From the NCBI RefSeq assembly GCF_002351485.1, contig NZ_NWMW01000002.1, positions 868,001 to 932,000 of the forward strand: DNA of 64,000 nt, read 5' to 3'. Shown in pieces: positions 1-64,000 of this stretch (the first letter of the stretch is position 1; every line of letters begins with the position of its first letter). The notes under the pieces are model-generated. The model was not told the origin of the DNA and searched no databases. It saw nothing but the letters and a program-made list of their open reading frames with translations. Origin of the DNA: Sphingomonas spermidinifaciens (GTDB lineage: Bacteria; Pseudomonadota; Alphaproteobacteria; Sphingomonadales; Sphingomonadaceae). Both the position numbers and the translations under genes were made by a program.

Positions 1-669
1 GCCAGCGCGCGGACGGCGAACCTGTCAGCATCGGAAAGCGCGGCGCTGTTCGACCGGATCGTGTCGGGCCGGTTCGACCCCGCCGATGCCGAGCTGTTCC
101 GCGCGCAGATGCTGACCGAGATGGCGAGGATGAGCGTCGAGGACGGTATGGTAATGCAGATCCATCCCGGCAGCTTCCGCAACCACAATGCCGCGCTGTT
201 TGCCAGCCACGGGCGCGACAAGGGCGCCGACATCCCCGCGCGGGCCGGGTTCGTTGCGGAACTGAAGCCGATGCTCGACGTGGTGGGGAACGAGCGCGAC
301 CTGACGGTCATCCTCTTCACCCTCGACGAATCGACCTATGCGCGCGAGCTGGCGCCGCTCGCGGGGCATTATCCCTGCCTGCGGCTCGGGCCGGCCTGGT
401 GGTTCCACGACAGCCCCGAGGGAATGCGCCGGTTCCGCGAGATGACGACCGAGACGGCGGGCTTCTACAACACGGTCGGCTTCAACGACGACACGCGCGC
501 CTTCCTGTCGATCCCCGCGCGGCACGATGTCGCGCGGCGGGTGGATTGCGCGTTCCTCGCCCGGCTGGTGGCGGAGGGGCGGCTCGCCGACTGGGAAGCG
601 GCCGAGCTGGCCGAGGAACTGACGGTGGACCTCGTCCGGCGCGCCTATAAGCTGGGGGATGGGGCATGA
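1..669 (+). CDS. uxaC: Uronate isomerase, C-terminal part (partial at window edge)
   Basis: The frame is open from the first base of the window, so the N-terminal half lies outside. About 222 residues are visible and they match the C-terminal half of UxaC, which interconverts glucuronate/fructuronate and galacturonate/tagaturonate. Recognisable segments are MQIHPGSFRNHN, the run around LGPAWWFHDSPEGM and the end motif GFNDDTRAFLSIPARHDVARR, all typical of this amidohydrolase-fold family. Its stop codon overlaps the start of the next gene (ATGA at 666), so the two are translationally coupled in a hexuronate catabolic operon. Confidence in the family is high; substrate preference cannot be read from the sequence. 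Confidence 0.93.
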   Translation, partial: ASARTANLSASESAALFDRIVSGRFDPADAELFRAQMLTEMARMSVEDGMVMQIHPGSFRNHNAALFASHGRDKGADIPARAGFVAELKPMLDVVGNERDLTVILFTLDESTYARELAPLAGHYPCLRLGPAWWFHDSPEGMRRFREMTTETAGFYNTVGFNDDTRAFLSIPARHDVARRVDCAFLARLVAEGRLADWEAAELAEELTVDLVRRAYKLGDGA

Positions 670-2036
670 CGCGATTGACGGAAGCAGCGCTGGGATCACT
701 GCCCGCAGCGGTCGGGCGGCCGCGCTATGACCGCGCGGCGCTTCGCACGGGGATCGTCCATTTCGGGCCGGGGGCGTTCCACCGCGCACACCAGCTGCCC
801 GTCTATGACGCGCTCAACGCCGCCGAGCCGCGCTGGGGCGTAGTGGGCGTCAGCCTGAACTCGCGCTCGGTGGCCGAGGCGCTCAATCCGCAGGGCGGGC
901 TCTACACGCTCGCGCTGCTCGACGCGGCGCCGAGCTTCGAGGTGGTGGGCGCGCTCCGCCGCGTGCTGGCCGCGGGGGAGGGAGCGGCGATCCTTGAGGC
1001 GATCGCGGCGGCGGACACCCGCATCGTCAGCTCGACGGTGACGGAGAAGGGCTATTGCCTCACCGCCGACGGCAGCCTCGACATGGGCCATCCCGCGATC
1101 GTCCACGACCGCGTGGGCGAGGGCGCGCCGCAGTCGCTGGTCGGCTGGCTCGTCGCGGGGCTGGCGGCGCGGCGCGCGGCGGGCGCGGGCGGGCTGACCG
1201 TGCTGTCGTGCGACAATCTGGCCGACAACGGTGCCAAGCTCGGCCGGGCGGTCGCGGCGCTGGCGGCGACGCGCGGCGACGATCTGGCCGCTTGGATCGA
1301 AGGCGAGGTACGCTTCCCCTCGACGATGGTCGATGCGATCACCCCCGCGACCGACGATGCGCTGCGCGAGCGGGTGCGCGAGGTCGCTGGCGTGGACGAT
1401 GCCTGGCCGATCCAGCGCGAGCGCTTCTGGCAGTGGGTGGTCGAGGACGATTTCGCCCCCGGCGCGCGCCCCGACCTGGCGGCGACGGGCGTCACCCTGA
1501 CCCATGACGTGCGGGGGTATGAGCTGGCCAAGCTCCGCCTGCTCAACGGCGCGCATTCGTCGCTCGCCTATCTCGGCATCGAGCGCGGGCACGGCGTGGT
1601 GGCGGAAGCGATGCGCGACGCGGCGCTCGCCGGTTTCGTCGAGCGGCTGATGCGCGAGGATATCGCGCCGCTGCTCACCGCGCCCGTCGGGCTCGATGTG
1701 AGCGGCTATATTGCCGCGATCCTCGAACGCTTTTCCAACCCCGCGATCCGCCACCAGCTGATCCAGATCGCCGCCGACGGGTCGCAGAAGCTACCCTATC
1801 GCCTGCTCGACACGGTGCGTGCGGCGCGGGCAGGCGGGCGGTCGATCGAGCGACTGGCGATGCCGATCGCCGCCTGGCTGCGTTTCGTCGAGCGCGGCGA
1901 GGGCGTGGCCGATCCGCTGGCGGCGAAGCTGGTCGGGCGACCGGCGCGCGAGGTGCTGGGCCTGCGCGAGGTGTTCGGCGAGCTGGTCGACGATGCGGTG
2001 TTCGTGGAGACGGTGCTCGCGGCCAAGCCGCTCTGA
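666..2036 (+). CDS. uxuB: Fructuronate reductase (mannitol dehydrogenase family)
   Basis: 456 residues, the usual size of long-chain polyol/uronate dehydrogenases. The N-terminal Rossmann part contains IVHFGPGAFHRAHQ, which is characteristic of the mannitol dehydrogenase family, and the C-terminal domain contains the KLRLLNGAHSSLAYLG segment carrying the conserved active-site lysine region. In a uxaC context the likely reaction is NADH-dependent reduction of fructuronate to mannonate (UxuB), or tagaturonate to altronate (UxaB). Mannitol dehydrogenase is the main alternative by homology alone. The start overlaps the uxaC stop by 4 nt. A convergent LacI-type gene lies downstream. Confidence 0.88.
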   Translation: MTRLTEAALGSLPAAVGRPRYDRAALRTGIVHFGPGAFHRAHQLPVYDALNAAEPRWGVVGVSLNSRSVAEALNPQGGLYTLALLDAAPSFEVVGALRRVLAAGEGAAILEAIAAADTRIVSSTVTEKGYCLTADGSLDMGHPAIVHDRVGEGAPQSLVGWLVAGLAARRAAGAGGLTVLSCDNLADNGAKLGRAVAALAATRGDDLAAWIEGEVRFPSTMVDAITPATDDALRERVREVAGVDDAWPIQRERFWQWVVEDDFAPGARPDLAATGVTLTHDVRGYELAKLRLLNGAHSSLAYLGIERGHGVVAEAMRDAALAGFVERLMREDIAPLLTAPVGLDVSGYIAAILERFSNPAIRHQLIQIAADGSQKLPYRLLDTVRAARAGGRSIERLAMPIAAWLRFVERGEGVADPLAAKLVGRPAREVLGLREVFGELVDDAVFVETVLAAKPL

Positions 2037-2048
2037 GCCAGCCGACAT

Positions 2049-2112
2049 CCCGGCGAAGGCTGTGATCGCTCGGTTGCAGCAAGTCACGCCCGCGGCCACA
2101 GCCTTCGCTGGG
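2049..2112. repeat. Imperfect palindrome between convergent genes (REP-like or bidirectional terminator)
   Basis: The arms GCGAAGGCTGTG (about 2053-2064) and CACAGCCTTCGC (about 2097-2108) are perfect inverted repeats of 12 bp separated by 32 nt. They lie in the 85-bp gap between convergent uxuB and the LacI gene. The core GCGAAGGCTG resembles the REP-like element between dnaK and dnaJ in this window, so it may be a degenerate member of that family. It could also fold in either transcript and act as a terminator, although there is no clear T-tract. Confidence 0.5.
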
Positions 2113-2121
2113 CCGCCGTCA

Positions 2122-3132
2122 TTATGCGGGCGCCGGCCCGGTCGACTCGCCGACACTCAGCGTCAGCGTCGCCGACAGGTCCCCCGTCGCCTCGCCACCC
2201 TCGATCCTGTCGATCAGCCGGTCGGCGGCGCGGGCGGCCATGTCGGCGAGCGGGCGGACGACGGTGGTTAGCGCGGGGGTCAGCATCGTCGCCAGCGCGC
2301 TGCCGTCGAACCCTGCCACCGACAGCGCGCCCGGCACCGACAGGCCGCGCCGCGCCGCGACCTTGAGCACGCCCGCTGCCATCATGTCGTTCGAGGCGAA
2401 GATCGCGGTCGGGCGGTCGGACCGCACGAGCAGCGCTTCGCCCGCCGCCACGCCGCTGTCGGAGCGATAGTCGCCAGCGACGCTCAGCGCCGGGTCGAGC
2501 GGCACGCCCGCGGCGGCGAGCGCATCGGCGAACCCGGCGCGGCGCTCGCTGGCGGAGAGCAGCGTCGGGGGGCCGCTCACAAAGCCGATCCGGCGATGGC
2601 CGAGCGACATGAGGTGCCGCGCCACCGCGCCTGCCGCCTCGCGCTCGTCCGATACGAGCATCGTCGCAAAACCCTCGATCCGTGCCGCCGCGAGGGCGAT
2701 GGCGGGGGTTGAGAGGCTGACGGCGAGGCCGGGTGTCTCGCACACCGGCGGCAACAGGATCAGCCCGTCGACGCGCGTGCGATGCGTGAAGGCAGCGATG
2801 TCCGCGACCAGCAAGTCGCCGGCCCCTTGCGCGGGATGGACGACCATCTCGTACCCCCGAGCCGAAGCGGCGGCGACGAGGCCGCGCTGCACGGCGTCGA
2901 GCACGAGCGCGTTGGGATCGTCGTGCACAAGGCCGATCAGGAACGATCGTCCCGTTGCTAGTGCTCGCGCGCGCAGGCTGGGGACGAAGCCGAGCGCGGC
3001 GATCGCCGCCTCGATCCGCCCCCGCGTCTCGCCATTGACCTTGGTCGATCGGTTGAGGACGCGCGACACCGTGCGGATCGACACGCCCGCGCGCGCCGCG
3101 ACGTCGTGGATGGTGGGCGCGCCGCCGGTCAT
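2122..3132 (-). CDS. LacI-family transcriptional regulator
   Basis: 336 residues. The N-terminal helix-turn-helix is classic LacI: TIHDVAARAGVSIRTVSRVL, followed by the hinge helix region around PSLRARALATGR. The remainder is a periplasmic-binding-protein-like ligand domain, with RPTAIFASNDMMAAGVL and VAGFDGSALA as typical landmarks. It lies convergent to uxaC-uxuB, so it most plausibly represses hexuronate catabolic genes. That assignment is by position only, and the promoter it would control is outside the window. Start chosen at the ATG directly before the HTH. Confidence 0.93.
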   Translation of the reverse strand: MTGGAPTIHDVAARAGVSIRTVSRVLNRSTKVNGETRGRIEAAIAALGFVPSLRARALATGRSFLIGLVHDDPNALVLDAVQRGLVAAASARGYEMVVHPAQGAGDLLVADIAAFTHRTRVDGLILLPPVCETPGLAVSLSTPAIALAAARIEGFATMLVSDEREAAGAVARHLMSLGHRRIGFVSGPPTLLSASERRAGFADALAAAGVPLDPALSVAGDYRSDSGVAAGEALLVRSDRPTAIFASNDMMAAGVLKVAARRGLSVPGALSVAGFDGSALATMLTPALTTVVRPLADMAARAADRLIDRIEGGEATGDLSATLTLSVGESTGPAPA

Positions 3133-3172
3133 GCGACAGCGCTAGCGCGGATCGGCAGGCGCGCGAAGAGGT

Positions 3173-4594
<1,422 letters not shown>

Positions 4595-4749
4595 CGCGAA
4601 ATCTTTGTCCCCATCGTCCCGCTTGTAGACAGGGTGGATAGCGCCGAAGCGTAAAGCGCGGCTTAAGCGCGCTGGGCGTGGCGGGCTCTTGCCGAGAAGG
4701 GCGGGCGCTCGCTAAGGGTGGGGCACGCTGGATTTCACATGGGGATTGC

Positions 4750-4875
4750 ATGGCCGAGCACACCGAAACGCCGCTGCGCGAGGACACTTATTCAAGCTTC
4801 ATCGGCCTCGTGAAGATCACCTCGGTCATTGTCGCGATCGCCGCCGCGGTCGTCGTCGCGCTGATCGCCAGCTAG
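4750..4875 (+). CDS. Small aa3-type cytochrome c oxidase subunit IV
   Basis: A 41-residue protein starting at the ATG after a GGGG-rich site. It has a short charged N-terminus (MAEHTETPLREDTYSSF) and a single C-terminal membrane helix rich in V, I and A (about residues 18-39). Length and layout match the bacterial aa3-type cytochrome c oxidase subunit IV family (PF07835), a small single-helix subunit of the terminal oxidase. The catalytic oxidase subunits are not nearby; instead it sits 4 nt before pntAA, an arrangement I recall from other sphingomonads. Confidence is moderate because so short a sequence carries little signal. Confidence 0.7.
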   Translation: MAEHTETPLREDTYSSFIGLVKITSVIVAIAAAVVVALIAS

Positions 4876-4879
4876 CCCC

Positions 4880-5998
4880 ATGAAAATCGCTGTCTTGCGC
4901 GAAACCGTCCCCGGCGAAGCCCGTGTGGCGGCGACGCCAGAGACTGTGAAGAAGTTCGTGGCCCTCGGCGCCACCGTCGCGGTCGAAGCCGGAGCGGGCG
5001 ACGGCGCCTCGATCGCCGACGCCGCCTTTGCCGAGGCGGGCGCGAGCGTGGGCGACCGTGCCGCGGTCCTCGCCGATGCGGGGATCGTGCTGGGCGTGCA
5101 GGGGCCGGTGCCCGAGGGGTTGCCGCGCGGCGCGATGGTCGCCGCTGGCCTCAATCCGTTTGGGGAACGCGCGCGCGTCGATGCCTATGCGGCTGCGGGG
5201 GTCGAGGCGCTGGCGATGGAATTCATGCCGCGCATCACCCGCGCGCAGTCGATGGACATCCTCTCCTCGCAATCGAACCTGTCGGGGTACAAGGCGGTGC
5301 TCGATGCGGCCGCCGAATATGGCCGCGCCTTCCCGATGATGATGACCGCGGCAGGCACGGTCAGCGCCGCGCGCGTGTTCGTGATGGGCGTCGGCGTGGC
5401 GGGGCTTCAGGCGATCGCCACCGCCCGGCGGCTGGGCGCGCAGGTTTCCGCAACCGACGTGCGCGCCGCGACGAAGGAGCAGATCCTGTCACTGGGCGCC
5501 AAGCCGATCTTCGTCGAGGCGGTGAAGGGCATCGAGGGCGAGGGCACCGGCGGCTACGCGACCGAGATGAGCGACGAGTACAAGGCCGCGCAGGCCGAGC
5601 TCGTCTCGTCGCACATCGCCAAGCAGGACATCGTCATTACGACGGCGCTGATCCCCGGCCGGCCCGCCCCGCGACTGATTTCGGACGCCCAGGTGGCGAG
5701 CATGCGGCCGGGCAGCGTGATCGTCGACCTTGCGGTCGAGCAGGGCGGCAATGTCGAGGGCGCTGTCGCCGGCGAAGTCGTCGTTCGCCACGGCGTCAAG
5801 ATCGTCGGCCACCGCAACGTGCCCAGCCGGCTGGCGGCGGACGCCTCCGCCCTGTTCGCCCGCAACCTCTTCAACTTCCTCTCCGCTTTCTGGGACAAGG
5901 AGGCCGGTCGGCCGGTGCTCGACGAAGAGATCGGCGATGCCATCCGGCTGACGAAGGACGGGCAGGTGGTGAACCCGCGGCTTCTCGGCGCCGCCTGA
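4880..5998 (+). CDS. pntAA: NAD(P) transhydrogenase subunit alpha part 1 (NAD(H)-binding domain I)
   Basis: 372 residues, the length of the separate domain-I polypeptide used in alphaproteobacteria. It resembles alanine dehydrogenase/PNT N-terminal domains (MKIAVLRETVPGEARVAATP). The nucleotide-binding motif is VFVMGVGVAGLQAIATARRL, followed by SATDVR. Together with PntAB and PntB it forms the proton-translocating transhydrogenase that reduces NADP+ with NADH using the proton gradient. It follows the oxidase subunit IV gene by 4 nt, and its stop overlaps the next start by one base (TGATG at 5996-6000), so an operon is very likely. Confidence 0.95.
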   Translation: MKIAVLRETVPGEARVAATPETVKKFVALGATVAVEAGAGDGASIADAAFAEAGASVGDRAAVLADAGIVLGVQGPVPEGLPRGAMVAAGLNPFGERARVDAYAAAGVEALAMEFMPRITRAQSMDILSSQSNLSGYKAVLDAAAEYGRAFPMMMTAAGTVSAARVFVMGVGVAGLQAIATARRLGAQVSATDVRAATKEQILSLGAKPIFVEAVKGIEGEGTGGYATEMSDEYKAAQAELVSSHIAKQDIVITTALIPGRPAPRLISDAQVASMRPGSVIVDLAVEQGGNVEGAVAGEVVVRHGVKIVGHRNVPSRLAADASALFARNLFNFLSAFWDKEAGRPVLDEEIGDAIRLTKDGQVVNPRLLGAA

Positions 5999-6369
5999 TG
6001 GGCCTGTTCAACGCGACCGAAACGAATTCCGAGACGGTCGCGCGCGACTATGCGCCGGTGCTGATCGAGGGCGAGCGGGTGCTGATCGCTTTCAAGACGA
6101 TGCGCGACCTCGTCTTCCTCACCAACTACCGCCTGTGCACGGTCAACGTGCAGGGTCTGACCGGGCGCAAGGTCGAGATCGAGAGCATCCCCTACAGGTC
6201 GATCACCCGCTGGGCGATCGAGCGGGCGGGGACGTTCGACATGGACGCCGACCTGACGGTGTGGGTCGCGGGCAGCGACGAGCCGCTGGAGGTCAAGGTG
6301 GCGGCGAGCGCCAACATCGTCGGCGTTCAGCAGGTGCTGGCGAGGGCGATCCTGGGGGGCGGGCGGTGA
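5998..6369 (+). CDS. Bacterial PH-domain protein inserted in the pnt operon
   Basis: 123 residues, with no signal peptide or membrane segment. The pattern RDLVFLTNYRLCTVNVQGLTGRKVEIESIPY and the downstream ITRWAIERAGTFDMDADLTVW match the bacterial PH domain (bPH_1) fold, where the conserved pieces are a T-N-R-L strand and an S-I-P-Y-x-S-I turn. Function in these single-domain proteins is generally unknown. Its ATG overlaps the pntAA stop, so it is co-translated with transhydrogenase domain I. That placement between pntAA and pntAB is unusual and hints at a link to the complex, but this is inference from position. Confidence 0.8.
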   Translation: MGLFNATETNSETVARDYAPVLIEGERVLIAFKTMRDLVFLTNYRLCTVNVQGLTGRKVEIESIPYRSITRWAIERAGTFDMDADLTVWVAGSDEPLEVKVAASANIVGVQQVLARAILGGGR

Positions 6370-6420
6370 GGGCAACACCTGCCCGCAATGCCGGTGCCGG
6401 GGAGGATGAAAGGTAGCGTC

Positions 6421-6717
6421 ATGGACTTCATATCGATCCTGTCGATCTTCGTGCTGGCCTGCTTCGTCGGCTATTATGTCGTCTGGTCGGTGACGCCGGC
6501 GCTGCACACGCCGCTGATGGCGGTCACCAATGCGATTTCGTCGGTCATCATCGTGGGGGCACTGGTGGCGAGCGCGGCGGCCGGGTTCGCTGTGTCGAAA
6601 TGGCTGGGGCTGCTGGGCGTGGTACTGGCGAGCATCAACATCTTCGGCGGCTTCGCGGTCACGCAGCGGATGCTCTCGATGTACAAGAAGAAGGAGCGGC
6701 CGGCGGTCAAATCCTGA
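6421..6717 (+). CDS. pntAB: NAD(P) transhydrogenase subunit alpha part 2 (membrane)
   Basis: 98 residues with three predicted membrane helices (about 2-20, 30-55 and 58-78), ending in a basic cytoplasmic tail (MYKKKERPAVKS). This is the size and topology of PntAB, the small membrane part of domain II. I chose the ATG at 6421 because the protein then starts directly with the first helix (MDFISILSIF) and GGAGG at 6401 plus AAAGG at 6408 lie upstream. Two in-frame upstream starts (6388, 6406) would add a short charged extension that the family does not have. Confidence 0.92.
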   Translation: MDFISILSIFVLACFVGYYVVWSVTPALHTPLMAVTNAISSVIIVGALVASAAAGFAVSKWLGLLGVVLASINIFGGFAVTQRMLSMYKKKERPAVKS

Positions 6718-6781
6718 CCGTTTTTTCGGCCTTCGCCGGGCTGCGCCTGAATTACGTGAAGAATGAGACAAGGGGTTGGGG

Positions 6782-8299
6782 ATGGAGCACGTAACCGCCG
6801 GCAATTCGTTCGCGGCGCTCGCCTATCTGGTGGCGGGCGTGTGCTTCATCCTGGCGCTGCGCGGGCTGTCGTCGCCGGCGACCAGCCAGCGCGGCAACCG
6901 CTTCGGCATGATCGGCATGGCCATCGCGGTCGTGACGACGCTGGTGACGCATATTCCGATGCAGGGCGTGGGTCTGGTGCTGGAGGGCCCGCAAGGCACC
7001 GTCGCTGCGACGGGGCCGCTGTTCGAGCGGATCGACCTGATCGCCGTCCTCGAAATTCTCGCCGCGATCGGCCTCGGCGCGGTCATCGGCATCGTCACCG
7101 CGCGGCGGATCGCGATGACGGCGATGCCTCAGCTCGTCGCCGCCTTTCACAGCCTCGTCGGCCTCGCCGCCGTGTTGGTCGCGGTCGCGGCCTATCTCAA
7201 CCCGATGGCGTTCGGGATCGCGCAAATGGTGATCCCGATGATCGGCGACCCGTTCGCGGTCATCAACCCGGTGAGCAAGGTCGAGATGGGCCTCGGCGCG
7301 GCGATCGGCGCGATCACCTTCTCGGGCTCGGTCATCGCGTTCCTCAAGCTCAACGGCAACATGTCGGGCAAGCCGATCCTCCTGCCCGCGCGCCACGCGA
7401 TCAATCTGGCCGTGCTGGCGACGATCCTGCTGCTCGTCGCTCAGTTCGCGCATACGCAGGATGGCTGGCCGTTCTGGGTGCTGCTGGCATTGAGCTTCGT
7501 GATCGGCTTCCTGCTCATCATTCCGATCGGCGGAGCGGACATGCCGGTCGTGGTGTCGATGCTCAACAGCTATTCGGGCTGGGCGGCGGCGGCGATGGGC
7601 TTCACGCTCCACAACACCGCGATGATCATCACCGGCGCGCTGGTCGGCAGCTCAGGCGCGATCCTCAGCTACATCATGTGCCGCGCGATGAACCGCAGCT
7701 TCCTCAGCGTCATCGCCGGCGGCTTCGGCGCGGAGGCGGCGAGCGGCGGCGGCGAGGCGAAGGAACAGCGGCCGTGGAAGCGCGGCTCCGCCGACGACGC
7801 CGCCTTCCTGATGCAACAGGCCGAGCAGGTCATCATCGTCCCCGGCTACGGCATGGCGGTGGCGCAGGCGCAGCATGTGCTTCGCGAGATGGCCGACAAG
7901 CTCAAGGAACACGGCGTCCGCGTGAAATACGCGATTCATCCCGTCGCAGGCCGCATGCCGGGGCACATGAACGTGCTGCTGGCCGAGGCGAACGTCCCCT
8001 ATGACGAGGTGTTCGAGCTGGAGGACATCAACTCGGAGTTCGCGCAGACCGACGTTGCCTTCGTCATCGGCGCCAACGACGTGACCAATCCGGCGGCCAA
8101 GACCGACAAGAGCTCGCCGATCTACGGCATGCCCGTGCTCGACGTCGAGAAGGCCAAGACGGTGCTGTTCATCAAGCGGTCGATGGGCGGGGTGGGCTAT
8201 GCCGGCGTCGACAACGACGTCTTCTACATGGACAACACGATGATGCTCCTCGCCGACGCCAAGAAGATGGTCGAGGAGATCGTCAAGGCGCTGGATTGA
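6782..8299 (+). CDS. pntB: NAD(P) transhydrogenase subunit beta
   Basis: 505 residues. The first about 265 form the membrane half of domain II, with repeated hydrophobic helices, a conserved region ISFSGS-like (AITFSGSVIAFLKL) and a stretch around HNTAMIITGALVGSSGAIL. The C-terminal 180 residues form the NADP(H)-binding domain III, with VPGYGMAVAQAQ, YAIHPVAGRMPGHMNVLLAEA and VIGANDVTNPAA. Start taken as the ATG at 6782 behind AGGGG; a TTG two codons upstream is also open. It completes the pnt operon and follows pntAB by 64 nt. Confidence 0.96.
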   Translation: MEHVTAGNSFAALAYLVAGVCFILALRGLSSPATSQRGNRFGMIGMAIAVVTTLVTHIPMQGVGLVLEGPQGTVAATGPLFERIDLIAVLEILAAIGLGAVIGIVTARRIAMTAMPQLVAAFHSLVGLAAVLVAVAAYLNPMAFGIAQMVIPMIGDPFAVINPVSKVEMGLGAAIGAITFSGSVIAFLKLNGNMSGKPILLPARHAINLAVLATILLLVAQFAHTQDGWPFWVLLALSFVIGFLLIIPIGGADMPVVVSMLNSYSGWAAAAMGFTLHNTAMIITGALVGSSGAILSYIMCRAMNRSFLSVIAGGFGAEAASGGGEAKEQRPWKRGSADDAAFLMQQAEQVIIVPGYGMAVAQAQHVLREMADKLKEHGVRVKYAIHPVAGRMPGHMNVLLAEANVPYDEVFELEDINSEFAQTDVAFVIGANDVTNPAAKTDKSSPIYGMPVLDVEKAKTVLFIKRSMGGVGYAGVDNDVFYMDNTMMLLADAKKMVEEIVKALD

Positions 8300-8306
8300 C
8301 GCTCAG

Positions 8307-9794
8307 TCAGTGGGGGGCGATGCCGAGTTCGACCCCCGTCTTGTCATGCAGGGCGAATCGATCGACGATATCGGCACTGGCGCGGTTGTAACCGACGACC
8401 TCTACCGTCGCGCCGCCCTGTCGCAGTCGCGCCACGATCTTGTCGAGCGCGCCGACTCCTGAAATGTCCCAGAAGTGCGCTGCGGACACGTCGATCGTCA
8501 CGTCCGCCGCACCTTCGCTTTGAAAAGCGCGCGTAAATCGATCGACCGAGGCGAAGAAGATCTCACCGGACACGGCATAGGTCACGTTGTCATCACTGTC
8601 GCGCCGCTCGACCGCGAACATCCGCTGCACCTTGCCGGCGAAGAAGATGCCGGACAGCAGCACGCCCGCGGCGACGCCCAGCGACAGATCGTGCGTCGTG
8701 ACCACCACGATGACGGTTGTCATCATGACGATCGAGGAGGTCGGCGGATGGCGGCGAAGGTTGGGGATCGAATTCCAGCTGAACGTGCCGATCGACACCA
8801 TCACCATGACCGCGACCAGCGCTGGCATCGGCACGCGCCCGACGAGCGGTCCGAGTGCGGCGAGCAGCACCAAGAGGACCGCGCCTGCGACGAAGGTCGA
8901 CAATCGCCCGCGCCCGCCGGAGGTGACATTGATGACCGACTGGCCGATCATCGCGCAGCCGCCCATGCCGCCTATCAGCGCGGCGACGATGTTTGCGCCG
9001 CCCTGGCCCGCGCATTCGACCCGCTTGTCACTGTCGCTGTCGGTCATGTCGTCGACGATCTGTGCGGTCAGCAGCGATTCGAGCAGGCCGACCGCCGCCA
9101 TCGTCAGCGAATAGGGAAGGATGATCCGCAGCGTCTCGAGGTTGAGCGGCACGCTCGGCCAGGCGAAACTCGGCAGGCCGTCGGGCAGTCGGCCCATGTC
9201 GCCGACGGTGTTGACCGGCAGGCCGAACGCGATGCTGACCGCGCTGAGCACTAGGATCGCCACCAGCGGCGAGGGGACCGCCGTCGTCAGGCGCGGCAGC
9301 AGGTAGATGATCGCAAGGCCCCCCGCGACCATCGCATAGGTGTGCCAGGTGACGCCGGTCAGCTGCGGGAGCTGCGCCATGAAGATCAGGATCGCGAGTG
9401 CGTTGACGAAGCCGGTGATGACCGACCGCGACACGAACTGCATGACGAGATCGAGGCGCGCCAGCCCCGCGCCGATCTGAATCAGTCCCATCAGGATCGT
9501 TGCAGCAAAGAGATATTCAACGCCATGCTCGCGGACCAGTGGCACAACCAGCACGGCGACAGCGGCGGTGGCGGCGGAGATCATCCCCGGCCGCCCGCCG
9601 ACCAGTGAAATGACGATCGCGATCGCGACCGAGGCATAGAGTCCGACGCGCGGGTCGACGCCCGCGATGATCGAAAAACCGATCGCTTCTGGGATAAGCG
9701 CCAGCGCGACGACGATGCCGGCGAGCACGTCGCGGCGGGCGGCGGCGCCAGTGGTGAACCACTGGCGGCGATAGGCGGTGAGGTCGAGTTTCAT
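8307..9794 (-). CDS. SulP-family anion (sulfate) permease with STAS domain
   Basis: 495 residues from the ATG at 9794; a GTG at 9815 would add 7 residues. The N-terminal SLC26/SulP signature is visible as [31 protein letters not shown], followed by roughly 10-12 hydrophobic segments. The C-terminal about 100 residues form a cytoplasmic STAS domain ([23 protein letters not shown]-like). The family transports sulfate, bicarbonate or other anions; substrate cannot be assigned. It ends 7 bp from the convergent pntB stop. Upstream lies a GC-rich leader with several hairpins. Confidence 0.9.
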
Positions 9795-9795
9795 T

Positions 9796-9960
9796 GGGAA
9801 TCCACAACAGGGCACAGGCGCGGCTTTGGCGCGCTTCGAAATCGGTGCGTTGTGTTGTCCGGCGGATCGGCGGCCGGAATAGCCACCCGGAATTGCACCG
9901 GGTCCTTGCGAATGGTGAGCCTGTAATCACGCGAAGGGGTGGTTGGCAACCGCTGGCATA
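9796..9960 (-). promoter_or_regulatory. Structured leader of the SulP gene, candidate cis-regulatory RNA
   Basis: The 214-bp gap between divergent SulP and gcdH is rich in inverted repeats. Perfect short stems are ACCCGG/CCGGGT (9885-9890 with 9898-9903, 7-nt loop), TCCGGC/GCCGGA (9858-9863 with 9873-9878) and GGTTG/CAACC near 9941-9952. All would lie in the 5' untranslated region of the minus-strand SulP mRNA. Structured leaders in front of sulfate-transporter genes in alphaproteobacteria have been described (the sul1 motif), and this may be one. I cannot confirm the consensus from memory. Confidence 0.4.
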
Positions 9961-10008
9961 TTTGACCCCCGCATCCTTTTGGCCGAAATGACGGGTCAGG
10001 AGGATGCC

Positions 10009-11193
10009 ATGACCGGAATGACGCGCTTCGATCATACCGATGCGCTTCGGCTCGACGCCGAACTGACCGACGACGAGCGGATGATCCGCGACGCCGCCCA
10101 CGCCTTCGCTCAGGACCGGCTGCAACCGCGCGTCGCCGACGCGTTCGAGCGTGAGCATACCGATCCGGCCATCTTCCGCGAGATGGGCGAGCAGGGGCTG
10201 CTGGGCGTCACCATCCCTGAGCAGTTCGGCGGCGCGGGCGCAGGCTACGTCGCCTATGGCCTCGTCGCGCGCGAGGTCGAGCGGGTGGACTCGGGCTATC
10301 GCTCGATGATGAGCGTGCAGTCGAGCCTCGTCATGTATCCGATCCACGCCTATGGCTCGGACGAGCAGCGGCAGAAATATCTGCCCGGTCTTGCCCGCGG
10401 CGAGCTGATCGGCTGTTTCGGCCTGACTGAGCCCGATGCCGGTTCCGATCCCGGCGGGATGCGGACGCGCGCGAAGAAGGTCGATGGCGGCTATGTCCTG
10501 TCGGGCGCCAAGACCTGGATCAGCAACTCGCCGATCGCCGATGTTTTCGTCGTCTGGGCCAAGTCCGACGCGCATGACGGCAAGATCCGCGGCTTCATCC
10601 TTGAAAAGGGCATGAAGGGGCTGTCGGCGCCCAAGATCGAGGGCAAGATTTCGCTCCGCGCCTCGATCACCGGTATGATCCAGATGGACGAGGTGTTCGT
10701 GCCCGAGGACGCGCTGCTGCCCGGCGTCGAGGGGTTGAAGGGGCCGTTTGGCTGCCTCAACCGCGCACGCTACGGCATCAGCTGGGGCGTGATGGGCGCG
10801 GCGGAGTTCTGCTATCATGCGGCGCGGCAATACGGTCTCGACCGGCAGCAGTTCGGCCGGCCGCTGGCGGCGACGCAGCTCTATCAGAAGAAGCTCGCAG
10901 ACATGGCGACCGAGATCGCGCTGGGCTTGCAGGCCAGCCTTCAGGTTGGGCGGCTGATGGACGAGGGGCGGTTCGCGCCCGAGATGATCAGCCTCGTCAA
11001 GCGCAACAACTGCGGCAAGGCGCTCGATATTGCCCGCGTCGCCCGCGACATGCACGGCGGCAACGGGATTTCGGGCGAGTACCACGTCATCCGCCACATG
11101 GTGAACCTGGAGACGGTGAACACCTATGAGGGCACGCATGACGTCCATGCGCTGATCCTCGGCCGCGCGATCACCGGCCACGCCGCTTTCTGA
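10009..11193 (+). CDS. gcdH: Glutaryl-CoA dehydrogenase (acyl-CoA dehydrogenase family)
   Basis: 394 residues from the ATG at 10009, which has AGGAGG at 9998 with 5-nt spacing; this beats upstream in-frame starts. FAD and substrate motifs are clear: [38 protein letters not shown] and the C-terminal [20 protein letters not shown]. The glutamate in TYEGTHD is the catalytic base of glutaryl-CoA dehydrogenases. The enzyme oxidises and decarboxylates glutaryl-CoA to crotonyl-CoA in lysine/tryptophan catabolism. The next gene overlaps its stop by one base and encodes a CoA transferase, which fits a glutarate module. Confidence 0.93.
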
Positions 11194-12332
11194 TGACGGG
11201 ACCACTTGCCGGGGTGCGCGTCGTCGAGCTGGCGCGCATCCTCGCCGGCCCCTGGGCGGGGCAGGTGCTCGCCGATCTCGGCGCCGAGGTGGTCAAGGTC
11301 GAGAGCCCCGAGGGTGACGACACGCGCCGCTGGGGGCCGCCGTTCGTCGACAATCCCGACGGCAGCCGCGACGCCGCCTATTTCCACGCCACCAATCGCG
11401 GCAAGCGTTCGGTCGTCGCCGACTTCGCGACCGAGGAGGGCCGGGCGAAGGTCCGCGCGCTGATCGCCGACGCGGACGTGGTGATCGAGAACTTCAAGGT
11501 CGGCGGGCTCGCCAAATACGGGCTCGATTACGCGACGCTGTCGGAAGAACGACCGGGCCTCGTCTATTGCTCGATCACCGGGTTCGGACAGGACGGGCCC
11601 TATGCCACTCGCGCCGGCTACGATTTCATCGTCCAGGGCATGAGCGGGATCATGAGCCTGACCGGCGAGCCCGACGGTGCGCCGCAGAAGATCGGCGTCG
11701 CCTATGCCGACATCCTGACCGGTCTCTATGCCGTGATCGCCATCCAGGCGGCACTTGCCGAGCGGGCGCGGACGGGGCGGGGCGCGCATATCGACATGGC
11801 GCTGTTCGACGTGATGACGGGGACGCTCGCCAATCAGGCAATGAATTACCTCGTCTCGGGCACCGCGCCCATGCGGCTTGGCAACGCGCACCCCAATATC
11901 GCGCCCTATGCCGCCTATCCAACGCAGGACGGGTGGATCATCCTCGCGGTCGGCAACGATCGCCAGTTCGAGCGGGCATGTACGGTGCTGGGCCTCCCCT
12001 GCGACGAAACGCTCGCGACCAATGCGCTTCGGGTGGCGCAGCGCCCGGCGGTGGATGCGATGATCGCGGCCGCGACGCGCGGATGGCAGCGCGAGCCGCT
12101 GCTCGCTGCGCTCGAGGCGGCAGGCGTGCCGGCGGGGCCGATCAACGATGTGGCGCAGGCCTTTGCCGACCCGCAGATCGTCCATCGCGGTCTCGCGATC
12201 GAGGCGGCGCGGCCTGACGGATCGTGCGTGCCGAGCGTCGCTACGCCGATCCGCTTCGTCGGGCGAGACCGGCCCGCGGCGCGCGCGTCGCCGATGCTGG
12301 GCGCCGACAACGCCGAAATGGCGGGAGAATAG
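11193..12332 (+). CDS. CaiB/BaiF family CoA-transferase, likely for glutarate
   Basis: 379 residues. Family III CoA-transferase features are present: the start LAGVRVVELARILAGPWAGQ, LADLGAEVVKVE, RGKRSVVADF and GYDFIVQGMSGIMSLTG. Such enzymes move CoA between carboxylic acids without an acyl-phosphate step. Its overlap with gcdH (TGATG) suggests a succinyl-CoA:glutarate CoA-transferase role (SUGCT-like), feeding glutaryl-CoA to the dehydrogenase. That substrate is inferred from context only. Confidence 0.9.
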   Translation: MTGPLAGVRVVELARILAGPWAGQVLADLGAEVVKVESPEGDDTRRWGPPFVDNPDGSRDAAYFHATNRGKRSVVADFATEEGRAKVRALIADADVVIENFKVGGLAKYGLDYATLSEERPGLVYCSITGFGQDGPYATRAGYDFIVQGMSGIMSLTGEPDGAPQKIGVAYADILTGLYAVIAIQAALAERARTGRGAHIDMALFDVMTGTLANQAMNYLVSGTAPMRLGNAHPNIAPYAAYPTQDGWIILAVGNDRQFERACTVLGLPCDETLATNALRVAQRPAVDAMIAAATRGWQREPLLAALEAAGVPAGPINDVAQAFADPQIVHRGLAIEAARPDGSCVPSVATPIRFVGRDRPAARASPMLGADNAEMAGE

Positions 12333-12455
12333 CGGAAAGTCCGCAAGCGGGCGCGATTGCGGAGGCAAATCAGGGGGTTTCAGTCACGCAATCCGCGTTG
12401 CGAGTGGATGGACCGACGATCGGGGCGCTAATCTCGATCGCGCTATCCAGACCGC

Positions 12456-12869
12456 ATGGCCCGGCTATTTCCTGTTGCAAAAGACCGGCGGGGCAACGCG
12501 CTCGTCGAATTCGCCCTGCTGGCTCCAATCCTGATCATGCTGCTGGTGGGGATGCTCGCCTACGGCCAATATTTCCTCGCCGCGCACACGCTCCAGCAGC
12601 TTGCCAACGATGCCGCCCGCGCCGCGATCGTCGGGCACAGCGAGGCGGAGCGCACGACTCTGGCGCAGGCCAGCGTGACGCAAGGGCTGGCGCGCTCGGC
12701 GGTGGCGCGGCCCGAGACGGTCATCCGCTCGATCGAGGAGCGCGATGGGCGCATCACCGTGCGGCTGTCGGTCGATACACACGCGCTGCTGCTGCGCTCG
12801 GGGCTGGTCCCCATGCCCGACAAGGTGATCGAGCGGCGCGCCGTCGCCGAACTGGCAGAGATCGCATGA
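12456..12869 (+). CDS. TadE-like pseudopilin / pilus assembly protein
   Basis: 137 residues. A positively charged N-terminus (RLFPVAKDRRGNALVEF) is followed by one hydrophobic helix (ALLAPILIMLLVGMLAYGQ), the TadE-like domain that prepilin peptidase TadV/CpaA usually processes just before E. The rest is a soluble extracytoplasmic domain. Its stop overlaps the start of the TadG-like gene (ATGA at 12866). No other tad/cpa genes are in the window, so this is a detached minor pilin pair, or the end of a locus elsewhere in function. Confidence 0.82.
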   Translation: MARLFPVAKDRRGNALVEFALLAPILIMLLVGMLAYGQYFLAAHTLQQLANDAARAAIVGHSEAERTTLAQASVTQGLARSAVARPETVIRSIEERDGRITVRLSVDTHALLLRSGLVPMPDKVIERRAVAELAEIA

Positions 12870-14482
12870 TCCGCCTGCTGCGCGATCGTCGGGCCGCTTC
12901 GGCGGTGCTGGTGGCGGGGGCAATGCCGATGCTGTTCGGCGTCGCGGCGCTCGCGGTCGATCTGGGTCTCGTCCAGCTCGAGCGGCGGCGGCTTCAGGGC
13001 GTCGCCGACGCCGCCGCGCTCTCCGCCGCACGCGACACCGGCCAGGCGACGGCCCTCGCGGAGGCGATGGTCGCGGCGAGCCCCGGCCGGTTCCCGGTGA
13101 CGAGCACCGCCGTCGTCGGACGCTATCGCGGCGAAGCGGCCCCCGCAGCGCGTTTCGTGGCGGGCGGGGCCGATGCCGACGCGGTGCGCGTGGACGTCCG
13201 CGCCGAGGTGCCGACGGTGTTCGCCGCGATCTTCGGCACGCCGTCCGTCGCGGTCGAGCGGCGGGCGACCGCGCGGCGGATCGACCTTGCCGCCTTTGCC
13301 GTCGGTTCGCGGCTCGCCAGCCTCGACGGCGGCGTCGCCAATGCGCTGCTTTCGGCGCTGACCGGGGGCAGCGTCTCGCTGTCGGTCATGGACTATCGGG
13401 CGTTGGCGGGCGCGAAGGTCGATCTAGTTCCGTGGCTTGCGGTGCTCGGCGCCGATGCTGGAGTTCAGGTCGCCAGTTTCGACGAGCTGCTGGCCTTGCA
13501 ACTGCCCGCGGGTACCGTGCTGGGCAGCCTGTCGCGCCGCGTCGTCGATCCCGCCGCGCAGGCCGCGCTCGCCAGTCTGGCGGCCGCGGCCAAGGGGACG
13601 ATCCGCCTCGCCGACCTCGTCAGCCTGGGCGAGCTTGGCCGGCAGCGGGACGGCGGTGCCGGGCTGGTGACGTTGAACGCGCTCGACCTGGCGAGCAATG
13701 TCATCCAGGGGAGCGCCAGCGGGCGACAGGTCGCGGTCGACCTCGGTGCACAGCTGCCGGGCCTCGCCCGCACCCGGTTGTGGGTCGCGATCGGCGAGCG
13801 GCCGAACAAGTCGCCCTGGGTGGCGGTGACGCGCGATCGAGCGACCGTGATCCGCACGGCGCAGACGCGCGTCTATCTGGAAGCGACGCTCAGCGCACAG
13901 CCGCTGCCGGGCATCAACCTCGTCTCGATCGAGCTGCCGCTGTTTGTCGAACTGGCGAGCGCGGAGGCGCGGCTGGAGGGAATCGAATGCCGGCCCAACG
14001 CCGTGACGTTGGCTGGCCGGCCAGGACCGGGGCAGGTGGCGATTGCGCGCATCGACCCGGCATCACTCGGCACCTTCACGTCGCCGATGGCGCTGAGCGA
14101 CGCGCGGCTGCTGGATACGCTGCTGCTGCGGGTCGCGGGCCGTGCGACGATCGACCTCGGCGCGGACGAGGGCTTTCAGACCCGCCGCTTCGACGCCGCG
14201 GCGATCGCCGAAGGTACCGTGCAGACGCTCCGCAGCAGCGCGCCGGTCGGCGGCATCGCAGCCAGCCTGATGCAGAAGGTCGAGCTCAAGGCAAAGGCGC
14301 TCGGCTTCCTGCCGGTACCGCTCGACCCCGTTGTGCGCGGCGTCGGTGCCCAGCTGTCGCTGGTTGCGCCGGTTCTCGATCCGGTGCTGATGTCGGTGAC
14401 GGGCGTATTGGGCGTCGGCGTCGGTGAGGCCGATCTGTGGGTCACTGGCCTGCGCTGCGGCCAGCCGGTGCTGATCGAATGA
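12866..14482 (+). CDS. TadG-like pilus assembly protein
   Basis: 538 residues from the ATG that overlaps the TadE stop. The N-terminus has LLRDRRAASAVLVAGAMP and a single membrane helix, then QLERRRLQGVADAAALSAAR, the hallmark of the TadE/TadG N-terminal domain. The long C-terminal part is Ala/Val/Leu/Asp rich, has no von Willebrand signature that I can see, and ends in a Cys-containing segment LWVTGLRCGQPVLIE. It is probably an envelope-anchored factor of a tight-adherence pilus. A strong hairpin follows, shared with the convergent barrel gene. Confidence 0.8.
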   Translation: MIRLLRDRRAASAVLVAGAMPMLFGVAALAVDLGLVQLERRRLQGVADAAALSAARDTGQATALAEAMVAASPGRFPVTSTAVVGRYRGEAAPAARFVAGGADADAVRVDVRAEVPTVFAAIFGTPSVAVERRATARRIDLAAFAVGSRLASLDGGVANALLSALTGGSVSLSVMDYRALAGAKVDLVPWLAVLGADAGVQVASFDELLALQLPAGTVLGSLSRRVVDPAAQAALASLAAAAKGTIRLADLVSLGELGRQRDGGAGLVTLNALDLASNVIQGSASGRQVAVDLGAQLPGLARTRLWVAIGERPNKSPWVAVTRDRATVIRTAQTRVYLEATLSAQPLPGINLVSIELPLFVELASAEARLEGIECRPNAVTLAGRPGPGQVAIARIDPASLGTFTSPMALSDARLLDTLLLRVAGRATIDLGADEGFQTRRFDAAAIAEGTVQTLRSSAPVGGIAASLMQKVELKAKALGFLPVPLDPVVRGVGAQLSLVAPVLDPVLMSVTGVLGVGVGEADLWVTGLRCGQPVLIE

Positions 14483-14486
14483 AAAT

Positions 14487-14514
14487 GCCCCGCCGCTCGG
14501 GTGAGCGGCGGGGC
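14487..14514 (-). terminator. Rho-independent terminator of the outer-membrane barrel gene
   Basis: A perfect 12-bp stem, GCCCCGCCGCTC with GAGCGGCGGGGC, and a 4-nt loop. On the minus strand the stem is followed by ATTTTCATTC, so it terminates the gene ending at 14550. It lies only 5 bp after the tadG-like stop and may also attenuate that transcript. Confidence 0.85.
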
Positions 14515-14549
14515 GGTACGCTACGCAACCAGATTACAGGATCGCGCGA

Positions 14550-15398
14550 TCAGAAGCGGAGGGCCGCCGTCGCGCGGATCGAGTGGAAGCGGAAGTTGCT
14601 GTCGCTGCGGACGATGTCCGTGCCGCCCGCGCCGCCCAGCAGGAACGGGTTGGTGGCGGGCGCCGTGCCCGGCCCGACGCGGACCGAATAATCGTCGTCC
14701 TTGTAATCGTTGTACATATATTCGAGGCCGAACGACAGGTTCTTGGTCACCGACTGTTCGACGCCACCGCCGGCGGTGTAGCCCCAGCTGTTATGCTTCT
14801 CGTTGGTCGAAGTGAACGAGTTCGCCCCGTTCGACGTCGTGAAGCTGTTGTTGATCCGCGCATAGGCCGGGCCGCCCGCGACGTAGAACAGCGTCTTGCC
14901 GCCCGCGGCATAGCCCGCGCGCCCGCGAATGCTGGCGTTCCAGTCGAAGCTGCGGCCGAACTGGTAGAAGGCGGGCGTGGTGCTGTAGCCGGTCACATAG
15001 TCCTTGGCCTCGCTCTTGCCGAACTCGCCCACGACGCCGATCACGACATTGCCCATCTGGCTATCCCAGCCAGCGCGGGCATAATATTCGATATCGTCCT
15101 TGTCGTTGAAGCAGCCGCCCGCCGGGGTCGCACCGCGCGCGCCGCCGTTGCAGAAGCCGGGCGAGAAGGCATTGGCACCGCCCGTGGTCGTGATGGTGTC
15201 GCCGAAGCGGCCGTCCAGATTGCGGTCGAAGATGATGCTTTCGCCCACATCATTGCCCTGAACGCTGGCACCGATCGACCCGCCGACATAGGGGCCGTCG
15301 AAGCGCTTCTCGCCATCGGCCGTCTGGGCAAGGGCGGGAACCGCCACGATCATGGCCGACACGGCGATTGCGGCGCGGACGAACTTGCGCTGACGCAT
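14550..15398 (-). CDS. Outer-membrane beta-barrel protein
   Basis: 282 residues. The signal peptide is RKFVRAAIAVSAMIVAVPALAQ with cleavage after ALA. The mature part has alternating strands with aromatic girdles (FDGPYVGGSIGASVQG at its start, LSFGLEYMYNDYKDDDYSVR near the end) and finishes with terminal Phe (IRATAALRF), the usual BAM signal. It resembles the Omp25/porin-like small barrels of alphaproteobacteria. Two Cys in a loop (FCNGGARG and GGCFNDKDD) could form a disulfide. GAGGAG sits 8 nt before the ATG. Ligand or role unknown. Confidence 0.88.
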   Translation of the reverse strand: MRQRKFVRAAIAVSAMIVAVPALAQTADGEKRFDGPYVGGSIGASVQGNDVGESIIFDRNLDGRFGDTITTTGGANAFSPGFCNGGARGATPAGGCFNDKDDIEYYARAGWDSQMGNVVIGVVGEFGKSEAKDYVTGYSTTPAFYQFGRSFDWNASIRGRAGYAAGGKTLFYVAGGPAYARINNSFTTSNGANSFTSTNEKHNSWGYTAGGGVEQSVTKNLSFGLEYMYNDYKDDDYSVRVGPGTAPATNPFLLGGAGGTDIVRSDSNFRFHSIRATAALRF

Positions 15399-15535
15399 GG
15401 AAATGCACTCCTCTTATTGATTACGCTACAGATACGTGCCGCCGAACGTGCTTGATGCGCTTTAGCTGCATTGCGGCGAAATTAAGATCGGACCTCTGTG
15501 GCATTCGTGCAACAGATCACGCCGACGGTGCCGCT

Positions 15536-15563
15536 TTGTTCGCGCGCCTTGCGGCTCTATAGC
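15536..15563 (+). promoter_or_regulatory. Possible parE promoter giving a leaderless transcript
   Basis: TTGTTC at 15536-15541 and TATAGC at 15558-15563 are separated by 16 nt. A transcript starting 7 nt beyond the -10 would begin at the parE ATG (15570). There is no convincing Shine-Dalgarno, which would fit a leaderless mRNA. Prediction only. Confidence 0.35.
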
Positions 15564-15569
15564 AGGGTC

Positions 15570-17549
15570 ATGTCCGACGACCTGTTCGCCAGCCCGCCTG
15601 CGCCCCCGACCGACTACAACGCCGCCTCGATCGAGGTGCTGGAAGGGCTGGAGCCGGTCAGGCGGCGGCCGGGCATGTATATCGGTGGCACCGACGAGCG
15701 TGCGCTTCACCACCTCGCCGCCGAAGTGCTCGATAATGCGATGGACGAGGCGGTGGCGGGGCATGCCACCCGGATCGAGATCACGCTGGGCGAAGGCAAT
15801 CGCCTGACCATCGTCGATAACGGCCGCGGCATGCCCGTCGACCCGCACCCGCGCTTTCCCGACAAGTCGGCGCTCGAGGTCATCCTGTCGATGCTCCATT
15901 CGGGCGGCAAGTTTTCCGGCAAGGCATACGCCACCTCGGGCGGGCTGCACGGCGTCGGGGTCAGCGTCGTTAATGCGCTGTCGGTGGAAACGGTCGTCGA
16001 GGTCGCGCGCGACCGCCAGCTCTATCGCCAGCGCTTTTCGCAGGGGCAGACGCTCGGCCCGCTCGAGCATCTTGGCAGCACCCCCAACCGGCGCGGCACC
16101 TCGGTCAGCTTCACCCCCGATCCCGAGATCTTCGGACCGGAAATGCACTTCAAGCCTGCGCGTCTGTACAAGCTGGCGCGGTCGAAGGCTTATCTGTTCG
16201 CGGGCGTCGAGATCCGCTGGCGCTGTGCACCCGGTCTCGCCAGCGACGACGTGCCGGCCGAGGCGGTGTTCCAGTTTCCCGGCGGCCTCGCCGACCATCT
16301 GAAGGAGCAGGTGGGCGCCCGCGAATGCGCGACCGCCGACTTCTTCGCGGGCACGCAGGAATTCGCCGACGGCGCGGGCAAGGTCGAATGGGCAGTTGCC
16401 TGGCCGCTGTGGAGCGACGGCTCCTACAGCTGGTACTGCAACACCATCCCCACGCCCGATGGCGGCACCCACGAACAGGGCCTCCGTCAGGCGCTGGTTC
16501 GCGGCCTGCGCGCGTTCGGCGATCTGGTCGGGCAGAAAAAGGCCAAGGACCTGACCCCCGACGACGTGATGGTCGGGTCCGAGCTGATGCTGTCGGTCTT
16601 CATCCGCGAACCGCAATTCCAGAGCCAGACCAAGGATCGCCTGACCAGCCCGGAGGCCGCCAGCCTCGTCGAAAAGGCGGTGCGCGACCATTTCGACCAT
16701 TATCTGTCCGACCGGATGGACCGCGGCAAGGCGCTGCTCGGCTATGTCCTCGAACGCATGGACGAGCGGCTGAAGCGCAAGGCCGAACGTGAGGTGAAGC
16801 GCAAGACCGCGACCAGCGCGCGTAAGCTCCGCCTGCCCGGCAAGCTCACCGACTGCGCCGCCGACAGCCCCGAGGGAACCGAGCTGTTCATCGTCGAGGG
16901 GGATTCCGCAGGCGGCAGCGCCAAGCAAGCGCGCGACCGCAAGACGCAGGCGATCCTGCCGATCCGCGGCAAGATCCTGAATGTGGCGAGCGCGACCAGC
17001 GCCAAGATCCTCGCCAATCAGGAGATCGCGGACCTCATCCAGGCATTGGGTTGCGGGACGCGCAAGGACTGCCTGCCCGACAATCTCCGCTACGAGCGGA
17101 TCGTCATCATGACCGACGCCGATGTCGACGGCGCGCATATCGCGACGCTGCTCATGACCTTCTTCTTCCAGGAAATGCCCGAACTCGTTCGCCGCGGTCA
17201 TCTCTATCTCGCCCAGCCGCCGCTCTATCGCCTGACCATGGGGGCGAAGTCGCTCTACGCCCGCGACGACGCGCACCGGGCGGAGATCGAGGCAACGGCA
17301 TTCAAGGGCAAGAAGGTCGACGTTGCGCGGTTCAAGGGGCTAGGCGAGATGAACCCGGGGCAGCTGCGCGAAACAACGATGGACCCCTCGACACGCAGCC
17401 TGATCCGTATAACCCTGCCGCAGGAATATGAGGAACGCGCGGGCGTGAAGGATCTGGTCGACCGGCTGATGGGCAACAATCCCGCCCACCGCTTCGCCTT
17501 CATCCAGGAGAATGCGGCCCGGCTGGAGGCAGAGGAGCTCGACGCTTAG
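15570..17549 (+). CDS. parE: DNA topoisomerase IV subunit B
   Basis: 659 residues from the ATG at 15570; an upstream in-frame start would add 24 residues unlike the family. The GHKL ATPase domain shows AEVLDNAMDEAVAGH and DNGRGMPVD. The Toprim part has EGDSAGGSAKQARDRKTQA and TDADVDGAHIATLL. The KQARDR variant and overall length fit ParE rather than GyrB. With ParC (not in the window) it decatenates replicated chromosomes. Gene stands alone, with the barrel gene diverging upstream and a decayed gene downstream. Confidence 0.94.
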   Translation: MSDDLFASPPAPPTDYNAASIEVLEGLEPVRRRPGMYIGGTDERALHHLAAEVLDNAMDEAVAGHATRIEITLGEGNRLTIVDNGRGMPVDPHPRFPDKSALEVILSMLHSGGKFSGKAYATSGGLHGVGVSVVNALSVETVVEVARDRQLYRQRFSQGQTLGPLEHLGSTPNRRGTSVSFTPDPEIFGPEMHFKPARLYKLARSKAYLFAGVEIRWRCAPGLASDDVPAEAVFQFPGGLADHLKEQVGARECATADFFAGTQEFADGAGKVEWAVAWPLWSDGSYSWYCNTIPTPDGGTHEQGLRQALVRGLRAFGDLVGQKKAKDLTPDDVMVGSELMLSVFIREPQFQSQTKDRLTSPEAASLVEKAVRDHFDHYLSDRMDRGKALLGYVLERMDERLKRKAEREVKRKTATSARKLRLPGKLTDCAADSPEGTELFIVEGDSAGGSAKQARDRKTQAILPIRGKILNVASATSAKILANQEIADLIQALGCGTRKDCLPDNLRYERIVIMTDADVDGAHIATLLMTFFFQEMPELVRRGHLYLAQPPLYRLTMGAKSLYARDDAHRAEIEATAFKGKKVDVARFKGLGEMNPGQLRETTMDPSTRSLIRITLPQEYEERAGVKDLVDRLMGNNPAHRFAFIQENAARLEAEELDA

Positions 17550-17799
17550 GTTCGCGTGCAGAGAAGGGGGCGAGTTCGCCCGGGCTCGTGGGCGTTCGTC
17601 ACTTCATCGGCGCGCCCGGCGTGACGCTGTTGGTCGCGGTGCCGCCTGCCGCGGTGATTCCGATGGCCACGACGCGCGCGGCACTGTCACCCTCGGGGGT
17701 CACGATCGGTGCGATCGAAGTCGCTTGGAGTGCTGCCGCGGCGCAGGTCTTCCTTGGTCCGGTCGAACCCCGCACCGGGTCGCTCGAGGGGCCGGGTAG

Positions 17800-18220
17800 C
17801 GCAACCTTGTCCGGGCCACCCCCGTCGAGATCGACTTTGCACTTGTCGGGCAGATCGTGCGCGCCGCGAGCGGGTGCGAGCGCGGGCTTCTGGCGGGGTG
17901 GGGCTTTGCGCCCGATGGGCCGATGTCGGTCGCGACGCCGCCCCTCGCCGCGAACCCGGGCTGGCCGGGGATCGACGACGTACCGCCTCGCGACCTGGAC
18001 ATGGTCAATGGCCGCTTCACGACAGTGGCATGGCGTCAGCACCGATGCGCGCATCACCGACTGCCATTTCGTCGAAACCTTGGGTGTCGCGCGCCTCGAC
18101 GCGACCGGCTGTTTGGCGCTCCGCCGACGCCTGTCCTATCGTGCGCCGGTACGCGATGCGGCGGGCAAGCCGGTCGAGGCGGTGCTCGTCCGCCGCATCC
18201 GCTGGGGACCGATCGAGTGA
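17800..18220 (+). pseudogene. Decayed TonB C-terminal-like gene, frameshifted
   Basis: Protein-like sequence is split between two frames. Frame one, after an in-frame TAG at 17797-17799, reads VEIDFALVGQIVRAASGCER, then GWGFAPDGPMSVATPPL and NGRFTTVAW. At about 18031-18035 the reading continues only in the next frame as GVSTDARITDCHFVETLGVA, then LDATGC and RRIRWGPIE, which is the typical end of sphingomonad TonB/TonB-C domain proteins. Joining the frames gives a continuous domain. No clear N-terminus or signal sequence remains in 17550-17799. Sequencing error could explain the shift but not the upstream stop. Confidence 0.55.
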
Positions 18221-18226
18221 CGCCGA

Positions 18227-19057
18227 TCAGTCATTCCCCCCTATAAAGTCCCCCAGCCCGCCCAGCACCGATCCCTCGCCGCGATTGCCGCCGCGGCCAC
18301 CCGCCGCCGCGAGCATGCGGCCGGCAAGGCGCGCGAAGGGAAGCGACTGGATCCAGACCTTGCCCGGCCCGCGCAGCCGCGCGAAGAACGCGCCTTCGCC
18401 GCCCGAGAACATCGTGCGGATGCCGCCCACCGTGACCAGGTCGAAATCCACCGACGGTGTATAGGCGGCGAGGCAGCCGGTATCGACGTGCAGTTCCTCG
18501 CCGGCGCGGAGTTCACGCTCGACCACCGTGCCGCCCATCTGGACGAACACCCAGCCGTCGCCGTCGAGCTTCTGCATGATGAAGCCCTCGCCGCCGAACA
18601 GCCCGGTCATGACCTTGCGCTGGAAGGCGACACCGATCGACACGCCTTTGGCCGCGCACAGGAAGCTGTCCTTCTGGCAGATCAGCGTGCCGCCGACCTG
18701 GTCGAGCCGGATCGGCAGGATCGAGCCCGGCGTGGGGCTGGCGAACGCCACGCGCGCCTTGCCCGATCCATTGTGGGTAAAGACGGTGGTGAACAGGCTC
18801 TCACCCGTGACCAAGCGTTTGCCGGCACCCAGAAGCTTGCCCATGAAGCCGCCATCGGCGCCGCCCGATCCGTCGCCGAACACCGTCGTCATGCCGATGG
18901 CTGCGTCCTTCCAGACGAGCGCCCCCGCCTCCGCCACCGCGCTTTCGCCGGGATCGAGCTCGATCTCGACGAACTGAAGCTCCTGTCCCTTGATCTCGAA
19001 ATCGATATCGTCGGCAATGCCGGCGCGGCGGTGATGGCTCCAGGGGCTGGTGGTCAT
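18227..19057 (-). CDS. AIM24 family protein (TIGR00266-like)
   Basis: 276 residues from the ATG at 19057, with GGGAG upstream; earlier in-frame starts run into the upstream gene and lack an SD. The glycine-rich beta-sandwich pattern is typical: GESAVAEAGALVWKDA, GGFMGKLLGAGKRLVTGESL, SFLCAAKGVSIGVAFQRK and FVQMGGTVVERELRAGEEL. The AIM24 family is named after a mitochondrial protein, but bacterial function is unknown. It lies 14 nt after the AAA ATPase gene in the same direction and is likely co-transcribed with it. Confidence 0.85.
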   Translation of the reverse strand: MTTSPWSHHRRAGIADDIDFEIKGQELQFVEIELDPGESAVAEAGALVWKDAAIGMTTVFGDGSGGADGGFMGKLLGAGKRLVTGESLFTTVFTHNGSGKARVAFASPTPGSILPIRLDQVGGTLICQKDSFLCAAKGVSIGVAFQRKVMTGLFGGEGFIMQKLDGDGWVFVQMGGTVVERELRAGEELHVDTGCLAAYTPSVDFDLVTVGGIRTMFSGGEGAFFARLRGPGKVWIQSLPFARLAGRMLAAAGGRGGNRGEGSVLGGLGDFIGGND

Positions 19058-19071
19058 GGCGTGCTCTCCCG

Positions 19072-19881
19072 TTAGATCGGCTTGCCCGCGCGGCCGGCGA
19101 GCTCGGTCACATAATGCCAGGCGACGCGACCCGACCGGCTGCCGCGCTGCGTCGCCCACCGGATCGCGTCGGCAGGCTCGAAATCGAGGCCCAGCGCGGC
19201 GGCATAGCCAGCGACGATCGCCAGATAGCCGTCCTGGTCGAGCGCATGAAAGCCGAGGCTGAGGCCGAACCGGTCGGCGAGTGCCAGTTGGTCGTCGATC
19301 GAATCGCGTGGATTGATCGCGCTTTCCTGCTCGGCGATGTCGCGCGGCATCAGGTGGCGGCGGTTTGAGGTGACGACGATACGGGCGTTCGTGGGCCGTG
19401 CCTCCGCCCCGCCCTCAAGCAGTGAGCGGAGTGCCCGCGCCTCGCCCGCGGCGTCGAAGCCGAGATCGTCGAGGAAGATGGCGTAGGCGCGCGGGGCATC
19501 GGCGATCAGCGCGAACAGCCGGGGCAGGGTGTCGAGGCGGTCGGTGATGACCTCAATTAGCGCGATCGAGTGCCCCTGGACCTGAAGCGCGCCGACGACG
19601 CTCTTCACCAGCGCCGACTTGCCGGTGCCGCGCGCGCCCCAGAGCAATGCGTCCTGCGCCGCGACGCCGCTGGCGAGGCGGGCGAAATTGTCGAGGAGGA
19701 CGGCCTTGTTGCGCTCAACACCCTTCAGCCGGTCGAGCGGCTGCGGCGCGAAGGCCCGCACCGGCCGCAGGTTCGCGCCGTCCCAGATATAGGCGGGGTG
19801 CGCCAGCGGATCGGCGGCCGGCGGCGGCGGCGGGGCCAGCCGCTCAAGCGCATCAGCGATGCGAGCGAGGGAATCGGTCAT
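19072..19881 (-). CDS. AAA+ ATPase, DUF815 family
   Basis: 269 residues. The P-loop is LLWGARGTGKSALVKSV and the Walker B-like site is AIFLDDLGFD; SNRRHLMPRD resembles a sensor-1 region. A Pro-rich linker (LAPPPPPAADP) separates a short N-terminal helix from YIWDGANLRPV, the usual entry of DUF815 proteins. Cellular role is unknown; it is probably a cytosolic single-domain ATPase. It is the first gene of a two-gene unit with the AIM24 protein. Confidence 0.85.
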   Translation of the reverse strand: MTDSLARIADALERLAPPPPPAADPLAHPAYIWDGANLRPVRAFAPQPLDRLKGVERNKAVLLDNFARLASGVAAQDALLWGARGTGKSALVKSVVGALQVQGHSIALIEVITDRLDTLPRLFALIADAPRAYAIFLDDLGFDAAGEARALRSLLEGGAEARPTNARIVVTSNRRHLMPRDIAEQESAINPRDSIDDQLALADRFGLSLGFHALDQDGYLAIVAGYAAALGLDFEPADAIRWATQRGSRSGRVAWHYVTELAGRAGKPI

Positions 19882-19986
19882 CGCGGGCGTGCGTGCAGCG
19901 CGCGAGCGTCTTCGGTCAAGCGAATAGCCACGTTGCGTTCAGGGGCGACGTGGCATCAGGCCCGGCAGGGAGAGGACAAGAGGGGA

Positions 19987-20018
19987 GGGCGCCGGGTACC
20001 AGCTCCCGCCCGGCGCCC
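19987..20018 (-). terminator. Hairpin after dmeF
   Basis: A perfect 10-bp stem, GGGCGCCGGG with CCCGGCGCCC, and a 12-nt loop, 10 bp beyond the dmeF stop codon. On the minus strand it is followed by a pyrimidine-rich run (CTCCCCTCTTGTCC), so termination is plausible although the U-tract is weak. Confidence 0.6.
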
Positions 20019-20027
20019 AGCCGCCCT

Positions 20028-20987
20028 TCAGTCGCCGCATGCGACCGTGAGGTGTGCAACCGCGCGGACCGATGCGACGCGGCTGCGGATCGCGGCGGCG
20101 CTTGCCAGCCCCTCGGTCTCGACGATCGCCGCGTGCGCCTGTGGGCCGACGCGCCAGACGTGCAGGTCGACGATGTGCGCGTCGCCGGGCGCCTCGACCG
20201 CGGCGCGGATCGTCTCGGCGAGGCCGGGTTCGGCGCGGTCGAGAAGGACGCGGGCGGTGTCGGTCAGCAGCCCCCAGGACCAGCGAGCGATGACGATCGC
20301 GCCGAGGATGCCGACCACCGAATCGAGCCAGCCCCAGCCGAGATAAGCCCCCGCCAGCAGCGCCGCGATCGCGAGTACCGAGGTAAGCGCATCGGCGAGC
20401 ACGTGGAGATAGGCCGAGCGCAGGTTGTTGTCGTGCGCATGGCCATGGTCGTGGCCGGCATGGGCATGACCATGGCCGACGCCGAGGAGCGCGATGCTGG
20501 CGATGTTGACCGCAAGGCCGATCACCGCGACCAGCGTCGCCTCGCCGAATGCGACCGTCCCTGGCTCGATGATGCGGCGGACACTTTCGATGCCGATGCC
20601 GATTGCGAACAGCGCGAGGACGAGCGCCGAGGCGAACCCGGCGAGGTCGCCGACCTTGCCCGTGCCGAAAGTATAGCTTGGGTCGCGCGCATGGACGCGG
20701 GCGTAGCGATAGGCGAGCGCGGCGACGCCGAGCGCACCGGCATGCGTCGCCATGTGGAACCCGTCGGCGAGCAGCGCCATGGACCCGGTCCAGTAGCCCG
20801 CGGCGATCTCCACCGCCATCGTCGCCGCGGTCAGCCAGACGACCCAGATCGTGCGCCTGGCATTCGCCTCGTGCGCGTCGCCCAGATATTCGTGGGTGCG
20901 CGAACAGGGGTGGCCGGCGTCGCGCGCCGGCGCGGCGGCGTGCGTGTGGCCGTGGTGGTGATGGTGGTGGCCCGAATGGGGAGGCAT
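20028..20987 (-). CDS. dmeF: Cation diffusion facilitator, Ni/Co efflux (DmeF type)
   Basis: 319 residues. The cytosolic N-terminus is His-rich (HSGHHHHHHGHTHAAA) and a second His cluster (GHGHAHAGHDHGHAHD) sits in the loop between helices 4 and 5. Six membrane helices are visible, and metal-site motifs are ALLADGFHMATHAG (helix 2) and YLHVLADALTSVLA (helix 5), both with the H/D pattern of CDF exporters. The adjacent RcnR-like repressor with a Ni/Co ligand set identifies it as DmeF-like. It exports divalent metal in exchange for protons. dmeR ends 11 nt upstream, so the pair forms an operon. Confidence 0.88.
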   Translation of the reverse strand: MPPHSGHHHHHHGHTHAAAPARDAGHPCSRTHEYLGDAHEANARRTIWVVWLTAATMAVEIAAGYWTGSMALLADGFHMATHAGALGVAALAYRYARVHARDPSYTFGTGKVGDLAGFASALVLALFAIGIGIESVRRIIEPGTVAFGEATLVAVIGLAVNIASIALLGVGHGHAHAGHDHGHAHDNNLRSAYLHVLADALTSVLAIAALLAGAYLGWGWLDSVVGILGAIVIARWSWGLLTDTARVLLDRAEPGLAETIRAAVEAPGDAHIVDLHVWRVGPQAHAAIVETEGLASAAAIRSRVASVRAVAHLTVACGD

Positions 20988-20998
20988 CGGCGGCGCTT

Positions 20999-21274
20999 TC
21001 AGCGGAAATGGCGGCGAAGGACGGTGGCGAGCTCGTCGGCCCCGGCGGCGCGCTGCTCGGGGGTGAGGGCATCGGCGGCGACATGCTCGCGCAGATGCTC
21101 CTCGACCAGCTCGTCCATCAGCCCGCCGACGGCCCCGCGGACGGCGGCGGCGAGGTGCAGCGTCTCGGCGCAGGGTGCCCCCGCCTCGATCGCGCGCTCG
21201 ATCGCGGCGACCTGTCCGGCGATGCGGCGGACGCGGCCGAGCAGCTTCTTCGAATGCTGATGGACATGCGACAT
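20999..21274 (-). CDS. dmeR: RcnR/CsoR-family Ni/Co-responsive repressor
   Basis: 91 residues, all-helical, with the family core LLGRVRRIAGQVAAIERAIE. The metal-ligand positions match the RcnR fingerprint exactly: His3, Cys35, His60 and His64. By contrast, copper CsoR proteins use C-H-C at those places and FrmR lacks His3. This predicts a Ni(II)/Co(II) sensor that releases DNA on metal binding. It heads a dmeR-dmeF operon, and a perfect G-tract palindrome covers its start region. Assignment as DmeR rests on ligands plus neighbour. Confidence 0.88.
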   Translation of the reverse strand: MSHVHQHSKKLLGRVRRIAGQVAAIERAIEAGAPCAETLHLAAAVRGAVGGLMDELVEEHLREHVAADALTPEQRAAGADELATVLRRHFR

Positions 21275-21294
21275 AGGATAGGGGGGTATCCTAT
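21273..21294. promoter_or_regulatory. DmeR/RcnR-type operator overlapping the dmeR start codon
   Basis: Two perfect 8-bp arms, ATAGGATA and TATCCTAT, flank a run of six G (C on the coding strand). RcnR/CsoR-family operators are A/T-flanked G-tracts of this design. The site includes two bases of the dmeR ATG (21272-21274). A possible promoter, TTGATC at 21311-21306 and TATAGG at 21295-21290 on the minus strand, would place the operator at the transcription start. Confidence 0.8.
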
Positions 21295-21307
21295 ATGCTC
21301 CCCACGA

Positions 21308-21766
21308 TCAACCCGGCCCGAACGGCAGGATGACCCGATATTGCTCGAGCGGCGGCGCCCCCGGCACCACGCGGTTGCGGCGGAGAAGAAAGACGTGACG
21401 GACGATCTCGGCCTGTTGCTCGAGCCCGTATCGTTCGAGCCGCCAGCCGGGCTTGAGGCTGTAGTCGTAGCGGCAGAAGGGGTGGCGCTTGAGCGGGAGG
21501 AAGATGCCCCGCTGATGCTGCCAGACATGCACCATTTCGTGGATGAACAGCCCCTGCGCGTCGGGGTGCGTGCAGGCGAAATCGTCGCAGTACAGCCCGC
21601 CCTTGGGGTGGAAGTGAATGTTGCCGCGCGGCGCCATCGTCACGTTCCGCGGCTGGAAGAACGCCCATTTGCGGTTCTCGACGCCGACCGCGGCATAGTC
21701 GATCGCGTCGCCGAACTCGCTGCGCGCGAGCGCAACTTCACCCGTGGTCAGCGGGCGGCCCCTCAT
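21308..21766 (-). CDS. HExxH-motif protein (putative zinc metallopeptidase-like)
   Basis: 152 residues with no signal peptide or membrane segment. The core is GLFIHEMVHVWQHQRGI, an HEMVH zinc-binding motif typical of gluzincin-like peptidases, followed by Arg/Tyr-rich sequence (HPFCRYDYSLKPGWRLERYG). Such proteins are often labelled Vgr-related in sphingomonads, without functional proof. It overlaps the stop of the upstream secreted-protein gene by 4 nt and precedes dmeR by 33 bp. The third zinc ligand is not obvious, so catalysis is uncertain. Confidence 0.65.
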   Translation of the reverse strand: MRGRPLTTGEVALARSEFGDAIDYAAVGVENRKWAFFQPRNVTMAPRGNIHFHPKGGLYCDDFACTHPDAQGLFIHEMVHVWQHQRGIFLPLKRHPFCRYDYSLKPGWRLERYGLEQQAEIVRHVFLLRRNRVVPGAPPLEQYRVILPFGPG

Positions 21767-22653
21767 TTCGGCCGCACCCCGCCCGCGAGCGCGTCACAGC
21801 GCGCGGCAAGGTCGTCGGCGACCGGCCAGATGCAGACGGTTCGGATATAGCCGCCGCCGGGCTTCAGCCGGAGATGCTGGCGCATGGCGACGACGCGGGC
21901 GCGGTCGACTGCGGTGCCGGCGGCGACCACCGTGTCGCCCTTGCGGGTGAGCGACTTGAGCTCGATCCGGGTGAAGCCCGTCTGCGCGCCGAACATATGG
22001 CGGGCCGATGCCTCGGGATCGAGGATCGGGCGTGCATCGACGCTCGCGGCGACGATGGCGAGCGGCTGGGCGCCATCGGGGTCGGTGTCGCGCGGCCCCT
22101 CGGTCAGCATCAGCGCCGATCCCATCAACGTGCGGACGGGGCGGAAGCCGGCGCGGTCGGCGACGATGAAGGGGAGGGCGGTGATCGCCGCATCGAGCCC
22201 GGCAGGCGCCTGGAAGCGGACCGAGCCCAGCGCCGCCTCGATCGCGGCGGCGCTCGCCGCGGCGCGCGGCTCGGCGACCTGTGCGGTGACGATCGCCGTC
22301 GCCGATAGCCCTTCGGCGAGCAGCAGCCACTTGGCGAAGCGCGTGCCTGCGACGCTCTGGTGCCCACGCCAGCGCATCGCCCGGACGCCGCCCGCCAGCG
22401 TCACCGCCGTGCCCGCACCGTCGAGCGTCACGCCGTTGGGCAGCGGCTGTCCCGCGGGCGTGGCGGCGATCCGCCGGACAAGCTCGGCATAGGCCTCGCG
22501 GGGCAGCTCGGCGATCAGGATGCTGTCGCCCGCGTCGTTCTCGAACCCGGTGAAGCCGGCCGACGGGCGCATGTCCGGCGGCGGGGCAAGGCCGATCGCG
22601 CCCTGCTGCGGAAAGACCGCCGCCTGTAGGGCGAGGGCGGCGAGGGCGATCAT
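21763..22653 (-). CDS. Secreted protein of unknown function
   Basis: 296 residues. A short hydrophobic N-terminus (MIALAALALQAAVFPQQG) looks like a signal peptide. The mature part has no catalytic motif I recognise; it is a mixed alpha/beta protein with two Cys near the end (TVCIWPVADDLAARCDALAG). It overlaps the PCu(A)C gene by 4 nt upstream and the HExxH gene by 4 nt downstream, so these three are one operon. A periplasmic role linked to metal handling is possible from position only. Confidence 0.7.
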   Translation of the reverse strand: MIALAALALQAAVFPQQGAIGLAPPPDMRPSAGFTGFENDAGDSILIAELPREAYAELVRRIAATPAGQPLPNGVTLDGAGTAVTLAGGVRAMRWRGHQSVAGTRFAKWLLLAEGLSATAIVTAQVAEPRAAASAAAIEAALGSVRFQAPAGLDAAITALPFIVADRAGFRPVRTLMGSALMLTEGPRDTDPDGAQPLAIVAASVDARPILDPEASARHMFGAQTGFTRIELKSLTRKGDTVVAAGTAVDRARVVAMRQHLRLKPGGGYIRTVCIWPVADDLAARCDALAGGVRPK

Positions 22654-23102
22654 TCGGGCTTGGCGCCGCCCGGCGCGACGAGCGTCGCCTCGAGTTCAAT
22701 CGCAGGCGCGCGGTCGAACATCAGCGTCATGCGCGTGGTGCCGCCGGCCTTGAGTGCCGGGTCGAGGTCGAACAGCATCGCGTGCATGCCGCCGGGCTCG
22801 AGCGAGACGGTGCCGCCCGCAGGCACGTCAATCCTGTCGATCGGCGTCATCGACATCATGCCCCCGTCCGACATCGAGCGGTGCAGCTCGACCCGGCGTG
22901 CGGCGGGGACCTGCATCGTCTTGAGCTTCACCGCCTCGCGCCCGCCGCGAAGCGTCACATAGGCCGCGGCGGGACGGCCAGCCACGGCGGGCAGGCGTAC
23001 CCAGGCACCCTCCGCCCGCGGTTGGCCCGACCCCCCATCGCACCCCGCCAGCAGTGCCGCCGCCGCGAGCGCCGACAGCCTGCACCAAATCCCGCATCGC
23101 AT
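22650..23102 (-). CDS. PCu(A)C-type periplasmic copper chaperone, lipoprotein
   Basis: 150 residues from the ATG at 23102, which has GAGGGG 8 nt upstream; a second ATG at 23108 is two codons earlier. A lipobox (ALLAGC) places Cys at residue 21, so it is lipid-anchored. The copper-binding signature H-x10-M-x21-H-x-M is present exactly: His in VELHRSM, Met in SMTP, then HAM. The family carries Cu(I) to the CuA/CuB centres of cytochrome oxidases. It starts an operon that runs towards dmeRF. Confidence 0.9.
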   Translation of the reverse strand: MRCGIWCRLSALAAAALLAGCDGGSGQPRAEGAWVRLPAVAGRPAAAYVTLRGGREAVKLKTMQVPAARRVELHRSMSDGGMMSMTPIDRIDVPAGGTVSLEPGGMHAMLFDLDPALKAGGTTRMTLMFDRAPAIELEATLVAPGGAKPE

Positions 23103-23162
23103 TGTCATTCCCCTCGTGGGACAAAGTAGTATCCGACGCAACGCGCCTATAATCGCGGCAAT

Positions 23163-23190
23163 CTTGCGGCAAGGCGAACCCCCACTATAT
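23163..23190 (+). promoter_or_regulatory. RpoH (heat-shock) type promoter of dnaK
   Basis: CTTG at 23163-23166 and ACTATAT at 23184-23190 are separated by 17 nt. This matches six of seven -10 bases of the alphaproteobacterial RpoH consensus (CTTG, about 17 nt, CYTATNT). It lies 88 bp before the dnaK ATG, the expected position for heat-shock control. Confidence 0.6.
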
Positions 23191-23277
23191 CCCGTTTCGC
23201 ATTTGGTTCCGTCGCCTACTCAAAGGGGCGGGACCGTTTTCGGACGCACCTAGAACCCGGGGGCCAAACGAGGGACC

Positions 23278-25179
<1,902 letters not shown>

Positions 25180-25196
25180 GGCAATGTCGATCAAGC

Positions 25197-25258
25197 GTCA
25201 TGCCAGCGAAAGCTGGCATCTCCCCGCCGCGGGAGACCCCAGCCAAGGCTGGGGTGAC
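25197..25258. repeat. Head-to-head REP-like palindromes between dnaK and dnaJ
   Basis: The first unit (25197-25223) has the stem TGCCAGC/GCTGGCA around GAAA; the second (25231-25258) has ACCCCAGC/GCTGGGGT around CAAG. The flanks are also inverted copies: GTCA..TCTCC in the first and GGAGA..TGAC in the second. The pair therefore looks like a REP doublet of the kind frequent in sphingomonads. In the dnaK-dnaJ mRNA it would fold into two strong hairpins. Confidence 0.8.
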
Positions 25259-25281
25259 GCGCCGATCGGCAGGGGGCGTGT

Positions 25282-26397
25282 ATGACCACGGAAGTCGACT
25301 ATTACGAGGTTCTTGGCTGCGCCCGCGATGCCGATGGCGCGACACTCAAGTCCGCCTATCGCAAGCTCGCGATGCAGTATCACCCCGACAAGAACGGGGG
25401 CTGCAAGGACCATGAGGCCAAGTTCAAGGCGATCAGCGAAGCCTATGAGGTCCTGAAGGATCCGCAGAAGCGCGCAGCATATGATCGCTACGGGCATGCG
25501 GCGTTCCGCAACGGCGGCGCGGGCGGGGCGGGCGGCCATGCCGATTTCGCCGGCTTCTCCGACATTTTCGAGAGCGTGTTCGGCGAGTTCATGGGTGGCC
25601 AGCGCGGCGCGCGCCAGCCGCGGCGCGGCGCCGATCTGCGCTACGACATGGAAATCAGCCTCGAGGACGCCTTTCACGGCAAGGCGACCGAGATCACCGT
25701 CGATGTCTCGGGCACGTGCGACACCTGTGAGGGGACCGGGGCGAAGCCCGGCACGATGGCGCGCACCTGCGGCACCTGCGGCGGGGCGGGCAAGGTCCGC
25801 GCGCAGCAGGGCTTCTTCGTCGTCGAGCGGACATGCCCGACCTGCATGGGCGCGGGCGAGACCATCGCTGATCCGTGCGGTACCTGCCGCGGCGACGGGC
25901 GCGTCGACAAGACCAAGACACTGAGCGTCAACGTGCCGCCGGGCGTCGACGAGGGCACGCGCATCCGTCTGTCGGGCGAGGGCGAGGCGGGACCGCGCGG
26001 CGCACCGGCGGGCGACCTCTACATCTTCCTCCACGTCGCGCGGCATCCGGTGTTCCAGCGGGAGGGCACGACGCTCCATGCGCGCGCGCCGATCAGTTTC
26101 GCGACGGCGGCGCTCGGCGGCGAGTTCAGCATCGAAGGTCCCGACGGCGAGACGCACGTCGTCCGCATCGCCCCCGGCACGCAGTCGGGACGCGAGATCC
26201 GCCAGCGCGGCGCGGGCATGCCCGTGCTGCAGGGGCGTGGTCGCGGCGACATGGTCATCCATGTCGATGTGCAGGTGCCGACCCGGCTCAGCCCCCGCCA
26301 GCGCGAGCTTCTCGAAGCGCTGCGCGAGGTCGAGGGCGAGGTCGTCGAGGAGGACCCCGGCTTCTTCTCGAAGATGAAGGCGGCGTTCGGCGGCTGA
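25282..26397 (+). CDS. dnaJ: Co-chaperone DnaJ (Hsp40)
   Basis: 371 residues. The J domain (1-75) includes the HPD motif in MQYHPDKN. A Gly-rich linker ([16 protein letters not shown]) follows. The zinc region (about 135-215) has four CxxCxGxG-type repeats: [24 protein letters not shown] and CGTCRGDG. The C-terminal beta domains follow. It delivers clients to DnaK and stimulates its ATPase. AGGGGG lies 6 nt before the ATG. The bphP gene is convergent 21 bp beyond the stop. Confidence 0.97.
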
Positions 26398-26418
26398 TCC
26401 CGCCCACGCCGCCGCGTC

Positions 26419-28986
26419 TCAGGCCGCCGGCGCGCCCACCGCATCGCCCAGCAGGCGCCGCATACCGAGCGCGGTATAGGGCTTTTTGAGCACGCCGCGG
26501 GCTTCGATCTCGGGCGGCAGCACCAGCTGTTCGCCATAGCCGGTCGCGAACACGAACGGGATGCCGCGGCGGTCGAGCTCGAGTGCGACAGGCAGGCTCG
26601 TCTCCGACCCCAGGTTGAAGTCGAGCACCGCGACCGCGATCTGCTCGCGATCCAGCTCGAGCAACGCCTGCGCAACGCCGTTGGCCGTCACCACCCGCTC
26701 GGCCCCGAGCGAGATCAGGATGTCCTCGGCATCCATCGCGATGATGAGGCTATCCTCGACCAGCAGAACGACGCCGCCGATCGTCGGTGCCTCGGGCGCG
26801 CTTGCCGTGTCGCGCGGATCGGCGACGGGCAGCGCGTGCTGCGCCGCCGACGCCTCGCCGCCCGTGCTGACATGGCGGGCCGGGATCAGGAAATCGGCCT
26901 CGAGCCCGCCCAGCGCATAGCGGATCGCCGCGCGCCCGCCGAGGTCGTAGGGCACCGATCGCTGGATGATCGTCGTGCCGAAGCCCTGCCGCGTCGGCGC
27001 CTGCACCGCCGGCCCGCCGCGCTCGCGCCATTCGATGCACAGGTCGCCCATCGCATCGACATGCCAATCGACCGCCACCGTGCCACTGTCCGACAGCGCA
27101 CCGTACTTGGCCGAATTGGTCATCAACTCGTGCAGCACCAGCGCCAGCGTCGAAAAGGCCTGGGGGCTGAGCAGCGCGGCCTCGCCGTTCGTCTGCAACC
27201 GGCTCGCGCGGCCGCCCAGATAGGCCGCCGCCTCGGTCTCGATCAGCCGCCTCAGCGGGGCGGGCGACCAATTGTCCTGCGTGATCTGGTCGTGCGCGCG
27301 CGCCAGCGCCTCGATCCGGCCCTCGAGCATGCGCATATAGGTGTCGGTATCGGCCGCCGGATCGCGCGACTGGCGGACGAGGCCGCGGATCAGCGACAGG
27401 ATGTTACGGACGCGGTGGTTGAGCTCGGCGATCAGCAATTCCTGCCGCTCGGCGGCACGGCGCCGTTCCTCCTGCGCGTCGTCGGACAGGCGCAGCACCA
27501 CTTCAATCAGCGAGGCGCGCAGCATCTCGGCAACGCGCAGTTCCGCTTCGTTAAAGGGTTCGGCGCGGCCGCGCACTTCCTCGCGCCACGCCTCGAAGCT
27601 CTTCCGCGGGGACAGGCGCGCGCCATTCGGCCCCCAGGTGGCGGGCTTGTGTGGATCGCCGCCCCAGGTGACGGCGCGCACCCGCTCTTCGCGGAACAGC
27701 ATCACATAGTCACGGGGGCTTCGCGAAAGCGGCAGCGCGAGCAGGCCCGCGCCCTGATCGGCCCAGCGCTCCGCCTGCGGCAGCACGCTCGCCAGATGAT
27801 CGGTGGCGAAGATCTGTCCCGGCGTCATCGCGTTAAGACGGCGGGCGATCACCGGGATCGCGTCGGGCGGTGGCGTGCGACCCGACAGCGCCACGCGCCC
27901 TTCGAGCCAGATGGCGATGCCGTCGCAGGCGATCGTCGTGCGCAGCATTTCGCCGAGATAATCGGGGTTGTCGAGCAGCGCCTTGTTGCCCGCGATCGCG
28001 GCGAGCAGCCGGTCGGAGGCGGCGCGCGCCGAAATCTCGTACGCTGCCATCGTCTTGCGCTCGCGGCTTTCGAGCTTGAAGGCGAACATCTGCCCGAACA
28101 GTTCGGCGATCGAGCGGCGTTCGAACCCCGGCCGGCGGGGGCCGTAGTGGTGGCAGGCGAACAGGCCCCACAGCTTGCCCTCGACGATGATCGAGATCGA
28201 AAGCGACGCGCCGACGCCCATGTTGGCCAGATACTCGACATGGATCGGGCTGACCGAGCGAAGCACCGACAGCGACAGGTCGATCGGCTCGCCCCGCTCG
28301 TCGAGGATCGGCAGCACCGGCGACGGCTCCGCCTCGATATCGGCGATGATGCGGAAGGGCGTGCGCAGGTAAAGCGCGCGCGCCTGCTTGGGAATGTCGG
28401 AGGCGGGATAGCGCAGGTCAAGGAAGCTGCCGATGCCCCCGCGCACCGCCTCTGCCACCACCGTGCCGCTGCCGTCATTGTCGAAGCGATAGACCATGAC
28501 GCGGTCGAAGCCGGTGAGTGCACGCACCTGCCGGGCGCCTTCGCGGAAGAAGGCGGCGAGGCTGTCGGTGCCGTCGAGCCGGCCGATCATCGCGCGGATG
28601 GTGCTGGCGGTGTCGCCGACGCCGGCATCCTCGCTCGGCTCGCCCTCAAGCACGATATCGCCGCCCGACATGTGCATCGCGAAATCGAACCGCCGGTCGC
28701 CGGCGGCGGCGACGCCGAACACGCGCTCGACCGCATCGGGGCCGCGCAGCAGGGTCATGCGATTGCGCAGCAGGTGGACCGCATCCTCGCCCAAGAGGTC
28801 CAGGGCCGAGGTGCCCAGCGCCGCGTCGGCGTCGATGCCGAGGAAGGCGGCGAGGTTGGCGCTCGCACGCCGGACGATCCAGTCGGATGACAGCGCGAGA
28901 AGAAAACCGAAGGGCTGGACGGCACCGAGCAGATGGATCGGTTCCCGATCGCAATTACCGAGATCGACCGGGACGACTTCCTGCAT
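26419..28986 (-). CDS. bphP: Bacteriophytochrome hybrid histidine kinase (HWE kinase plus receiver)
   Basis: 855 residues. The N-terminal PAS domain has the biliverdin-attachment Cys12 in LGNCDREPIHLLGAVQPFG. The GAF domain (about 150-320) has RYPASDIPKQARALYLR with the DIP motif, and HVEYLANMGVGASLSISI. A PHY domain follows to about 500. The kinase (about 525-725) has the phosphoacceptor His in LIAELNHRVRNILSLIRGL and IEWRERGGP, the W-x-E feature of the HWE family. A C-terminal receiver (about 735-850) has Asp in AVLDFNLGSE. It should sense red/far-red light. It starts immediately after the bphO stop with no gap. Confidence 0.94.
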   Translation of the reverse strand: MQEVVPVDLGNCDREPIHLLGAVQPFGFLLALSSDWIVRRASANLAAFLGIDADAALGTSALDLLGEDAVHLLRNRMTLLRGPDAVERVFGVAAAGDRRFDFAMHMSGGDIVLEGEPSEDAGVGDTASTIRAMIGRLDGTDSLAAFFREGARQVRALTGFDRVMVYRFDNDGSGTVVAEAVRGGIGSFLDLRYPASDIPKQARALYLRTPFRIIADIEAEPSPVLPILDERGEPIDLSLSVLRSVSPIHVEYLANMGVGASLSISIIVEGKLWGLFACHHYGPRRPGFERRSIAELFGQMFAFKLESRERKTMAAYEISARAASDRLLAAIAGNKALLDNPDYLGEMLRTTIACDGIAIWLEGRVALSGRTPPPDAIPVIARRLNAMTPGQIFATDHLASVLPQAERWADQGAGLLALPLSRSPRDYVMLFREERVRAVTWGGDPHKPATWGPNGARLSPRKSFEAWREEVRGRAEPFNEAELRVAEMLRASLIEVVLRLSDDAQEERRRAAERQELLIAELNHRVRNILSLIRGLVRQSRDPAADTDTYMRMLEGRIEALARAHDQITQDNWSPAPLRRLIETEAAAYLGGRASRLQTNGEAALLSPQAFSTLALVLHELMTNSAKYGALSDSGTVAVDWHVDAMGDLCIEWRERGGPAVQAPTRQGFGTTIIQRSVPYDLGGRAAIRYALGGLEADFLIPARHVSTGGEASAAQHALPVADPRDTASAPEAPTIGGVVLLVEDSLIIAMDAEDILISLGAERVVTANGVAQALLELDREQIAVAVLDFNLGSETSLPVALELDRRGIPFVFATGYGEQLVLPPEIEARGVLKKPYTALGMRRLLGDAVGAPAA

Positions 28987-29523
28987 CTACGCTTTCATCC
29001 AAACACGACCCGCTGTTGCGAACAGATCAAAGATGTCGAGCGCGGACCGGATCGCCGCCTCTTCAGCCTCCGGCTGGTAGAGGATCGGGTCGATCCGGTC
29101 GAGCAATTTCGGCCAACTCCCGGGAGCTTGATCTGCATCAAGGAAAGCGGTGGGCAGGCCGTCTGCGACCTGACGGCGAAGGAAGCGGGCGCCGTGACGA
29201 GACCCTTCGACGACATAGAGCGCGCCGGCGATCGCCGCCTCGCCCGCCAGCGCTGGCGGGTCGAGCGGGTGCGGCTCGATCCCGAGCGCGGCGGCGTCGC
29301 GGCGGAGTGCGTCGCTGCGACGCCGCGCGGGCCAGTCGTCGATCACGCGCTCTGCGCCGGCGGCGTCGAGCGCGGCCTCGACCGCCATCATTGCGCTCGC
29401 CTGTGCGCCGATGAATCCGGCATAGCCGTCGCGCGTGGCAAGGTCGAAGCCGGCGAACTGCGCGTCGAGCCGCTCATGCGCCTCGCGCGTGGCGTCGCGA
29501 AGCAGACGGTGCGCGTCCCTCAC
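28987..29523 (-). CDS. bphO: Heme oxygenase, biliverdin-producing
   Basis: 178 residues, all-helical. The proximal heme ligand is His16 in RDATREAHERLDAQFAGFDL-type context, and the distal helix shows the Gly-rich GALYVVEGSRHGARFLRR, as in bacterial biliverdin-forming heme oxygenases next to phytochromes. It would supply the biliverdin chromophore to the adjacent bacteriophytochrome. Its start overlaps the purB stop by 4 nt (ATGA) and its stop abuts the bphP start, so all three genes are probably co-transcribed. Confidence 0.88.
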   Translation of the reverse strand: MRDAHRLLRDATREAHERLDAQFAGFDLATRDGYAGFIGAQASAMMAVEAALDAAGAERVIDDWPARRRSDALRRDAAALGIEPHPLDPPALAGEAAIAGALYVVEGSRHGARFLRRQVADGLPTAFLDADQAPGSWPKLLDRIDPILYQPEAEEAAIRSALDIFDLFATAGRVWMKA

Positions 29524-30860
29524 GTTGCGGGAAACACGCGCGCGAAGATCGTGTCGACGTGCTTGAAATGATAGTCGAGGTCGAAGCGTGCCTCGATCTC
29601 GTCGGCTGGCAGCGCGGCGGTCACTTCGGGATCGGCCTTGAGAAGTTCGAGCAGCGAGAGCTCGCCATCTGATTCCCAGACCTTCATCGCGTTGCGCTGG
29701 ACGAGGCGGTACGAATCCTCGCGGCTGACGCCGGCCTGTGTCAGCGCCAGCAGCACCCGTTGCGAGTGGACGAGCCCGCCCATGCGATCGAGGTTCTTCT
29801 GCATCCGCGCGGGGTAGACGACCAGCTTCTCGACCACACCGGTCAGCCGGGCGAGCGCGAAGTCGAGGGTGATCGTCGCATCGGGGCCGATATAGCGCTC
29901 CACCGACGAATGGCTGATGTCGCGCTCATGCCAGAGCGCCACATTATCGAGCGCCGGCGTCACATAGCCGCGGACCATGCGGGCGAGGCCGGTCAGGTTC
30001 TCGGTCAGCACCGGATTGCGCTTGTGTGGCATCGCCGACGAGCCCTTCTGGCCCGGCGAGAAATATTCCTCCGCCTCGAGCACCTCGGTGCGCTGGAGAT
30101 GGCGGATTTCGGTCGCGAGCCGCTCGATGGAGCCGGCGATGACGCCGAGCGTGGCGAAGAACATCGCGTGGCGGTCGCGCGGGATGACCTGGGTCGAGAC
30201 GGGCTCGACCGACAGGCCGAGCTTCTCCGCCACATGTTCCTCGACGCGCGGGTCGATGTTGGCGAAGGTGCCGACCGCGCCCGAGATCGCGCAGGTGGCG
30301 ATGTCCGCGCGCGCGGCGATCAGGCGCTCGCGATTGCGGCTGAACTCGGCATAGGCCTGCGCCAGCTTGAGGCCGAAGGTGACGGGTTCGGCATGGATGC
30401 CGTGGCTGCGCCCGATCGTGGGCGTGTATTTATGCTCGTGCGCGCGCTTCTCGATCGCCGCCAGCAGCGTGTCGAGGTCGGCGATCAGGATATCGGCGGC
30501 GCGCGAGAGCTGGACGGCGAGGGCGGTGTCGAGCACGTCGCTGCTCGTCATCCCCTGATGCATGAAGCGCGCTTCCGGCCCCACCTGTTCGGCGACCCAG
30601 GTGAGGAAGGCGATTACGTCGTGCTTGGTCACGGCCTCGATCGCGTCGATCGCGGCGACGTCGATCGGCGCCTCGCCATCGGGACTGGCGGCCTTGGCAC
30701 CGTCGTACCAGCGCCACAGCGCGGCGGCCGCGTCCTTGGGCACCACGCCCAGTTCGGCAAGGGCGTCGGTCGCATGCGCCTCGATCTCGAACCAGATGCG
30801 CAGGCGCGTCTCGGGCGACCAGATCGCCGTCATTTGCGCGCGGGCGTAGCGGGGGACCAT
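29520..30860 (-). CDS. purB: Adenylosuccinate lyase
   Basis: 446 residues from the ATG at 30860, with AAGGAA 8 nt upstream; an in-frame upstream start adds 15 residues unlike the family. The fumarase/aspartase superfamily signature GQKGSSAMPHKRNPVLTENL is intact, with the catalytic Ser in the mobile loop, and MHQGMTSSDVLDTALA carries another conserved region. It acts twice in purine synthesis: SAICAR to AICAR and adenylosuccinate to AMP. It is first in a unit with bphO and bphP. Confidence 0.96.
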   Translation of the reverse strand: MVPRYARAQMTAIWSPETRLRIWFEIEAHATDALAELGVVPKDAAAALWRWYDGAKAASPDGEAPIDVAAIDAIEAVTKHDVIAFLTWVAEQVGPEARFMHQGMTSSDVLDTALAVQLSRAADILIADLDTLLAAIEKRAHEHKYTPTIGRSHGIHAEPVTFGLKLAQAYAEFSRNRERLIAARADIATCAISGAVGTFANIDPRVEEHVAEKLGLSVEPVSTQVIPRDRHAMFFATLGVIAGSIERLATEIRHLQRTEVLEAEEYFSPGQKGSSAMPHKRNPVLTENLTGLARMVRGYVTPALDNVALWHERDISHSSVERYIGPDATITLDFALARLTGVVEKLVVYPARMQKNLDRMGGLVHSQRVLLALTQAGVSREDSYRLVQRNAMKVWESDGELSLLELLKADPEVTAALPADEIEARFDLDYHFKHVDTIFARVFPAT

Positions 30861-31014
30861 TTTTTTCCTTTCGCTGCCGGAATCATCTCGTCGCGAAAGC
30901 CTCACGCAACTGCGACGAGCCGTGCGCTAGCAAAGGATGAACGAGCAGGCAAACCGGCTGATGCTGGGAACATGAACATATTACAACGCATTGATAACTG
31001 GCAATCCGAAGCCC

Positions 31015-31033
31015 GATGCCTATCTAAGGCATC
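31015..31033 (+). other. Hairpin in the leader of the EF-hand gene
   Basis: GATGCCT and AGGCATC form a perfect 7-bp stem with a 5-nt loop (ATCTA), 34 bp before the EF-hand ATG in the 207-bp divergent gap with purB. It could protect the 5' end of the mRNA. No other element is evident in this gap apart from an imperfect CGTCGC/GCGACG pair near purB. Confidence 0.4.
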
Positions 31034-31067
31034 GCGCACCATGATGTGAACAACTAGGAGAAACCCG

Positions 31068-31577
31068 ATGTTGAAGCCCATTCTTCTGGCCAGCGCCATG
31101 ATGATTTCGGCTCCTGTTCTTGCGCAGGACGCGACGGGTCAAATGACGACTTCGCCGCAGGCGCAGGCGACTGTCCCGGCGCAGGATGCAACCACGACCC
31201 AGAGCGCCCCGGCCGACGCCGCCGCCCCGCAGGATTCGACAGCGACGACGGACTCGGCTGCCCCGGCGGAACAGAGCGCCGACGCCGCCCCCGCGCAGGC
31301 GAGCGGCCAGCCGCAGCAGGCGAGCGCCACCCAGATCGCGCAGATCGTCGAAACCGAGTTCCCGACCTATGACGGGGACAAGGACGGTGAGATCACCAAG
31401 GACGAATTCGGCAAGTGGATGGTCGCGCTGCGCAGCGCCAGCGAGCCGGGTACCAACGCGCAGAGCGCCGAGGTCCAGACTTGGGTCGGCAACGCCTTCG
31501 CCACCGCCGATGCCGACAAGTCGACAAAGGTGTCGAAGGCGGAACTGACGAGCTTCCTGTCGCAGGGCGCTTCGTAA
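31068..31577 (+). CDS. Secreted EF-hand calcium-binding protein
   Basis: 169 residues. A signal peptide (KPILLASAMMISAPVLAQ) is followed by a low-complexity Ala/Gln/Thr/Pro/Asp linker of about 75 residues. The C-terminal part has two EF-hand loops: DGDKDGEITKDEF with all ligands, and DADKSTKVSKAEL, where the usual Gly at loop position 6 is Thr, so it may bind weakly. AGGAG precedes the ATG. Likely periplasmic or envelope located; partners unknown. Confidence 0.85.
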   Translation: MLKPILLASAMMISAPVLAQDATGQMTTSPQAQATVPAQDATTTQSAPADAAAPQDSTATTDSAAPAEQSADAAPAQASGQPQQASATQIAQIVETEFPTYDGDKDGEITKDEFGKWMVALRSASEPGTNAQSAEVQTWVGNAFATADADKSTKVSKAELTSFLSQGAS

Positions 31578-31669
31578 CACCCGACGCTACTCGATAGCGG
31601 ACGCGGCCGCCGGTCCCCACGGATCGGCGGTCGTTGCCATTTCGGGCGACCGCGTCCTCTTCCTCGTCA

Positions 31670-31688
31670 ACCCGGATCAAGTCCGGGT
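31670..31688. repeat. REP-like palindrome (CCCGGATCAAGTCCGGG type)
   Basis: ACCCGGA and TCCGGGT form a 7-bp stem around TCAAG, with GTCA on the left and TGAA on the right. The same core occurs twice at 54881-54945. It lies in the 134-bp gap between the convergent EF-hand and radC genes, a typical place for REP elements. Confidence 0.65.
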
Positions 31689-31711
31689 GAAGTTCAATTT
31701 GCGGTGCCGAG

Positions 31712-32395
31712 CTACATCAGCCCCAGCGCGCGCAGGCTGGCGTGGCCCTCGGTTCCGATGATCAGATGGTCATGGACGGCGATGCCAAGCGGTTTGCCCG
31801 CGGCAACGATCGTGCGCGTCAGGTCGATGTCGGCGCGGCTGGGCTGCGGATCGCCCGAGGGGTGGTTGTGGACGAGGATGATCGACGCGGCGTTCATCTC
31901 GAGCGCGCGCTTGATGACCTCGCGCGGGTGGAGAACCGCCTGATCGATGGTTCCTTCGCTCATCTTGTCGTCGAGGATCAGCCGGTTGCGGCTGTCGAGA
32001 TGGAGGACGCGCACGCATTCGGTCGCCCGGTGCGCCATGTCGGCGCGCAGGTAATCTAGCAGCGCCTGCCAGTTGGACAGGATCGGGCGCTCGGCCACCT
32101 CGCTCGCGAGCATCCGGATCGCGACGGCATGGGCGATCTTGAGCGCGGCGGCGGAGGTCTCGCCCATGCCGTCCACCCGCGACAACGCAATCGGATCGGC
32201 GGCCAGCACGCCGCCGATCGTCTTGAATTCGCGGAGCAGGTCCTTGGCGATCTTCTTGGTGTCGCGGCGCGGGATGACGTTGAACAGATAATATTCGATC
32301 AGCTCGTAATCGTGAAAGCCCTCGCCCCCATGGTCGAGCAGCCGCGAGCGCAGGCGTGCGCGGTGCCCGGCGGCGTCATTCGGCTCGTCCCCCAT
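31712..32395 (-). CDS. radC: RadC family protein (JAB1/MPN domain)
   Basis: 227 residues from the ATG at 32395; upstream in-frame codons are Arg/Ser-rich and overlap the divergent gene. The N-terminal part has helix-hairpin-helix-like sequence (ALSRVDGMGETSAAALK). The C-terminal domain carries the metal motif IILVHNHPSGDPQPSRAD typical of RadC/JAMM proteins, and HDHLIIG. Its role in DNA repair is disputed in the literature. It is divergent from ydbH with a 100-bp gap. Confidence 0.93.
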   Translation of the reverse strand: MGDEPNDAAGHRARLRSRLLDHGGEGFHDYELIEYYLFNVIPRRDTKKIAKDLLREFKTIGGVLAADPIALSRVDGMGETSAAALKIAHAVAIRMLASEVAERPILSNWQALLDYLRADMAHRATECVRVLHLDSRNRLILDDKMSEGTIDQAVLHPREVIKRALEMNAASIILVHNHPSGDPQPSRADIDLTRTIVAAGKPLGIAVHDHLIIGTEGHASLRALGLM

Positions 32396-32495
32396 CGGTC
32401 GAGGGGTAGCAGAGGCGCGTCGCCGCGCAAGCCGCGGACTTGACCCGATAGGCCCGTGCGCGCAACGATTTGTCCGGTCGGCGGTTCGAGGGTTT

Positions 32496-35400
32496 GTGAC
32501 GGCAGAAGGGGAAGACGCGCCGGGACCCGCGCCCGCACGGTTCCGGCGGCGATGGATCGCCCTGCCGCGCCGCGGCCGCGTGCCGTTCGTCATCGCGATT
32601 GTGCTGCTCGTGTTGCTGTCGATCCTGTGGCTCCAGCGCCGGCCGCTGGCCGAAGGGTTCATCGACCGCGAACTCGCGGCGCGGGGCGTCACCGCCCGCT
32701 ATGAAGTCGCCGAGATCGGCACGTCGAGCCAGGTGCTGCGCAACCTCGTCATCGGCGATCCCGCCGCGCCCGACCTGATCGCCGATCGGGTGGTGGTGCG
32801 CACGAAGCTCGGCTTCGGCGTGCCCGAGGTGACGGGGATCGAGGCGGGGAAGGTGCGGCTGCGCGCGCGCTGGGTGGACGGGCGGCTGTCGCTCGGCGCG
32901 CTCGACAAGCTGTTGCCGCCGCCCTCGGGCAAGCCGTTCGCGCTGCCCGGGTTGCGCGTCGCGATCGAGGACGGGCGAGCGCGGGTCGAGACGCCGGCCG
33001 GTGTGATCGGCGCACGACTGAGCGGGCGGGGGCAGCTCGAGGACGGGTTTCGCGGGCGGCTGGCGCTGGTCGTGGACCGGCTGGACACGAGCGGTTGCAG
33101 CGCGGTGCGGCCGGAAGCTGCGCTGGGGATCGCGATCGAGCGGCGGACGATCCGGCTCACGGGGCCGGTTCGCGGGGCGACGCTGGGTTGCGGCGAGCAG
33201 CAGGGTCGCAAGCTCGCGGCGACGATCGACGCGCGCCTGCCAGAGGCGTTCGATCGCTGGTCGGGCAGCGCAAAGCTGGCGCTGGCGGCGTTCGATAGCC
33301 CGGCGGCGAAGGTCGCGGGGCTGGCGGGGACGATCAGCTTCGGCGGGAGCGCCGCCGCGACCGAGGGGACGGTTGCGTTGACCGCCACGCAAGCGCTGGC
33401 GGCGCAGGGGCAGGCGTCGGGCCTCGGTTTCGACGGCCGCTATCGCGTGGCGGGCGGTGACGTGAGGTTGGCCGGGCGGGCGCGGGTCGAGCGGGCGCGG
33501 CCCGAGTTTGGCGCGATCGATCTGCGCCTTCCACAAGGAACGCCCGGTGCGTCGCTAGCGGCGGGGCTGAACGCGGCGCTTCGGTCGGCGACACGGGCGG
33601 TCGGTGGCAGTGCCGACGTGGCATTGCGCGTCGCGGGCGAACGGGGCGCAGTGGTGATAAGGGGCGCCTCGCTGTCGGCCGAAAGTGGGGCCCGGATGAG
33701 CTTCTCGGCCGCGCGCGGGTTCGGGCTCGGCTGGCCGGGCAATCGGGTGATGCTTGACGGAACGCTGCGTGGTCAGGGCGGCGGCCTGCCGGCCTTTGCG
33801 CTGTCGCTGGCGCAGGTGCGGCCGGGCAGGCCCGTCGAGGGGCGCCTGACGGCGGAGCGGTTTGCCGCGGGGGGCGAGGCGCTGGCGCTGGCGCCGGTGC
33901 GCTTCACCCGCTCGGCGACCGGGGCGACGCGGATTATCGGCGGCGCAAACGCCGATTTGCAGCTGCCCGGCGGGCGGGTCGATGGGCTGAGGGTGCCGTT
34001 CGACCTCGAATGGGACGGGGGCCGGCGGCTGGCGCTGGCGCCGGGCTGCACGCCACTTGCCGCAGATCGCCTGCTGCTCTCGAGTCTTGACCTTCGCCGC
34101 GTGGCGCTCCGGCTTTGCCCGACCGGCGACCGGTTGCTGCGCGCCGGGGTCGAAGGGCTGCGCATTGGTGCGCGGATCGCCGAGCCGCGGCTTGCCGGGA
34201 CGCTCGGCGGCTCGCCGATCGTGATCGCTGCGAGGGGCGCGACGGTGGCGGTCAGCCGCGCGACGGACTTCGCCGTGGATGGAACCGAAGTGCGGCTTGG
34301 CGCGCCCGAGCGTGTGTCGCGGCTGTCAGTTGCGCGCCTGACGGGCGGGGTGGTGCCGGGCGGCGCCGAAGGGCGGTTCGAGGGCGCCGCGGGCGCGATC
34401 GGCAACGTGCCGCTCGACCTGACGCAGGGCGCGGGCGCCTGGCGCTTCGTCGGCGGGCGCCTGAGCCTCAAGGGCGAGGCGCTGCGCGTCGCCGATGCGG
34501 CCGCCGAGGCGCGGTTCGAGCCGCTCGCCGCCAATGACTTCGTGCTGACGCTGGAGGGCGGGCGAATCGACGCCAGCGGCACGCTCACCGCTCCTGCCAG
34601 CGGCGCGCGGGTGGCGGGCGTGAGGATCGCCCACCTGCTGGCGAGCGGCAGCGGCGATGCGGTGCTGTCGGTCGACAATCTCCGCTTCGACGACAAGCTT
34701 CAGCCCGACGCGCTGACCCGCCTCGTCTTCGGCGTGGTGGCCGATGTGAAGGGAAGCGTCACCGGCACCGGCAACATCCGCTGGTCGCCCGATGGCGTGA
34801 CCAGCGACGGCGTGTTCCGCACCGCCGGCACCGACCTTGCCGCTGCGTTCGGGCCGGTCAGCGGCCTGTCGGGCGAGATCCGCTTTACCGACCTTCTGGG
34901 CCTCAAGACCGAAACTGCAGTGGGTACGATCGCGAGCGTCAATCCGGGCATTCCCGTTGAAAATGGCGAGGTGCGCTATCGCCTGATCGGCGAGCAGCGC
35001 GTCGCGGTCGAGGGCGGACGATGGCCTTTCGCGGGCGGGGCAATGATCCTCGAGCCCACGATCCTCGATCTGTCGAGTGGCAAGGAGCGGCGACTGACCT
35101 TTCGGGTCGAGGGCGTCGATGCGGCAGGCTTCCTCCAGCAGTTCGACTTTAGCAACCTCAACGCCACCGGCACTTTCGACGGGACGCTTCCGATGATCTT
35201 CGACGAGCGCGGCGGGCGGATCGAGAACGGCCGACTGACGGTGCGGGAGGGCGGCGGGACGCTGGCCTATGTCGGGGCGGTGTCGCAGGAGAATCTCGGC
35301 ACCTGGGGCAATCTGGCGTTCCAGGCGCTGAAATCGCTGCGCTACCAGCGTCTGAACCTCACCCTCAACGGCCCGCTTGACGGCGAGATGGTGACCGAGA

Positions 35401-35636
35401 TCCGCTTCGCCGGCGTGACGCAGGGGGAGGGGGCGAAAAGCAACTTCCTGATCCGGCGGCTCGCGCGGCTGCCGCTCGTCTTCAACGTGACCGTGCGCGC
35501 GCCCTTCCGCCAGCTGATCGATTCGGTCCAGTCCTATTACGATCCCAAGCGGTTGATCGAACGCAACCTGCCCGCGCTCCTCGAACAGCAGAAAAAGGCC
35601 GGCGTTCAGCCGCTCGCAAGCGAGAATATGCCATGA
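32496..35636 (+). CDS. ydbH: YdbH-like AsmA-family intermembrane bridge protein
   Basis: 1046 residues from a GTG behind GAGG. A basic N-terminal stretch (RFRRRWIALPRRGR) leads into one membrane helix (VPFVIAIVLLVLLSILWL), then a very long periplasmic beta-rich region. The C-terminal about 250 residues (SVDNLRFDDKLQPDALTRLV, GVVADVKGSVTGTG, SSGKERRLTF, FDGTLPMIFDERGG) match the YdbH/dicarboxylate-transport domain. In E. coli, YdbH with YnbE forms one of three AsmA-like bridges implicated in phospholipid movement to the outer membrane. The next two genes encode YnbE and YdbL homologs, which confirms the identity. Confidence 0.9.
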   Translation: MTAEGEDAPGPAPARFRRRWIALPRRGRVPFVIAIVLLVLLSILWLQRRPLAEGFIDRELAARGVTARYEVAEIGTSSQVLRNLVIGDPAAPDLIADRVVVRTKLGFGVPEVTGIEAGKVRLRARWVDGRLSLGALDKLLPPPSGKPFALPGLRVAIEDGRARVETPAGVIGARLSGRGQLEDGFRGRLALVVDRLDTSGCSAVRPEAALGIAIERRTIRLTGPVRGATLGCGEQQGRKLAATIDARLPEAFDRWSGSAKLALAAFDSPAAKVAGLAGTISFGGSAAATEGTVALTATQALAAQGQASGLGFDGRYRVAGGDVRLAGRARVERARPEFGAIDLRLPQGTPGASLAAGLNAALRSATRAVGGSADVALRVAGERGAVVIRGASLSAESGARMSFSAARGFGLGWPGNRVMLDGTLRGQGGGLPAFALSLAQVRPGRPVEGRLTAERFAAGGEALALAPVRFTRSATGATRIIGGANADLQLPGGRVDGLRVPFDLEWDGGRRLALAPGCTPLAADRLLLSSLDLRRVALRLCPTGDRLLRAGVEGLRIGARIAEPRLAGTLGGSPIVIAARGATVAVSRATDFAVDGTEVRLGAPERVSRLSVARLTGGVVPGGAEGRFEGAAGAIGNVPLDLTQGAGAWRFVGGRLSLKGEALRVADAAAEARFEPLAANDFVLTLEGGRIDASGTLTAPASGARVAGVRIAHLLASGSGDAVLSVDNLRFDDKLQPDALTRLVFGVVADVKGSVTGTGNIRWSPDGVTSDGVFRTAGTDLAAAFGPVSGLSGEIRFTDLLGLKTETAVGTIASVNPGIPVENGEVRYRLIGEQRVAVEGGRWPFAGGAMILEPTILDLSSGKERRLTFRVEGVDAAGFLQQFDFSNLNATGTFDGTLPMIFDERGGRIENGRLTVREGGGTLAYVGAVSQENLGTWGNLAFQALKSLRYQRLNLTLNGPLDGEMVTEIRFAGVTQGEGAKSNFLIRRLARLPLVFNVTVRAPFRQLIDSVQSYYDPKRLIERNLPALLEQQKKAGVQPLASENMP

Positions 35637-35860
35637 GCGAAACAACAGGATTGATGGCCCCCGTGAAACGCGCGACTCTGGTTCCCATGTATAGGATCGC
35701 GGTGATAGCGGCGGCAGTCGGCCTTGGCGGATGCGTGAACGTGAGCGCGCCCGACAAGCCGATCGTCATCAACCTCAACATCAACATCACTCAGGAAGTG
35801 GTGTACAAGCTGGACGGCGAGGCAAAGTCGCTGATCCAGAACAATCCGGGGATTTTCTGA
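35633..35860 (+). CDS. ynbE: YnbE-like outer-membrane lipoprotein
   Basis: 75 residues if started at the ATG overlapping the ydbH stop, or 57 from the ATG at 35687; E. coli YnbE has about 60. The lipobox is GLGGC, so the mature lipoprotein starts CVNVSAPDKPIVINLNINIT. The PI-x-IN-x-N-x-NI strand and the C-terminal LIQNNPGIF are family features. YnbE lipoproteins are thought to stack beta-strands onto the C-terminus of YdbH at the outer membrane. Translational coupling favours the upstream start. Confidence 0.88.
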   Translation: MSETTGLMAPVKRATLVPMYRIAVIAAAVGLGGCVNVSAPDKPIVINLNINITQEVVYKLDGEAKSLIQNNPGIF

Positions 35861-35862
35861 CC

Positions 35863-36234
35863 ATGCGGTACGGACTTGCGGCTCTCATCCTCTCGGTCGG
35901 CGCGATCGCGTCGGGCGCCGCCCATGCCCAGCGCGACCCGGCCTACGCCGCGGCGCGCGCCGCCGGGCAGGTGGGCGAGCAGACCGACGGCTATCTGGGC
36001 ATCGTCGGTGCGGCCACCCCGGACCTTCGTGCGCTGGTGAACAAGATCAACATTCAGCGCAAGGCCGCTTACACGCAGGGTGCGCAGGCGGGATCGACGG
36101 TCGAGCAGTTCGCCTTCGTTTCCGGCTGCAACCTGATCGCGCGGACCGAGCCGGGCGAGATGTACCAGGCCCCGGACGGCAGCTGGAAGAAGCGCGGCGC
36201 GGGTGCGCCGCAGCGCGATCCGCGGTGCGTGTAA
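35863..36234 (+). CDS. ydbL: YdbL family periplasmic protein (DUF1318)
   Basis: 123 residues. The signal peptide is RYGLAALILSVGAIASGAAHAQ. The mature domain has AARAAGQVGEQTDGYLGIV, then LRALVNKINIQRKAAYTQGA, the conserved NKINIQRK core of YdbL. In E. coli YdbL is proposed to help assemble or limit YnbE multimers on YdbH. It starts 2 nt after ynbE. The C-terminal extension (RTEPGEMYQAPDGSWKKRG, one late Cys) goes beyond the short E. coli protein. Confidence 0.88.
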   Translation: MRYGLAALILSVGAIASGAAHAQRDPAYAAARAAGQVGEQTDGYLGIVGAATPDLRALVNKINIQRKAAYTQGAQAGSTVEQFAFVSGCNLIARTEPGEMYQAPDGSWKKRGAGAPQRDPRCV

Positions 36235-36236
36235 GC

Positions 36237-36264
36237 TTGCGATTTTCGCGAGTTGTGCTATTTA
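36237..36264 (+). promoter_or_regulatory. Promoter of the candidate antitoxin RNA
   Basis: TTGCGAT at 36237-36243, a 13-nt spacer, then GCTATTTA at 36257-36264. This fits the alphaproteobacterial housekeeping layout (TTGAC-like, 10-14 nt, GCTANA-like) and also contains an extended -10 (TGCTATTTA). It starts 3 bp after the ydbL stop. Transcription would begin near 36271. Confidence 0.55.
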
Positions 36265-36270
36265 GGTTTC

Positions 36271-36335
36271 GCAGTCTCTAATTCAGAGATCATCTTCCGA
36301 ACCCCGGCCGTTCCAGCGGCCGGGGTTCATTGCGT
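36271..36335 (+). ncRNA. Candidate antitoxin small RNA with complementarity to the peptide mRNA
   Basis: A predicted RNA of about 60-65 nt between a promoter-like element and a strong GC hairpin. Its 5' end, GCAGTCTCT (36271-36279), is identical to plus-strand 36455-36463. TTCAG (36282-36286) equals 36467-36471, and CTTCC (36294-36298) corresponds to CCTCC (36480-36484). The three blocks keep order and spacing to within 1 nt. Because the peptide gene is on the minus strand, the RNA is complementary to its mRNA across the SD, the CTG candidate start codon and codons 3-6 counted from it, for about 20 pairs. It can also self-fold (TCTCT/AGAGA). Transcription is not proven. Confidence 0.6.
36300..36327 (+). 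terminator. Hairpin terminator of the small RNA
   Basis: AACCCCGGCCG and CGGCCGGGGTT form a perfect 11-bp stem with a TTCCAG loop. It ends in TT followed by CATTGCGTTT, so the U-tract is short, as is common in high-GC genomes. It marks the 3' end of the predicted antitoxin RNA and may also terminate the ydbH-ynbE-ydbL transcript. Confidence 0.7.
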
Positions 36336-36337
36336 TT

Positions 36338-36361
36338 GGGGGCTGGTTCCAGCCAGCCCCC
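36338..36361 (-). terminator. Hairpin after the small hydrophobic peptide gene
   Basis: GGGGGCTGG and CCAGCCCCC form a perfect 9-bp stem around TTCCAG, 12 bp past the peptide stop codon on the minus strand. It has the same loop as the neighbouring small-RNA hairpin. No T-tract follows on either strand, so efficiency is uncertain. Confidence 0.5.
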
Positions 36362-36372
36362 GCCCGTCGCCC

Positions 36373-36480
36373 TTACGAGCGAGCCACCTCGATGATCTTG
36401 ATCACCAGGGTGGCAAACGCGATCACCAGCATCGCGATGCCGATGATCAGGTTTGCAGTCTCTTTCTTCAGGGATATCAC
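36373..36480 (-). CDS. Small hydrophobic peptide, candidate type I toxin
   Basis: 35 residues from a GTG at 36480, or 32 from a CTG at 36471. Composition is toxin-like: a charged start (SLKKETAN), one membrane-spanning segment (LIIGIAMLVIAFATLVIKII) and a short charged tail (EVARS). Such single-helix peptides of about 30 residues with Lys at both ends resemble the membrane toxins of type I systems (TisB, Fst, TxpA-like), by layout rather than by a family match. GGAGGTGAT (36484-36476) is a 9-nt perfect anti-SD match, spaced 8 nt from the CTG. A 5' hairpin and a promoter precede it. Convergent to the predicted small RNA; divergent from atpI. Confidence 0.6.
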   Translation of the reverse strand: MISLKKETANLIIGIAMLVIAFATLVIKIIEVARS

Positions 36481-36484
36481 CTCC
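36476..36484 (-). promoter_or_regulatory. Exceptionally strong Shine-Dalgarno of the small peptide
   Basis: The minus strand reads GGAGGTGAT, complementary over 9 nt to the 3' end of 16S rRNA. GGAGG is 8 nt before CTG (36471); the in-frame GTG at 36480 overlaps this SD but has another GGAGG 3 nt upstream. This is the target that the predicted small RNA could mask with CTTCC. Confidence 0.75.
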
Positions 36485-36488
36485 CTCC

Positions 36489-36520
36489 GCGTTCCTGATT
36501 GCGGCTGAACCGCGGAACGC
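36489..36520 (-). other. 5'-terminal hairpin of the peptide mRNA
   Basis: On the minus strand GCGTTCC (36520-36514) pairs with GGAACGC (36495-36489), and inside it GCGG pairs with CCGC around TTCAG. The stem sits at the predicted 5' end of the mRNA and ends 4 nt before the SD region. 5'-end stems of this kind protect and control known type I toxin mRNAs. Confidence 0.6.
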
Positions 36521-36525
36521 ATTGT

Positions 36526-36554
36526 GAACATAGCGCCGTCGCCGGCCCCGTCCA
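36526..36554 (-). promoter_or_regulatory. Promoter of the small hydrophobic peptide gene
   Basis: On the minus strand TGGACGG (36554-36548), a 13-nt spacer and GCTATGTTC (36534-36526). This is close to the alphaproteobacterial sigma70 pattern (TTGACGS, 10-14 nt, GCTANAWC), with six of seven matches in the -35. Start expected near 36520-36523, directly before the 5' hairpin. Confidence 0.55.
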
Positions 36555-36563
36555 CCCGCCCGG

Positions 36564-36591
36564 TTGACTTGCTCGCCACCCACCCCTAAGC
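36564..36591 (+). promoter_or_regulatory. Possible promoter of the F0 operon
   Basis: TTGACTT at 36564-36570 followed after 15 nt by CTAAGC at 36586-36591. The -35 is good and the -10 mediocre. It would give a leader of about 60 nt before atpI and lies back to back with the peptide promoter. Confidence 0.4.
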
Positions 36592-36656
36592 GGCACCTGC
36601 CTTGGCGGGCTCGCCGCTTGGCGTATGACTGGCCCCGCCGACAGGAGGGGACAGAC

Positions 36657-36974
36657 ATGGCCGAACCAGAGCCCGGACCGGACCCCTTGCCCGAGGATGC
36701 GCGGCTCAGCACGCTCGACGAGCGGTTGCGGCGCGCGACTTCCGAGGAGGCACGGCGATCGGGCGAGGGGGCTTCCGCTTCGTCGGAGGGCTATCGCCTG
36801 GGCAATCGCGTGCTTGCCGAGTTGATCGGGGGAATGGTCGGCGGTGCGGTGATCGGGGGAACGCTCGATTACTTTCTCGGCACCTCGCCATGGCTCCTGC
36901 TCGTGCTGCTTGCCCTCGGCATCGTCAGCGCGTTCAGGAACATCATCAGGCTTTCTGGCAAGCGCCCGGAGTAA
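36657..36974 (+). CDS. atpI: ATP synthase assembly protein AtpI
   Basis: 105 residues from the ATG at 36657, with AGGAGGGG and 6-nt spacing. An acidic hydrophilic N-terminal half (EPEPGPDPLPEDARLS) precedes two hydrophobic helices (ELIGGMVGGAVIGGTLDYFL and WLLLVLLALGIVSAFRNII). This is the alphaproteobacterial AtpI layout; the protein aids c-ring assembly and Mg handling of F-type ATPase. It heads the F0 operon. A hairpin encloses its stop codon. Confidence 0.9.
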   Translation: MAEPEPGPDPLPEDARLSTLDERLRRATSEEARRSGEGASASSEGYRLGNRVLAELIGGMVGGAVIGGTLDYFLGTSPWLLLVLLALGIVSAFRNIIRLSGKRPE

Positions 36975-36987
36975 ACTTCGGGCGCTT
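36960..36987 (+). other. Intra-operon hairpin enclosing the atpI stop codon
   Basis: AAGCGCCCG (36960-36968) and CGGGCGCTT (36979-36987) form a perfect 9-bp stem; the 10-nt loop contains the TAA of atpI. It is followed by TTGG. Placement suggests partial termination, RNA processing or translational tuning between atpI and atpB. Confidence 0.6.
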
Positions 36988-36994
36988 TGGTCAA

Positions 36995-37801
36995 ATGGGA
37001 ACGGCAGTGGCGGCTGAAGGACAAGGCACCATCGATCCGATGCACCAGTTCGAGGTGCAGTCGATCGCCGACATGTTCACGCTTGGCGGGCAGACGATCG
37101 CCTTTACCAACTCGGCGCTCTACATGGTCGCCGCGCTGGTGGCGCTGTGGGCGTTCATGCTGATGGGCATGAAGCGCGAACTCGTCCCCGGCCGCGGCCA
37201 GATGCTCGTCGAGAGCTTCGTCGGCTTCATCGACAAGCTGCTGGCGCAGAACATCGGCCATGCCGGGCGCAAGTACGTGCCCTATGTCTTCACGCTGTTC
37301 ATGTTCATCCTGCTCGGCAACCTGATCGGCCTGATGCCGCTGGGCCTGTTCAAGCTGCATCCCTTCACCTTCACCAGCCATTTCACGGTGACGGGCGTGC
37401 TCGCGATCATGAGCTTCTCGATCGTGCTGATCGTCGGCTTTGCCAAGCACGGCCTCCGCTTCTTCAGCCTGTTCGCGCCCAAGGGCACGCCGATCCCGGT
37501 GCTGCTGCTGGTCGCGCCGATCGAGTTCGTCTCTTTCATGGTGCGCCCGTTCAGCCTCGCGCTGCGACTGTTCGTCGCGATGACGGCTGGGCATATCCTC
37601 CTGAAGGTGCTGGCGAGCTTCGTCGTCAATGCGGCCAACACCGGCGCGGGCATCGGCCTCGCCGTCGGCATCCCCAGCTTCGCGCTGATGGTCGGCGTGT
37701 CGGCGCTCGAGGTGCTGGTCGCGGGCGTTCAGGCTTACGTTTTCGCGCTGCTCACGTCGCTCTACATCAACGACGCCGAGCATCTGCACGATCATCATTG
37801 A
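36995..37801 (+). CDS. atpB: ATP synthase F0 subunit a
   Basis: 268 residues from the ATG at 36995; a GTG at 37007 would give a start (VAAEGQGTIDPMHQFE) closer to related proteins and has GGGA upstream, so the true start may be there. Five to six membrane helices follow. The essential Arg of the proton path lies in FSLALRLFVAMTAGH, and the C-terminal helix is VLVAGVQAYVFALLTSLYI. Subunit a forms the half-channels next to the c-ring. The C-terminus is His-rich (EHLHDHH). Confidence 0.95.
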   Translation: MGTAVAAEGQGTIDPMHQFEVQSIADMFTLGGQTIAFTNSALYMVAALVALWAFMLMGMKRELVPGRGQMLVESFVGFIDKLLAQNIGHAGRKYVPYVFTLFMFILLGNLIGLMPLGLFKLHPFTFTSHFTVTGVLAIMSFSIVLIVGFAKHGLRFFSLFAPKGTPIPVLLLVAPIEFVSFMVRPFSLALRLFVAMTAGHILLKVLASFVVNAANTGAGIGLAVGIPSFALMVGVSALEVLVAGVQAYVFALLTSLYINDAEHLHDHH

Positions 37802-37836
37802 TTTCCTCACAAACTGATTTCCCAAGGAGTTGAACA

Positions 37837-38064
37837 ATGGAAGCTGACGCAATCAAGCTGCTGGGTGCCGGTCTCGCGGCGATCGGTGCCGGCCTCGCCG
37901 CGCTGGGCGTGGGCAACGTCTTCGCCGCCTTCCTCGAGGGCGCGCTGCGCAATCCGTCGGCGGCTGCCGGCCAGCAGGGCAACATGTTCATCGGCTTCGC
38001 CGCCGCCGAGCTTCTGGGCCTGCTGGCGTTCGTCGTCGCCGTGCTGCTGATCTTCGTCGCGTAA
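37837..38064 (+). CDS. atpE: ATP synthase F0 subunit c
   Basis: 75 residues forming a helical hairpin. Helix 1 is Gly/Ala rich (LLGAGLAAIGAGLAALGVG), the polar loop is EGALRNPSAAAGQQG, and helix 2 carries the proton-binding Glu in FAAAELLGLLAFVVAVLL. No Na+-type ligands (Gln, Glu-Ser) are present, so it is proton-driven. AAGGAG stands 8 nt before the ATG. Lies between atpB and the b' gene. Confidence 0.97.
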   Translation: MEADAIKLLGAGLAAIGAGLAALGVGNVFAAFLEGALRNPSAAAGQQGNMFIGFAAAELLGLLAFVVAVLLIFVA

Positions 38065-38122
38065 TCACGCGCGAGACGGGGACCGGCACGTTGCCGGTCC
38101 CGGCAGCTGACAGGGACGTCCA

Positions 38123-38614
38123 ATGCCTCAGATCGAACAAGTCGCCGCGACCTATGCGTCGCAGATCTTCTGGTTGGTCCTGACCTTCGGTCTGGCCTTC
38201 CTGATCGTCGGCCGCGGCATGGTGCCGCGCGTCCAGTCGACGATGGATGCGCGCGACAACCAGGTCGCCGCCGATCTGAAGGCGGCGGAAGCGGCGCGTG
38301 CCGCCGCCGACGCTGACGAGGCCAAGTGGCGCGCCGACGAGAATACGGCGCGTGAACAGGCGCGCGCGACACTCGCCGCCGCCAAGGAAGAAGCGACGCG
38401 GGCGACCGAGGCGCATCTCGCGGCGTCGGATGTCGAGCATCAGGCGCGTATCGAGGCGGCCGAAGCCCGCATCGCGGCGGCGAGCAGCGCGGCGACCGCC
38501 GAGATCGAGGGTGTCGCCGCCGACGCGGCGCGCGACATCGTCGCGCGCCTGTCGAGCGCGACCGTGACCGAGGATGAGGCGCGCGGCGCCGTGAAGGCAG
38601 TGCTCCATGGCTAA
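38123..38614 (+). CDS. atpF2: ATP synthase F0 subunit b'
   Basis: 163 residues. One N-terminal membrane helix (SQIFWLVLTFGLAFLIVGRG) is followed by a long Ala/Glu/Lys-rich helical stalk. Position and divergence from the next gene mark it as the b' member of the b/b' heterodimer found in alphaproteobacteria, which forms the peripheral stalk. Its stop overlaps the next start by 8 nt. Confidence 0.9.
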   Translation: MPQIEQVAATYASQIFWLVLTFGLAFLIVGRGMVPRVQSTMDARDNQVAADLKAAEAARAAADADEAKWRADENTAREQARATLAAAKEEATRATEAHLAASDVEHQARIEAAEARIAAASSAATAEIEGVAADAARDIVARLSSATVTEDEARGAVKAVLHG

Positions 38615-39266
38615 TCCCGTCCACGGCGACCCCGCCGTTCAGACCACACCCGCCGCGACCGGCGGTAATTATCAGGCCGAGCTCGACGCCGCGGCGCACG
38701 GTCAGGGCATGGGCATGCCCGAAACCGGCGTGAACGCGATCGAGACGCATGGCGAGGCGGTGCCGCACAGCGACCCGACCGCCTTGTTCCTTGACCCCAC
38801 CGGCTGGGTGTCGGCGGCGATGGCCGTCTTTATCCTGATCCTGCTGTGGAAGGGCGTGCCGAAGTTGATCGGGCGGATGCTCGACGGCCAGATCGCCGCG
38901 ATCCGCAGCCGCCTCGACGAAGCCAAGCAGCTCCGCGCCGAAGCCGAGGCGCTGAAGGCCGAGTATCAGGCGAAGCTGGCGAGCGCCGAGGCCGATGCGG
39001 CGGCGATGGTCGCCCATGCCGAGGAAGAGGCCAGGGCGCTCCGCACCAAGGCCGAGGCCGACGCCGCAGAGCTGGTGCAGCGCCGCGCGAAGATGGCCGA
39101 GGACAAGATCGCCGCGGCCGAGCGCCAGGCAATCGCCGACATCCGAGTCAAGACCGCCGACGCCGCCGCCAAGGCCGCCGCCGCGATCCTCGCCAAAAAG
39201 CACGACGCTGCCGCTGACCGCGCGCTGGTGGACCGGACGATCGCCGGGCTGGTCCGGCCGAACTGA
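38607..39266 (+). CDS. atpF: ATP synthase F0 subunit b
   Basis: 219 residues, longer than usual because of a hydrophilic N-terminal extension of about 70 residues rich in His, Gly and Thr before the membrane helix (GWVSAAMAVFILILLWKGVP). A coiled-coil stalk (RSRLDEAKQLRAEAEALKAE onward) follows. It is the second peripheral-stalk subunit. The extension is the odd feature; its function is unknown. A rho-independent terminator ends the operon. Confidence 0.92.
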   Translation: MANPVHGDPAVQTTPAATGGNYQAELDAAAHGQGMGMPETGVNAIETHGEAVPHSDPTALFLDPTGWVSAAMAVFILILLWKGVPKLIGRMLDGQIAAIRSRLDEAKQLRAEAEALKAEYQAKLASAEADAAAMVAHAEEEARALRTKAEADAAELVQRRAKMAEDKIAAAERQAIADIRVKTADAAAKAAAAILAKKHDAAADRALVDRTIAGLVRPN

Positions 39267-39284
39267 CTCCAGCCTGATGGATTG

Positions 39285-39325
39285 AGCCGGTGGAGGTGGC
39301 CGAGGGCCGCTTCCGCCGGCTTTTT
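39285..39325 (+). terminator. Rho-independent terminator of the F0 operon
   Basis: AGCCGG (39285-39290) pairs with CCGGCT (39316-39321), with inner pairs GGCC/GGCC and GAGG/CTTC, and TTTTT follows at 39321-39325. It lies 18 bp past the atpF stop. Confidence 0.85.
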
Positions 39326-39336
39326 CGTGTGTGGCG

Positions 39337-39976
39337 TCAATCGGCCGGGTAGAAGGCCCCGTCTTCGCCGCGCTGGAATGCCGCGCCGATTGGCGCGTCG
39401 ATCAGCGGAAGCCAGCTGTCGTCTTGGTTCAGCACTTTGCCGAGCGCGATATATTCCGGCCCGTGTCCGTCGACCTCGATCGCAGCGGCCGAGCCGCGGA
39501 TGCGCCACCCGCTGTCGGAATAGCGGTCGCCCTCCCGCGTCATGTCGGGATCCTCGCGATAGAGGTAGTCGATCGGCTCCCCCTCCAACACGCAATGATC
39601 GACGAGGCAGCGATCCCAGAATTCGCGGCGCGGCGTCGGTGGAGGTGCCCGCTCGGGCGCCGCCCAGTCGATATCGATGAGAAACGCGCGGTCGACGGTC
39701 ACGAAGTCGCCGTGCTTGACGGGCGCGTTCGGCTCGTCGGGCTGATTGGCGAGCGTGCAGGTCAGCGTCGATCCGGCGACCGCGGACACCGTCAGCCACA
39801 TCCGCTCGGCGCCCCACTTCTCGACCGGGCCGTCATATTCGAAGACGAGCTTGACGTGGTCGCCGATGCCGACGGCCGCGATCTCGGCGTCGTTCGGCAG
39901 GAAATAGGTATAGAGCGCTTTCGGCGATCGGCCGCGGATCGGCGAGCGTGTAGCCCGAATTGGAAAGGGCGTTCAT
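39337..39976 (-). pseudogene. Frameshifted gene with DUF2185/Imm33-like C-terminus
   Basis: The first frame starts at 39976 (MNALSNSGYTLADPRPIAES) and runs into nonsense after Ser20. From about 39918 a second frame reads ALYTYFLPNDAEIAAVGIGD, then HVKLVFEYDGPVEKWGAERM and continues to 39337 with WLTVSAVAGS and DDSWLPLIDAPIGAAFQRG. Joining them gives one sensible cytosolic protein of about 212 residues. The shift, one base in the GAAAGCG region, may be a real mutation or a sequencing error. The C-terminus resembles DUF2185/Imm33-like proteins; function unknown. Confidence 0.6.
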
Positions 39977-40008
39977 CGATGCGCCGTTTCGTCTGATGAG
40001 GTCAAGCG

Positions 40009-40040
40009 AAAAGGGGTCGGACGCCAAGGCGTCCGACCCC
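40009..40040 (-). terminator. Rho-independent terminator of the TonB-dependent receptor gene
   Basis: GGGGTCGGACGCC and GGCGTCCGACCCC form a perfect 13-bp stem with a 2-nt centre (AA). On the minus strand TTTT follows. It lies 24 bp past the receptor stop codon. Confidence 0.9.
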
Positions 40041-40064
40041 CCGATCTATCGATCGCTCGTTCAA

Positions 40065-43000
40065 TCAGAAGCGGGCGGTGACACCGGCGTATAGCATCCG
40101 GCCCAGATTGCCATAGGGCGAGTTCGCCTCGGTGCCGAGCTGGTCGAATGGCGGCAGGGTGTCGAAGATATTGTCGATACCCATGTAGAAGCGGAAATCG
40201 TCCGCCGCCTTAATCCCGAAGCGAATGTTGTGATAGAAGGTCTCGGGATAGAAGACCTCGGTCCGCAGGTCCGGGTTTAGCGCCGGACGACCGTCAAACG
40301 GGAAGAAGTTTTCATACAGGCTCGTCACCTGCTTATCCAGATAGCGGACCTGATAGAAAACGTCGAAGCCCGGCATGTCGAGGTTCGCCGAGAACGTCCC
40401 CGCCCAGCGCGGCTCGCCGATCTCCGACAGCGTCCGATCGCGGAAGTCCGGACGCGACACGTCGGTGAAGTTGTTCCGGCGGAACACGTGGCTGACAATA
40501 CCGCGCAGGTTCAGACGGCCCGCGCCAACTTCGGTGGTGTAGTTGAGGTCGAAGTCGATGCCGTTGGTCTGGAATCGCGCGAAGTTGAACGGCTGGTTGA
40601 GAAACGCCGGACCCGTCCGCGTCAGCGGGACGGTGCCCCCGCCGTGCAGAACGTCCTGCTGACCCGCAAAGGTGCCGTCGGGGTTGCGGAAGACCGCGGC
40701 GCAGAACGGATTGTCGATGCCGCCTTCATTGTCATAGCACTGATTGATGATCGTCTGGCCGGTCAGGCCCTGGATCGCCTGCTCGATTTCGATATCGTAA
40801 TAATCGACTGTCAGCGACAGCCCGGGGACGAAGTTGGGCTGGATGACCGCACCGATGGTAAGGCTGCGGCTCTCTTCCGGATCGAGCAGCGAGTTGCCCT
40901 GGTTGAAGCCGGCGACGCCAGAGGCGGCGCGGTTGGTGAACGGTTCGGTCGTGCCGTTGAACGTTTGAGTCGTTGGGACGCCGGCCGCGGCGCAGTTGGC
41001 GACGCGGTTGGGATTGTTGTTGATGTTCTGCTGACCGCATGGGTCGAGCAGGCCGTTCGCGAACGTCTGCGACTGGGTGGCGAACAGGTTGCTCTGCGTG
41101 GGCGCCCGAACGGCTCGCGCGAGCGTCGCACGGAGGCGGATGTCCGGGATCGGCGCGTAGATGCCGCCCAGGTTCCACGTGAAGGTCTGGCGCGTGTTGC
41201 CCACATTATAGTCGCTGAGACGGCCTGCCGCCTCGAACGTCAACTCATGTGCGAATGGCAGCTCGCGCAGGACGGGGATGCGGACCTCGCCATAGACTTC
41301 CTTGATTTCAAGCGCGGGGGGGCGGAAATCTTGGATCGCGTTGAGGAAGGTCAAACCCGAGCGGGTTGTCTCGTCATACGCGGCGAAGGCGGTTTCACGG
41401 CGATACTCGGCGCCGATCGCGAAGCCGACCGGCCCACCCGGGAGCTCGAACAGCTGGCTGAGGTCACCGGACATGAATGCTGACGCGACGAACTGCTCGG
41501 CCTTCTCGTCTCGCGTCGAAACATAGCCGAAATAGTCGAGCGCCGCCTGCGATACTTGGCCGCTACCGAACAGGTTGACGGGCACGCAGTTCGGATCGTC
41601 GTTGGTGGTGCTAGCATCGGCGTTGACGGCGCAGACGATCTGGCCCGCACCATTGCGCACCGCGTTGATCGAACGGCCATATTCGGCTAGGAGGACGTTG
41701 CCGGCCGTCTGATAGGTGCTGGTGTAGCGGCCGTAGTTGGCCGCAATTTCATATCGCCAATCTGTGTTGAACGTACCCTCAATGCCGCCGACGATGCGGA
41801 AGGTTTCGCGCGTGTGGCTCTCGCCGCGTCCCGCAAAGTCGGTGTTGAAGCGCTGTGCAGTGAACGTCGTTGCGCCGGGGGCGAGCGTCGACAACAGGGT
41901 GCTGCGCGCCTGGTCGGTCAGGAACGGATTGTTCACGCTGAACGTGTTGTTGAAGAAGGTCGGCTGACCTTCCTGAAGCGACTCAACGCGGTTGTACTTC
42001 CCCTCGATAAAGGGTCGAAACGCCGGCGAGAACTCAAAGCTTGCAAGCAGATTGGCCGAGAAACGATCGACGCGGGGCTGAAGCATGCCGGTCTCGCGCA
42101 GCGTCGAGCCCTCGCCGCCGACGCAGTTCGCCGAACCGAATGCGCGGAAGTCCTGAATGCAATTGTTGCGTACCAGCGAGCCGTCTGGACGGAACACATA
42201 GGTGTTGCCGAACTGAGACAGCGTATTCGCCGAACCGGGATTGGCGATCCCCGAGCAGACGCGTGCGCGACGTGCCAGGAAGGCGGCGTTCGATTCACCG
42301 GCGGCGGCGGCCGTCGGGCAGACCGCGGTAAAGAGCCCACCGTTCGAGATGCTGTTGTTGCGCACGCCGCTGATAAGCGCGGTATCCGGGATTCCGTTGC
42401 CCGTCGCCGGCTCCGGCGTGGTGCGGATCACGCCGCCGTTCGGGTTCAGCTGCTGGCCGGTGTTCTCGACATTCTGGAACTGGGTCCGGCCGCTGAAGGC
42501 GCCGGTCTGATTGTCGCGCTGCGTGAAATAGAGCACCGAGCTGTGCGCATACTCAACATTCGCAGCGATGTTGCCGCGGTTGTCGGCGAAGTTCTTGCCG
42601 GCCGTCGCACTGACGAAATAGTTGCCGGCGTCGCCGCGATCCGAAACGCCGCCCTGGGCCCGGAGCGAAAAGCCGTCATAGTTACGCTTCAACACGAAGT
42701 TGACGACGCCTGCGACGGCATCCGGGCCGTAGATGGCTGAGTTGCCGCCGGTCAAGATATCCGTGCGCTCGATCAGGTCGATCGGGATCGTGTTGACATC
42801 GACCGAGTTAGACCCCGGTTGCGACGTGACATGACGGCGGCCGTTGACGAGCACCAACGTACGCGGAGTGCCGAGGTTGCGAAGATCGAGAATGCTGAGG
42901 CCGGCGGTGCCGATGAACCGGGTCGAGTTCGCCGACGTAAACGTCTGGCCGAGCTGCGGGAGGTTGGTGAGCGCATTGCCGAGCGAGATGTCGCCCGACA

Positions 43001-43241
43001 GGATCTCGTCAATCTCAACCGAAGCGATCGGGTTCGATGACTGCAGGTTTGGCCGGCTAATGCGCGATCCGGTCACGACGATTTCGCCGTCATCCTCGGC
43101 GATCGCCGACGGGTCATTGGCGTCCTGTTCGGCACTTGTCTGTTCGGCGGGGGGCGTTTGCGCCCAAGCCGCCGACGGCAGACAAGCGATGGAAATGCCC
43201 GCAACCGCGGTTGCGGACAGCCAGCGGTTCATACGCATCAT
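40065..43241 (-). CDS. TonB-dependent outer-membrane receptor
   Basis: 1058 residues. The signal peptide is MNRWLSATAVAGISIACLPSAAWAQ. After an acidic Gln/Glu linker comes the TonB-box-like EIVVTGSRI. The plug has LRNLGTPRTLVLVNGRRHV and GGNSAIYGPDAVAGVVNFVL. The 22-strand barrel ends in LYAGVTARF with terminal Phe. It belongs to the large sphingomonad/xanthomonad type that imports plant or peptide-derived oligomers; the ligand is not evident. The gene is alone, between a thiolase gene and the F0 operon, with its own terminator. Confidence 0.95.
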   Translation of the reverse strand: MMRMNRWLSATAVAGISIACLPSAAWAQTPPAEQTSAEQDANDPSAIAEDDGEIVVTGSRISRPNLQSSNPIASVEIDEILSGDISLGNALTNLPQLGQTFTSANSTRFIGTAGLSILDLRNLGTPRTLVLVNGRRHVTSQPGSNSVDVNTIPIDLIERTDILTGGNSAIYGPDAVAGVVNFVLKRNYDGFSLRAQGGVSDRGDAGNYFVSATAGKNFADNRGNIAANVEYAHSSVLYFTQRDNQTGAFSGRTQFQNVENTGQQLNPNGGVIRTTPEPATGNGIPDTALISGVRNNSISNGGLFTAVCPTAAAAGESNAAFLARRARVCSGIANPGSANTLSQFGNTYVFRPDGSLVRNNCIQDFRAFGSANCVGGEGSTLRETGMLQPRVDRFSANLLASFEFSPAFRPFIEGKYNRVESLQEGQPTFFNNTFSVNNPFLTDQARSTLLSTLAPGATTFTAQRFNTDFAGRGESHTRETFRIVGGIEGTFNTDWRYEIAANYGRYTSTYQTAGNVLLAEYGRSINAVRNGAGQIVCAVNADASTTNDDPNCVPVNLFGSGQVSQAALDYFGYVSTRDEKAEQFVASAFMSGDLSQLFELPGGPVGFAIGAEYRRETAFAAYDETTRSGLTFLNAIQDFRPPALEIKEVYGEVRIPVLRELPFAHELTFEAAGRLSDYNVGNTRQTFTWNLGGIYAPIPDIRLRATLARAVRAPTQSNLFATQSQTFANGLLDPCGQQNINNNPNRVANCAAAGVPTTQTFNGTTEPFTNRAASGVAGFNQGNSLLDPEESRSLTIGAVIQPNFVPGLSLTVDYYDIEIEQAIQGLTGQTIINQCYDNEGGIDNPFCAAVFRNPDGTFAGQQDVLHGGGTVPLTRTGPAFLNQPFNFARFQTNGIDFDLNYTTEVGAGRLNLRGIVSHVFRRNNFTDVSRPDFRDRTLSEIGEPRWAGTFSANLDMPGFDVFYQVRYLDKQVTSLYENFFPFDGRPALNPDLRTEVFYPETFYHNIRFGIKAADDFRFYMGIDNIFDTLPPFDQLGTEANSPYGNLGRMLYAGVTARF

Positions 43242-43342
43242 ATCCCCTTTTTTTACCAGCTAAAACTAGGGGAGAGACAACCGCTTCATGGTGCGTTCAT
43301 CAAGTCATCAAAATGACGCAATTGCATTTTGTCGTTTCAATT

Positions 43343-43358
43343 GTGACGAATATGTCAC
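43343..43358. promoter_or_regulatory. Palindrome upstream of the TonB-dependent receptor
   Basis: GTGAC and GTCAC flank GAATAT in an unusually A/T-rich 144-bp gap. It is 102 bp before the receptor ATG and looks like a dimeric regulator site. No regulator gene is adjacent. The thiolase gene ends 28 bp further up. Confidence 0.4.
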
Positions 43359-43385
43359 GCTGTTCTGCAATTAGGGCCGCGCCGA

Positions 43386-44561
<1,176 letters not shown>

Positions 44562-44586
44562 GGGGCTTCGAAGCTCCTTGAGGGAT

Positions 44587-45621
44587 TCAGGATGGGGCGC
44601 TCTTAGCGGGCGAGAGCGCGCTTAACCAGTCGGCGAGCGGTTCCCAGAGCTGGTCACGCGCGCGAGAGCCGACGACCATCCCGACATGCCCCGCGCCCAG
44701 CAAGCGCCGATCGGGGAGCATCGCGCTCGACGCGGCGGGGACGATCCGGTCGCCGGCGGAGACGAACTCGACCGCTGGGCAGGCGAGTGCCGCCGGATCG
44801 ATCGCGCGCCCGCCGACGCGCCAGCGGCCGGTGCCGGGCAGATCGGCATCGTAGAAGTCGTCAAACAGCTCGCGCCCCGCTGCGTAAGTGAGCGGCGCGC
44901 CCTGGTTAGACCAGTCCTCCAGCGCGACGAAGGCGGCGGCCGCCTCGGTTTCGGGATGGAGCGCGGCGAAGCGGGCGTATTTGTCGAGCGTCCGCTCCGC
45001 GTCGAGCTGCCAGAAGCCGGTCTGGAGTACTTCCATGGGGACGAGCCCCAGTCGGTCGCAGGCGGGCTCGGCCGCGGTCCACAGGTCGGCGATGTCGGCG
45101 CGCGCGCGGTCCGAAAAGCCCGAGAAGCGCCAAGGCGCGGCGATCAGCACAAGCCCGGCGACCCGCGTTAGCAGGCTTGCCGCCAGCGCCATCGTCCCGC
45201 CCAGGCAATAGCCGACGAGCACCGGCGGCTCGGGCAACGCGGCAAGAAGCGGGAGCAGCCGGTCGGTGACATGCGCGGCGATGTCGAGTGTCCGCTCGGC
45301 GGGATCGGGGTCGCCCCAATCGACGAGCAGTGGCGCGTGACCTTGGTCGGCCAGCCAGCCGAGCAGCGACTTGTCGGGCGTGAGATCCAGTACGCGCGGC
45401 GGGTTGATGAGCGAAGGGACGAAGACGACCGGCGGCCCCCCGCCGGGCCCGGTGCGATGGTCACGCAGCGTCGCGCGGCCCGCGCTCGCGACCACGGGGC
45501 GCGGCGGCGGCGCGGGCGGGCGCGGTGCCCGCTGATAGGCGGCGAGACCGGCCATTATTGCGCTGCGGCGCTGAGGTGATGCTGCGGCATGCTCGCGCAA
45601 CATCGACAGAAATAGGGTCAA
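44587..45621 (-). CDS. Short PhaC-like alpha/beta hydrolase
   Basis: 344 residues from a TTG at 45621, or 338 from the ATG at 45603; neither has a strong SD. The box [16 protein letters not shown] has Cys as nucleophile, as in PHA synthases (GxCxG). Asp in [13 protein letters not shown] and His in [12 protein letters not shown] complete the triad. Class I synthases are about 600 residues, so this lacks the N-terminal domain and is nearer class III/IV size, without a PhaE or PhaR-subunit partner. It may be a PHB synthase-like or depolymerase-like enzyme. It lies 25 bp before the thiolase gene and diverges from phaR. Confidence 0.75.
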
Positions 45622-45697
45622 CGGCCTCGGCCCGTGTTGCGGCGCGTCAACAAAGGATGTTACGGTCAGGTCATTCAAAACGATGGGGTCCGTAGCG

Positions 45698-46258
45698 ATG
45701 AAAAAGGCCAATCCGGGGAACGGCCCCGTCATCATCAAGAAATACGCCAATCGCCGGCTCTACAACACCGAAACCTCTTCCTACATCACCCTTGACCATC
45801 TGGCCGCGATGACGCGCGAGGGACGCGACTTCAAGGTCGTCGATGCGCGCAGCGACGAGGACATCACCCACAATGTCCTGACCCAGATCATCATGGAAGA
45901 GGAAGCACGCGGCCAGACGATGCTGCCGGTCAGCTTCCTGCGCCAGCTCATCAGCCTCTATGGCGACAGCATGCAGGCGATGGTGCCCGGCTATCTGGAG
46001 GCGTCGATGGACAGCTTCCGCCGCAACCAGGAGCAGTTCAAGTCGGCGGTCGAGGGCGCTTTCGCCAACTCGCCCTTCGCCGAGATCGCCAAGCGCAACA
46101 TGGAGATGTTCGAGGCGGCGACCGCAGCGTTCAAGCCCAAGCCGGCGGCACCCGCATCCGCGGCCGGCACGCCGCCCGCCCATAGCAAGGACGAAGAGAT
46201 CGCCGCACTGAAGGCACAACTGGCGGACCTCCAGTCGAAGGTCGAGAAGCTGGGCTGA
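45698..46258 (+). CDS. phaR: Polyhydroxyalkanoate synthesis repressor PhaR
   Basis: 186 residues from the ATG at 45698. The N-terminal DNA-binding domain is clear (IIKKYANRRLYNTETSSYIT and LDHLAAMTREGRDFKVVDAR), followed by the PHB accumulation regulatory domain (VLTQIIMEEEARGQTMLPVS). An Ala/Pro-rich linker leads to a short C-terminal coiled coil (EEIAALKAQLADLQSKVEKL). PhaR binds PHB and represses phasin and synthesis genes. It is divergent from the PhaC-like gene, 76 bp apart. Confidence 0.95.
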   Translation: MKKANPGNGPVIIKKYANRRLYNTETSSYITLDHLAAMTREGRDFKVVDARSDEDITHNVLTQIIMEEEARGQTMLPVSFLRQLISLYGDSMQAMVPGYLEASMDSFRRNQEQFKSAVEGAFANSPFAEIAKRNMEMFEAATAAFKPKPAAPASAAGTPPAHSKDEEIAALKAQLADLQSKVEKLG

Positions 46259-46271
46259 AAGGCGTAGCGGG

Positions 46272-47414
46272 TCAGGCGCCGGTTGCGGCGGCGGCCGGGT
46301 CGCGGGTGATGTCGAGCACCTCGACCGACTCCCGGCCAACCGGCTGCTTGACCAGCGATCCGGCGGGCACGACGCGCCGGGGCCGCAGCGTGATGCGCTC
46401 GACCCGGTAGAGGCCGGGGCTCCCCTCCGGCAGGGCTATCGGCGCATATCGGCGCCGCTCGATCGCAGCGACATAGGGGTTCGCCCACTCCTGCGACCCG
46501 CTGCCGCGCAGGACCTCAGCCTCGGCGACGGTGCCGTCGGGGGCGACCATGAAGCCCACATCGACCCAGCGGATGCGCGGTGACGACGTCTTCCAGGTCG
46601 GCACTGGCACATCGCCGAACTTGTCGGCATGCATAATCGCCAGATTGGCGGCGGAGACGACCGGCGCGTCCTTGACGAGGAGCGGCGGCAGGTCGGGCTG
46701 GGTCCTGAGCGTCGCGAGCAGGTGATCGACGCCCTTCTCGTCGCCGCGATAGGTGGCGAGGCGCGCCCTGACCACCGATGCGACCTGCATTACCGAAGTG
46801 TCCGACGCGGCGGGAGAGGCCGCCACCTCGTCCAACCGCTGCTCGGTTTCCTTGGTGTCGCGCATCGCCAGCGCGACCATCGCGACCCGCAAAGTCGAAA
46901 GCGCCGCGAGCTGATGTTCGCCGCGCGCCGCGAACCCTTGCGCGGCATCCGCATACTGGCTGCGCGCGACGAAGGGATCGCCCTGCTTGATCCAGAAGTC
47001 GCCGAGCCGAAGCTGCATCAACAGCCGCTGCTTGTCGTCGGGGGGCAGGTTTTCCAGCGCCTTGCCCTGGCCGATCGTCATGGTGCGATACGCATCCATG
47101 TCGCCCATATGGAGATTGACCGTCGCGGCCGCTTCGTAAAGCGCCGAAACCACGCGCGGAAAGCGCTTCGCATTGCCCTTCTGCCGCGACAGCGCGGCCT
47201 GCAGCGTGCGGCGGGCATCGTGATACTGGCCCTGCGCGAACTGCGCCTCGGCATGGGCGATCGCGAACCGCGCCTCGTCGGGGGTGGGGCAGCGGGTGGC
47301 GATGCACCGCTCCAGCGCTTCGGCCGAGCGGCGCGCCCGGACGACGATGTCAGTGCCGGCGGGGGTTGGCGTGGGCGCCGCCTGAGCGAGTGCGAGCAGA
47401 AAGATCAGCGACAT
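46272..47414 (-). CDS. Secreted TPR-like protein with TonB C-terminal-like domain
   Basis: 380 residues from the ATG at 47414, with AGGAGG and 5-nt spacing. The signal peptide is SLIFLLALAQAAPTPTPA. A middle region of alpha-helical repeats (ARFAIAHAEAQFAQGQYHDA, then QLRLGDFWIKQGDPFVARSQ) looks TPR-like. The C-terminal part (VDVGFMVAPDGTVAEAEVLR, later AIERRRYAPI) matches a TonB C-terminal fold. Two Cys near the N-terminus (CIATRC) may form a disulfide. It is convergent with phaR, 13 bp apart. Function unknown. Confidence 0.75.
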   Translation of the reverse strand: MSLIFLLALAQAAPTPTPAGTDIVVRARRSAEALERCIATRCPTPDEARFAIAHAEAQFAQGQYHDARRTLQAALSRQKGNAKRFPRVVSALYEAAATVNLHMGDMDAYRTMTIGQGKALENLPPDDKQRLLMQLRLGDFWIKQGDPFVARSQYADAAQGFAARGEHQLAALSTLRVAMVALAMRDTKETEQRLDEVAASPAASDTSVMQVASVVRARLATYRGDEKGVDHLLATLRTQPDLPPLLVKDAPVVSAANLAIMHADKFGDVPVPTWKTSSPRIRWVDVGFMVAPDGTVAEAEVLRGSGSQEWANPYVAAIERRRYAPIALPEGSPGLYRVERITLRPRRVVPAGSLVKQPVGRESVEVLDITRDPAAAATGA

Positions 47415-47556
47415 CAACGCCTCCTGTGCCAGGATCGGTAGCGTGGTTCGCCCGCATGCGTCCGTCAATACCGGACCGCGTCAGCGCGAGTTGCGGTTGC
47501 GCGGTCCCTCCGATCGGCTAGGTTTCGGCCGAAACCATCTGCTTACGGGAGTTGCC

Positions 47557-49359
47557 ATGCGCCGCCGCCAGTTTCTTTCGACCGCGGGCCTTGCCGCCGC
47601 GACCGCCGCGCTGCCCGCCGCCGCGCGGGTGCAGGGCACGGCCGATGCGGACCTGCGCGCGATGCTCGACCGCTTCTTTTATGCGCGGCTGGAGGACAAT
47701 CCCGAGGGCGCGACCTCGCTCGGCCTCGACACCGGGCCGCGCGCGCATCTGAAGTCGAAGCTCGGCGACACCTCGCGCGCCGGCCAGGCGAAGCAGTTCG
47801 CACGCGCGAAGCAGGAAATGGCCGCGCTCAAGGCCATTCCCCGCGACCGCTTGGGGGAAACTGCGCGGCTCGATTACGAAGTCGTCGAGTACAGCCTCAA
47901 TCGCACCATCGACGGCGAGCGCTTCACCTATGGCGCGAGCGCGGGGCGGTATGCGCCCTATGTGCTGACCCAGCTGACCGGCGCGTATCGCGACACCCCC
48001 GATTTCCTCGCCAATCAGCACCGGGTGAAGGACGCAGCCGACGCCGACGCCTATGTCGCGCGTGTGGAGGCGTTCCCGCGCGCGATCGAGGCGGAGACCG
48101 AGCGCCAGCGCGAGGACGCGGCCAAGGGCGTGTTCGCGCCCGACTATATTCTCGATACCGCGCTGAAGCAGCTCGCCGCCGTTCGCGACGTCGCGCCCGA
48201 GGCGAGCGGGCCTGCGACGGATCTCGCCGCCAAGCTCAAGACCGCGAACCTGCCCCCGGAGCGCGCGCAGGCGGTGGCGACGCTGATGCGAGAGCGGGTA
48301 TTCCCCGCGCTCGACCGCCAGCGCGCGCTCGTGACCGAATTGCGGGCCAAGGCGGCGCACGATGCCGGCGTGTGGCGGCTGCCGGACGGCGAGGCCTATT
48401 ATGCCGCCGCGGCGAGTGCCGCGACAACGACCGAGATGAGCGGCGACGAGATCCACAAGCTCGGTCTCGCTCAGGTGGCGGAGATCGGCGCGCGGATCGA
48501 CGGCATCCTGAAGAAGCAGGGCATGGGGCAGGGGACGGTCGGCGAGCGGCTGGTCGCGCTCAACAAGCGGCCCGACCAGCTTTACCCGAACACCGATCCT
48601 GGCCGCGAGGCGCTGCTCGAACAGTTGCGTGCGCAAGTAAAGGCGATGGAGGCACGGCTGCCCGAGCAGTTCGGGGTGCTGCCCAGGGCACCGGTCGAGG
48701 TGCGGCGCGTACCGCCTGCGATCCAGGCGGGGGCGCCGGGCGGCTATTACCAGTCGGCCTCGCTCGACGGCACGCGGCCGGCGATCTACTTCATCAATCT
48801 GCGCGACACCTTCGACCGGCCCAAATTCGGGCTGGCGACGCTCAGCTATCACGAGGGGGTGCCGGGCCATCACCTTCAGGTCATGTCGGCGCTCGAGAGC
48901 GAGGACATCCCGCTGATCCGCCGCCGCGGCGGCTATTCGGGCTACTCGGAGGGCTGGGCGCTCTATTCGGAGCAGCTGGCGGACGAGATGGGCATGTACG
49001 ACGGCGATCCGCTGGGGCAGGTCGGCTACCTCCAGTCGCTTCTCTTCCGCGCCACGCGGCTGGTCGTCGACAGCGGGATGCATGCCAAGCGGTGGAGCCG
49101 CGAGAAGGCGACCGATTATCTGATCGCCACCACCGGCATCGCGCGCGGGCGCAGCCAGGGCGAGATCGACCGCTATACGGTCTGGCCGGGCCAGGCATGC
49201 AGCTACAAGATCGGCCACACCGTCTGGGTGCGCCTGCGCGACGAGGCGAGGCGCAAGGCGGGGGCGAGCTGGGATCCCAAGGCGTTCCACAAGGTGCTGA
49301 CACTCGGCGCGATGCCGCTGACGGTGCTGGAGCGCGTGGCGCGGGCGCGGATGGTGTGA
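47557..49359 (+). CDS. DUF885 family putative metallopeptidase, Tat-exported
   Basis: 600 residues from the ATG at 47557 behind GGGAG. The N-terminus MRRRQFLSTAGLAAATAALP is a twin-arginine signal. The body is mostly helical, with the DUF885 zinc motif LSYHEGVPGHHLQVMSAL (HExxxGHH) near residue 433 and GGYSGYSEGWALYSEQLADE supplying a downstream Glu. Family members behave as aminopeptidase/carboxypeptidase-like enzymes, but few are characterised. It is divergent from the TPR/TonB-C gene. Confidence 0.9.
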   Translation: MRRRQFLSTAGLAAATAALPAAARVQGTADADLRAMLDRFFYARLEDNPEGATSLGLDTGPRAHLKSKLGDTSRAGQAKQFARAKQEMAALKAIPRDRLGETARLDYEVVEYSLNRTIDGERFTYGASAGRYAPYVLTQLTGAYRDTPDFLANQHRVKDAADADAYVARVEAFPRAIEAETERQREDAAKGVFAPDYILDTALKQLAAVRDVAPEASGPATDLAAKLKTANLPPERAQAVATLMRERVFPALDRQRALVTELRAKAAHDAGVWRLPDGEAYYAAAASAATTTEMSGDEIHKLGLAQVAEIGARIDGILKKQGMGQGTVGERLVALNKRPDQLYPNTDPGREALLEQLRAQVKAMEARLPEQFGVLPRAPVEVRRVPPAIQAGAPGGYYQSASLDGTRPAIYFINLRDTFDRPKFGLATLSYHEGVPGHHLQVMSALESEDIPLIRRRGGYSGYSEGWALYSEQLADEMGMYDGDPLGQVGYLQSLLFRATRLVVDSGMHAKRWSREKATDYLIATTGIARGRSQGEIDRYTVWPGQACSYKIGHTVWVRLRDEARRKAGASWDPKAFHKVLTLGAMPLTVLERVARARMV

Positions 49360-49418
49360 TCGTATAGGATTGACTTGATCCTCCAACCCCCCGACCACCG
49401 TTCAAAACCAGGGAGCGG

Positions 49419-50483
49419 ATGATGGTGGTTCGGAAATGGTGCGGCATCGCAATCGGCGCGGCGGCGCTGATGGTAGGGAGCGCGGAGGCGCAGGTTGCCA
49501 CGAGCGCGCCACCGCCGGTTGCGGGCGCGAGGCCCGTCGCGGTCGAGCGGATCAAGGTCCGCTCGCCGGCGATCGAGGGCAATCTGGAGGGCAATGCCGC
49601 GACACGCGACGTGATCGTGCTGCTGCCGCCCGGCTATGCCGCGAACAAGCGCCAGCGCTATCCGGTGCTCTACGCCCTTCACGGCTATTCGATCGGGGCC
49701 GAGCAATGGGCGAAGGAGATCCATGTCCCCGGCTCGATCGAGGGCGCCTTCGCCAAGGGCGCGCGGCCGTTGATCGTCGTCATGCCCGACAGCAAGACGG
49801 TGCATAACGGGTCGATGTACTCGCGCTCGCCGACCACGGGCGATTTCGAGACCTTCGTGTCGCGCGACCTCGTTGCCGCGATCGATGCAAAATACCGGAC
49901 GCTGGCGAAGCGCGAGAGCCGCGGGCTCGTTGGCCATTCGATGGGCGGGTACGGCGCGTCGAGGATCGGGATGAACCATGCCGACGTGTTCGGCGCGCTC
50001 TACATGATGAGCCCCTGCTGCATGTCGGCGCGGACGGCGCAGGGGCTGGATGCCAAGGCCGAGGCGGCGTTCGCCGGGGTGAAGACGATCGAGGACGCGC
50101 AGAAGCTCGGCTGGCTCCAGCGCGCGACGCTGGCCGCGGCGTCGGCCTGGTCGCCCAACCCGGCCAAGGCGCCGCTCTACCTCGATCTGCCGTTTGGTGA
50201 CGAGAAACCGAAGGCGGACGTGCTCGCGCGCTGGGCGGCGAATGCGCCGCTGGCGTTTGTCGACCAGCACGTGGCGGACCTGAAGCGATACAGGGCGATC
50301 GGCCTTGACGTGGGCGACAAGGACGGGCTGGCGGCGGACACCGCGACGCTGCACGCCAAGCTCGCCTCCTATGGCATCGCGCATGATTACGAGGTCTATG
50401 ACGGCGACCACACCAATCGCGTGGCGGTGCGGATGCAGGAGAAGGTGCTGCCGTTCTTCAGCCGGCATCTGGCGTTTCGGTGA
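49419..50483 (+). CDS. Secreted esterase (esterase D / S-formylglutathione hydrolase-like)
   Basis: 354 residues. The signal peptide is KWCGIAIGAAALMVGSAEAQ. The alpha/beta hydrolase core has the oxyanion region YPVLYALHGYSIGAEQWA and the nucleophile elbow GLVGHSMGGYGASRIGM. The acid is likely Asp in IGLDVGDKDGL and the His in YDGDHTNRVAVRM. A CC pair lies after the nucleophile (MSPCCMSA). GGGAG precedes the ATG pair. It may remove acetyl or feruloyl groups outside the cytoplasm; substrate unknown. Confidence 0.88.
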   Translation: MMVVRKWCGIAIGAAALMVGSAEAQVATSAPPPVAGARPVAVERIKVRSPAIEGNLEGNAATRDVIVLLPPGYAANKRQRYPVLYALHGYSIGAEQWAKEIHVPGSIEGAFAKGARPLIVVMPDSKTVHNGSMYSRSPTTGDFETFVSRDLVAAIDAKYRTLAKRESRGLVGHSMGGYGASRIGMNHADVFGALYMMSPCCMSARTAQGLDAKAEAAFAGVKTIEDAQKLGWLQRATLAAASAWSPNPAKAPLYLDLPFGDEKPKADVLARWAANAPLAFVDQHVADLKRYRAIGLDVGDKDGLAADTATLHAKLASYGIAHDYEVYDGDHTNRVAVRMQEKVLPFFSRHLAFR

Positions 50484-50573
50484 TCGTCGGCTGAGCGGCG
50501 GGCCGGGCCGTCCGCCGGAAAGAGAGAGCGATGGCGCTTCACCGAACGGGCCCGACCCCCTAGATCAACGCCG

Positions 50574-52493
50574 ATGTCCGTCCGTACCCCCGACCGCTTC
50601 AACGAAGACGCTGCCACCTATGCCGTGAAGGGGGCCGACGCGCCCGATCTCGAGACCGGCGTCGCGGCGATCCGCAATGTGGTGAAGACGCTGCCCACCC
50701 GCCCCGGCGTCTATCGGATGCAGGATGCGCGCGGCGACGTGCTGTATGTGGGCAAGGCGCGGGCGCTCAAGAACCGCGTCACCAACTATACCCAGGTCGC
50801 GCGGCTGTCGAAGCGGTTGCAGCGCATGGTCGCGCAGACGCGCAGCATGACCGTCGTCACCACCAATAGCGAGGCAGAGGCGCTGCTGCTCGAGGCGCAG
50901 CTCATCAAGCGCTACCGGCCGCCCTACAACGTGCTGCTGCGCGACGATAAGTCGTTCCCCTTCATCCTGATCCGTGCCGATCACGACTATCCGCGCGTCC
51001 AGCTGCATCGCGGCGCCCGGCGGGCGAAGGGGGATTATTTCGGGCCGTTCGCCGGCGCGGGACAGGTGCGCAAGACGCTCAACGCCCTCCAGAAGCTGTT
51101 TCTGCTTCGCTCCTGTACCGACGGCTTCTTCAACACGCGCGACCGGCCGTGCCTGCTCTACCAGATCAAGCGCTGCTCCGCCCCGTGCGTCGATCGCATC
51201 AGCGCGGCGGATTACGCCGAGCTGGTGGCGGATTCGAAGCGTTTCCTCGCGGGCAAGTCGACCGAGGTGCAGGCCAAGCTCGGCGCGCAGATGCAGGACG
51301 CAGCCGAGAAGATGGACTTCGAACTCGCCGCCGTCCTGCGCGACCGGCTGAAGGCGCTGACCTTCATCCAGGGGACACAGGCGATCAATGCCGAGGGGGT
51401 TGGCGACGCCGACGTGTTCGCGATGGCGGAGAAGGAAGGGCAGATCGGGATCCAGGCCTTCTTCATCCGCGGCGGGCAGAATTGGGGGCACCGTGCCTTC
51501 TTTCCCGCGCATGTCGCTGACGTGCCCCAGGACGAGGTATTCAGCCAGTTCCTGATGCAATTCTACGAGGAGGTGCCGCCGGCGCGGAACGTGCTGATCG
51601 ACCGCGACCTGCCCGAATGCGAGCTCTTGGCCGAGGCGATGAGCGAGCGCGCGGGCTACAAGGTCGCGCTGTCGGTGCCGCAGCGGTCGGCGCGGCGGCG
51701 GCTGATCGAGCAGGCGAAGCGGAACGCGGTCGAAGCGCTCGACCGGCGGCTGGCGGAATCGACGACGCAGGCGCGGCTGCTGCGCGAGGTGGCCGAGCTG
51801 TTCGGCCTGCCCGACAGCCCGAACCGCATCGAGGTCTATGACAACAGTCATATTCAGGGCACCAACGCGTTGGGCGCGATGATCGTGGCCGGCCCAGAGG
51901 GATACCGAAAGGGCCAGTACCGCAAGTTCAACATCAAGCGTGCCGAGACCGCCCCCGGCGACGATTTCGCCATGATGCGCGAGGTGCTGACGCGGCGGTT
52001 CAAGCGCGCGCAGGATGAGGACCCCGACCGCGACCGCGGCGATTGGCCCGACCTGGTGCTGGTCGATGGCGGGCGCGGGCAGCTTTCGGTCGCGCTTGAG
52101 GTGCTGGAGGATCTCGGCATCGAGGACGTGACGGTGGTCGGCATTGCCAAGGGTCCGCATCACGGGCGCGAGGGGCGCGAGGTTTTCCACCTCGCCGACG
52201 GCCGCGAGTTCCAGCTGCCGGTCAATTCGCCGGTGCTCTTCTACCTCCAGCGGCTGCGCGACGAGGTCCACCGCTTCGCAATCGGCGCGCATCGGGAGAA
52301 GCGGGCCAAGGCCATGGGCGCCTCGCCGCTCGATGAGGTCCCCGGGATCGGCCCCGCGCGGAAGAAAGCGCTCCTGATGCACTTCGGCACGGCCAAGGCG
52401 GTGCGCTCGGCGAGCCTGGAGGATTTGCAGAAGGCGCCGGGCGTGTCGAAGGGGACGGCGCAGCAGGTGTACGACTTCTACCACGCGCGGTAA
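50574..52493 (+). CDS. uvrC: Excinuclease ABC subunit C
   Basis: 639 residues. The N-terminal GIY-YIG nuclease is RPGVYRMQDARGDVLYVGKA. The Cys-containing region FNTRDRPCLLYQIKRCSAPC and a UVR domain (AEKMDFELAAVLRDRLKAL) follow. The RNase H-like second nuclease is marked by RIEVYDNSHIQGTNALGAMI and LVLVDGGRGQ. Tandem helix-hairpin-helix motifs close it (LDEVPGIGPARKKALLMHFG). It makes both incisions in UvrABC nucleotide excision repair. Confidence 0.97.
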   Translation: MSVRTPDRFNEDAATYAVKGADAPDLETGVAAIRNVVKTLPTRPGVYRMQDARGDVLYVGKARALKNRVTNYTQVARLSKRLQRMVAQTRSMTVVTTNSEAEALLLEAQLIKRYRPPYNVLLRDDKSFPFILIRADHDYPRVQLHRGARRAKGDYFGPFAGAGQVRKTLNALQKLFLLRSCTDGFFNTRDRPCLLYQIKRCSAPCVDRISAADYAELVADSKRFLAGKSTEVQAKLGAQMQDAAEKMDFELAAVLRDRLKALTFIQGTQAINAEGVGDADVFAMAEKEGQIGIQAFFIRGGQNWGHRAFFPAHVADVPQDEVFSQFLMQFYEEVPPARNVLIDRDLPECELLAEAMSERAGYKVALSVPQRSARRRLIEQAKRNAVEALDRRLAESTTQARLLREVAELFGLPDSPNRIEVYDNSHIQGTNALGAMIVAGPEGYRKGQYRKFNIKRAETAPGDDFAMMREVLTRRFKRAQDEDPDRDRGDWPDLVLVDGGRGQLSVALEVLEDLGIEDVTVVGIAKGPHHGREGREVFHLADGREFQLPVNSPVLFYLQRLRDEVHRFAIGAHREKRAKAMGASPLDEVPGIGPARKKALLMHFGTAKAVRSASLEDLQKAPGVSKGTAQQVYDFYHAR

Positions 52494-52583
52494 TTTCGGC
52501 TGCGACGAAGCGTGCTTCGCCTACTGGTCAGCCTCATCGACGCACGTTAGCCTCCGCTCCGGGGAGTGAATTCGGGGGTTCAT

Positions 52584-53010
52584 ATGCTGCGTCGTGTCGC
52601 CTTCATGGCTTGCCTGCTGGCGAGCGCTGCACCCGCATGGGCGGGTGACACGCCGATCTATCAGCCGGTGCCCGACTGGGTGAAGCAGGCGCCGGCGCCC
52701 GATCCCGGCAAGCTGCCGACGCCGCGCCCGCAGATCTTGATCTTCGACCAGCAGCAGCGCGTCGAGGACGGGCGGCTGTCGAGCATCCGCACTGCTCGCC
52801 AAGGGCGGTCGGCATCCTGACCGCAACGCTTGAGGTCGAGGGCGCCGAAGCACTGGGCCTTTCGCCCGAACTAGCCGCCGCGCGCTATCTGCGCGGGGTT
52901 GTCCGCAAGCGACAGGGGATGCCGCGGGCGGCTCGGCCGATATCGAGGCGGCGGCGTTCGAAGCGCCCCGGATCGGCGACGATTACCAGCGCTGGTGCGT
53001 GACGGGTTGA
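52584..53010 (+). pseudogene. Internally deleted DUF3857/TPR-type secreted protein
   Basis: An intact start remains: signal peptide MLRRVAFMACLLASAAPAWA, then GDTPIYQPVPDWVKQAPAPD and ILIFDQQQRVEDGRL, the usual opening of DUF3857/transglutaminase-like sphingomonad proteins. After about 52780 this breaks off. Next comes ALGLSPELAAARYLRGVVRK and, one frame later from about 52917, DAAGGSADIEAAAFEAPRIG and DDYQRW, which look like the final TPR of such a protein. So both ends of one gene survive with the middle deleted and a frameshift added. Confidence 0.6.
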
Positions 53011-53056
53011 GGCGTCCGTCCACGCTTTCTTCACGCGGCCGCGCTACGCCCGCGCG

Positions 53057-54010
53057 ATGACGCCCGTGTTCCTCACCGTCGATACCGAGTTGATGTGGCG
53101 GCATCACTGCGCGCGCCTGCCGCTCGCCGAGCAGGTCGCGCGGTCGATCGAACCGGCGGGCGTGGGCGTCGCCTGTCAGCTGAGGATGCTCGCCGAGCAT
53201 GGGCTGAAGGCGTGCTTCTTCGTCGATCCGATGCCCGCCGCCATTCACGGCGTCGGGGTGGTGCGCGCGATCGTCGAGCCGATTTTGGCGGCGGGGCAGG
53301 AGGTGCAGTTGCACCTGCACCCCAACTGGATGGGCGCGGCCGCGGGCGACGGCGGCGAGCGCCACGGGGTGTTTGAACTGGTCGATCTCGATCGCGCCGC
53401 GCAGCAGGCGCTGTTGGCCAAGGCAATCGACTGGCTGGTCGAGGCCGGGTGCCAGCGGCCCGTGGCGTTTCGCGCGGGCAGCTATGCCGCGAATGACGAC
53501 ACGATCGACGCGCTGGCGGCGCTGGGGATCGACTATGACAGTAGCCATAATGGCTCGGCGCATCCCTGGCCGAGCGGGCTGAGCCTGCCGCCCGGGCGGA
53601 TCGCGCCGGTCGCGCATCGCGGGCTGGTCGAATGTCCGGTGACGCTGATCGAGGAAGCGCCTGGGCGGCTGCGCCACTTCCAGATCTGCGCGCTGTCGGT
53701 GGGCGAGATGCGCGCTGCACTCGACCATGCCGCGCGCGAGGATCATGCCGCCGTGACGATCGTCAGCCACGGGTTCGAGCTCGCCAATCGCGCGGGCACC
53801 GCGGCAAATGCGGTACATGTGCGCCGGTTCGAGGCGCTGTGCGCGATGCTGGCCGAGCGGCGCGACGTGCTGCCGACGACCTGGTATCGCGACCGGCCCG
53901 CGATGCGGCTGGGGCAGGCGGACCGGCCGCTTCCCGCCAACCGCCTGCGCACCGCGCGGCGGCGGGCCGAGCAGCTCTGGTCGAATTGGGTCGCCGAGCA
54001 CGCGGCATGA
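53057..54010 (+). CDS. Polysaccharide deacetylase family protein
   Basis: 317 residues, no signal peptide. A deacetylase-type barrel starts PVFLTVDTELMW, with Asp9 and Glu11 in place of the usual D-D, and QEVQLHLHPNWMG supplies the metal His pair. Later motifs are VAFRAGSYAANDDTI and VTIVSHGFEL. It is of the cytosolic kind often found in exopolysaccharide or glycan loci. The following acetyltransferase-fold gene overlaps it by 4 nt, suggesting a joint role in modifying a sugar. Confidence 0.85.
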   Translation: MTPVFLTVDTELMWRHHCARLPLAEQVARSIEPAGVGVACQLRMLAEHGLKACFFVDPMPAAIHGVGVVRAIVEPILAAGQEVQLHLHPNWMGAAAGDGGERHGVFELVDLDRAAQQALLAKAIDWLVEAGCQRPVAFRAGSYAANDDTIDALAALGIDYDSSHNGSAHPWPSGLSLPPGRIAPVAHRGLVECPVTLIEEAPGRLRHFQICALSVGEMRAALDHAAREDHAAVTIVSHGFELANRAGTAANAVHVRRFEALCAMLAERRDVLPTTWYRDRPAMRLGQADRPLPANRLRTARRRAEQLWSNWVAEHAA

Positions 54011-54891
54011 GCGGCGCGCTCGACCTGCCGATCGCGTTTCGGGTCGGGACGCGCACCGTCGCCTCGCTCAGGCGGCAGCTGGTGCGCGTGGCGGTGAGCC
54101 TTGAGGATGCATTGGATGGCAGCCTGCCGTCGCTCCCCGCCCTGCCGGCAGGGGCGGACGGCTATTCGCTGCTGTCGGTGCCTATGGCGGCGGTCGCCGG
54201 GCTCGACACGCGTGCGCTGATCGTTGCCGAGCGGCAGCGCTACCGGCGCTGGTATGCCGACCTGACGCTGGGATGGGGCGCCTATCATGCGGCGCTGTCG
54301 GGCAACCTCCGTTCGACGCTGAAGCGCAAGGGCAAGAAGATCGCGGCTGAGGATGGCGGGACGCTGGACGTGCGACGCTATCGCACGCCCGAGGAACTGG
54401 CCGCGTTCCATGCGCTCGCCCGCCCGCTGGCGGCGGGGACCTATCAGGAGAAGCTGCTCGGCATGGGCCTGCCCGGCAATGCCGCATGGGTCGAGGCGAT
54501 GCTGCGCGCGGCTGCGGCAGACCGGGCGCGCGGCTGGCTGCTGTGTATCGGGGGACGAGCGGTCGCCTATCTCTATTGCCCGGTCGAGCGCGGGACCGTG
54601 GTCTATGAGTTTGTCGGCCATGATGAGCGGTTCGACGCATTGTCGCCGGGGACGGTGCTGATGGCCGAGGCGCTGAAGGACCTGATGGACGAAGGCCGAC
54701 ATGCACGCTTCGACTTCACGGAGGGCGAGGGACAGCACAAGCGCCAGTTCGCGACCGGCCATGTCGAGGCGTGCGACCTCTTTCTGCTGCGCCCGACGAT
54801 CACCAACCGCGCGGCGATGGCGGCGCTGACGGGGTTCGATCGGGCGGTGGCGTGGGGGAAAGCCATCCACCGGCGCTCGACCCGGACCTGA
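54007..54891 (+). CDS. GNAT-family acyltransferase (BioF2/CelD-like)
   Basis: 294 residues from the ATG overlapping the previous stop. The central region is typical of the GNAT_acetyltransf_6/CelD type: ALSGNLRSTLKRKGKKIAAE, then FHALARPLAAGTYQEKLLGM and LCIGGRAVAYLYCPVERGTV, and TEGEGQHKRQFATGHVEACD near the end. Such proteins occur in polysaccharide loci. The final codons and stop lie in a REP-like palindrome, so the C-terminus may have been altered by it. Confidence 0.82.
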   Translation: MSGALDLPIAFRVGTRTVASLRRQLVRVAVSLEDALDGSLPSLPALPAGADGYSLLSVPMAAVAGLDTRALIVAERQRYRRWYADLTLGWGAYHAALSGNLRSTLKRKGKKIAAEDGGTLDVRRYRTPEELAAFHALARPLAAGTYQEKLLGMGLPGNAAWVEAMLRAAAADRARGWLLCIGGRAVAYLYCPVERGTVVYEFVGHDERFDALSPGTVLMAEALKDLMDEGRHARFDFTEGEGQHKRQFATGHVEACDLFLLRPTITNRAAMAALTGFDRAVAWGKAIHRRSTRT

Positions 54892-54945
54892 TCCGGGCTC
54901 CCGTTGCCTTCCCAGCGAAGAAGCAGGGCCCGGATCAGATCCGGG
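54881..54945. repeat. REP-like palindrome pair at the GNAT gene end
   Basis: Unit one, CCCGGA/TCCGGG (54881-54897), holds the stop codon of the GNAT gene; unit two, CCCGGAT/ATCCGGG (54929-54945), is followed by GGTGAC. They are inverted relative to each other with 31 nt between. The core equals that at 31670-31688. This is a second REP family, distinct from the one between dnaK and dnaJ. Confidence 0.7.
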
Positions 54946-54952
54946 GTGACGT

Positions 54953-55300
54953 CTAACTGCGGAACAGGAAGAACGCGCCGCCGGCGATCAACGCGAAGCC
55001 GATCAGGTGATTGGGCGTCACCTTCTGCCCGAGATAGAGGATCGAGAACACCGCGAACACGCTGAGGGTGATGATCTCCTGCATCCCTTTCAGCTGCGCC
55101 GCCGAATAGACGCCGCTGCCGATCCGGTTTGCGGGCACCGCGAGCATGTATTCGGGGAGCGCGATCAGCCAGCTGACGACGATGACGGCTGAGAGCGCCG
55201 CGCCCTTGTGCTTCAGGTGCCCGTACCAGGCGAAGGTCATGAAGATGTTCGAGCCGATCAGCATCACGATCGGCAGGACGCGCGATGCTTCTGCGTTCAT
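54953..55300 (-). CDS. DMT-family membrane protein (DUF486)
   Basis: 115 residues with four predicted helices. Landmarks are MLIGSNIFMTFAWYGHLKH, SWLIALPEYMLAVPANRIG and QKVTPNHLIGFALIAGGAFF. This is the small DUF486 branch of drug/metabolite transporters. Start ATG overlaps the stop of the upstream K+ channel gene by 4 nt, so they are co-translated. Substrate unknown. Confidence 0.88.
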   Translation of the reverse strand: MNAEASRVLPIVMLIGSNIFMTFAWYGHLKHKGAALSAVIVVSWLIALPEYMLAVPANRIGSGVYSAAQLKGMQEIITLSVFAVFSILYLGQKVTPNHLIGFALIAGGAFFLFRS

Positions 55301-56322
55301 GCCGATGTGCCCGGCCGCCGGATAATCTCGACGATGACGTCGCCCGCCTCGATCGCGCGGGCCTCGGCATCGAAAAAGCCGTGCGGGACGCCGCCGCGAT
55401 AGAGGCGTACGCCAAGCCCGGTCTCGATCGCGGTCAGGGGCTTGCCCACTTCCTCGGGCCGGGCGGCGCGCTCGGCCAGTTGCACTCGGCCGTCGAAGCT
55501 GGCGAGGTCCATCATGTAATCGGCGACATGGCTGCCGCTGCACGAACTGGCGAGAAGCAGGCCGGCGAAGCTGACCGGGTTGATGACCGTCGTCGCGCCC
55601 GCGGCGCGCGCGGGCAGCTCGTTGTCTTCGGCCTTGACGATGACGCTGATCGGCAGCTCGGGGGCAAGGTGCCGCGCGGTGAGGGTGATGAGGATCGAGG
55701 TGTCGTCCCGCCCCGCCGCGACGATCAGCGAGCAGGCGTCGGCGATGCGCAGGTCGAGCAGCGTGCGGTCGCGCGTCGCGTCGCCCAGCATGATCGCGCA
55801 GCCCAGCGCCTCGGCCACCGCCAGACGCTCGGCCGAGCCGTCGACGACGACGATCGTTGCCGCGTCGCGGCCGCGGGCGATGAGCTCGTCGACCGCTTCT
55901 GATCCGGTCTGACCGAAGCCGGCGACGACGATGTGGCCAGTGAGCTCGCGCTGGATGCGTGCCATGCGCCACTTCTCCCATGTGCGTTTGAGGACGAAGT
56001 CATAGGTGGTGCCGATGAAGAGCAGCACGACGAAGACGCGGATTGGCGTCACGATCAGCGCGTCGAACAGGCGCGCCCGCTCGGTCACGGGGGCGATGTC
56101 GCCATAGCCCGTGGTGGTGATCGAGATGAAGGTGAAATAGACGACGTCGACGAAGCTGATCTCGCCGTCGTAATTGTCGCGCAGCCCCTCCCGGTCGAGC
56201 CAGTGGACGCCGATGGCGACGGCGAGCAGGCCGAGCACTGCCGTCACCCGCCAACCGATCGAAAGCCAGATCGGCAGCTGCGACTTGCGCCTGAGCGTGC
56301 CCGGGGCGGCGCGCCCGCTCAT
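55297..56322 (-). CDS. Two-helix potassium channel with RCK (TrkA-N) domain
   Basis: 341 residues. Two membrane helices (about 22-40 and 85-105) flank a pore loop with the selectivity filter ISITTTGYGDIAP. The cytosolic part has a Rossmann RCK domain (HIVVAGFGQTGSEAVDELIA), and a C-terminal TrkA-C-like region. It is a bacterial K+ channel of the MthK/GsuK class, possibly NAD-regulated. Lies in a block of overlapping genes with the LytM and DMT genes. Confidence 0.92.
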   Translation of the reverse strand: MSGRAAPGTLRRKSQLPIWLSIGWRVTAVLGLLAVAIGVHWLDREGLRDNYDGEISFVDVVYFTFISITTTGYGDIAPVTERARLFDALIVTPIRVFVVLLFIGTTYDFVLKRTWEKWRMARIQRELTGHIVVAGFGQTGSEAVDELIARGRDAATIVVVDGSAERLAVAEALGCAIMLGDATRDRTLLDLRIADACSLIVAAGRDDTSILITLTARHLAPELPISVIVKAEDNELPARAAGATTVINPVSFAGLLLASSCSGSHVADYMMDLASFDGRVQLAERAARPEEVGKPLTAIETGLGVRLYRGGVPHGFFDAEARAIEAGDVIVEIIRRPGTSA

Positions 56323-57386
56323 CGCCGCGGCAGGCGCGTCAGCGGATCGACGGGGGTGCGGCCGTCACGGATTTCGAAATGGAGCTCGGGTCGGTTGGCG
56401 GTGCCGGTGTCGCCCGAGAGTGCGATCGTCTGGCCGCGCTTCACCGCCTGGCCGCGCTGGACGAGGAGCTGGCCGGCATGGCCATAGACCGAGGTCAGGC
56501 GGCTGCCATGCTTGAGGATGACGAGCCCGCCCAATGACGGGATGTCGCTGCCCGCATAGGCGACGACGCCGTCGGCGGCGGCGGTGACCGGGGTTTCGAG
56601 CGGGACGGCGATCTTGATCCCGTCGTTGCGCTCGCCGCTGGCGCCGGGGCCGAAGCGGCGGACGACGCGGCCGCCGGCGACGGGCCACTGGAAGCCGCTG
56701 GTGATCCGCGCGGGCTCTGCCACGGCGGCCGTCGAGGGGAGAACGCGCTTGGCGGTCGCGGCGGGTCTGGCCGGCGCGGCATTCTCGGCGATGGCGGGCT
56801 GGCTGCCGGTGACGAGATCGTCGATGTCGAGGCGGAAGGCGGCGGCACGCTCGGCGCGGCTGGGCGCGCGCGCGGCGTCGCCGGGGATCAGCACACGCTG
56901 GCCGGTGCGCAGGATATAGGGCTCTTCAAGCCGGTTCGCATCGACGATGCGCGACCATTCGACGCCGTAGGCGCGGGCGATGGCGATGCCGGTCTGCCCC
57001 TCGCGCACCAGATGCCAGCGGCCGCCGGGGATCGACAGACGCTGACCGGGGAAGATGGTGAAAGGCGCCGAGAGCCCATTCTCGCGCGCGATCGCTTCGC
57101 TGGCGGCGCCGGTGCGGTCGGCGATGCGGCGAAGGTTGTCGCCGCGCTCGACGATGTAGGTCGAGGGCGAGATCGTCCGAGCATCGGCTGTGACCGGCCG
57201 CGCGACCCAGGCGGGCGGCGGCGCGGGGAGCGCGCGCACGCTTTCGTCCACGTCGCGGCGGATGGGCTCGTCCTGCGCGGGTGGCGGGGGCGGGGCGGGC
57301 GCGCGATCGGCACCGCCGGGGATCAGGCAGCCGGCAAGCAGTGCCGCCGGCCCCATCGCGGTCAGCCCGCGCCGCAAGTCCCCCAT
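56319..57386 (-). CDS. LysM/LytM envelope protein with degenerate M23 domain
   Basis: 355 residues. A lipobox-like signal (GPAALLAGC) makes it a probable lipoprotein. Two LysM motifs (STYIVERGDNLRRIADRTGA and WHLVREGQTGIAIARAYGVE) bind peptidoglycan. The C-terminal M23 fold is intact (YAGSDIPSLGGLVILKHGSR, YGHAGQLLVQRGQ), but the zinc site HxxxD is NDGIK and the HxH is LHFEI, so key ligands are missing. It is therefore like NlpD/EnvC/DipM, amidase activators, rather than an active hydrolase. It overlaps the K+ channel start by 4 nt. Confidence 0.9.
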   Translation of the reverse strand: MGDLRRGLTAMGPAALLAGCLIPGGADRAPAPPPPPAQDEPIRRDVDESVRALPAPPPAWVARPVTADARTISPSTYIVERGDNLRRIADRTGAASEAIARENGLSAPFTIFPGQRLSIPGGRWHLVREGQTGIAIARAYGVEWSRIVDANRLEEPYILRTGQRVLIPGDAARAPSRAERAAAFRLDIDDLVTGSQPAIAENAAPARPAATAKRVLPSTAAVAEPARITSGFQWPVAGGRVVRRFGPGASGERNDGIKIAVPLETPVTAAADGVVAYAGSDIPSLGGLVILKHGSRLTSVYGHAGQLLVQRGQAVKRGQTIALSGDTGTANRPELHFEIRDGRTPVDPLTRLPRR

Positions 57387-57396
57387 GCCGTCCCCC

Positions 57397-58167
57397 CTAG
57401 TCGCGATACGCTGCGATCAGCCTATTCATCGACTCCGCGTGCGTCAGGTCAAGATGGAGCGGCGTCACCGCGACGAAACCGTCCTGCACCGCCTCGAGAT
57501 CGGTGGCGTGCGCCGGCGTCTCGACCGCGACGGGGCCGAGGCCGAACCAGTGATATTCATAGCCGCGCGGATCGCGATTGGTGACGATCTGCAGCCGGCC
57601 ATAGTCGCGCAGGCCCTGTGAGACGACACGCACGCCCTGCACCTGGTCTGCGGGGAGCGCGGGGAAGTTGATGTTGACCAGCGTTCGCGGCGCCCAGTCG
57701 AGGTCGATCAGCGGCGCGAGGACCCTCGCCCCCCAATGGATCGCCGCGTCGAAGGGCACGGTGTCGCCCATCCCCTCGCGCGCATAGACCTGGCTCAATG
57801 CGATCGAACGAACGCCCGCCAGCGCCCCCTCCATCGCGGCGGAGACGGTGCCCGAATAGGTCACGTCCTCGGCAAGGTTCGCGCCGCGGTTGACGCCCGA
57901 CAGGATGATGTCGGGGGGCGCGTCGGCCATGATCTTGGCGAGCGCCATCATGACCGCATCGGTGGGCGTGCCGCTGACCGCGAACCGCTTTTCGCCGAAG
58001 CGGCGTATGCGCAAGGGGCGCGTGAGGGTCAGGGAATGGCCCGCGCCCGATTGCTCGTCGGCGGGTGCGACGACCCAGACGTCATCGCTGAACTGCGCGG
58101 CGATGTCCTCCAGCACCTTGAGGCCGGGGGCGTGATAGCCGTCGTCGTTGGTGACGAGGATGCGCAT
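57397..58167 (-). CDS. surE: 5'/3'-nucleotidase SurE
   Basis: 256 residues from the ATG at 58167; an earlier in-frame start only adds Arg-rich sequence from the serS gene. The metal site [16 protein letters not shown] is at the very N-terminus, and IILSGVNRGANLAEDVTYSG is the second motif. It removes phosphate from nucleoside monophosphates, and is often placed with pcm and nlpD; here the LytM gene follows 10 bp later, which reproduces that linkage. Confidence 0.96.
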   Translation of the reverse strand: MRILVTNDDGYHAPGLKVLEDIAAQFSDDVWVVAPADEQSGAGHSLTLTRPLRIRRFGEKRFAVSGTPTDAVMMALAKIMADAPPDIILSGVNRGANLAEDVTYSGTVSAAMEGALAGVRSIALSQVYAREGMGDTVPFDAAIHWGARVLAPLIDLDWAPRTLVNINFPALPADQVQGVRVVSQGLRDYGRLQIVTNRDPRGYEYHWFGLGPVAVETPAHATDLEAVQDGFVAVTPLHLDLTHAESMNRLIAAYRD

Positions 58168-59447
58168 CAGCGTGTCTCCAGCCGCTCGATGCCGCCCATA
58201 TAGGGCCGCAGCACCTCGGGCACCGTCACGCTGCCGTCGCCCTCCTGATAGTTCTCGAGTACCGCGACGAGCGTCCGCCCGACCGCGAGGCCCGAGCCGT
58301 TGAGCGTGTGGACGAACTCGGTCTTCTTCTGCTCGCCGGCGACGCGGTAGCGGGTGTTCATCCGCCGCGCCTGGAACGCGCCGGTATTCGAGCAGGAGCT
58401 GATCTCGCGCCACGCCCCCTGGCCGGGCAGCCAGACCTCCAGATCATAGGTCTTGCGCGCGCCGAAGCCCATGTCGCCGGTGCAGAGCAGAAGCTTGCGA
58501 TAGGGCAGGTTCAGGCGTTCGAGGATCGTCTCGGCCGCGCGGGTCATGCGCTCGTGCTCCGCCTCGCTGTCCTCGGGCCGGACGATGCTGACGAGCTCGC
58601 ACTTCTCGAACTGGTGCTGGCGGATGAAGCCGCGCGTGTCGCGCCCAGCGGCGCCCGCCTCCGACCGGAAGCAGAGGGTGAGCGCGGTGAGGCGGAGCGG
58701 CAGGACGCTTTCGTCGATGAGCTCGCCCATGACGCTGGCGGTGAGGGAGACTTCGCTGGTGGGAATGAGCCAGCGCTGATCGGACGTCTGGAAACTGTCG
58801 TCGGCGAATTTGGGCAGCTTGTCGGTGCCGTACATCGCCTCGTCCCTGACAAGGACGGGCGGGTTGCATTCCTCGTACCCGTGCTCGCGCGTCTGGACGT
58901 CGAGCATGAACTGGCCGAGCGCGCGGTGGAGGCGCGCGATCGGCCCGCGCAGGAAGGTGAAGCGTGCGCCCGACAGCCGCGCGCCGGTCTCGAAATCCAT
59001 GCCGAGCGCGGGGGCGAGATCGGCGTGCTCGCGGGGCGCGAAGTCGAACTCGCGGGGGGTGCCCCAGCGGGCGACCTCCTGATTGTCTTCCTCGCCGCCG
59101 CCCATCGGCACGTCGTCGGCGGGCAGGTTGGGGATCACTTCCAGCGCGGCCTTGAGCCGGCCGGCGACCTCGCGCTCCTCGTCTTCCAGTTGCGGCAGGC
59201 GGGTCTTGAGCGCGGCGACCTCTGCCTTCAGCGCCTCGGCGGCGGCGGTGTCGCCCTTGGCCATCGCGGCGCCGATCGCCTTCGATGCCTCGTTGCGGCG
59301 GGCCTGACCCACCTGAAGCTCGGTGACGATCGCGCGGCGGCGCTCGTCGAGCGCAACCAGATCGGCCGCGAGCGGCGACAGGCCACGCTTCGCCAGCGCA
59401 GCGTCGAAGGCGGCAGGGTCGTCGCGGATCAGGCGGATGTCGTGCAT
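58167..59447 (-). CDS. serS: Seryl-tRNA synthetase
   Basis: 426 residues from the ATG at 59447. The N-terminal coiled-coil arm (about 30-105) grips tRNA-Ser, starting [18 protein letters not shown]. Class II motifs are present: [37 protein letters not shown] (motif 2) and the last motif with [20 protein letters not shown]. Stop overlaps the surE start (TGATG). The order serS-surE-LytM is common in alphaproteobacteria. Confidence 0.97.
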
Positions 59448-59538
59448 GGCCCGCGCTATGGCCCTTGAGACCGCCCGAGCGCAACCCGCGCGGGCCGGGG
59501 CGCGTTGATCGTGCGGACCCAAAACAAGGAGAAACGCG

Positions 59539-59997
59539 ATGCAGGTTCCGCACGAGGCATTCGTGGTGGTCGCCGACGGGCGCAAGATGCTGTTCTTCCG
59601 CAACCAGGGCGATGCCGAGCATCTCAACCTGGTGGTCGAGCGGGTGCGCGAACAGGACAATCCGCCCGATCGCGATCAGGCCGCCGCCCCCTCGGACCAG
59701 TCGCAATCGTCACGCGCCTATGGCAGCAATTTCGCGAGCGGCGGCGCGACGTCGGAGCGCGTCGACTTCCACCAGATGGCCGAGGACCGCTTCGCTGCCG
59801 AGACCGCCGAGATGCTCAGGAAGCGTGCGCTTCGTAACGATTTCGAGACGTTGATCGTGGTGGCGCCGCCGCGCACGCTCGGCGAGCTGCGCAAGCATTA
59901 TCACAAGGAGGTCGAGCAGCGGCTGGCGGGCGAGCTCGACAAGGACCTGACCGGGCATCCGGTGCCTGAGATCGAGAAGGCACTGAGCGCGGCCTGA
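59539..59997 (+). CDS. Host attachment family protein
   Basis: 152 residues, soluble. The start [20 protein letters not shown] is the usual opening of the host-attachment family (PF10116), named after an Agrobacterium attachment-linked gene. The end [20 protein letters not shown], then [14 protein letters not shown] resembles a release-factor-like fold. AAGGAG lies 8 nt before the ATG. Function in free-living sphingomonads is unclear. Confidence 0.88.
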
Positions 59998-60006
59998 GCC
60001 GACATG

Positions 60007-60037
60007 AAAAGCCCCTCCCGTCAGGCACGGGAGGGGC
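60007..60037 (-). terminator. Rho-independent terminator of the Ser/Gly-rich gene
   Basis: GCCCCTCCCG (60011-60020) and CGGGAGGGGC (60028-60037) form a perfect 10-bp stem with a 7-nt loop. On the minus strand TTTT follows. It is 45 bp beyond the stop of the Ser/Gly-rich protein and 13 bp past the convergent host-attachment gene. Confidence 0.88.
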
Positions 60038-60081
60038 AGGGAGTGTCGGTTGAGCGGGACGGTGCGCCCGCCGATCGCGAA

Positions 60082-61197
60082 TCAGGCGGCCTTGCGCTTC
60101 ATGAAGCGGCCGCGGGCGACCAGCGCCGCGGCGCCGGCGCCGAACAGCAGCAGCATCGGCGGCGCGGGGACCGGGGTCGGCGGCGGGCCGCCCGACGAGC
60201 CGCTCGAACCCGACGAGCTGGCGCTCGATGCCGACGAGGCGCTGGAGGCCGAGCTCGCGCTCGAACCCGACGAGCCGGTGGAGCCCGAGGAGGTGCTCGA
60301 CCAGCCGCCCGAGGTCGACCAGCCGCTCGACCCGCTCGACGAGGCCGAGGAGGCGCTGGAAGCCGAGCTGGCGCTCGATGCGCTCGACCCGGACGAACCG
60401 CTGGAACCTGAAGAGCCGCTCGATCCCGACGAGCCTGACGAACCGCTCGAACCCGAGGAGCCATGGCCCGGATAGTCGGGCTTGTCAGGCTTGCCGGGCT
60501 TCCCGCCCGACGACCCGCCCGACGACGCGGAGGAGGCCGACGACGCGCTCGAGGCCGAGGACGCCGACGACGAGGACGAAGAAGACGAGACGTTGCCGCT
60601 AGACGAGCTGGTCGAGGAGACGTTGCCGCTCGAGGTCGAACTGGTCGAGGACACGCCGCCGGTCGAGGTCGACGATCCGCCCGACGCCGAGGAAGTGGAC
60701 GACCCGCCCGAACCGCCCGAGGCCGACGAGGTCGAACCGCCGCTGGTGCTGGTCGAGCCGCCCGACGAGGTCGAGGAGATGACGATCGAGCCGCCCCCGC
60801 CGCCGCCCGCGAAACCGCCCCCGAAGAAGCCGCCGCCAAAGCCGCCGCCGAACCCGCCCGAGCCGCCGACGAAGACGGGACCGCCGCCGCCGCCGCCCGA
60901 GATGATCGGCTGGGCGTCGAGCGCCGGGGGCACGGGGATCGGCGCGCCCTGCGTCGTCACCGTCACCGTCTGCGGCTGGCACTGCGCGGTTTTGGTGATC
61001 GTGCGGCGGACGAGCTTCTTGCCGGTGCCGGCATAGGCGCGCTTGGCCGCGACGCGCTTTTCGACGACACGCTTCGTCACCACGCGCTCGGCCCGCGCCG
61101 TTTCGGCGACATGGACCGCGCCGCCACCGACGATGGCGCCGCCACAAGTGCAGGCGCAGAGTTTCGCCAGAGCCATCTTTACCGACATACCGCTCAT
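60082..61197 (-). CDS. Ser/Gly-rich protein with PEP-CTERM-like tail
   Basis: 371 residues. The N-terminus (KMALAKLCACTCGGAIVGGG) is weakly signal-like and has two Cys. A basic region (VVTKRVVEKRVAAKRAYAG, then KKLVRRTITKTAQCQPQTVT) is followed by Gly-rich runs and then about 200 residues of SSG, SSA and SST repeats. The C-terminus TPVPAPPMLLLFGAGAAALV then Arg-rich RGRFMKRKAA is like a PEP-CTERM sorting signal (VPAP, hydrophobic helix, basic tail). It is likely exported and surface linked, perhaps glycosylated on the Ser repeats. No exosortase gene is in the window. Confidence 0.75.
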   Translation of the reverse strand: MSGMSVKMALAKLCACTCGGAIVGGGAVHVAETARAERVVTKRVVEKRVAAKRAYAGTGKKLVRRTITKTAQCQPQTVTVTTQGAPIPVPPALDAQPIISGGGGGGPVFVGGSGGFGGGFGGGFFGGGFAGGGGGGSIVISSTSSGGSTSTSGGSTSSASGGSGGSSTSSASGGSSTSTGGVSSTSSTSSGNVSSTSSSSGNVSSSSSSSSASSASSASSASSASSGGSSGGKPGKPDKPDYPGHGSSGSSGSSGSSGSSGSSGSSGSSGSSASSASSASSASSASSSGSSGWSTSGGWSSTSSGSTGSSGSSASSASSASSASSASSSGSSGSSGGPPPTPVPAPPMLLLFGAGAAALVARGRFMKRKAA

Positions 61198-61594
61198 CTC
61201 TTTTCGCTACTGACAACCGGCGGGCCGATCATCAGATGAAGCAGCCACATGCCGCCGATGAACTCACAGTGCAGAACAAAGAATTAAGTTCAACGATGTT
61301 AACCGTCTTCGCGGCGTCCCGTCGCAGGATTCTCGCCGCTTGACAGTCGCCATTATGGTTAACGTCCGCTTCCGGGACAGAATCGCCGCGGGGCGATCGC
61401 TATATTGAGAAAACGCGGCGTTCACCGTCGCGCAAGCCGGTCGCGGCTATGTCACGGCTCACCGCCGGGCTGCGGCCGAATTTAACGTGCTTGTAGCGAC
61501 CCTTCGCCGCTTCTATAGGCGCAGCCCAAGGCAAGAGGTCCCGGGCGTTCGCGGCATGGGGGTGTCGCACCGGCTCCCGGTCGTGGAGAGTGGC
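61198..61594. other. 397-bp intergenic region before dksA
   Basis: Divergent control region of the Ser/Gly-rich gene and dksA, A/T-richer than average at 61240-61310. It contains TTGACAG at 61340-61346 with GTTAAC 11 nt later (61358-61363), a second GTTAAC at 61298-61303 and GCTATATTG at 61399-61407, which are promoter-like. GTTAAC recurs at 62078-62083 before the PilZ gene. I see no gene or stable terminator in it. Confidence 0.45.
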
Positions 61595-62056
61595 ATGGCG
61601 ACTGCGTTGGATCGATTCGAGAGCGCGCCGGATCCGGCGGCGAATGACGGCCTGATGGACGGCTATCGTCCGAGCGCCGACGAACCTTTCATGAACGAGC
61701 GGCAGCAGGCCTATTTCCGCGCCAAGCTGCTTGGATGGAAGGACGCGATCCTGCGCGAGGCGCAGGTGACGCTGGGCCAGCTCCAGATCGACTCGCTGCG
61801 CGAGGCCGACCTGACCGACCGCGCGTCGAGCGAGACCGACTGGTCGATCGAGCTGCGCACCCGCGACCGCCAGCGCAAGCTCATCTCCAAGATCGAGGCG
61901 GCGCTGCGCCGGATCGACGAAGGCGAGTACGGCTATTGCGAAGTTACCGGCGAGCCGATCAGCCTCGCCCGGCTGGAAGCGCGGCCGATCGCGACGATGA
62001 CGGTCGAGGCGCAGGAGCGCCACGAGCGCAACGAAAAGGTGTCGCGCGAGGAATAG
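61595..62056 (+). CDS. dksA: RNA polymerase-binding transcription factor DksA
   Basis: 153 residues from the ATG at 61595 behind GGAGAG; upstream in-frame codons add an unlikely 36 residues. The coiled coil (FRAKLLGWKDAILREAQVTL onward) leads to the zinc-finger-like domain GEYGYCEVTGEPISLARLEA then RPIATMTVEAQERHERNEKV. Only one of the four zinc Cys is kept, the pattern usual for alphaproteobacterial DksA. With ppGpp it adjusts rRNA and amino-acid promoters. Confidence 0.93.
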   Translation: MATALDRFESAPDPAANDGLMDGYRPSADEPFMNERQQAYFRAKLLGWKDAILREAQVTLGQLQIDSLREADLTDRASSETDWSIELRTRDRQRKLISKIEAALRRIDEGEYGYCEVTGEPISLARLEARPIATMTVEAQERHERNEKVSREE

Positions 62057-62140
62057 CGGGGCGCCGACGGGCGCCGGGTTAACGCTTTCGACACCGCGCG
62101 TAAGTCAGATGGCAATGCCCGTTTCGTAGTCGAGACCGTG

Positions 62141-62539
62141 ATGGACCGTTCGCCCGATCGCCCCAGTGCCGATGCCGCCGTGCTCGCGAAGGGCAGGGGA
62201 CGTCATGCCGCGCGCGACAGCCTGCTTCTCACCGCGCGGCTCCGCATCGGCGAGAATGCCGCCGACGTGCGTATCCGCAACCTGTCCGCCGGTGGCCTGA
62301 TGGCCGAATACCCGCGGCCGGTGTCGCTGGGTGAGCCCGTCGAGATCGACGTTCGCGGGATCGGGCCGGTCGTCGGGCGTATCGCCTGGGCCACCGACGG
62401 TCGCGTCGGCATCGCCTTTGACGAGCCGATCGATCCGATGCTGGCGCGAAAGCCCGTGACGTCGCGCAAGGCGAAGGGCAGTGATTCGAGCTGGCTGCAC
62501 GTCTATCCGGCAGCGACTCCGCCGCGCCTCAAGCGCTGA
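62141..62539 (+). CDS. PilZ-domain protein
   Basis: 132 residues. The PilZ core is ENAADVRIRNLSAGGLMAEY with the NxSxGG-type element and a later GRIAWATDGRVGIAFDEPI; the upstream RxxxR-like element is GRGRHAARDSLLLTARLRI. It may bind cyclic di-GMP, though the Arg pair is not the canonical RxxxR. A GTG one codon upstream is also open. GTTAAC lies 58 bp before the start. Confidence 0.8.
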   Translation: MDRSPDRPSADAAVLAKGRGRHAARDSLLLTARLRIGENAADVRIRNLSAGGLMAEYPRPVSLGEPVEIDVRGIGPVVGRIAWATDGRVGIAFDEPIDPMLARKPVTSRKAKGSDSSWLHVYPAATPPRLKR

Positions 62540-62587
62540 AGGCAGCGGGGGGCCGCGCCGCCCGTCGCGGCGCGGCGGGTGCCGCGA

Positions 62588-62743
62588 TCAGATCGCGGCG
62601 ATCTCCTCCTTCACGCGGAGCTTGCGACGCTTCAGATCCGCCAACAGCGCCTGGTCGGGAAGCGGTCGCTTGATCTCGGCCGAGATGCGGCGGTCGAGCG
62701 TGGCGTGCTTGGCTTCCAGCGCGGTCAGGTGCGAGGTCTGCAT
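62588..62743 (-). CDS. YdcH/DUF465 family small protein
   Basis: 51 residues from the ATG at 62743, with AAGGAGA 9 nt upstream. The whole protein is one helical hairpin: SHLTALEAKHATLDRRISAE then ALLADLKRRKLRVKEEIAAI, matching DUF465. Function unknown. A second DUF465 gene starts 163 bp away in the opposite direction. Confidence 0.88.
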   Translation of the reverse strand: MQTSHLTALEAKHATLDRRISAEIKRPLPDQALLADLKRRKLRVKEEIAAI

Positions 62744-62905
62744 TGCTGCGGTCTCCTTGGCTCTGGTTTGGGGGAGTCGGATTAAATCACCGATCGGCCC
62801 GGTTGTCGCGCCCCAATCGCCGTGCGACACGCTATGCCGAGCCGATTTTCGCGCCCGGCGGTTCGTCGCATCGCCGGGCCGGGGCATGAAGGGGACCAAG
62901 CGCGC

Positions 62906-63103
62906 ATGGACGACGCCGAACTGCGCCGCCGACTCGAGCTCTTGCGCGTCGAGCATCGCGACCTCGACGACTCGATCGCGGCGCTGCGCGAGGCGGGGAG
63001 CATCGACCAGCTCCAGCTCGCCCGGCTCAAGAAGCGCAAGCTGCGCCTGCGCGACGAGATCGCGATGATCGAGGACGAGCTCGTTCCCGACATCATCGCC
63101 TGA
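62906..63103 (+). CDS. YdcH/DUF465 family small protein, second copy
   Basis: 65 residues from the ATG at 62906 behind AAGGGGA; an earlier in-frame start would add 28 Arg-rich residues. Sequence: LRRRLELLRVEHRDLDDSIA then LQLARLKKRKLRLRDEIAMI, the same KxRK-L-x-L-RDEI pattern as the divergent copy. The C-terminal extension (EDELVPDIIA) is acidic. Function unknown. Confidence 0.85.
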   Translation: MDDAELRRRLELLRVEHRDLDDSIAALREAGSIDQLQLARLKKRKLRLRDEIAMIEDELVPDIIA

Positions 63104-63184
63104 CCCGCGCCAGTTCGGGACATCGCGCGACGGCCCGCCCAATCGGAGATTTTATCGGCCGCGCGGCTATGGCATCGATGCGCG

Positions 63185-63643
63185 ATGCAAGGGGAAAGTG
63201 CCGCCCGGTTCGAACGCCGGCTGATCGACTCGCTCTATACCGAGGCGATGCTGCTCGCCGACGAGGCGCGCGACTATTTCGACGAATCGGGCCGTGCCGA
63301 CCGCGACGCGCTGGCGCCGCTGGCGCGGGTGTCCTTCTCCTGCGAATCGCTCAAGATCACGACGCGGCTGATGCACGTCATCGCCTGGCTCCTGACCCAG
63401 CGCGCGGTGATGGCGGGCGAGCTGAGCGCGGTCGACGCGCTCGACGGCTCGCGCCGCTTGGGCGATGCGCCCGCGAGCGAGCCGGCGGCGGTCGAGACTC
63501 TACCCCCGCGCGCCCGCTCACTGGTCGAGGCGAGCAGCCGCCTTCATTGGCGAGTCGCGCAGCTCGATACCGCCCAGGCGAGCGTGACCCCGGCCGCGAG
63601 TCCCGCGCGGGTGATGATCGAGCGGCTGGCGCGGGCGCTTTAG
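63185..63643 (+). CDS. rcdA: DUF1465 protein, RcdA-like CtrA proteolysis adaptor
   Basis: 152 residues, helical. Typical DUF1465 pieces are LIDSLYTEAMLLADEARDYF, then FSCESLKITTRLMHVIAWLL TQRA region and the tail PARVMIERLARAL. In Caulobacter the homolog RcdA is an adaptor for ClpXP degradation of the cell-cycle regulator CtrA. Here the role is inferred by homology. Confidence 0.85.
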   Translation: MQGESAARFERRLIDSLYTEAMLLADEARDYFDESGRADRDALAPLARVSFSCESLKITTRLMHVIAWLLTQRAVMAGELSAVDALDGSRRLGDAPASEPAAVETLPPRARSLVEASSRLHWRVAQLDTAQASVTPAASPARVMIERLARAL

Positions 63644-63669
63644 GGCGGGCGGGCTCGCGCCTAGCGTTT

Positions 63670-64000
63670 TCAGCTTGCTGCTTGTTCGGCGTCGGAAGCA
63701 TGACATAGCTGCCGACCATTCCGGACGGCCGTCATCGCGACCGCCTCAACTCGGATCGCATTTTCGGTGCCATCGTGCTTGAACGCTGGTTCGCGTGAGT
63801 GGCGCGCTTTCACGTCATATGCCGTTGCCCCGCAGACCTGCACGATGAGGCCGTCATTACCTTCCCAATGCAAGGTCGCGCGATCCGCATTGGTCGCCGC
63901 CACGATCGTCTGTCCCGAAGGCGCTTCCGCAGCACCTTGTCGCACAAGTCGAATGACGGGCTGTATTCGCAGTCGCAAGCCGCTACTCACCGCGGCGACG
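63670..64000 (-). CDS. Hypothetical protein, partial at window edge
   Basis: The frame is open from the window edge to the stop at 63670, about 109 residues; a GTG at 63990 is a possible internal start. Segments such as TIVAATNADRATLHWEGNDG and TAYDVKARHSREPAF look like real protein, soluble and without a known motif. Local GC is lower than in the neighbours. I do not recognise it. It is convergent with rcdA. Confidence 0.45.
   Translation of the reverse strand, partial: VAAVSSGLRLRIQPVIRLVRQGAAEAPSGQTIVAATNADRATLHWEGNDGLIVQVCGATAYDVKARHSREPAFKHDGTENAIRVEAVAMTAVRNGRQLCHASDAEQAAS

Follow-up and report, generated by a model that had tools for sequence, protein, structure and literature searches.

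The window analysed here, a stretch of 64,000 nucleotides of Sphingomonas spermidinifaciens (contig NZ_NWMW01000002.1, positions 868,001 to 932,000), contains a small module located between ydbL and atpI, with a putative toxin gene on the minus strand and an antitoxin RNA predicted on the plus strand (Table 1). The encoded peptide comprises 32-35 residues with one hydrophobic stretch. It is followed by two separate hairpins, HP1 and HP2, with identical loops, CTGGAA on the minus strand in both, and by a copy of the region surrounding the toxin start site. The assignment of both hairpins relies on loop identity counts, stem covariation and a strand test. In the fold predicted for HP2 in the window, the outer U-G of the loop is closed as well. 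Elsewhere in the window, the sul1 RNA (RF03058) at 9853-9908 on the minus strand is the sole Rfam match at the gathering threshold.

Table 1. Elements of the module and its upstream neighbour, in window coordinates
Feature	Position	Strand	Details and basis
Host gene ydbL (DUF1318)	35863-36234	+	Directly upstream of the antitoxin, same direction
Antitoxin promoter	36237-36264	+	-35 TTGCGA 36237-36242, 16-nt spacer, -10 TATTTA 36259-36264
Copy of the start-site repeat	36264-36299	+	Alignment; cognate versus non-cognate tests; 36271-36299 would fall inside the antitoxin RNA
Predicted antitoxin RNA, ~65-67 nt	36271-36337	+	Promoter spacing, terminator, fold; predicted ends, no transcript data
HP2, antitoxin terminator hairpin	36299-36328	+	Hexaloop 36311-36316, UUCCAG, complementary to the HP1 loop
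HP1, hairpin 3' of the toxin stop codon	36338-36361	-	Hexaloop 36347-36352, CUGGAA in the mRNA
Toxin peptide coding sequence	36373-36471	-	32 residues from the putative CTG start; stop codon 36373-36375; homologues and purifying selection
Start-site repeat in the toxin mRNA (Shine-Dalgarno, start codon, first codons)	36449-36489	-	Alignment score 39
Toxin mRNA Shine-Dalgarno GGAGGTGAT	36476-36484	-	Read in the sequence; similar Shine-Dalgarno sequences recur across the subfamily
Alternative toxin start GTG	36478-36480	-	Would make the peptide 35 residues (coding sequence 36373-36480)
5' hairpin of the toxin mRNA, adjoining the Shine-Dalgarno	36489-36520	-	Predicted fold; family-wide hairpin scores
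Possible toxin promoter	36527-36554	-	-35 TGGACG 36549-36554, 16-nt spacer, -10 TATGTT 36527-36532

The toxin reading frame is real, as shown by its homologues and by coding constraint. Purifying selection is evident from 103 nearest-neighbour pairs, which display 440 synonymous and 278 non-synonymous differences, a synonymous share of 0.61 compared with 0.26 expected without constraint, with codon position 3 accounting for 417 of the 718 differences. Among the 163 loci with matched loops, the peptide as called spans 26-36 residues, being 29 or 30 residues long in 131; the start codons were called by a script, a heuristic whose calls vary between analyses. Two main subfamilies can be distinguished, (i) a short one with ATG, and (ii) the longer one of the window, mostly without ATG and with Shine-Dalgarno sequences such as GGAGGTGAT, in whose members CTG or TTG is frequent at the start position. 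CTG is inferred to be the start of the window toxin, and is preferred over GTG because GGAGGTGAT covers the GTG and has the spacing of a Shine-Dalgarno relative to the CTG. The window subfamily combines a very strong Shine-Dalgarno with weak non-AUG starts, including CTG, TTG, GTG and possibly others, located near 36471 in the window, a combination that perhaps keeps toxin translation low.

Across the family the elements follow a constant order, comprising the 5' hairpin, the Shine-Dalgarno and start, the peptide, the stop codon, HP1, HP2, the start-region copy and a promoter reading back towards HP2. HP1 begins 7-13 nt after the stop codon in 150/163 loci, and HP2 lies 5-10 nt beyond HP1 in 142/163. 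The best 5' hairpin reaches a mean score of 20.1, compared with 14.4 in shuffles (162 loci); the G-U count for this hairpin was set aside since the detector was biased towards toxin-strand G-U. A sigma-70 consensus scan of 35800-37000 disclosed no promoter on either strand, and the window promoters were scored with a looser, hand-made matrix, according to which the antitoxin promoter TTGCGA-16-TATTTA is the best candidate of its stretch (score 5.3, 33 nt from HP2) and the toxin promoter TGGACG-16-TATGTT the best candidate of the upstream stretch (score 6.6). Family-wide, the antitoxin promoter shows a mean score of 7.3 compared with 3.6 in single-base shuffles, exceeds a score of 6 in 120/161 loci compared with 31 shuffles, and occupies a fixed place, 29-37 nt from HP2, in 128/161; its position is thus shown. 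The toxin promoter is weak family-wide, with a mean of 4.1 compared with 3.3 in shuffles (160 loci). On the plus strand, the HP2 hairpin scored as terminator-like, one of two such sites found in 35800-37000 where 0.9 would be expected by chance, and a T-rich stretch is located 3' of HP2 on the antitoxin strand. On the toxin strand, the frequency of T after HP1 does not exceed 0.04 over the first five positions and rises to 0.28-0.60 only at positions 6-9; given that hardly any T lies directly 3' of HP1, the end of the toxin mRNA is uncertain.

The start region of the window toxin aligns with its downstream copy with a local score that is reached by none of 5000 shuffles (maximum 32) and by none of 4979 random stretches of the window (maximum 28). 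The 5' parts of the two RNAs are predicted to form a duplex of -36.3 kcal/mol, while the 5' part of the antitoxin alone is predicted to be partly paired. Over 144 loci, the predicted start-region duplex has a mean of -48.7 kcal/mol for cognate and -33.0 kcal/mol for non-cognate combinations, and the cognate duplex lies more than 3 sd below shuffles in 118. The cognate antitoxin provides the single best duplex for 42/144 loci and ranks among the best five for 105/144, in a set that includes close relatives. This test started from 148 rows, with L037, L154, L183 and one row too short (by its length L174) being dropped, and used 55 nt, reaching into the antitoxin promoter. In a non-redundant set of 39 loci, the cognate repeat score is 30.6 compared with at most 20.7 after permutation, and the own copy ranks first for 22/39 and among the top three for 32/39. 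Paralogues within one genome were compared as well. By count from the genus profile table, 26 genomes display two or more matches; both loci were taken for 17, and 14 pairs were scored, with a cognate mean of 34.1 compared with 17.0 across paralogues. The hexaloops differ in 13 of these 14 pairs, and one paralogue, L047, is reversed, its own copy scoring 16 and the cross comparison 18. The start-region copy is therefore kept and tracks its target, as shown at the level of sequence.

These results bear directly on a preliminary description of the locus, prepared without database searches, which had proposed a type I toxin-antitoxin pair. The repeats it listed are all present as given: GCAGTCTCT at 36271 and 36455, TTCAG at 36282 and 36467, and CTTCC/CCTCC at 36294 and 36480. 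Its peptide reading frame held, with homologues and 61% synonymous differences versus 26% expected, as did its start-site copy, which lies beyond chance (alignment score 39, 0/5000 shuffles), and its 5' hairpin, supported by the predicted fold and by family-wide scores above shuffles. The antitoxin promoter it proposed also held, as the best candidate in its stretch and conserved family-wide, although the consensus scan returned none; the proposed toxin promoter held in part, being the best local candidate, weak family-wide and not found by the consensus scan. Its plus-strand terminator corresponds to the terminator-like hairpin at 36299-36328, with the reservation on chance sites given above, and its ~60-nt RNA at 36271-36335 is refined to ~67 nt, 36271-36337, with predicted ends. 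It had also proposed the duplex prediction reported above and a search of other ydbL-atpI gaps, considered below with the distribution of the family. Overall, the pair it proposed for a sphingomonad is strongly supported, with toxicity and transcription remaining inferences.

The identity of the two hairpin loops, overlooked in that description, is the second conserved element. The hexaloops of HP1 and HP2 are identical in 163/177 loci, as obtained with an improved hairpin assignment and more loci; a first count gave 130/146 identical, with 16 loop sequences, after L154 and L174 were dropped from 148 loci. A cut on hairpin score removed 8 of 185 candidates (L236, L223, L174, L220, L183, L270, L245 and L271). 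The family displays at least 16 loop sequences. Because the same sequence stands on opposite strands, the HP1 and HP2 loops are complementary between the two RNAs, and loop pairing was read accordingly, with the HP1 loop taken from the toxin RNA and the HP2 loop from the antitoxin. Standard pairs occupy all six loop positions in 148/159 distinct rows, compared with a mean of 25.2 and a maximum of 36 after shuffling, and in 63/69 redundancy-reduced rows; the 159 rows were derived from 177 by dropping three with odd loop lengths (L252, L246 and L233) and merging identical ones. The stems of the two hairpins are unrelated, with 20-22% standard pairs between hairpins, so that the match is confined to the loops. 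Within the hairpins, 21 of 22 stem pairs changed on both sides, a result reached by none of 500 shuffles.

Coevolution of the two loops is shown by their history. On a tree of 172 loci built with the loops masked, HP1 changed ~76 times and HP2 ~75 times, figures that are soft because the tree is a quick one from short sequences; among 50 sister pairs, 26 differ in the loop, and 24 of these 26 are matched double changes. Some loop types are mutual reverse complements (CTGCAA/TTGCAG and CGGCAA/TTGCCG) that swap in sister loci with both hairpins changed, and inversion of the loop may be among the ways in which such coordinated changes arise. As for the loop structure, a U-turn (YUNR) as a general rule was rejected, being compatible with only 5 of 17 loop strings and 67/163 loci. 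The loops are mismatched in 14/177 loci. Five related ones, L151, L160, L161, L162 and L163, display a UUCG tetraloop in HP1 and retain both CTGGCA in HP2 and the start-site copy, which indicates that the loop contact is not always needed; they represent a natural loss of that contact. The remaining mismatches comprise (i) L189 and L201, which have lost both the loop match and the start-site copy and look decayed; (ii) L148 and L196, in which one base differs; (iii) L252, a matter of loop-size call; and (iv) L216, L246, L249 and L251, which are unclear.

The strand in which each hairpin acts can be deduced from its non-standard pairs, as hairpins kept as RNA tolerate G-U and not C-A. With a detector that scores G-U and C-A alike, applied to the letters of the toxin strand in 177 loci, HP1 shows 172 G-U versus 5 C-A, whereas HP2 shows 5 G-U versus 154 C-A, the latter reading as G-U on the antitoxin strand. 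A first count, obtained with a detector biased towards toxin-strand G-U, had given 175 to 6 for HP1 and 141 to 4 for HP2 as read on the antitoxin strand; the repeat count is free of that bias. These biases assign HP1 to the toxin RNA and HP2 to that of the antitoxin.

The distribution of the family is patchy. A tblastn search with the window peptide matched 38/150 genomes at E 1, 36 of them within the genus; the two matches outside it, with E 0.6-0.7 and located in long frames, are probably due to chance. A peptide profile detected the family in 149/295 Sphingomonas genomes at E 0.1, about half of those sampled, and in 18/346 genomes of the order at E 0.01, distributed over 5/83 genera, all of one family (Sphingomonadaceae); a class-wide search with the profile returned 1/337 genomes, only that of the window itself. 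A DNA-pattern scan of named genomes disclosed the same anatomy in Sphingomonas, Sphingobium, Novosphingobium, Sphingopyxis and Erythrobacter records, yielding names and not frequencies because the pattern is present in only 76/144 loci. Copies occur in four plasmid records, one of them detected only at E 0.8 yet with matched loops, and one plasmid copy lies ~2.2 kb from a ParB gene; the phage records searched gave no match. Searches for known RNA families at the window locus returned nothing at Rfam gathering thresholds and five sub-threshold matches (E 0.054-0.62) at a relaxed setting, and nothing in five homologous loci. A covariance model of HP1, HP2 and the copy, R1, recovers the locus in its own genome at E 4.5e-26. 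Of its six other matches there, one corresponds to the opposite strand of HP2 itself; L301, L303, L304 and L305 were judged by eye to be without the family peptide, and the sixth, L306, was left unread.

Regarding the genomic setting, the antitoxin follows the end of a thiolase-like gene, in the same orientation, in 75/163 loci, these ends having been assigned by motif search with one neighbour confirmed by Pfam, and ydbL neighbours the module in 10/163. An antitoxin in line behind a host gene end, thiolase-like or ydbL, is therefore observed in 85/163 loci. Given this arrangement behind housekeeping genes, read-through might contribute to antitoxin levels, and HP2 may double as the host-gene terminator. 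Near 29 other ydbL loci, at 20 of which atpI adjoins, the toxin profile finds nothing; the module is thus accessory at ydbL-atpI.

Most members match no protein family with confidence. The window peptide scores 17.2 bits against Hol_Tox (PF16935), below the 23.3 cut-off (E 0.0047), and has no NCBIfam match, PepG1 (NF041589) included. Among 38 members tested, six match Hol_Tox at E 0.1 or better, and five, the divergent member L205 and four others, match PepG1, all below its 70-bit equivalog cut-off; no Fst or Ldr family appears among the Pfam matches of these 38. L205 exceeds the Hol_Tox cut-off (26.7 bits versus 23.3, E 5.1e-6) and has the best PepG1 score (32.2 bits, E 6.1e-8). It is also the one match in a PF16935 search of 99 genomes of the order, in which the control genomes of Bacillus subtilis and Lactococcus lactis matched as well. 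L205 preserves the RNA anatomy of the family, with matched CTGCAA loops, and links the family loosely to the TxpA/BsrG/PepG1 kind. Within L205, at 1410-1700, the Shine-Dalgarno is contained in a long inverted repeat, CCTCCTTTCGGTCGC...GCGACCGAAAGGAGG, which is inferred to mask it until opened.

Taken together, the locus is likely a type I toxin-antitoxin module, a reading in which transcription, toxicity and repression are inferred, without transcript, translation or toxicity data. The defining arrangement, a small hydrophobic peptide beside a region whose antisense transcript complements its mRNA, is met, and the conservation of the peptide and of both complementary elements is shown at the sequence level. 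According to the proposed mechanism, the minus strand would give rise to a short mRNA that has a strong Shine-Dalgarno and, in the window subfamily, a weak non-AUG start, and that encodes a membrane peptide with one helix; the plus strand would yield a small antitoxin RNA. The HP2 hexaloop of the antitoxin would kiss the HP1 hexaloop 3' of the toxin coding region, after which the antitoxin 5' part would pair, with bulges, to the Shine-Dalgarno, the start codon and the first codons. This pairing is predicted to block translation, and the duplex would probably be exposed to RNase III; the order of pairing, the translation block and the involvement of RNase III are inferred only.

Three rival explanations can be considered. 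The first retains the same RNA circuit and takes the peptide to be a non-toxic, regulatory small membrane protein, the locus being an antisense-controlled gene. In its favour, toxicity is only inferred, and the module is often chromosomal, beside the same housekeeping genes (thiolase-like in 75/163 loci, ydbL in 10/163). It is unlikely, however, since divergent members score with toxin families, the distribution is patchy (149/295 genomes) with plasmid copies, and resident paralogues hold different keys, as expected of addiction modules. The second proposes ordinary cis-antisense control, in which transcription of the toxin gene continues past HP1, through HP2 and further. Control would then come from the perfect 3' overlap and RNase III decay, as in txpA/RatA, with the start-site copy in a secondary role. 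It is compatible with the near absence of T directly 3' of HP1 and with the control of related Bacillus toxins via 3' overlap (PMC6562991), but appears improbable as well: a 3' overlap alone requires neither the identity of the HP1 and HP2 loops nor a start-site copy that tracks its target, and the G-U pairs of HP2 are kept on the antitoxin strand with hardly any on the toxin strand, which argues against its maintenance as a hairpin of the toxin mRNA. The third, that the hairpins are ordinary terminators and the copy a tandem-duplication remnant of the peptide start without regulatory meaning, can draw on the location of these elements between neighbouring genes, with HP2 where a host gene needs a terminator, but is all but excluded, since remnants would not change in step ~75 times or keep loop identity with differing stems, the antitoxin promoter is conserved, and chance DNA-pattern matches outside the family (L245, L270 and L271) are without a scoring hairpin pair.

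Beyond the type I reading, a bolder proposal, as likely to fail as to hold, considers the family a rapidly diversifying natural lock-and-key code, in which the hexaloop pair and the start-site repeat jointly constitute the key of each module and the two copies are altered together, dozens of times in a single bacterial family. In this proposal, same-genome paralogues hold different keys, and the modules would therefore not cross-neutralise. If true, the family would provide ready-made orthogonal kissing-loop RNA switches and an RNA-RNA coevolution traceable step by step. Irrespective of this, more than 100 natural loci with at least 16 loop keys make the specificity and evolution of kissing loops directly testable, and the family could supply orthogonal RNA parts.

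A search of the open-access literature at title and abstract level found no type I toxin-antitoxin system for Sphingomonas, Sphingomonadales or Alphaproteobacteria; an in-text mention, for instance in a Paracoccus paper, remains possible, and priority is not certain, as most subscription journals fall outside this search. A 2025 paper gives the range known before it as Proteobacteria, Firmicutes and Tenericutes (PMC12390103). The preliminary description had compared the locus with tisB/istR-1, shoB/ohsC and dinQ/agrB. In tisB/istR-1, shoB/ohsC and zorO/orzO, a small hydrophobic toxin is likewise combined with short antisense pairing to the toxin mRNA, and zor/orz also shows specificity between paralogues. 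In these three systems, however, the antitoxin gene is divergent and the pairing limited, often to 18-21 nt (PMC3919570), whereas the sphingomonad genes are arranged convergently and their RNAs would pair in two distinct places, the hairpin loops and the start site. dinQ/agrB is likewise divergent with limited pairing. Such analogues are thus less apt than par/Fst, whose plan of convergent genes and two pairing regions the module follows.

The peptides share the short, one-helix hydrophobic character of the Hol_Tox or TxpA-BsrG type and of PepG1 (txpA/RatA, bsrG/SR4 and sprG1/sprF1), TxpA and BsrG being taken here to fall under Hol_Tox. In Bacillus, toxin and antitoxin RNAs pair at their 3' ends over 100-140 bp (PMC6562991), and SprF1 reportedly acts via its 3' end (PMC8158120); in contrast to this 3'-end action, the sphingomonad antitoxin displays a start-site copy and a separate hexaloop. 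With regard to the Fst/Ldr signature, a Trp between the helix and the charged tail, no such residue was found in either peptide alignment, and among all called peptides Trp occurs only in L173 and the read-through L183, in the tail of both; the Fst prototype itself has Val at this position (PMC7472228).

The closest parallel is par/Fst, the RNA I-RNA II system of pAD1 and relatives, which shares with the sphingomonad module (i) convergent genes, (ii) direct repeats that give the antitoxin its complementarity to the start site of the toxin, (iii) a first contact, here proposed, between the loops of terminator hairpins, together with 5' structures in the toxin mRNA, and (iv) a similarly small membrane peptide, of 33 residues in Fst (PMC7472228). 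The requirement of start-site direct repeats read oppositely by convergent RNAs is met, the convergent promoters being inferred. The two systems differ in that both par RNAs share one bidirectional terminator, and its loops are complementary automatically because one terminator serves both RNAs, whereas the sphingomonad module comprises two separate hairpins with unrelated stems, each with a G-U bias on its own strand. Unlike in par, the identity of the HP1 and HP2 hexaloops is inferred, from sequence alone and with the real RNA ends unmapped, to be kept by selection. The module joins Hol_Tox/PepG1-leaning peptides to a par-like recognition with two separable, covarying pairing elements: the recognition logic is known from par/Fst, and the two separate hairpins with one covarying hexaloop are new.
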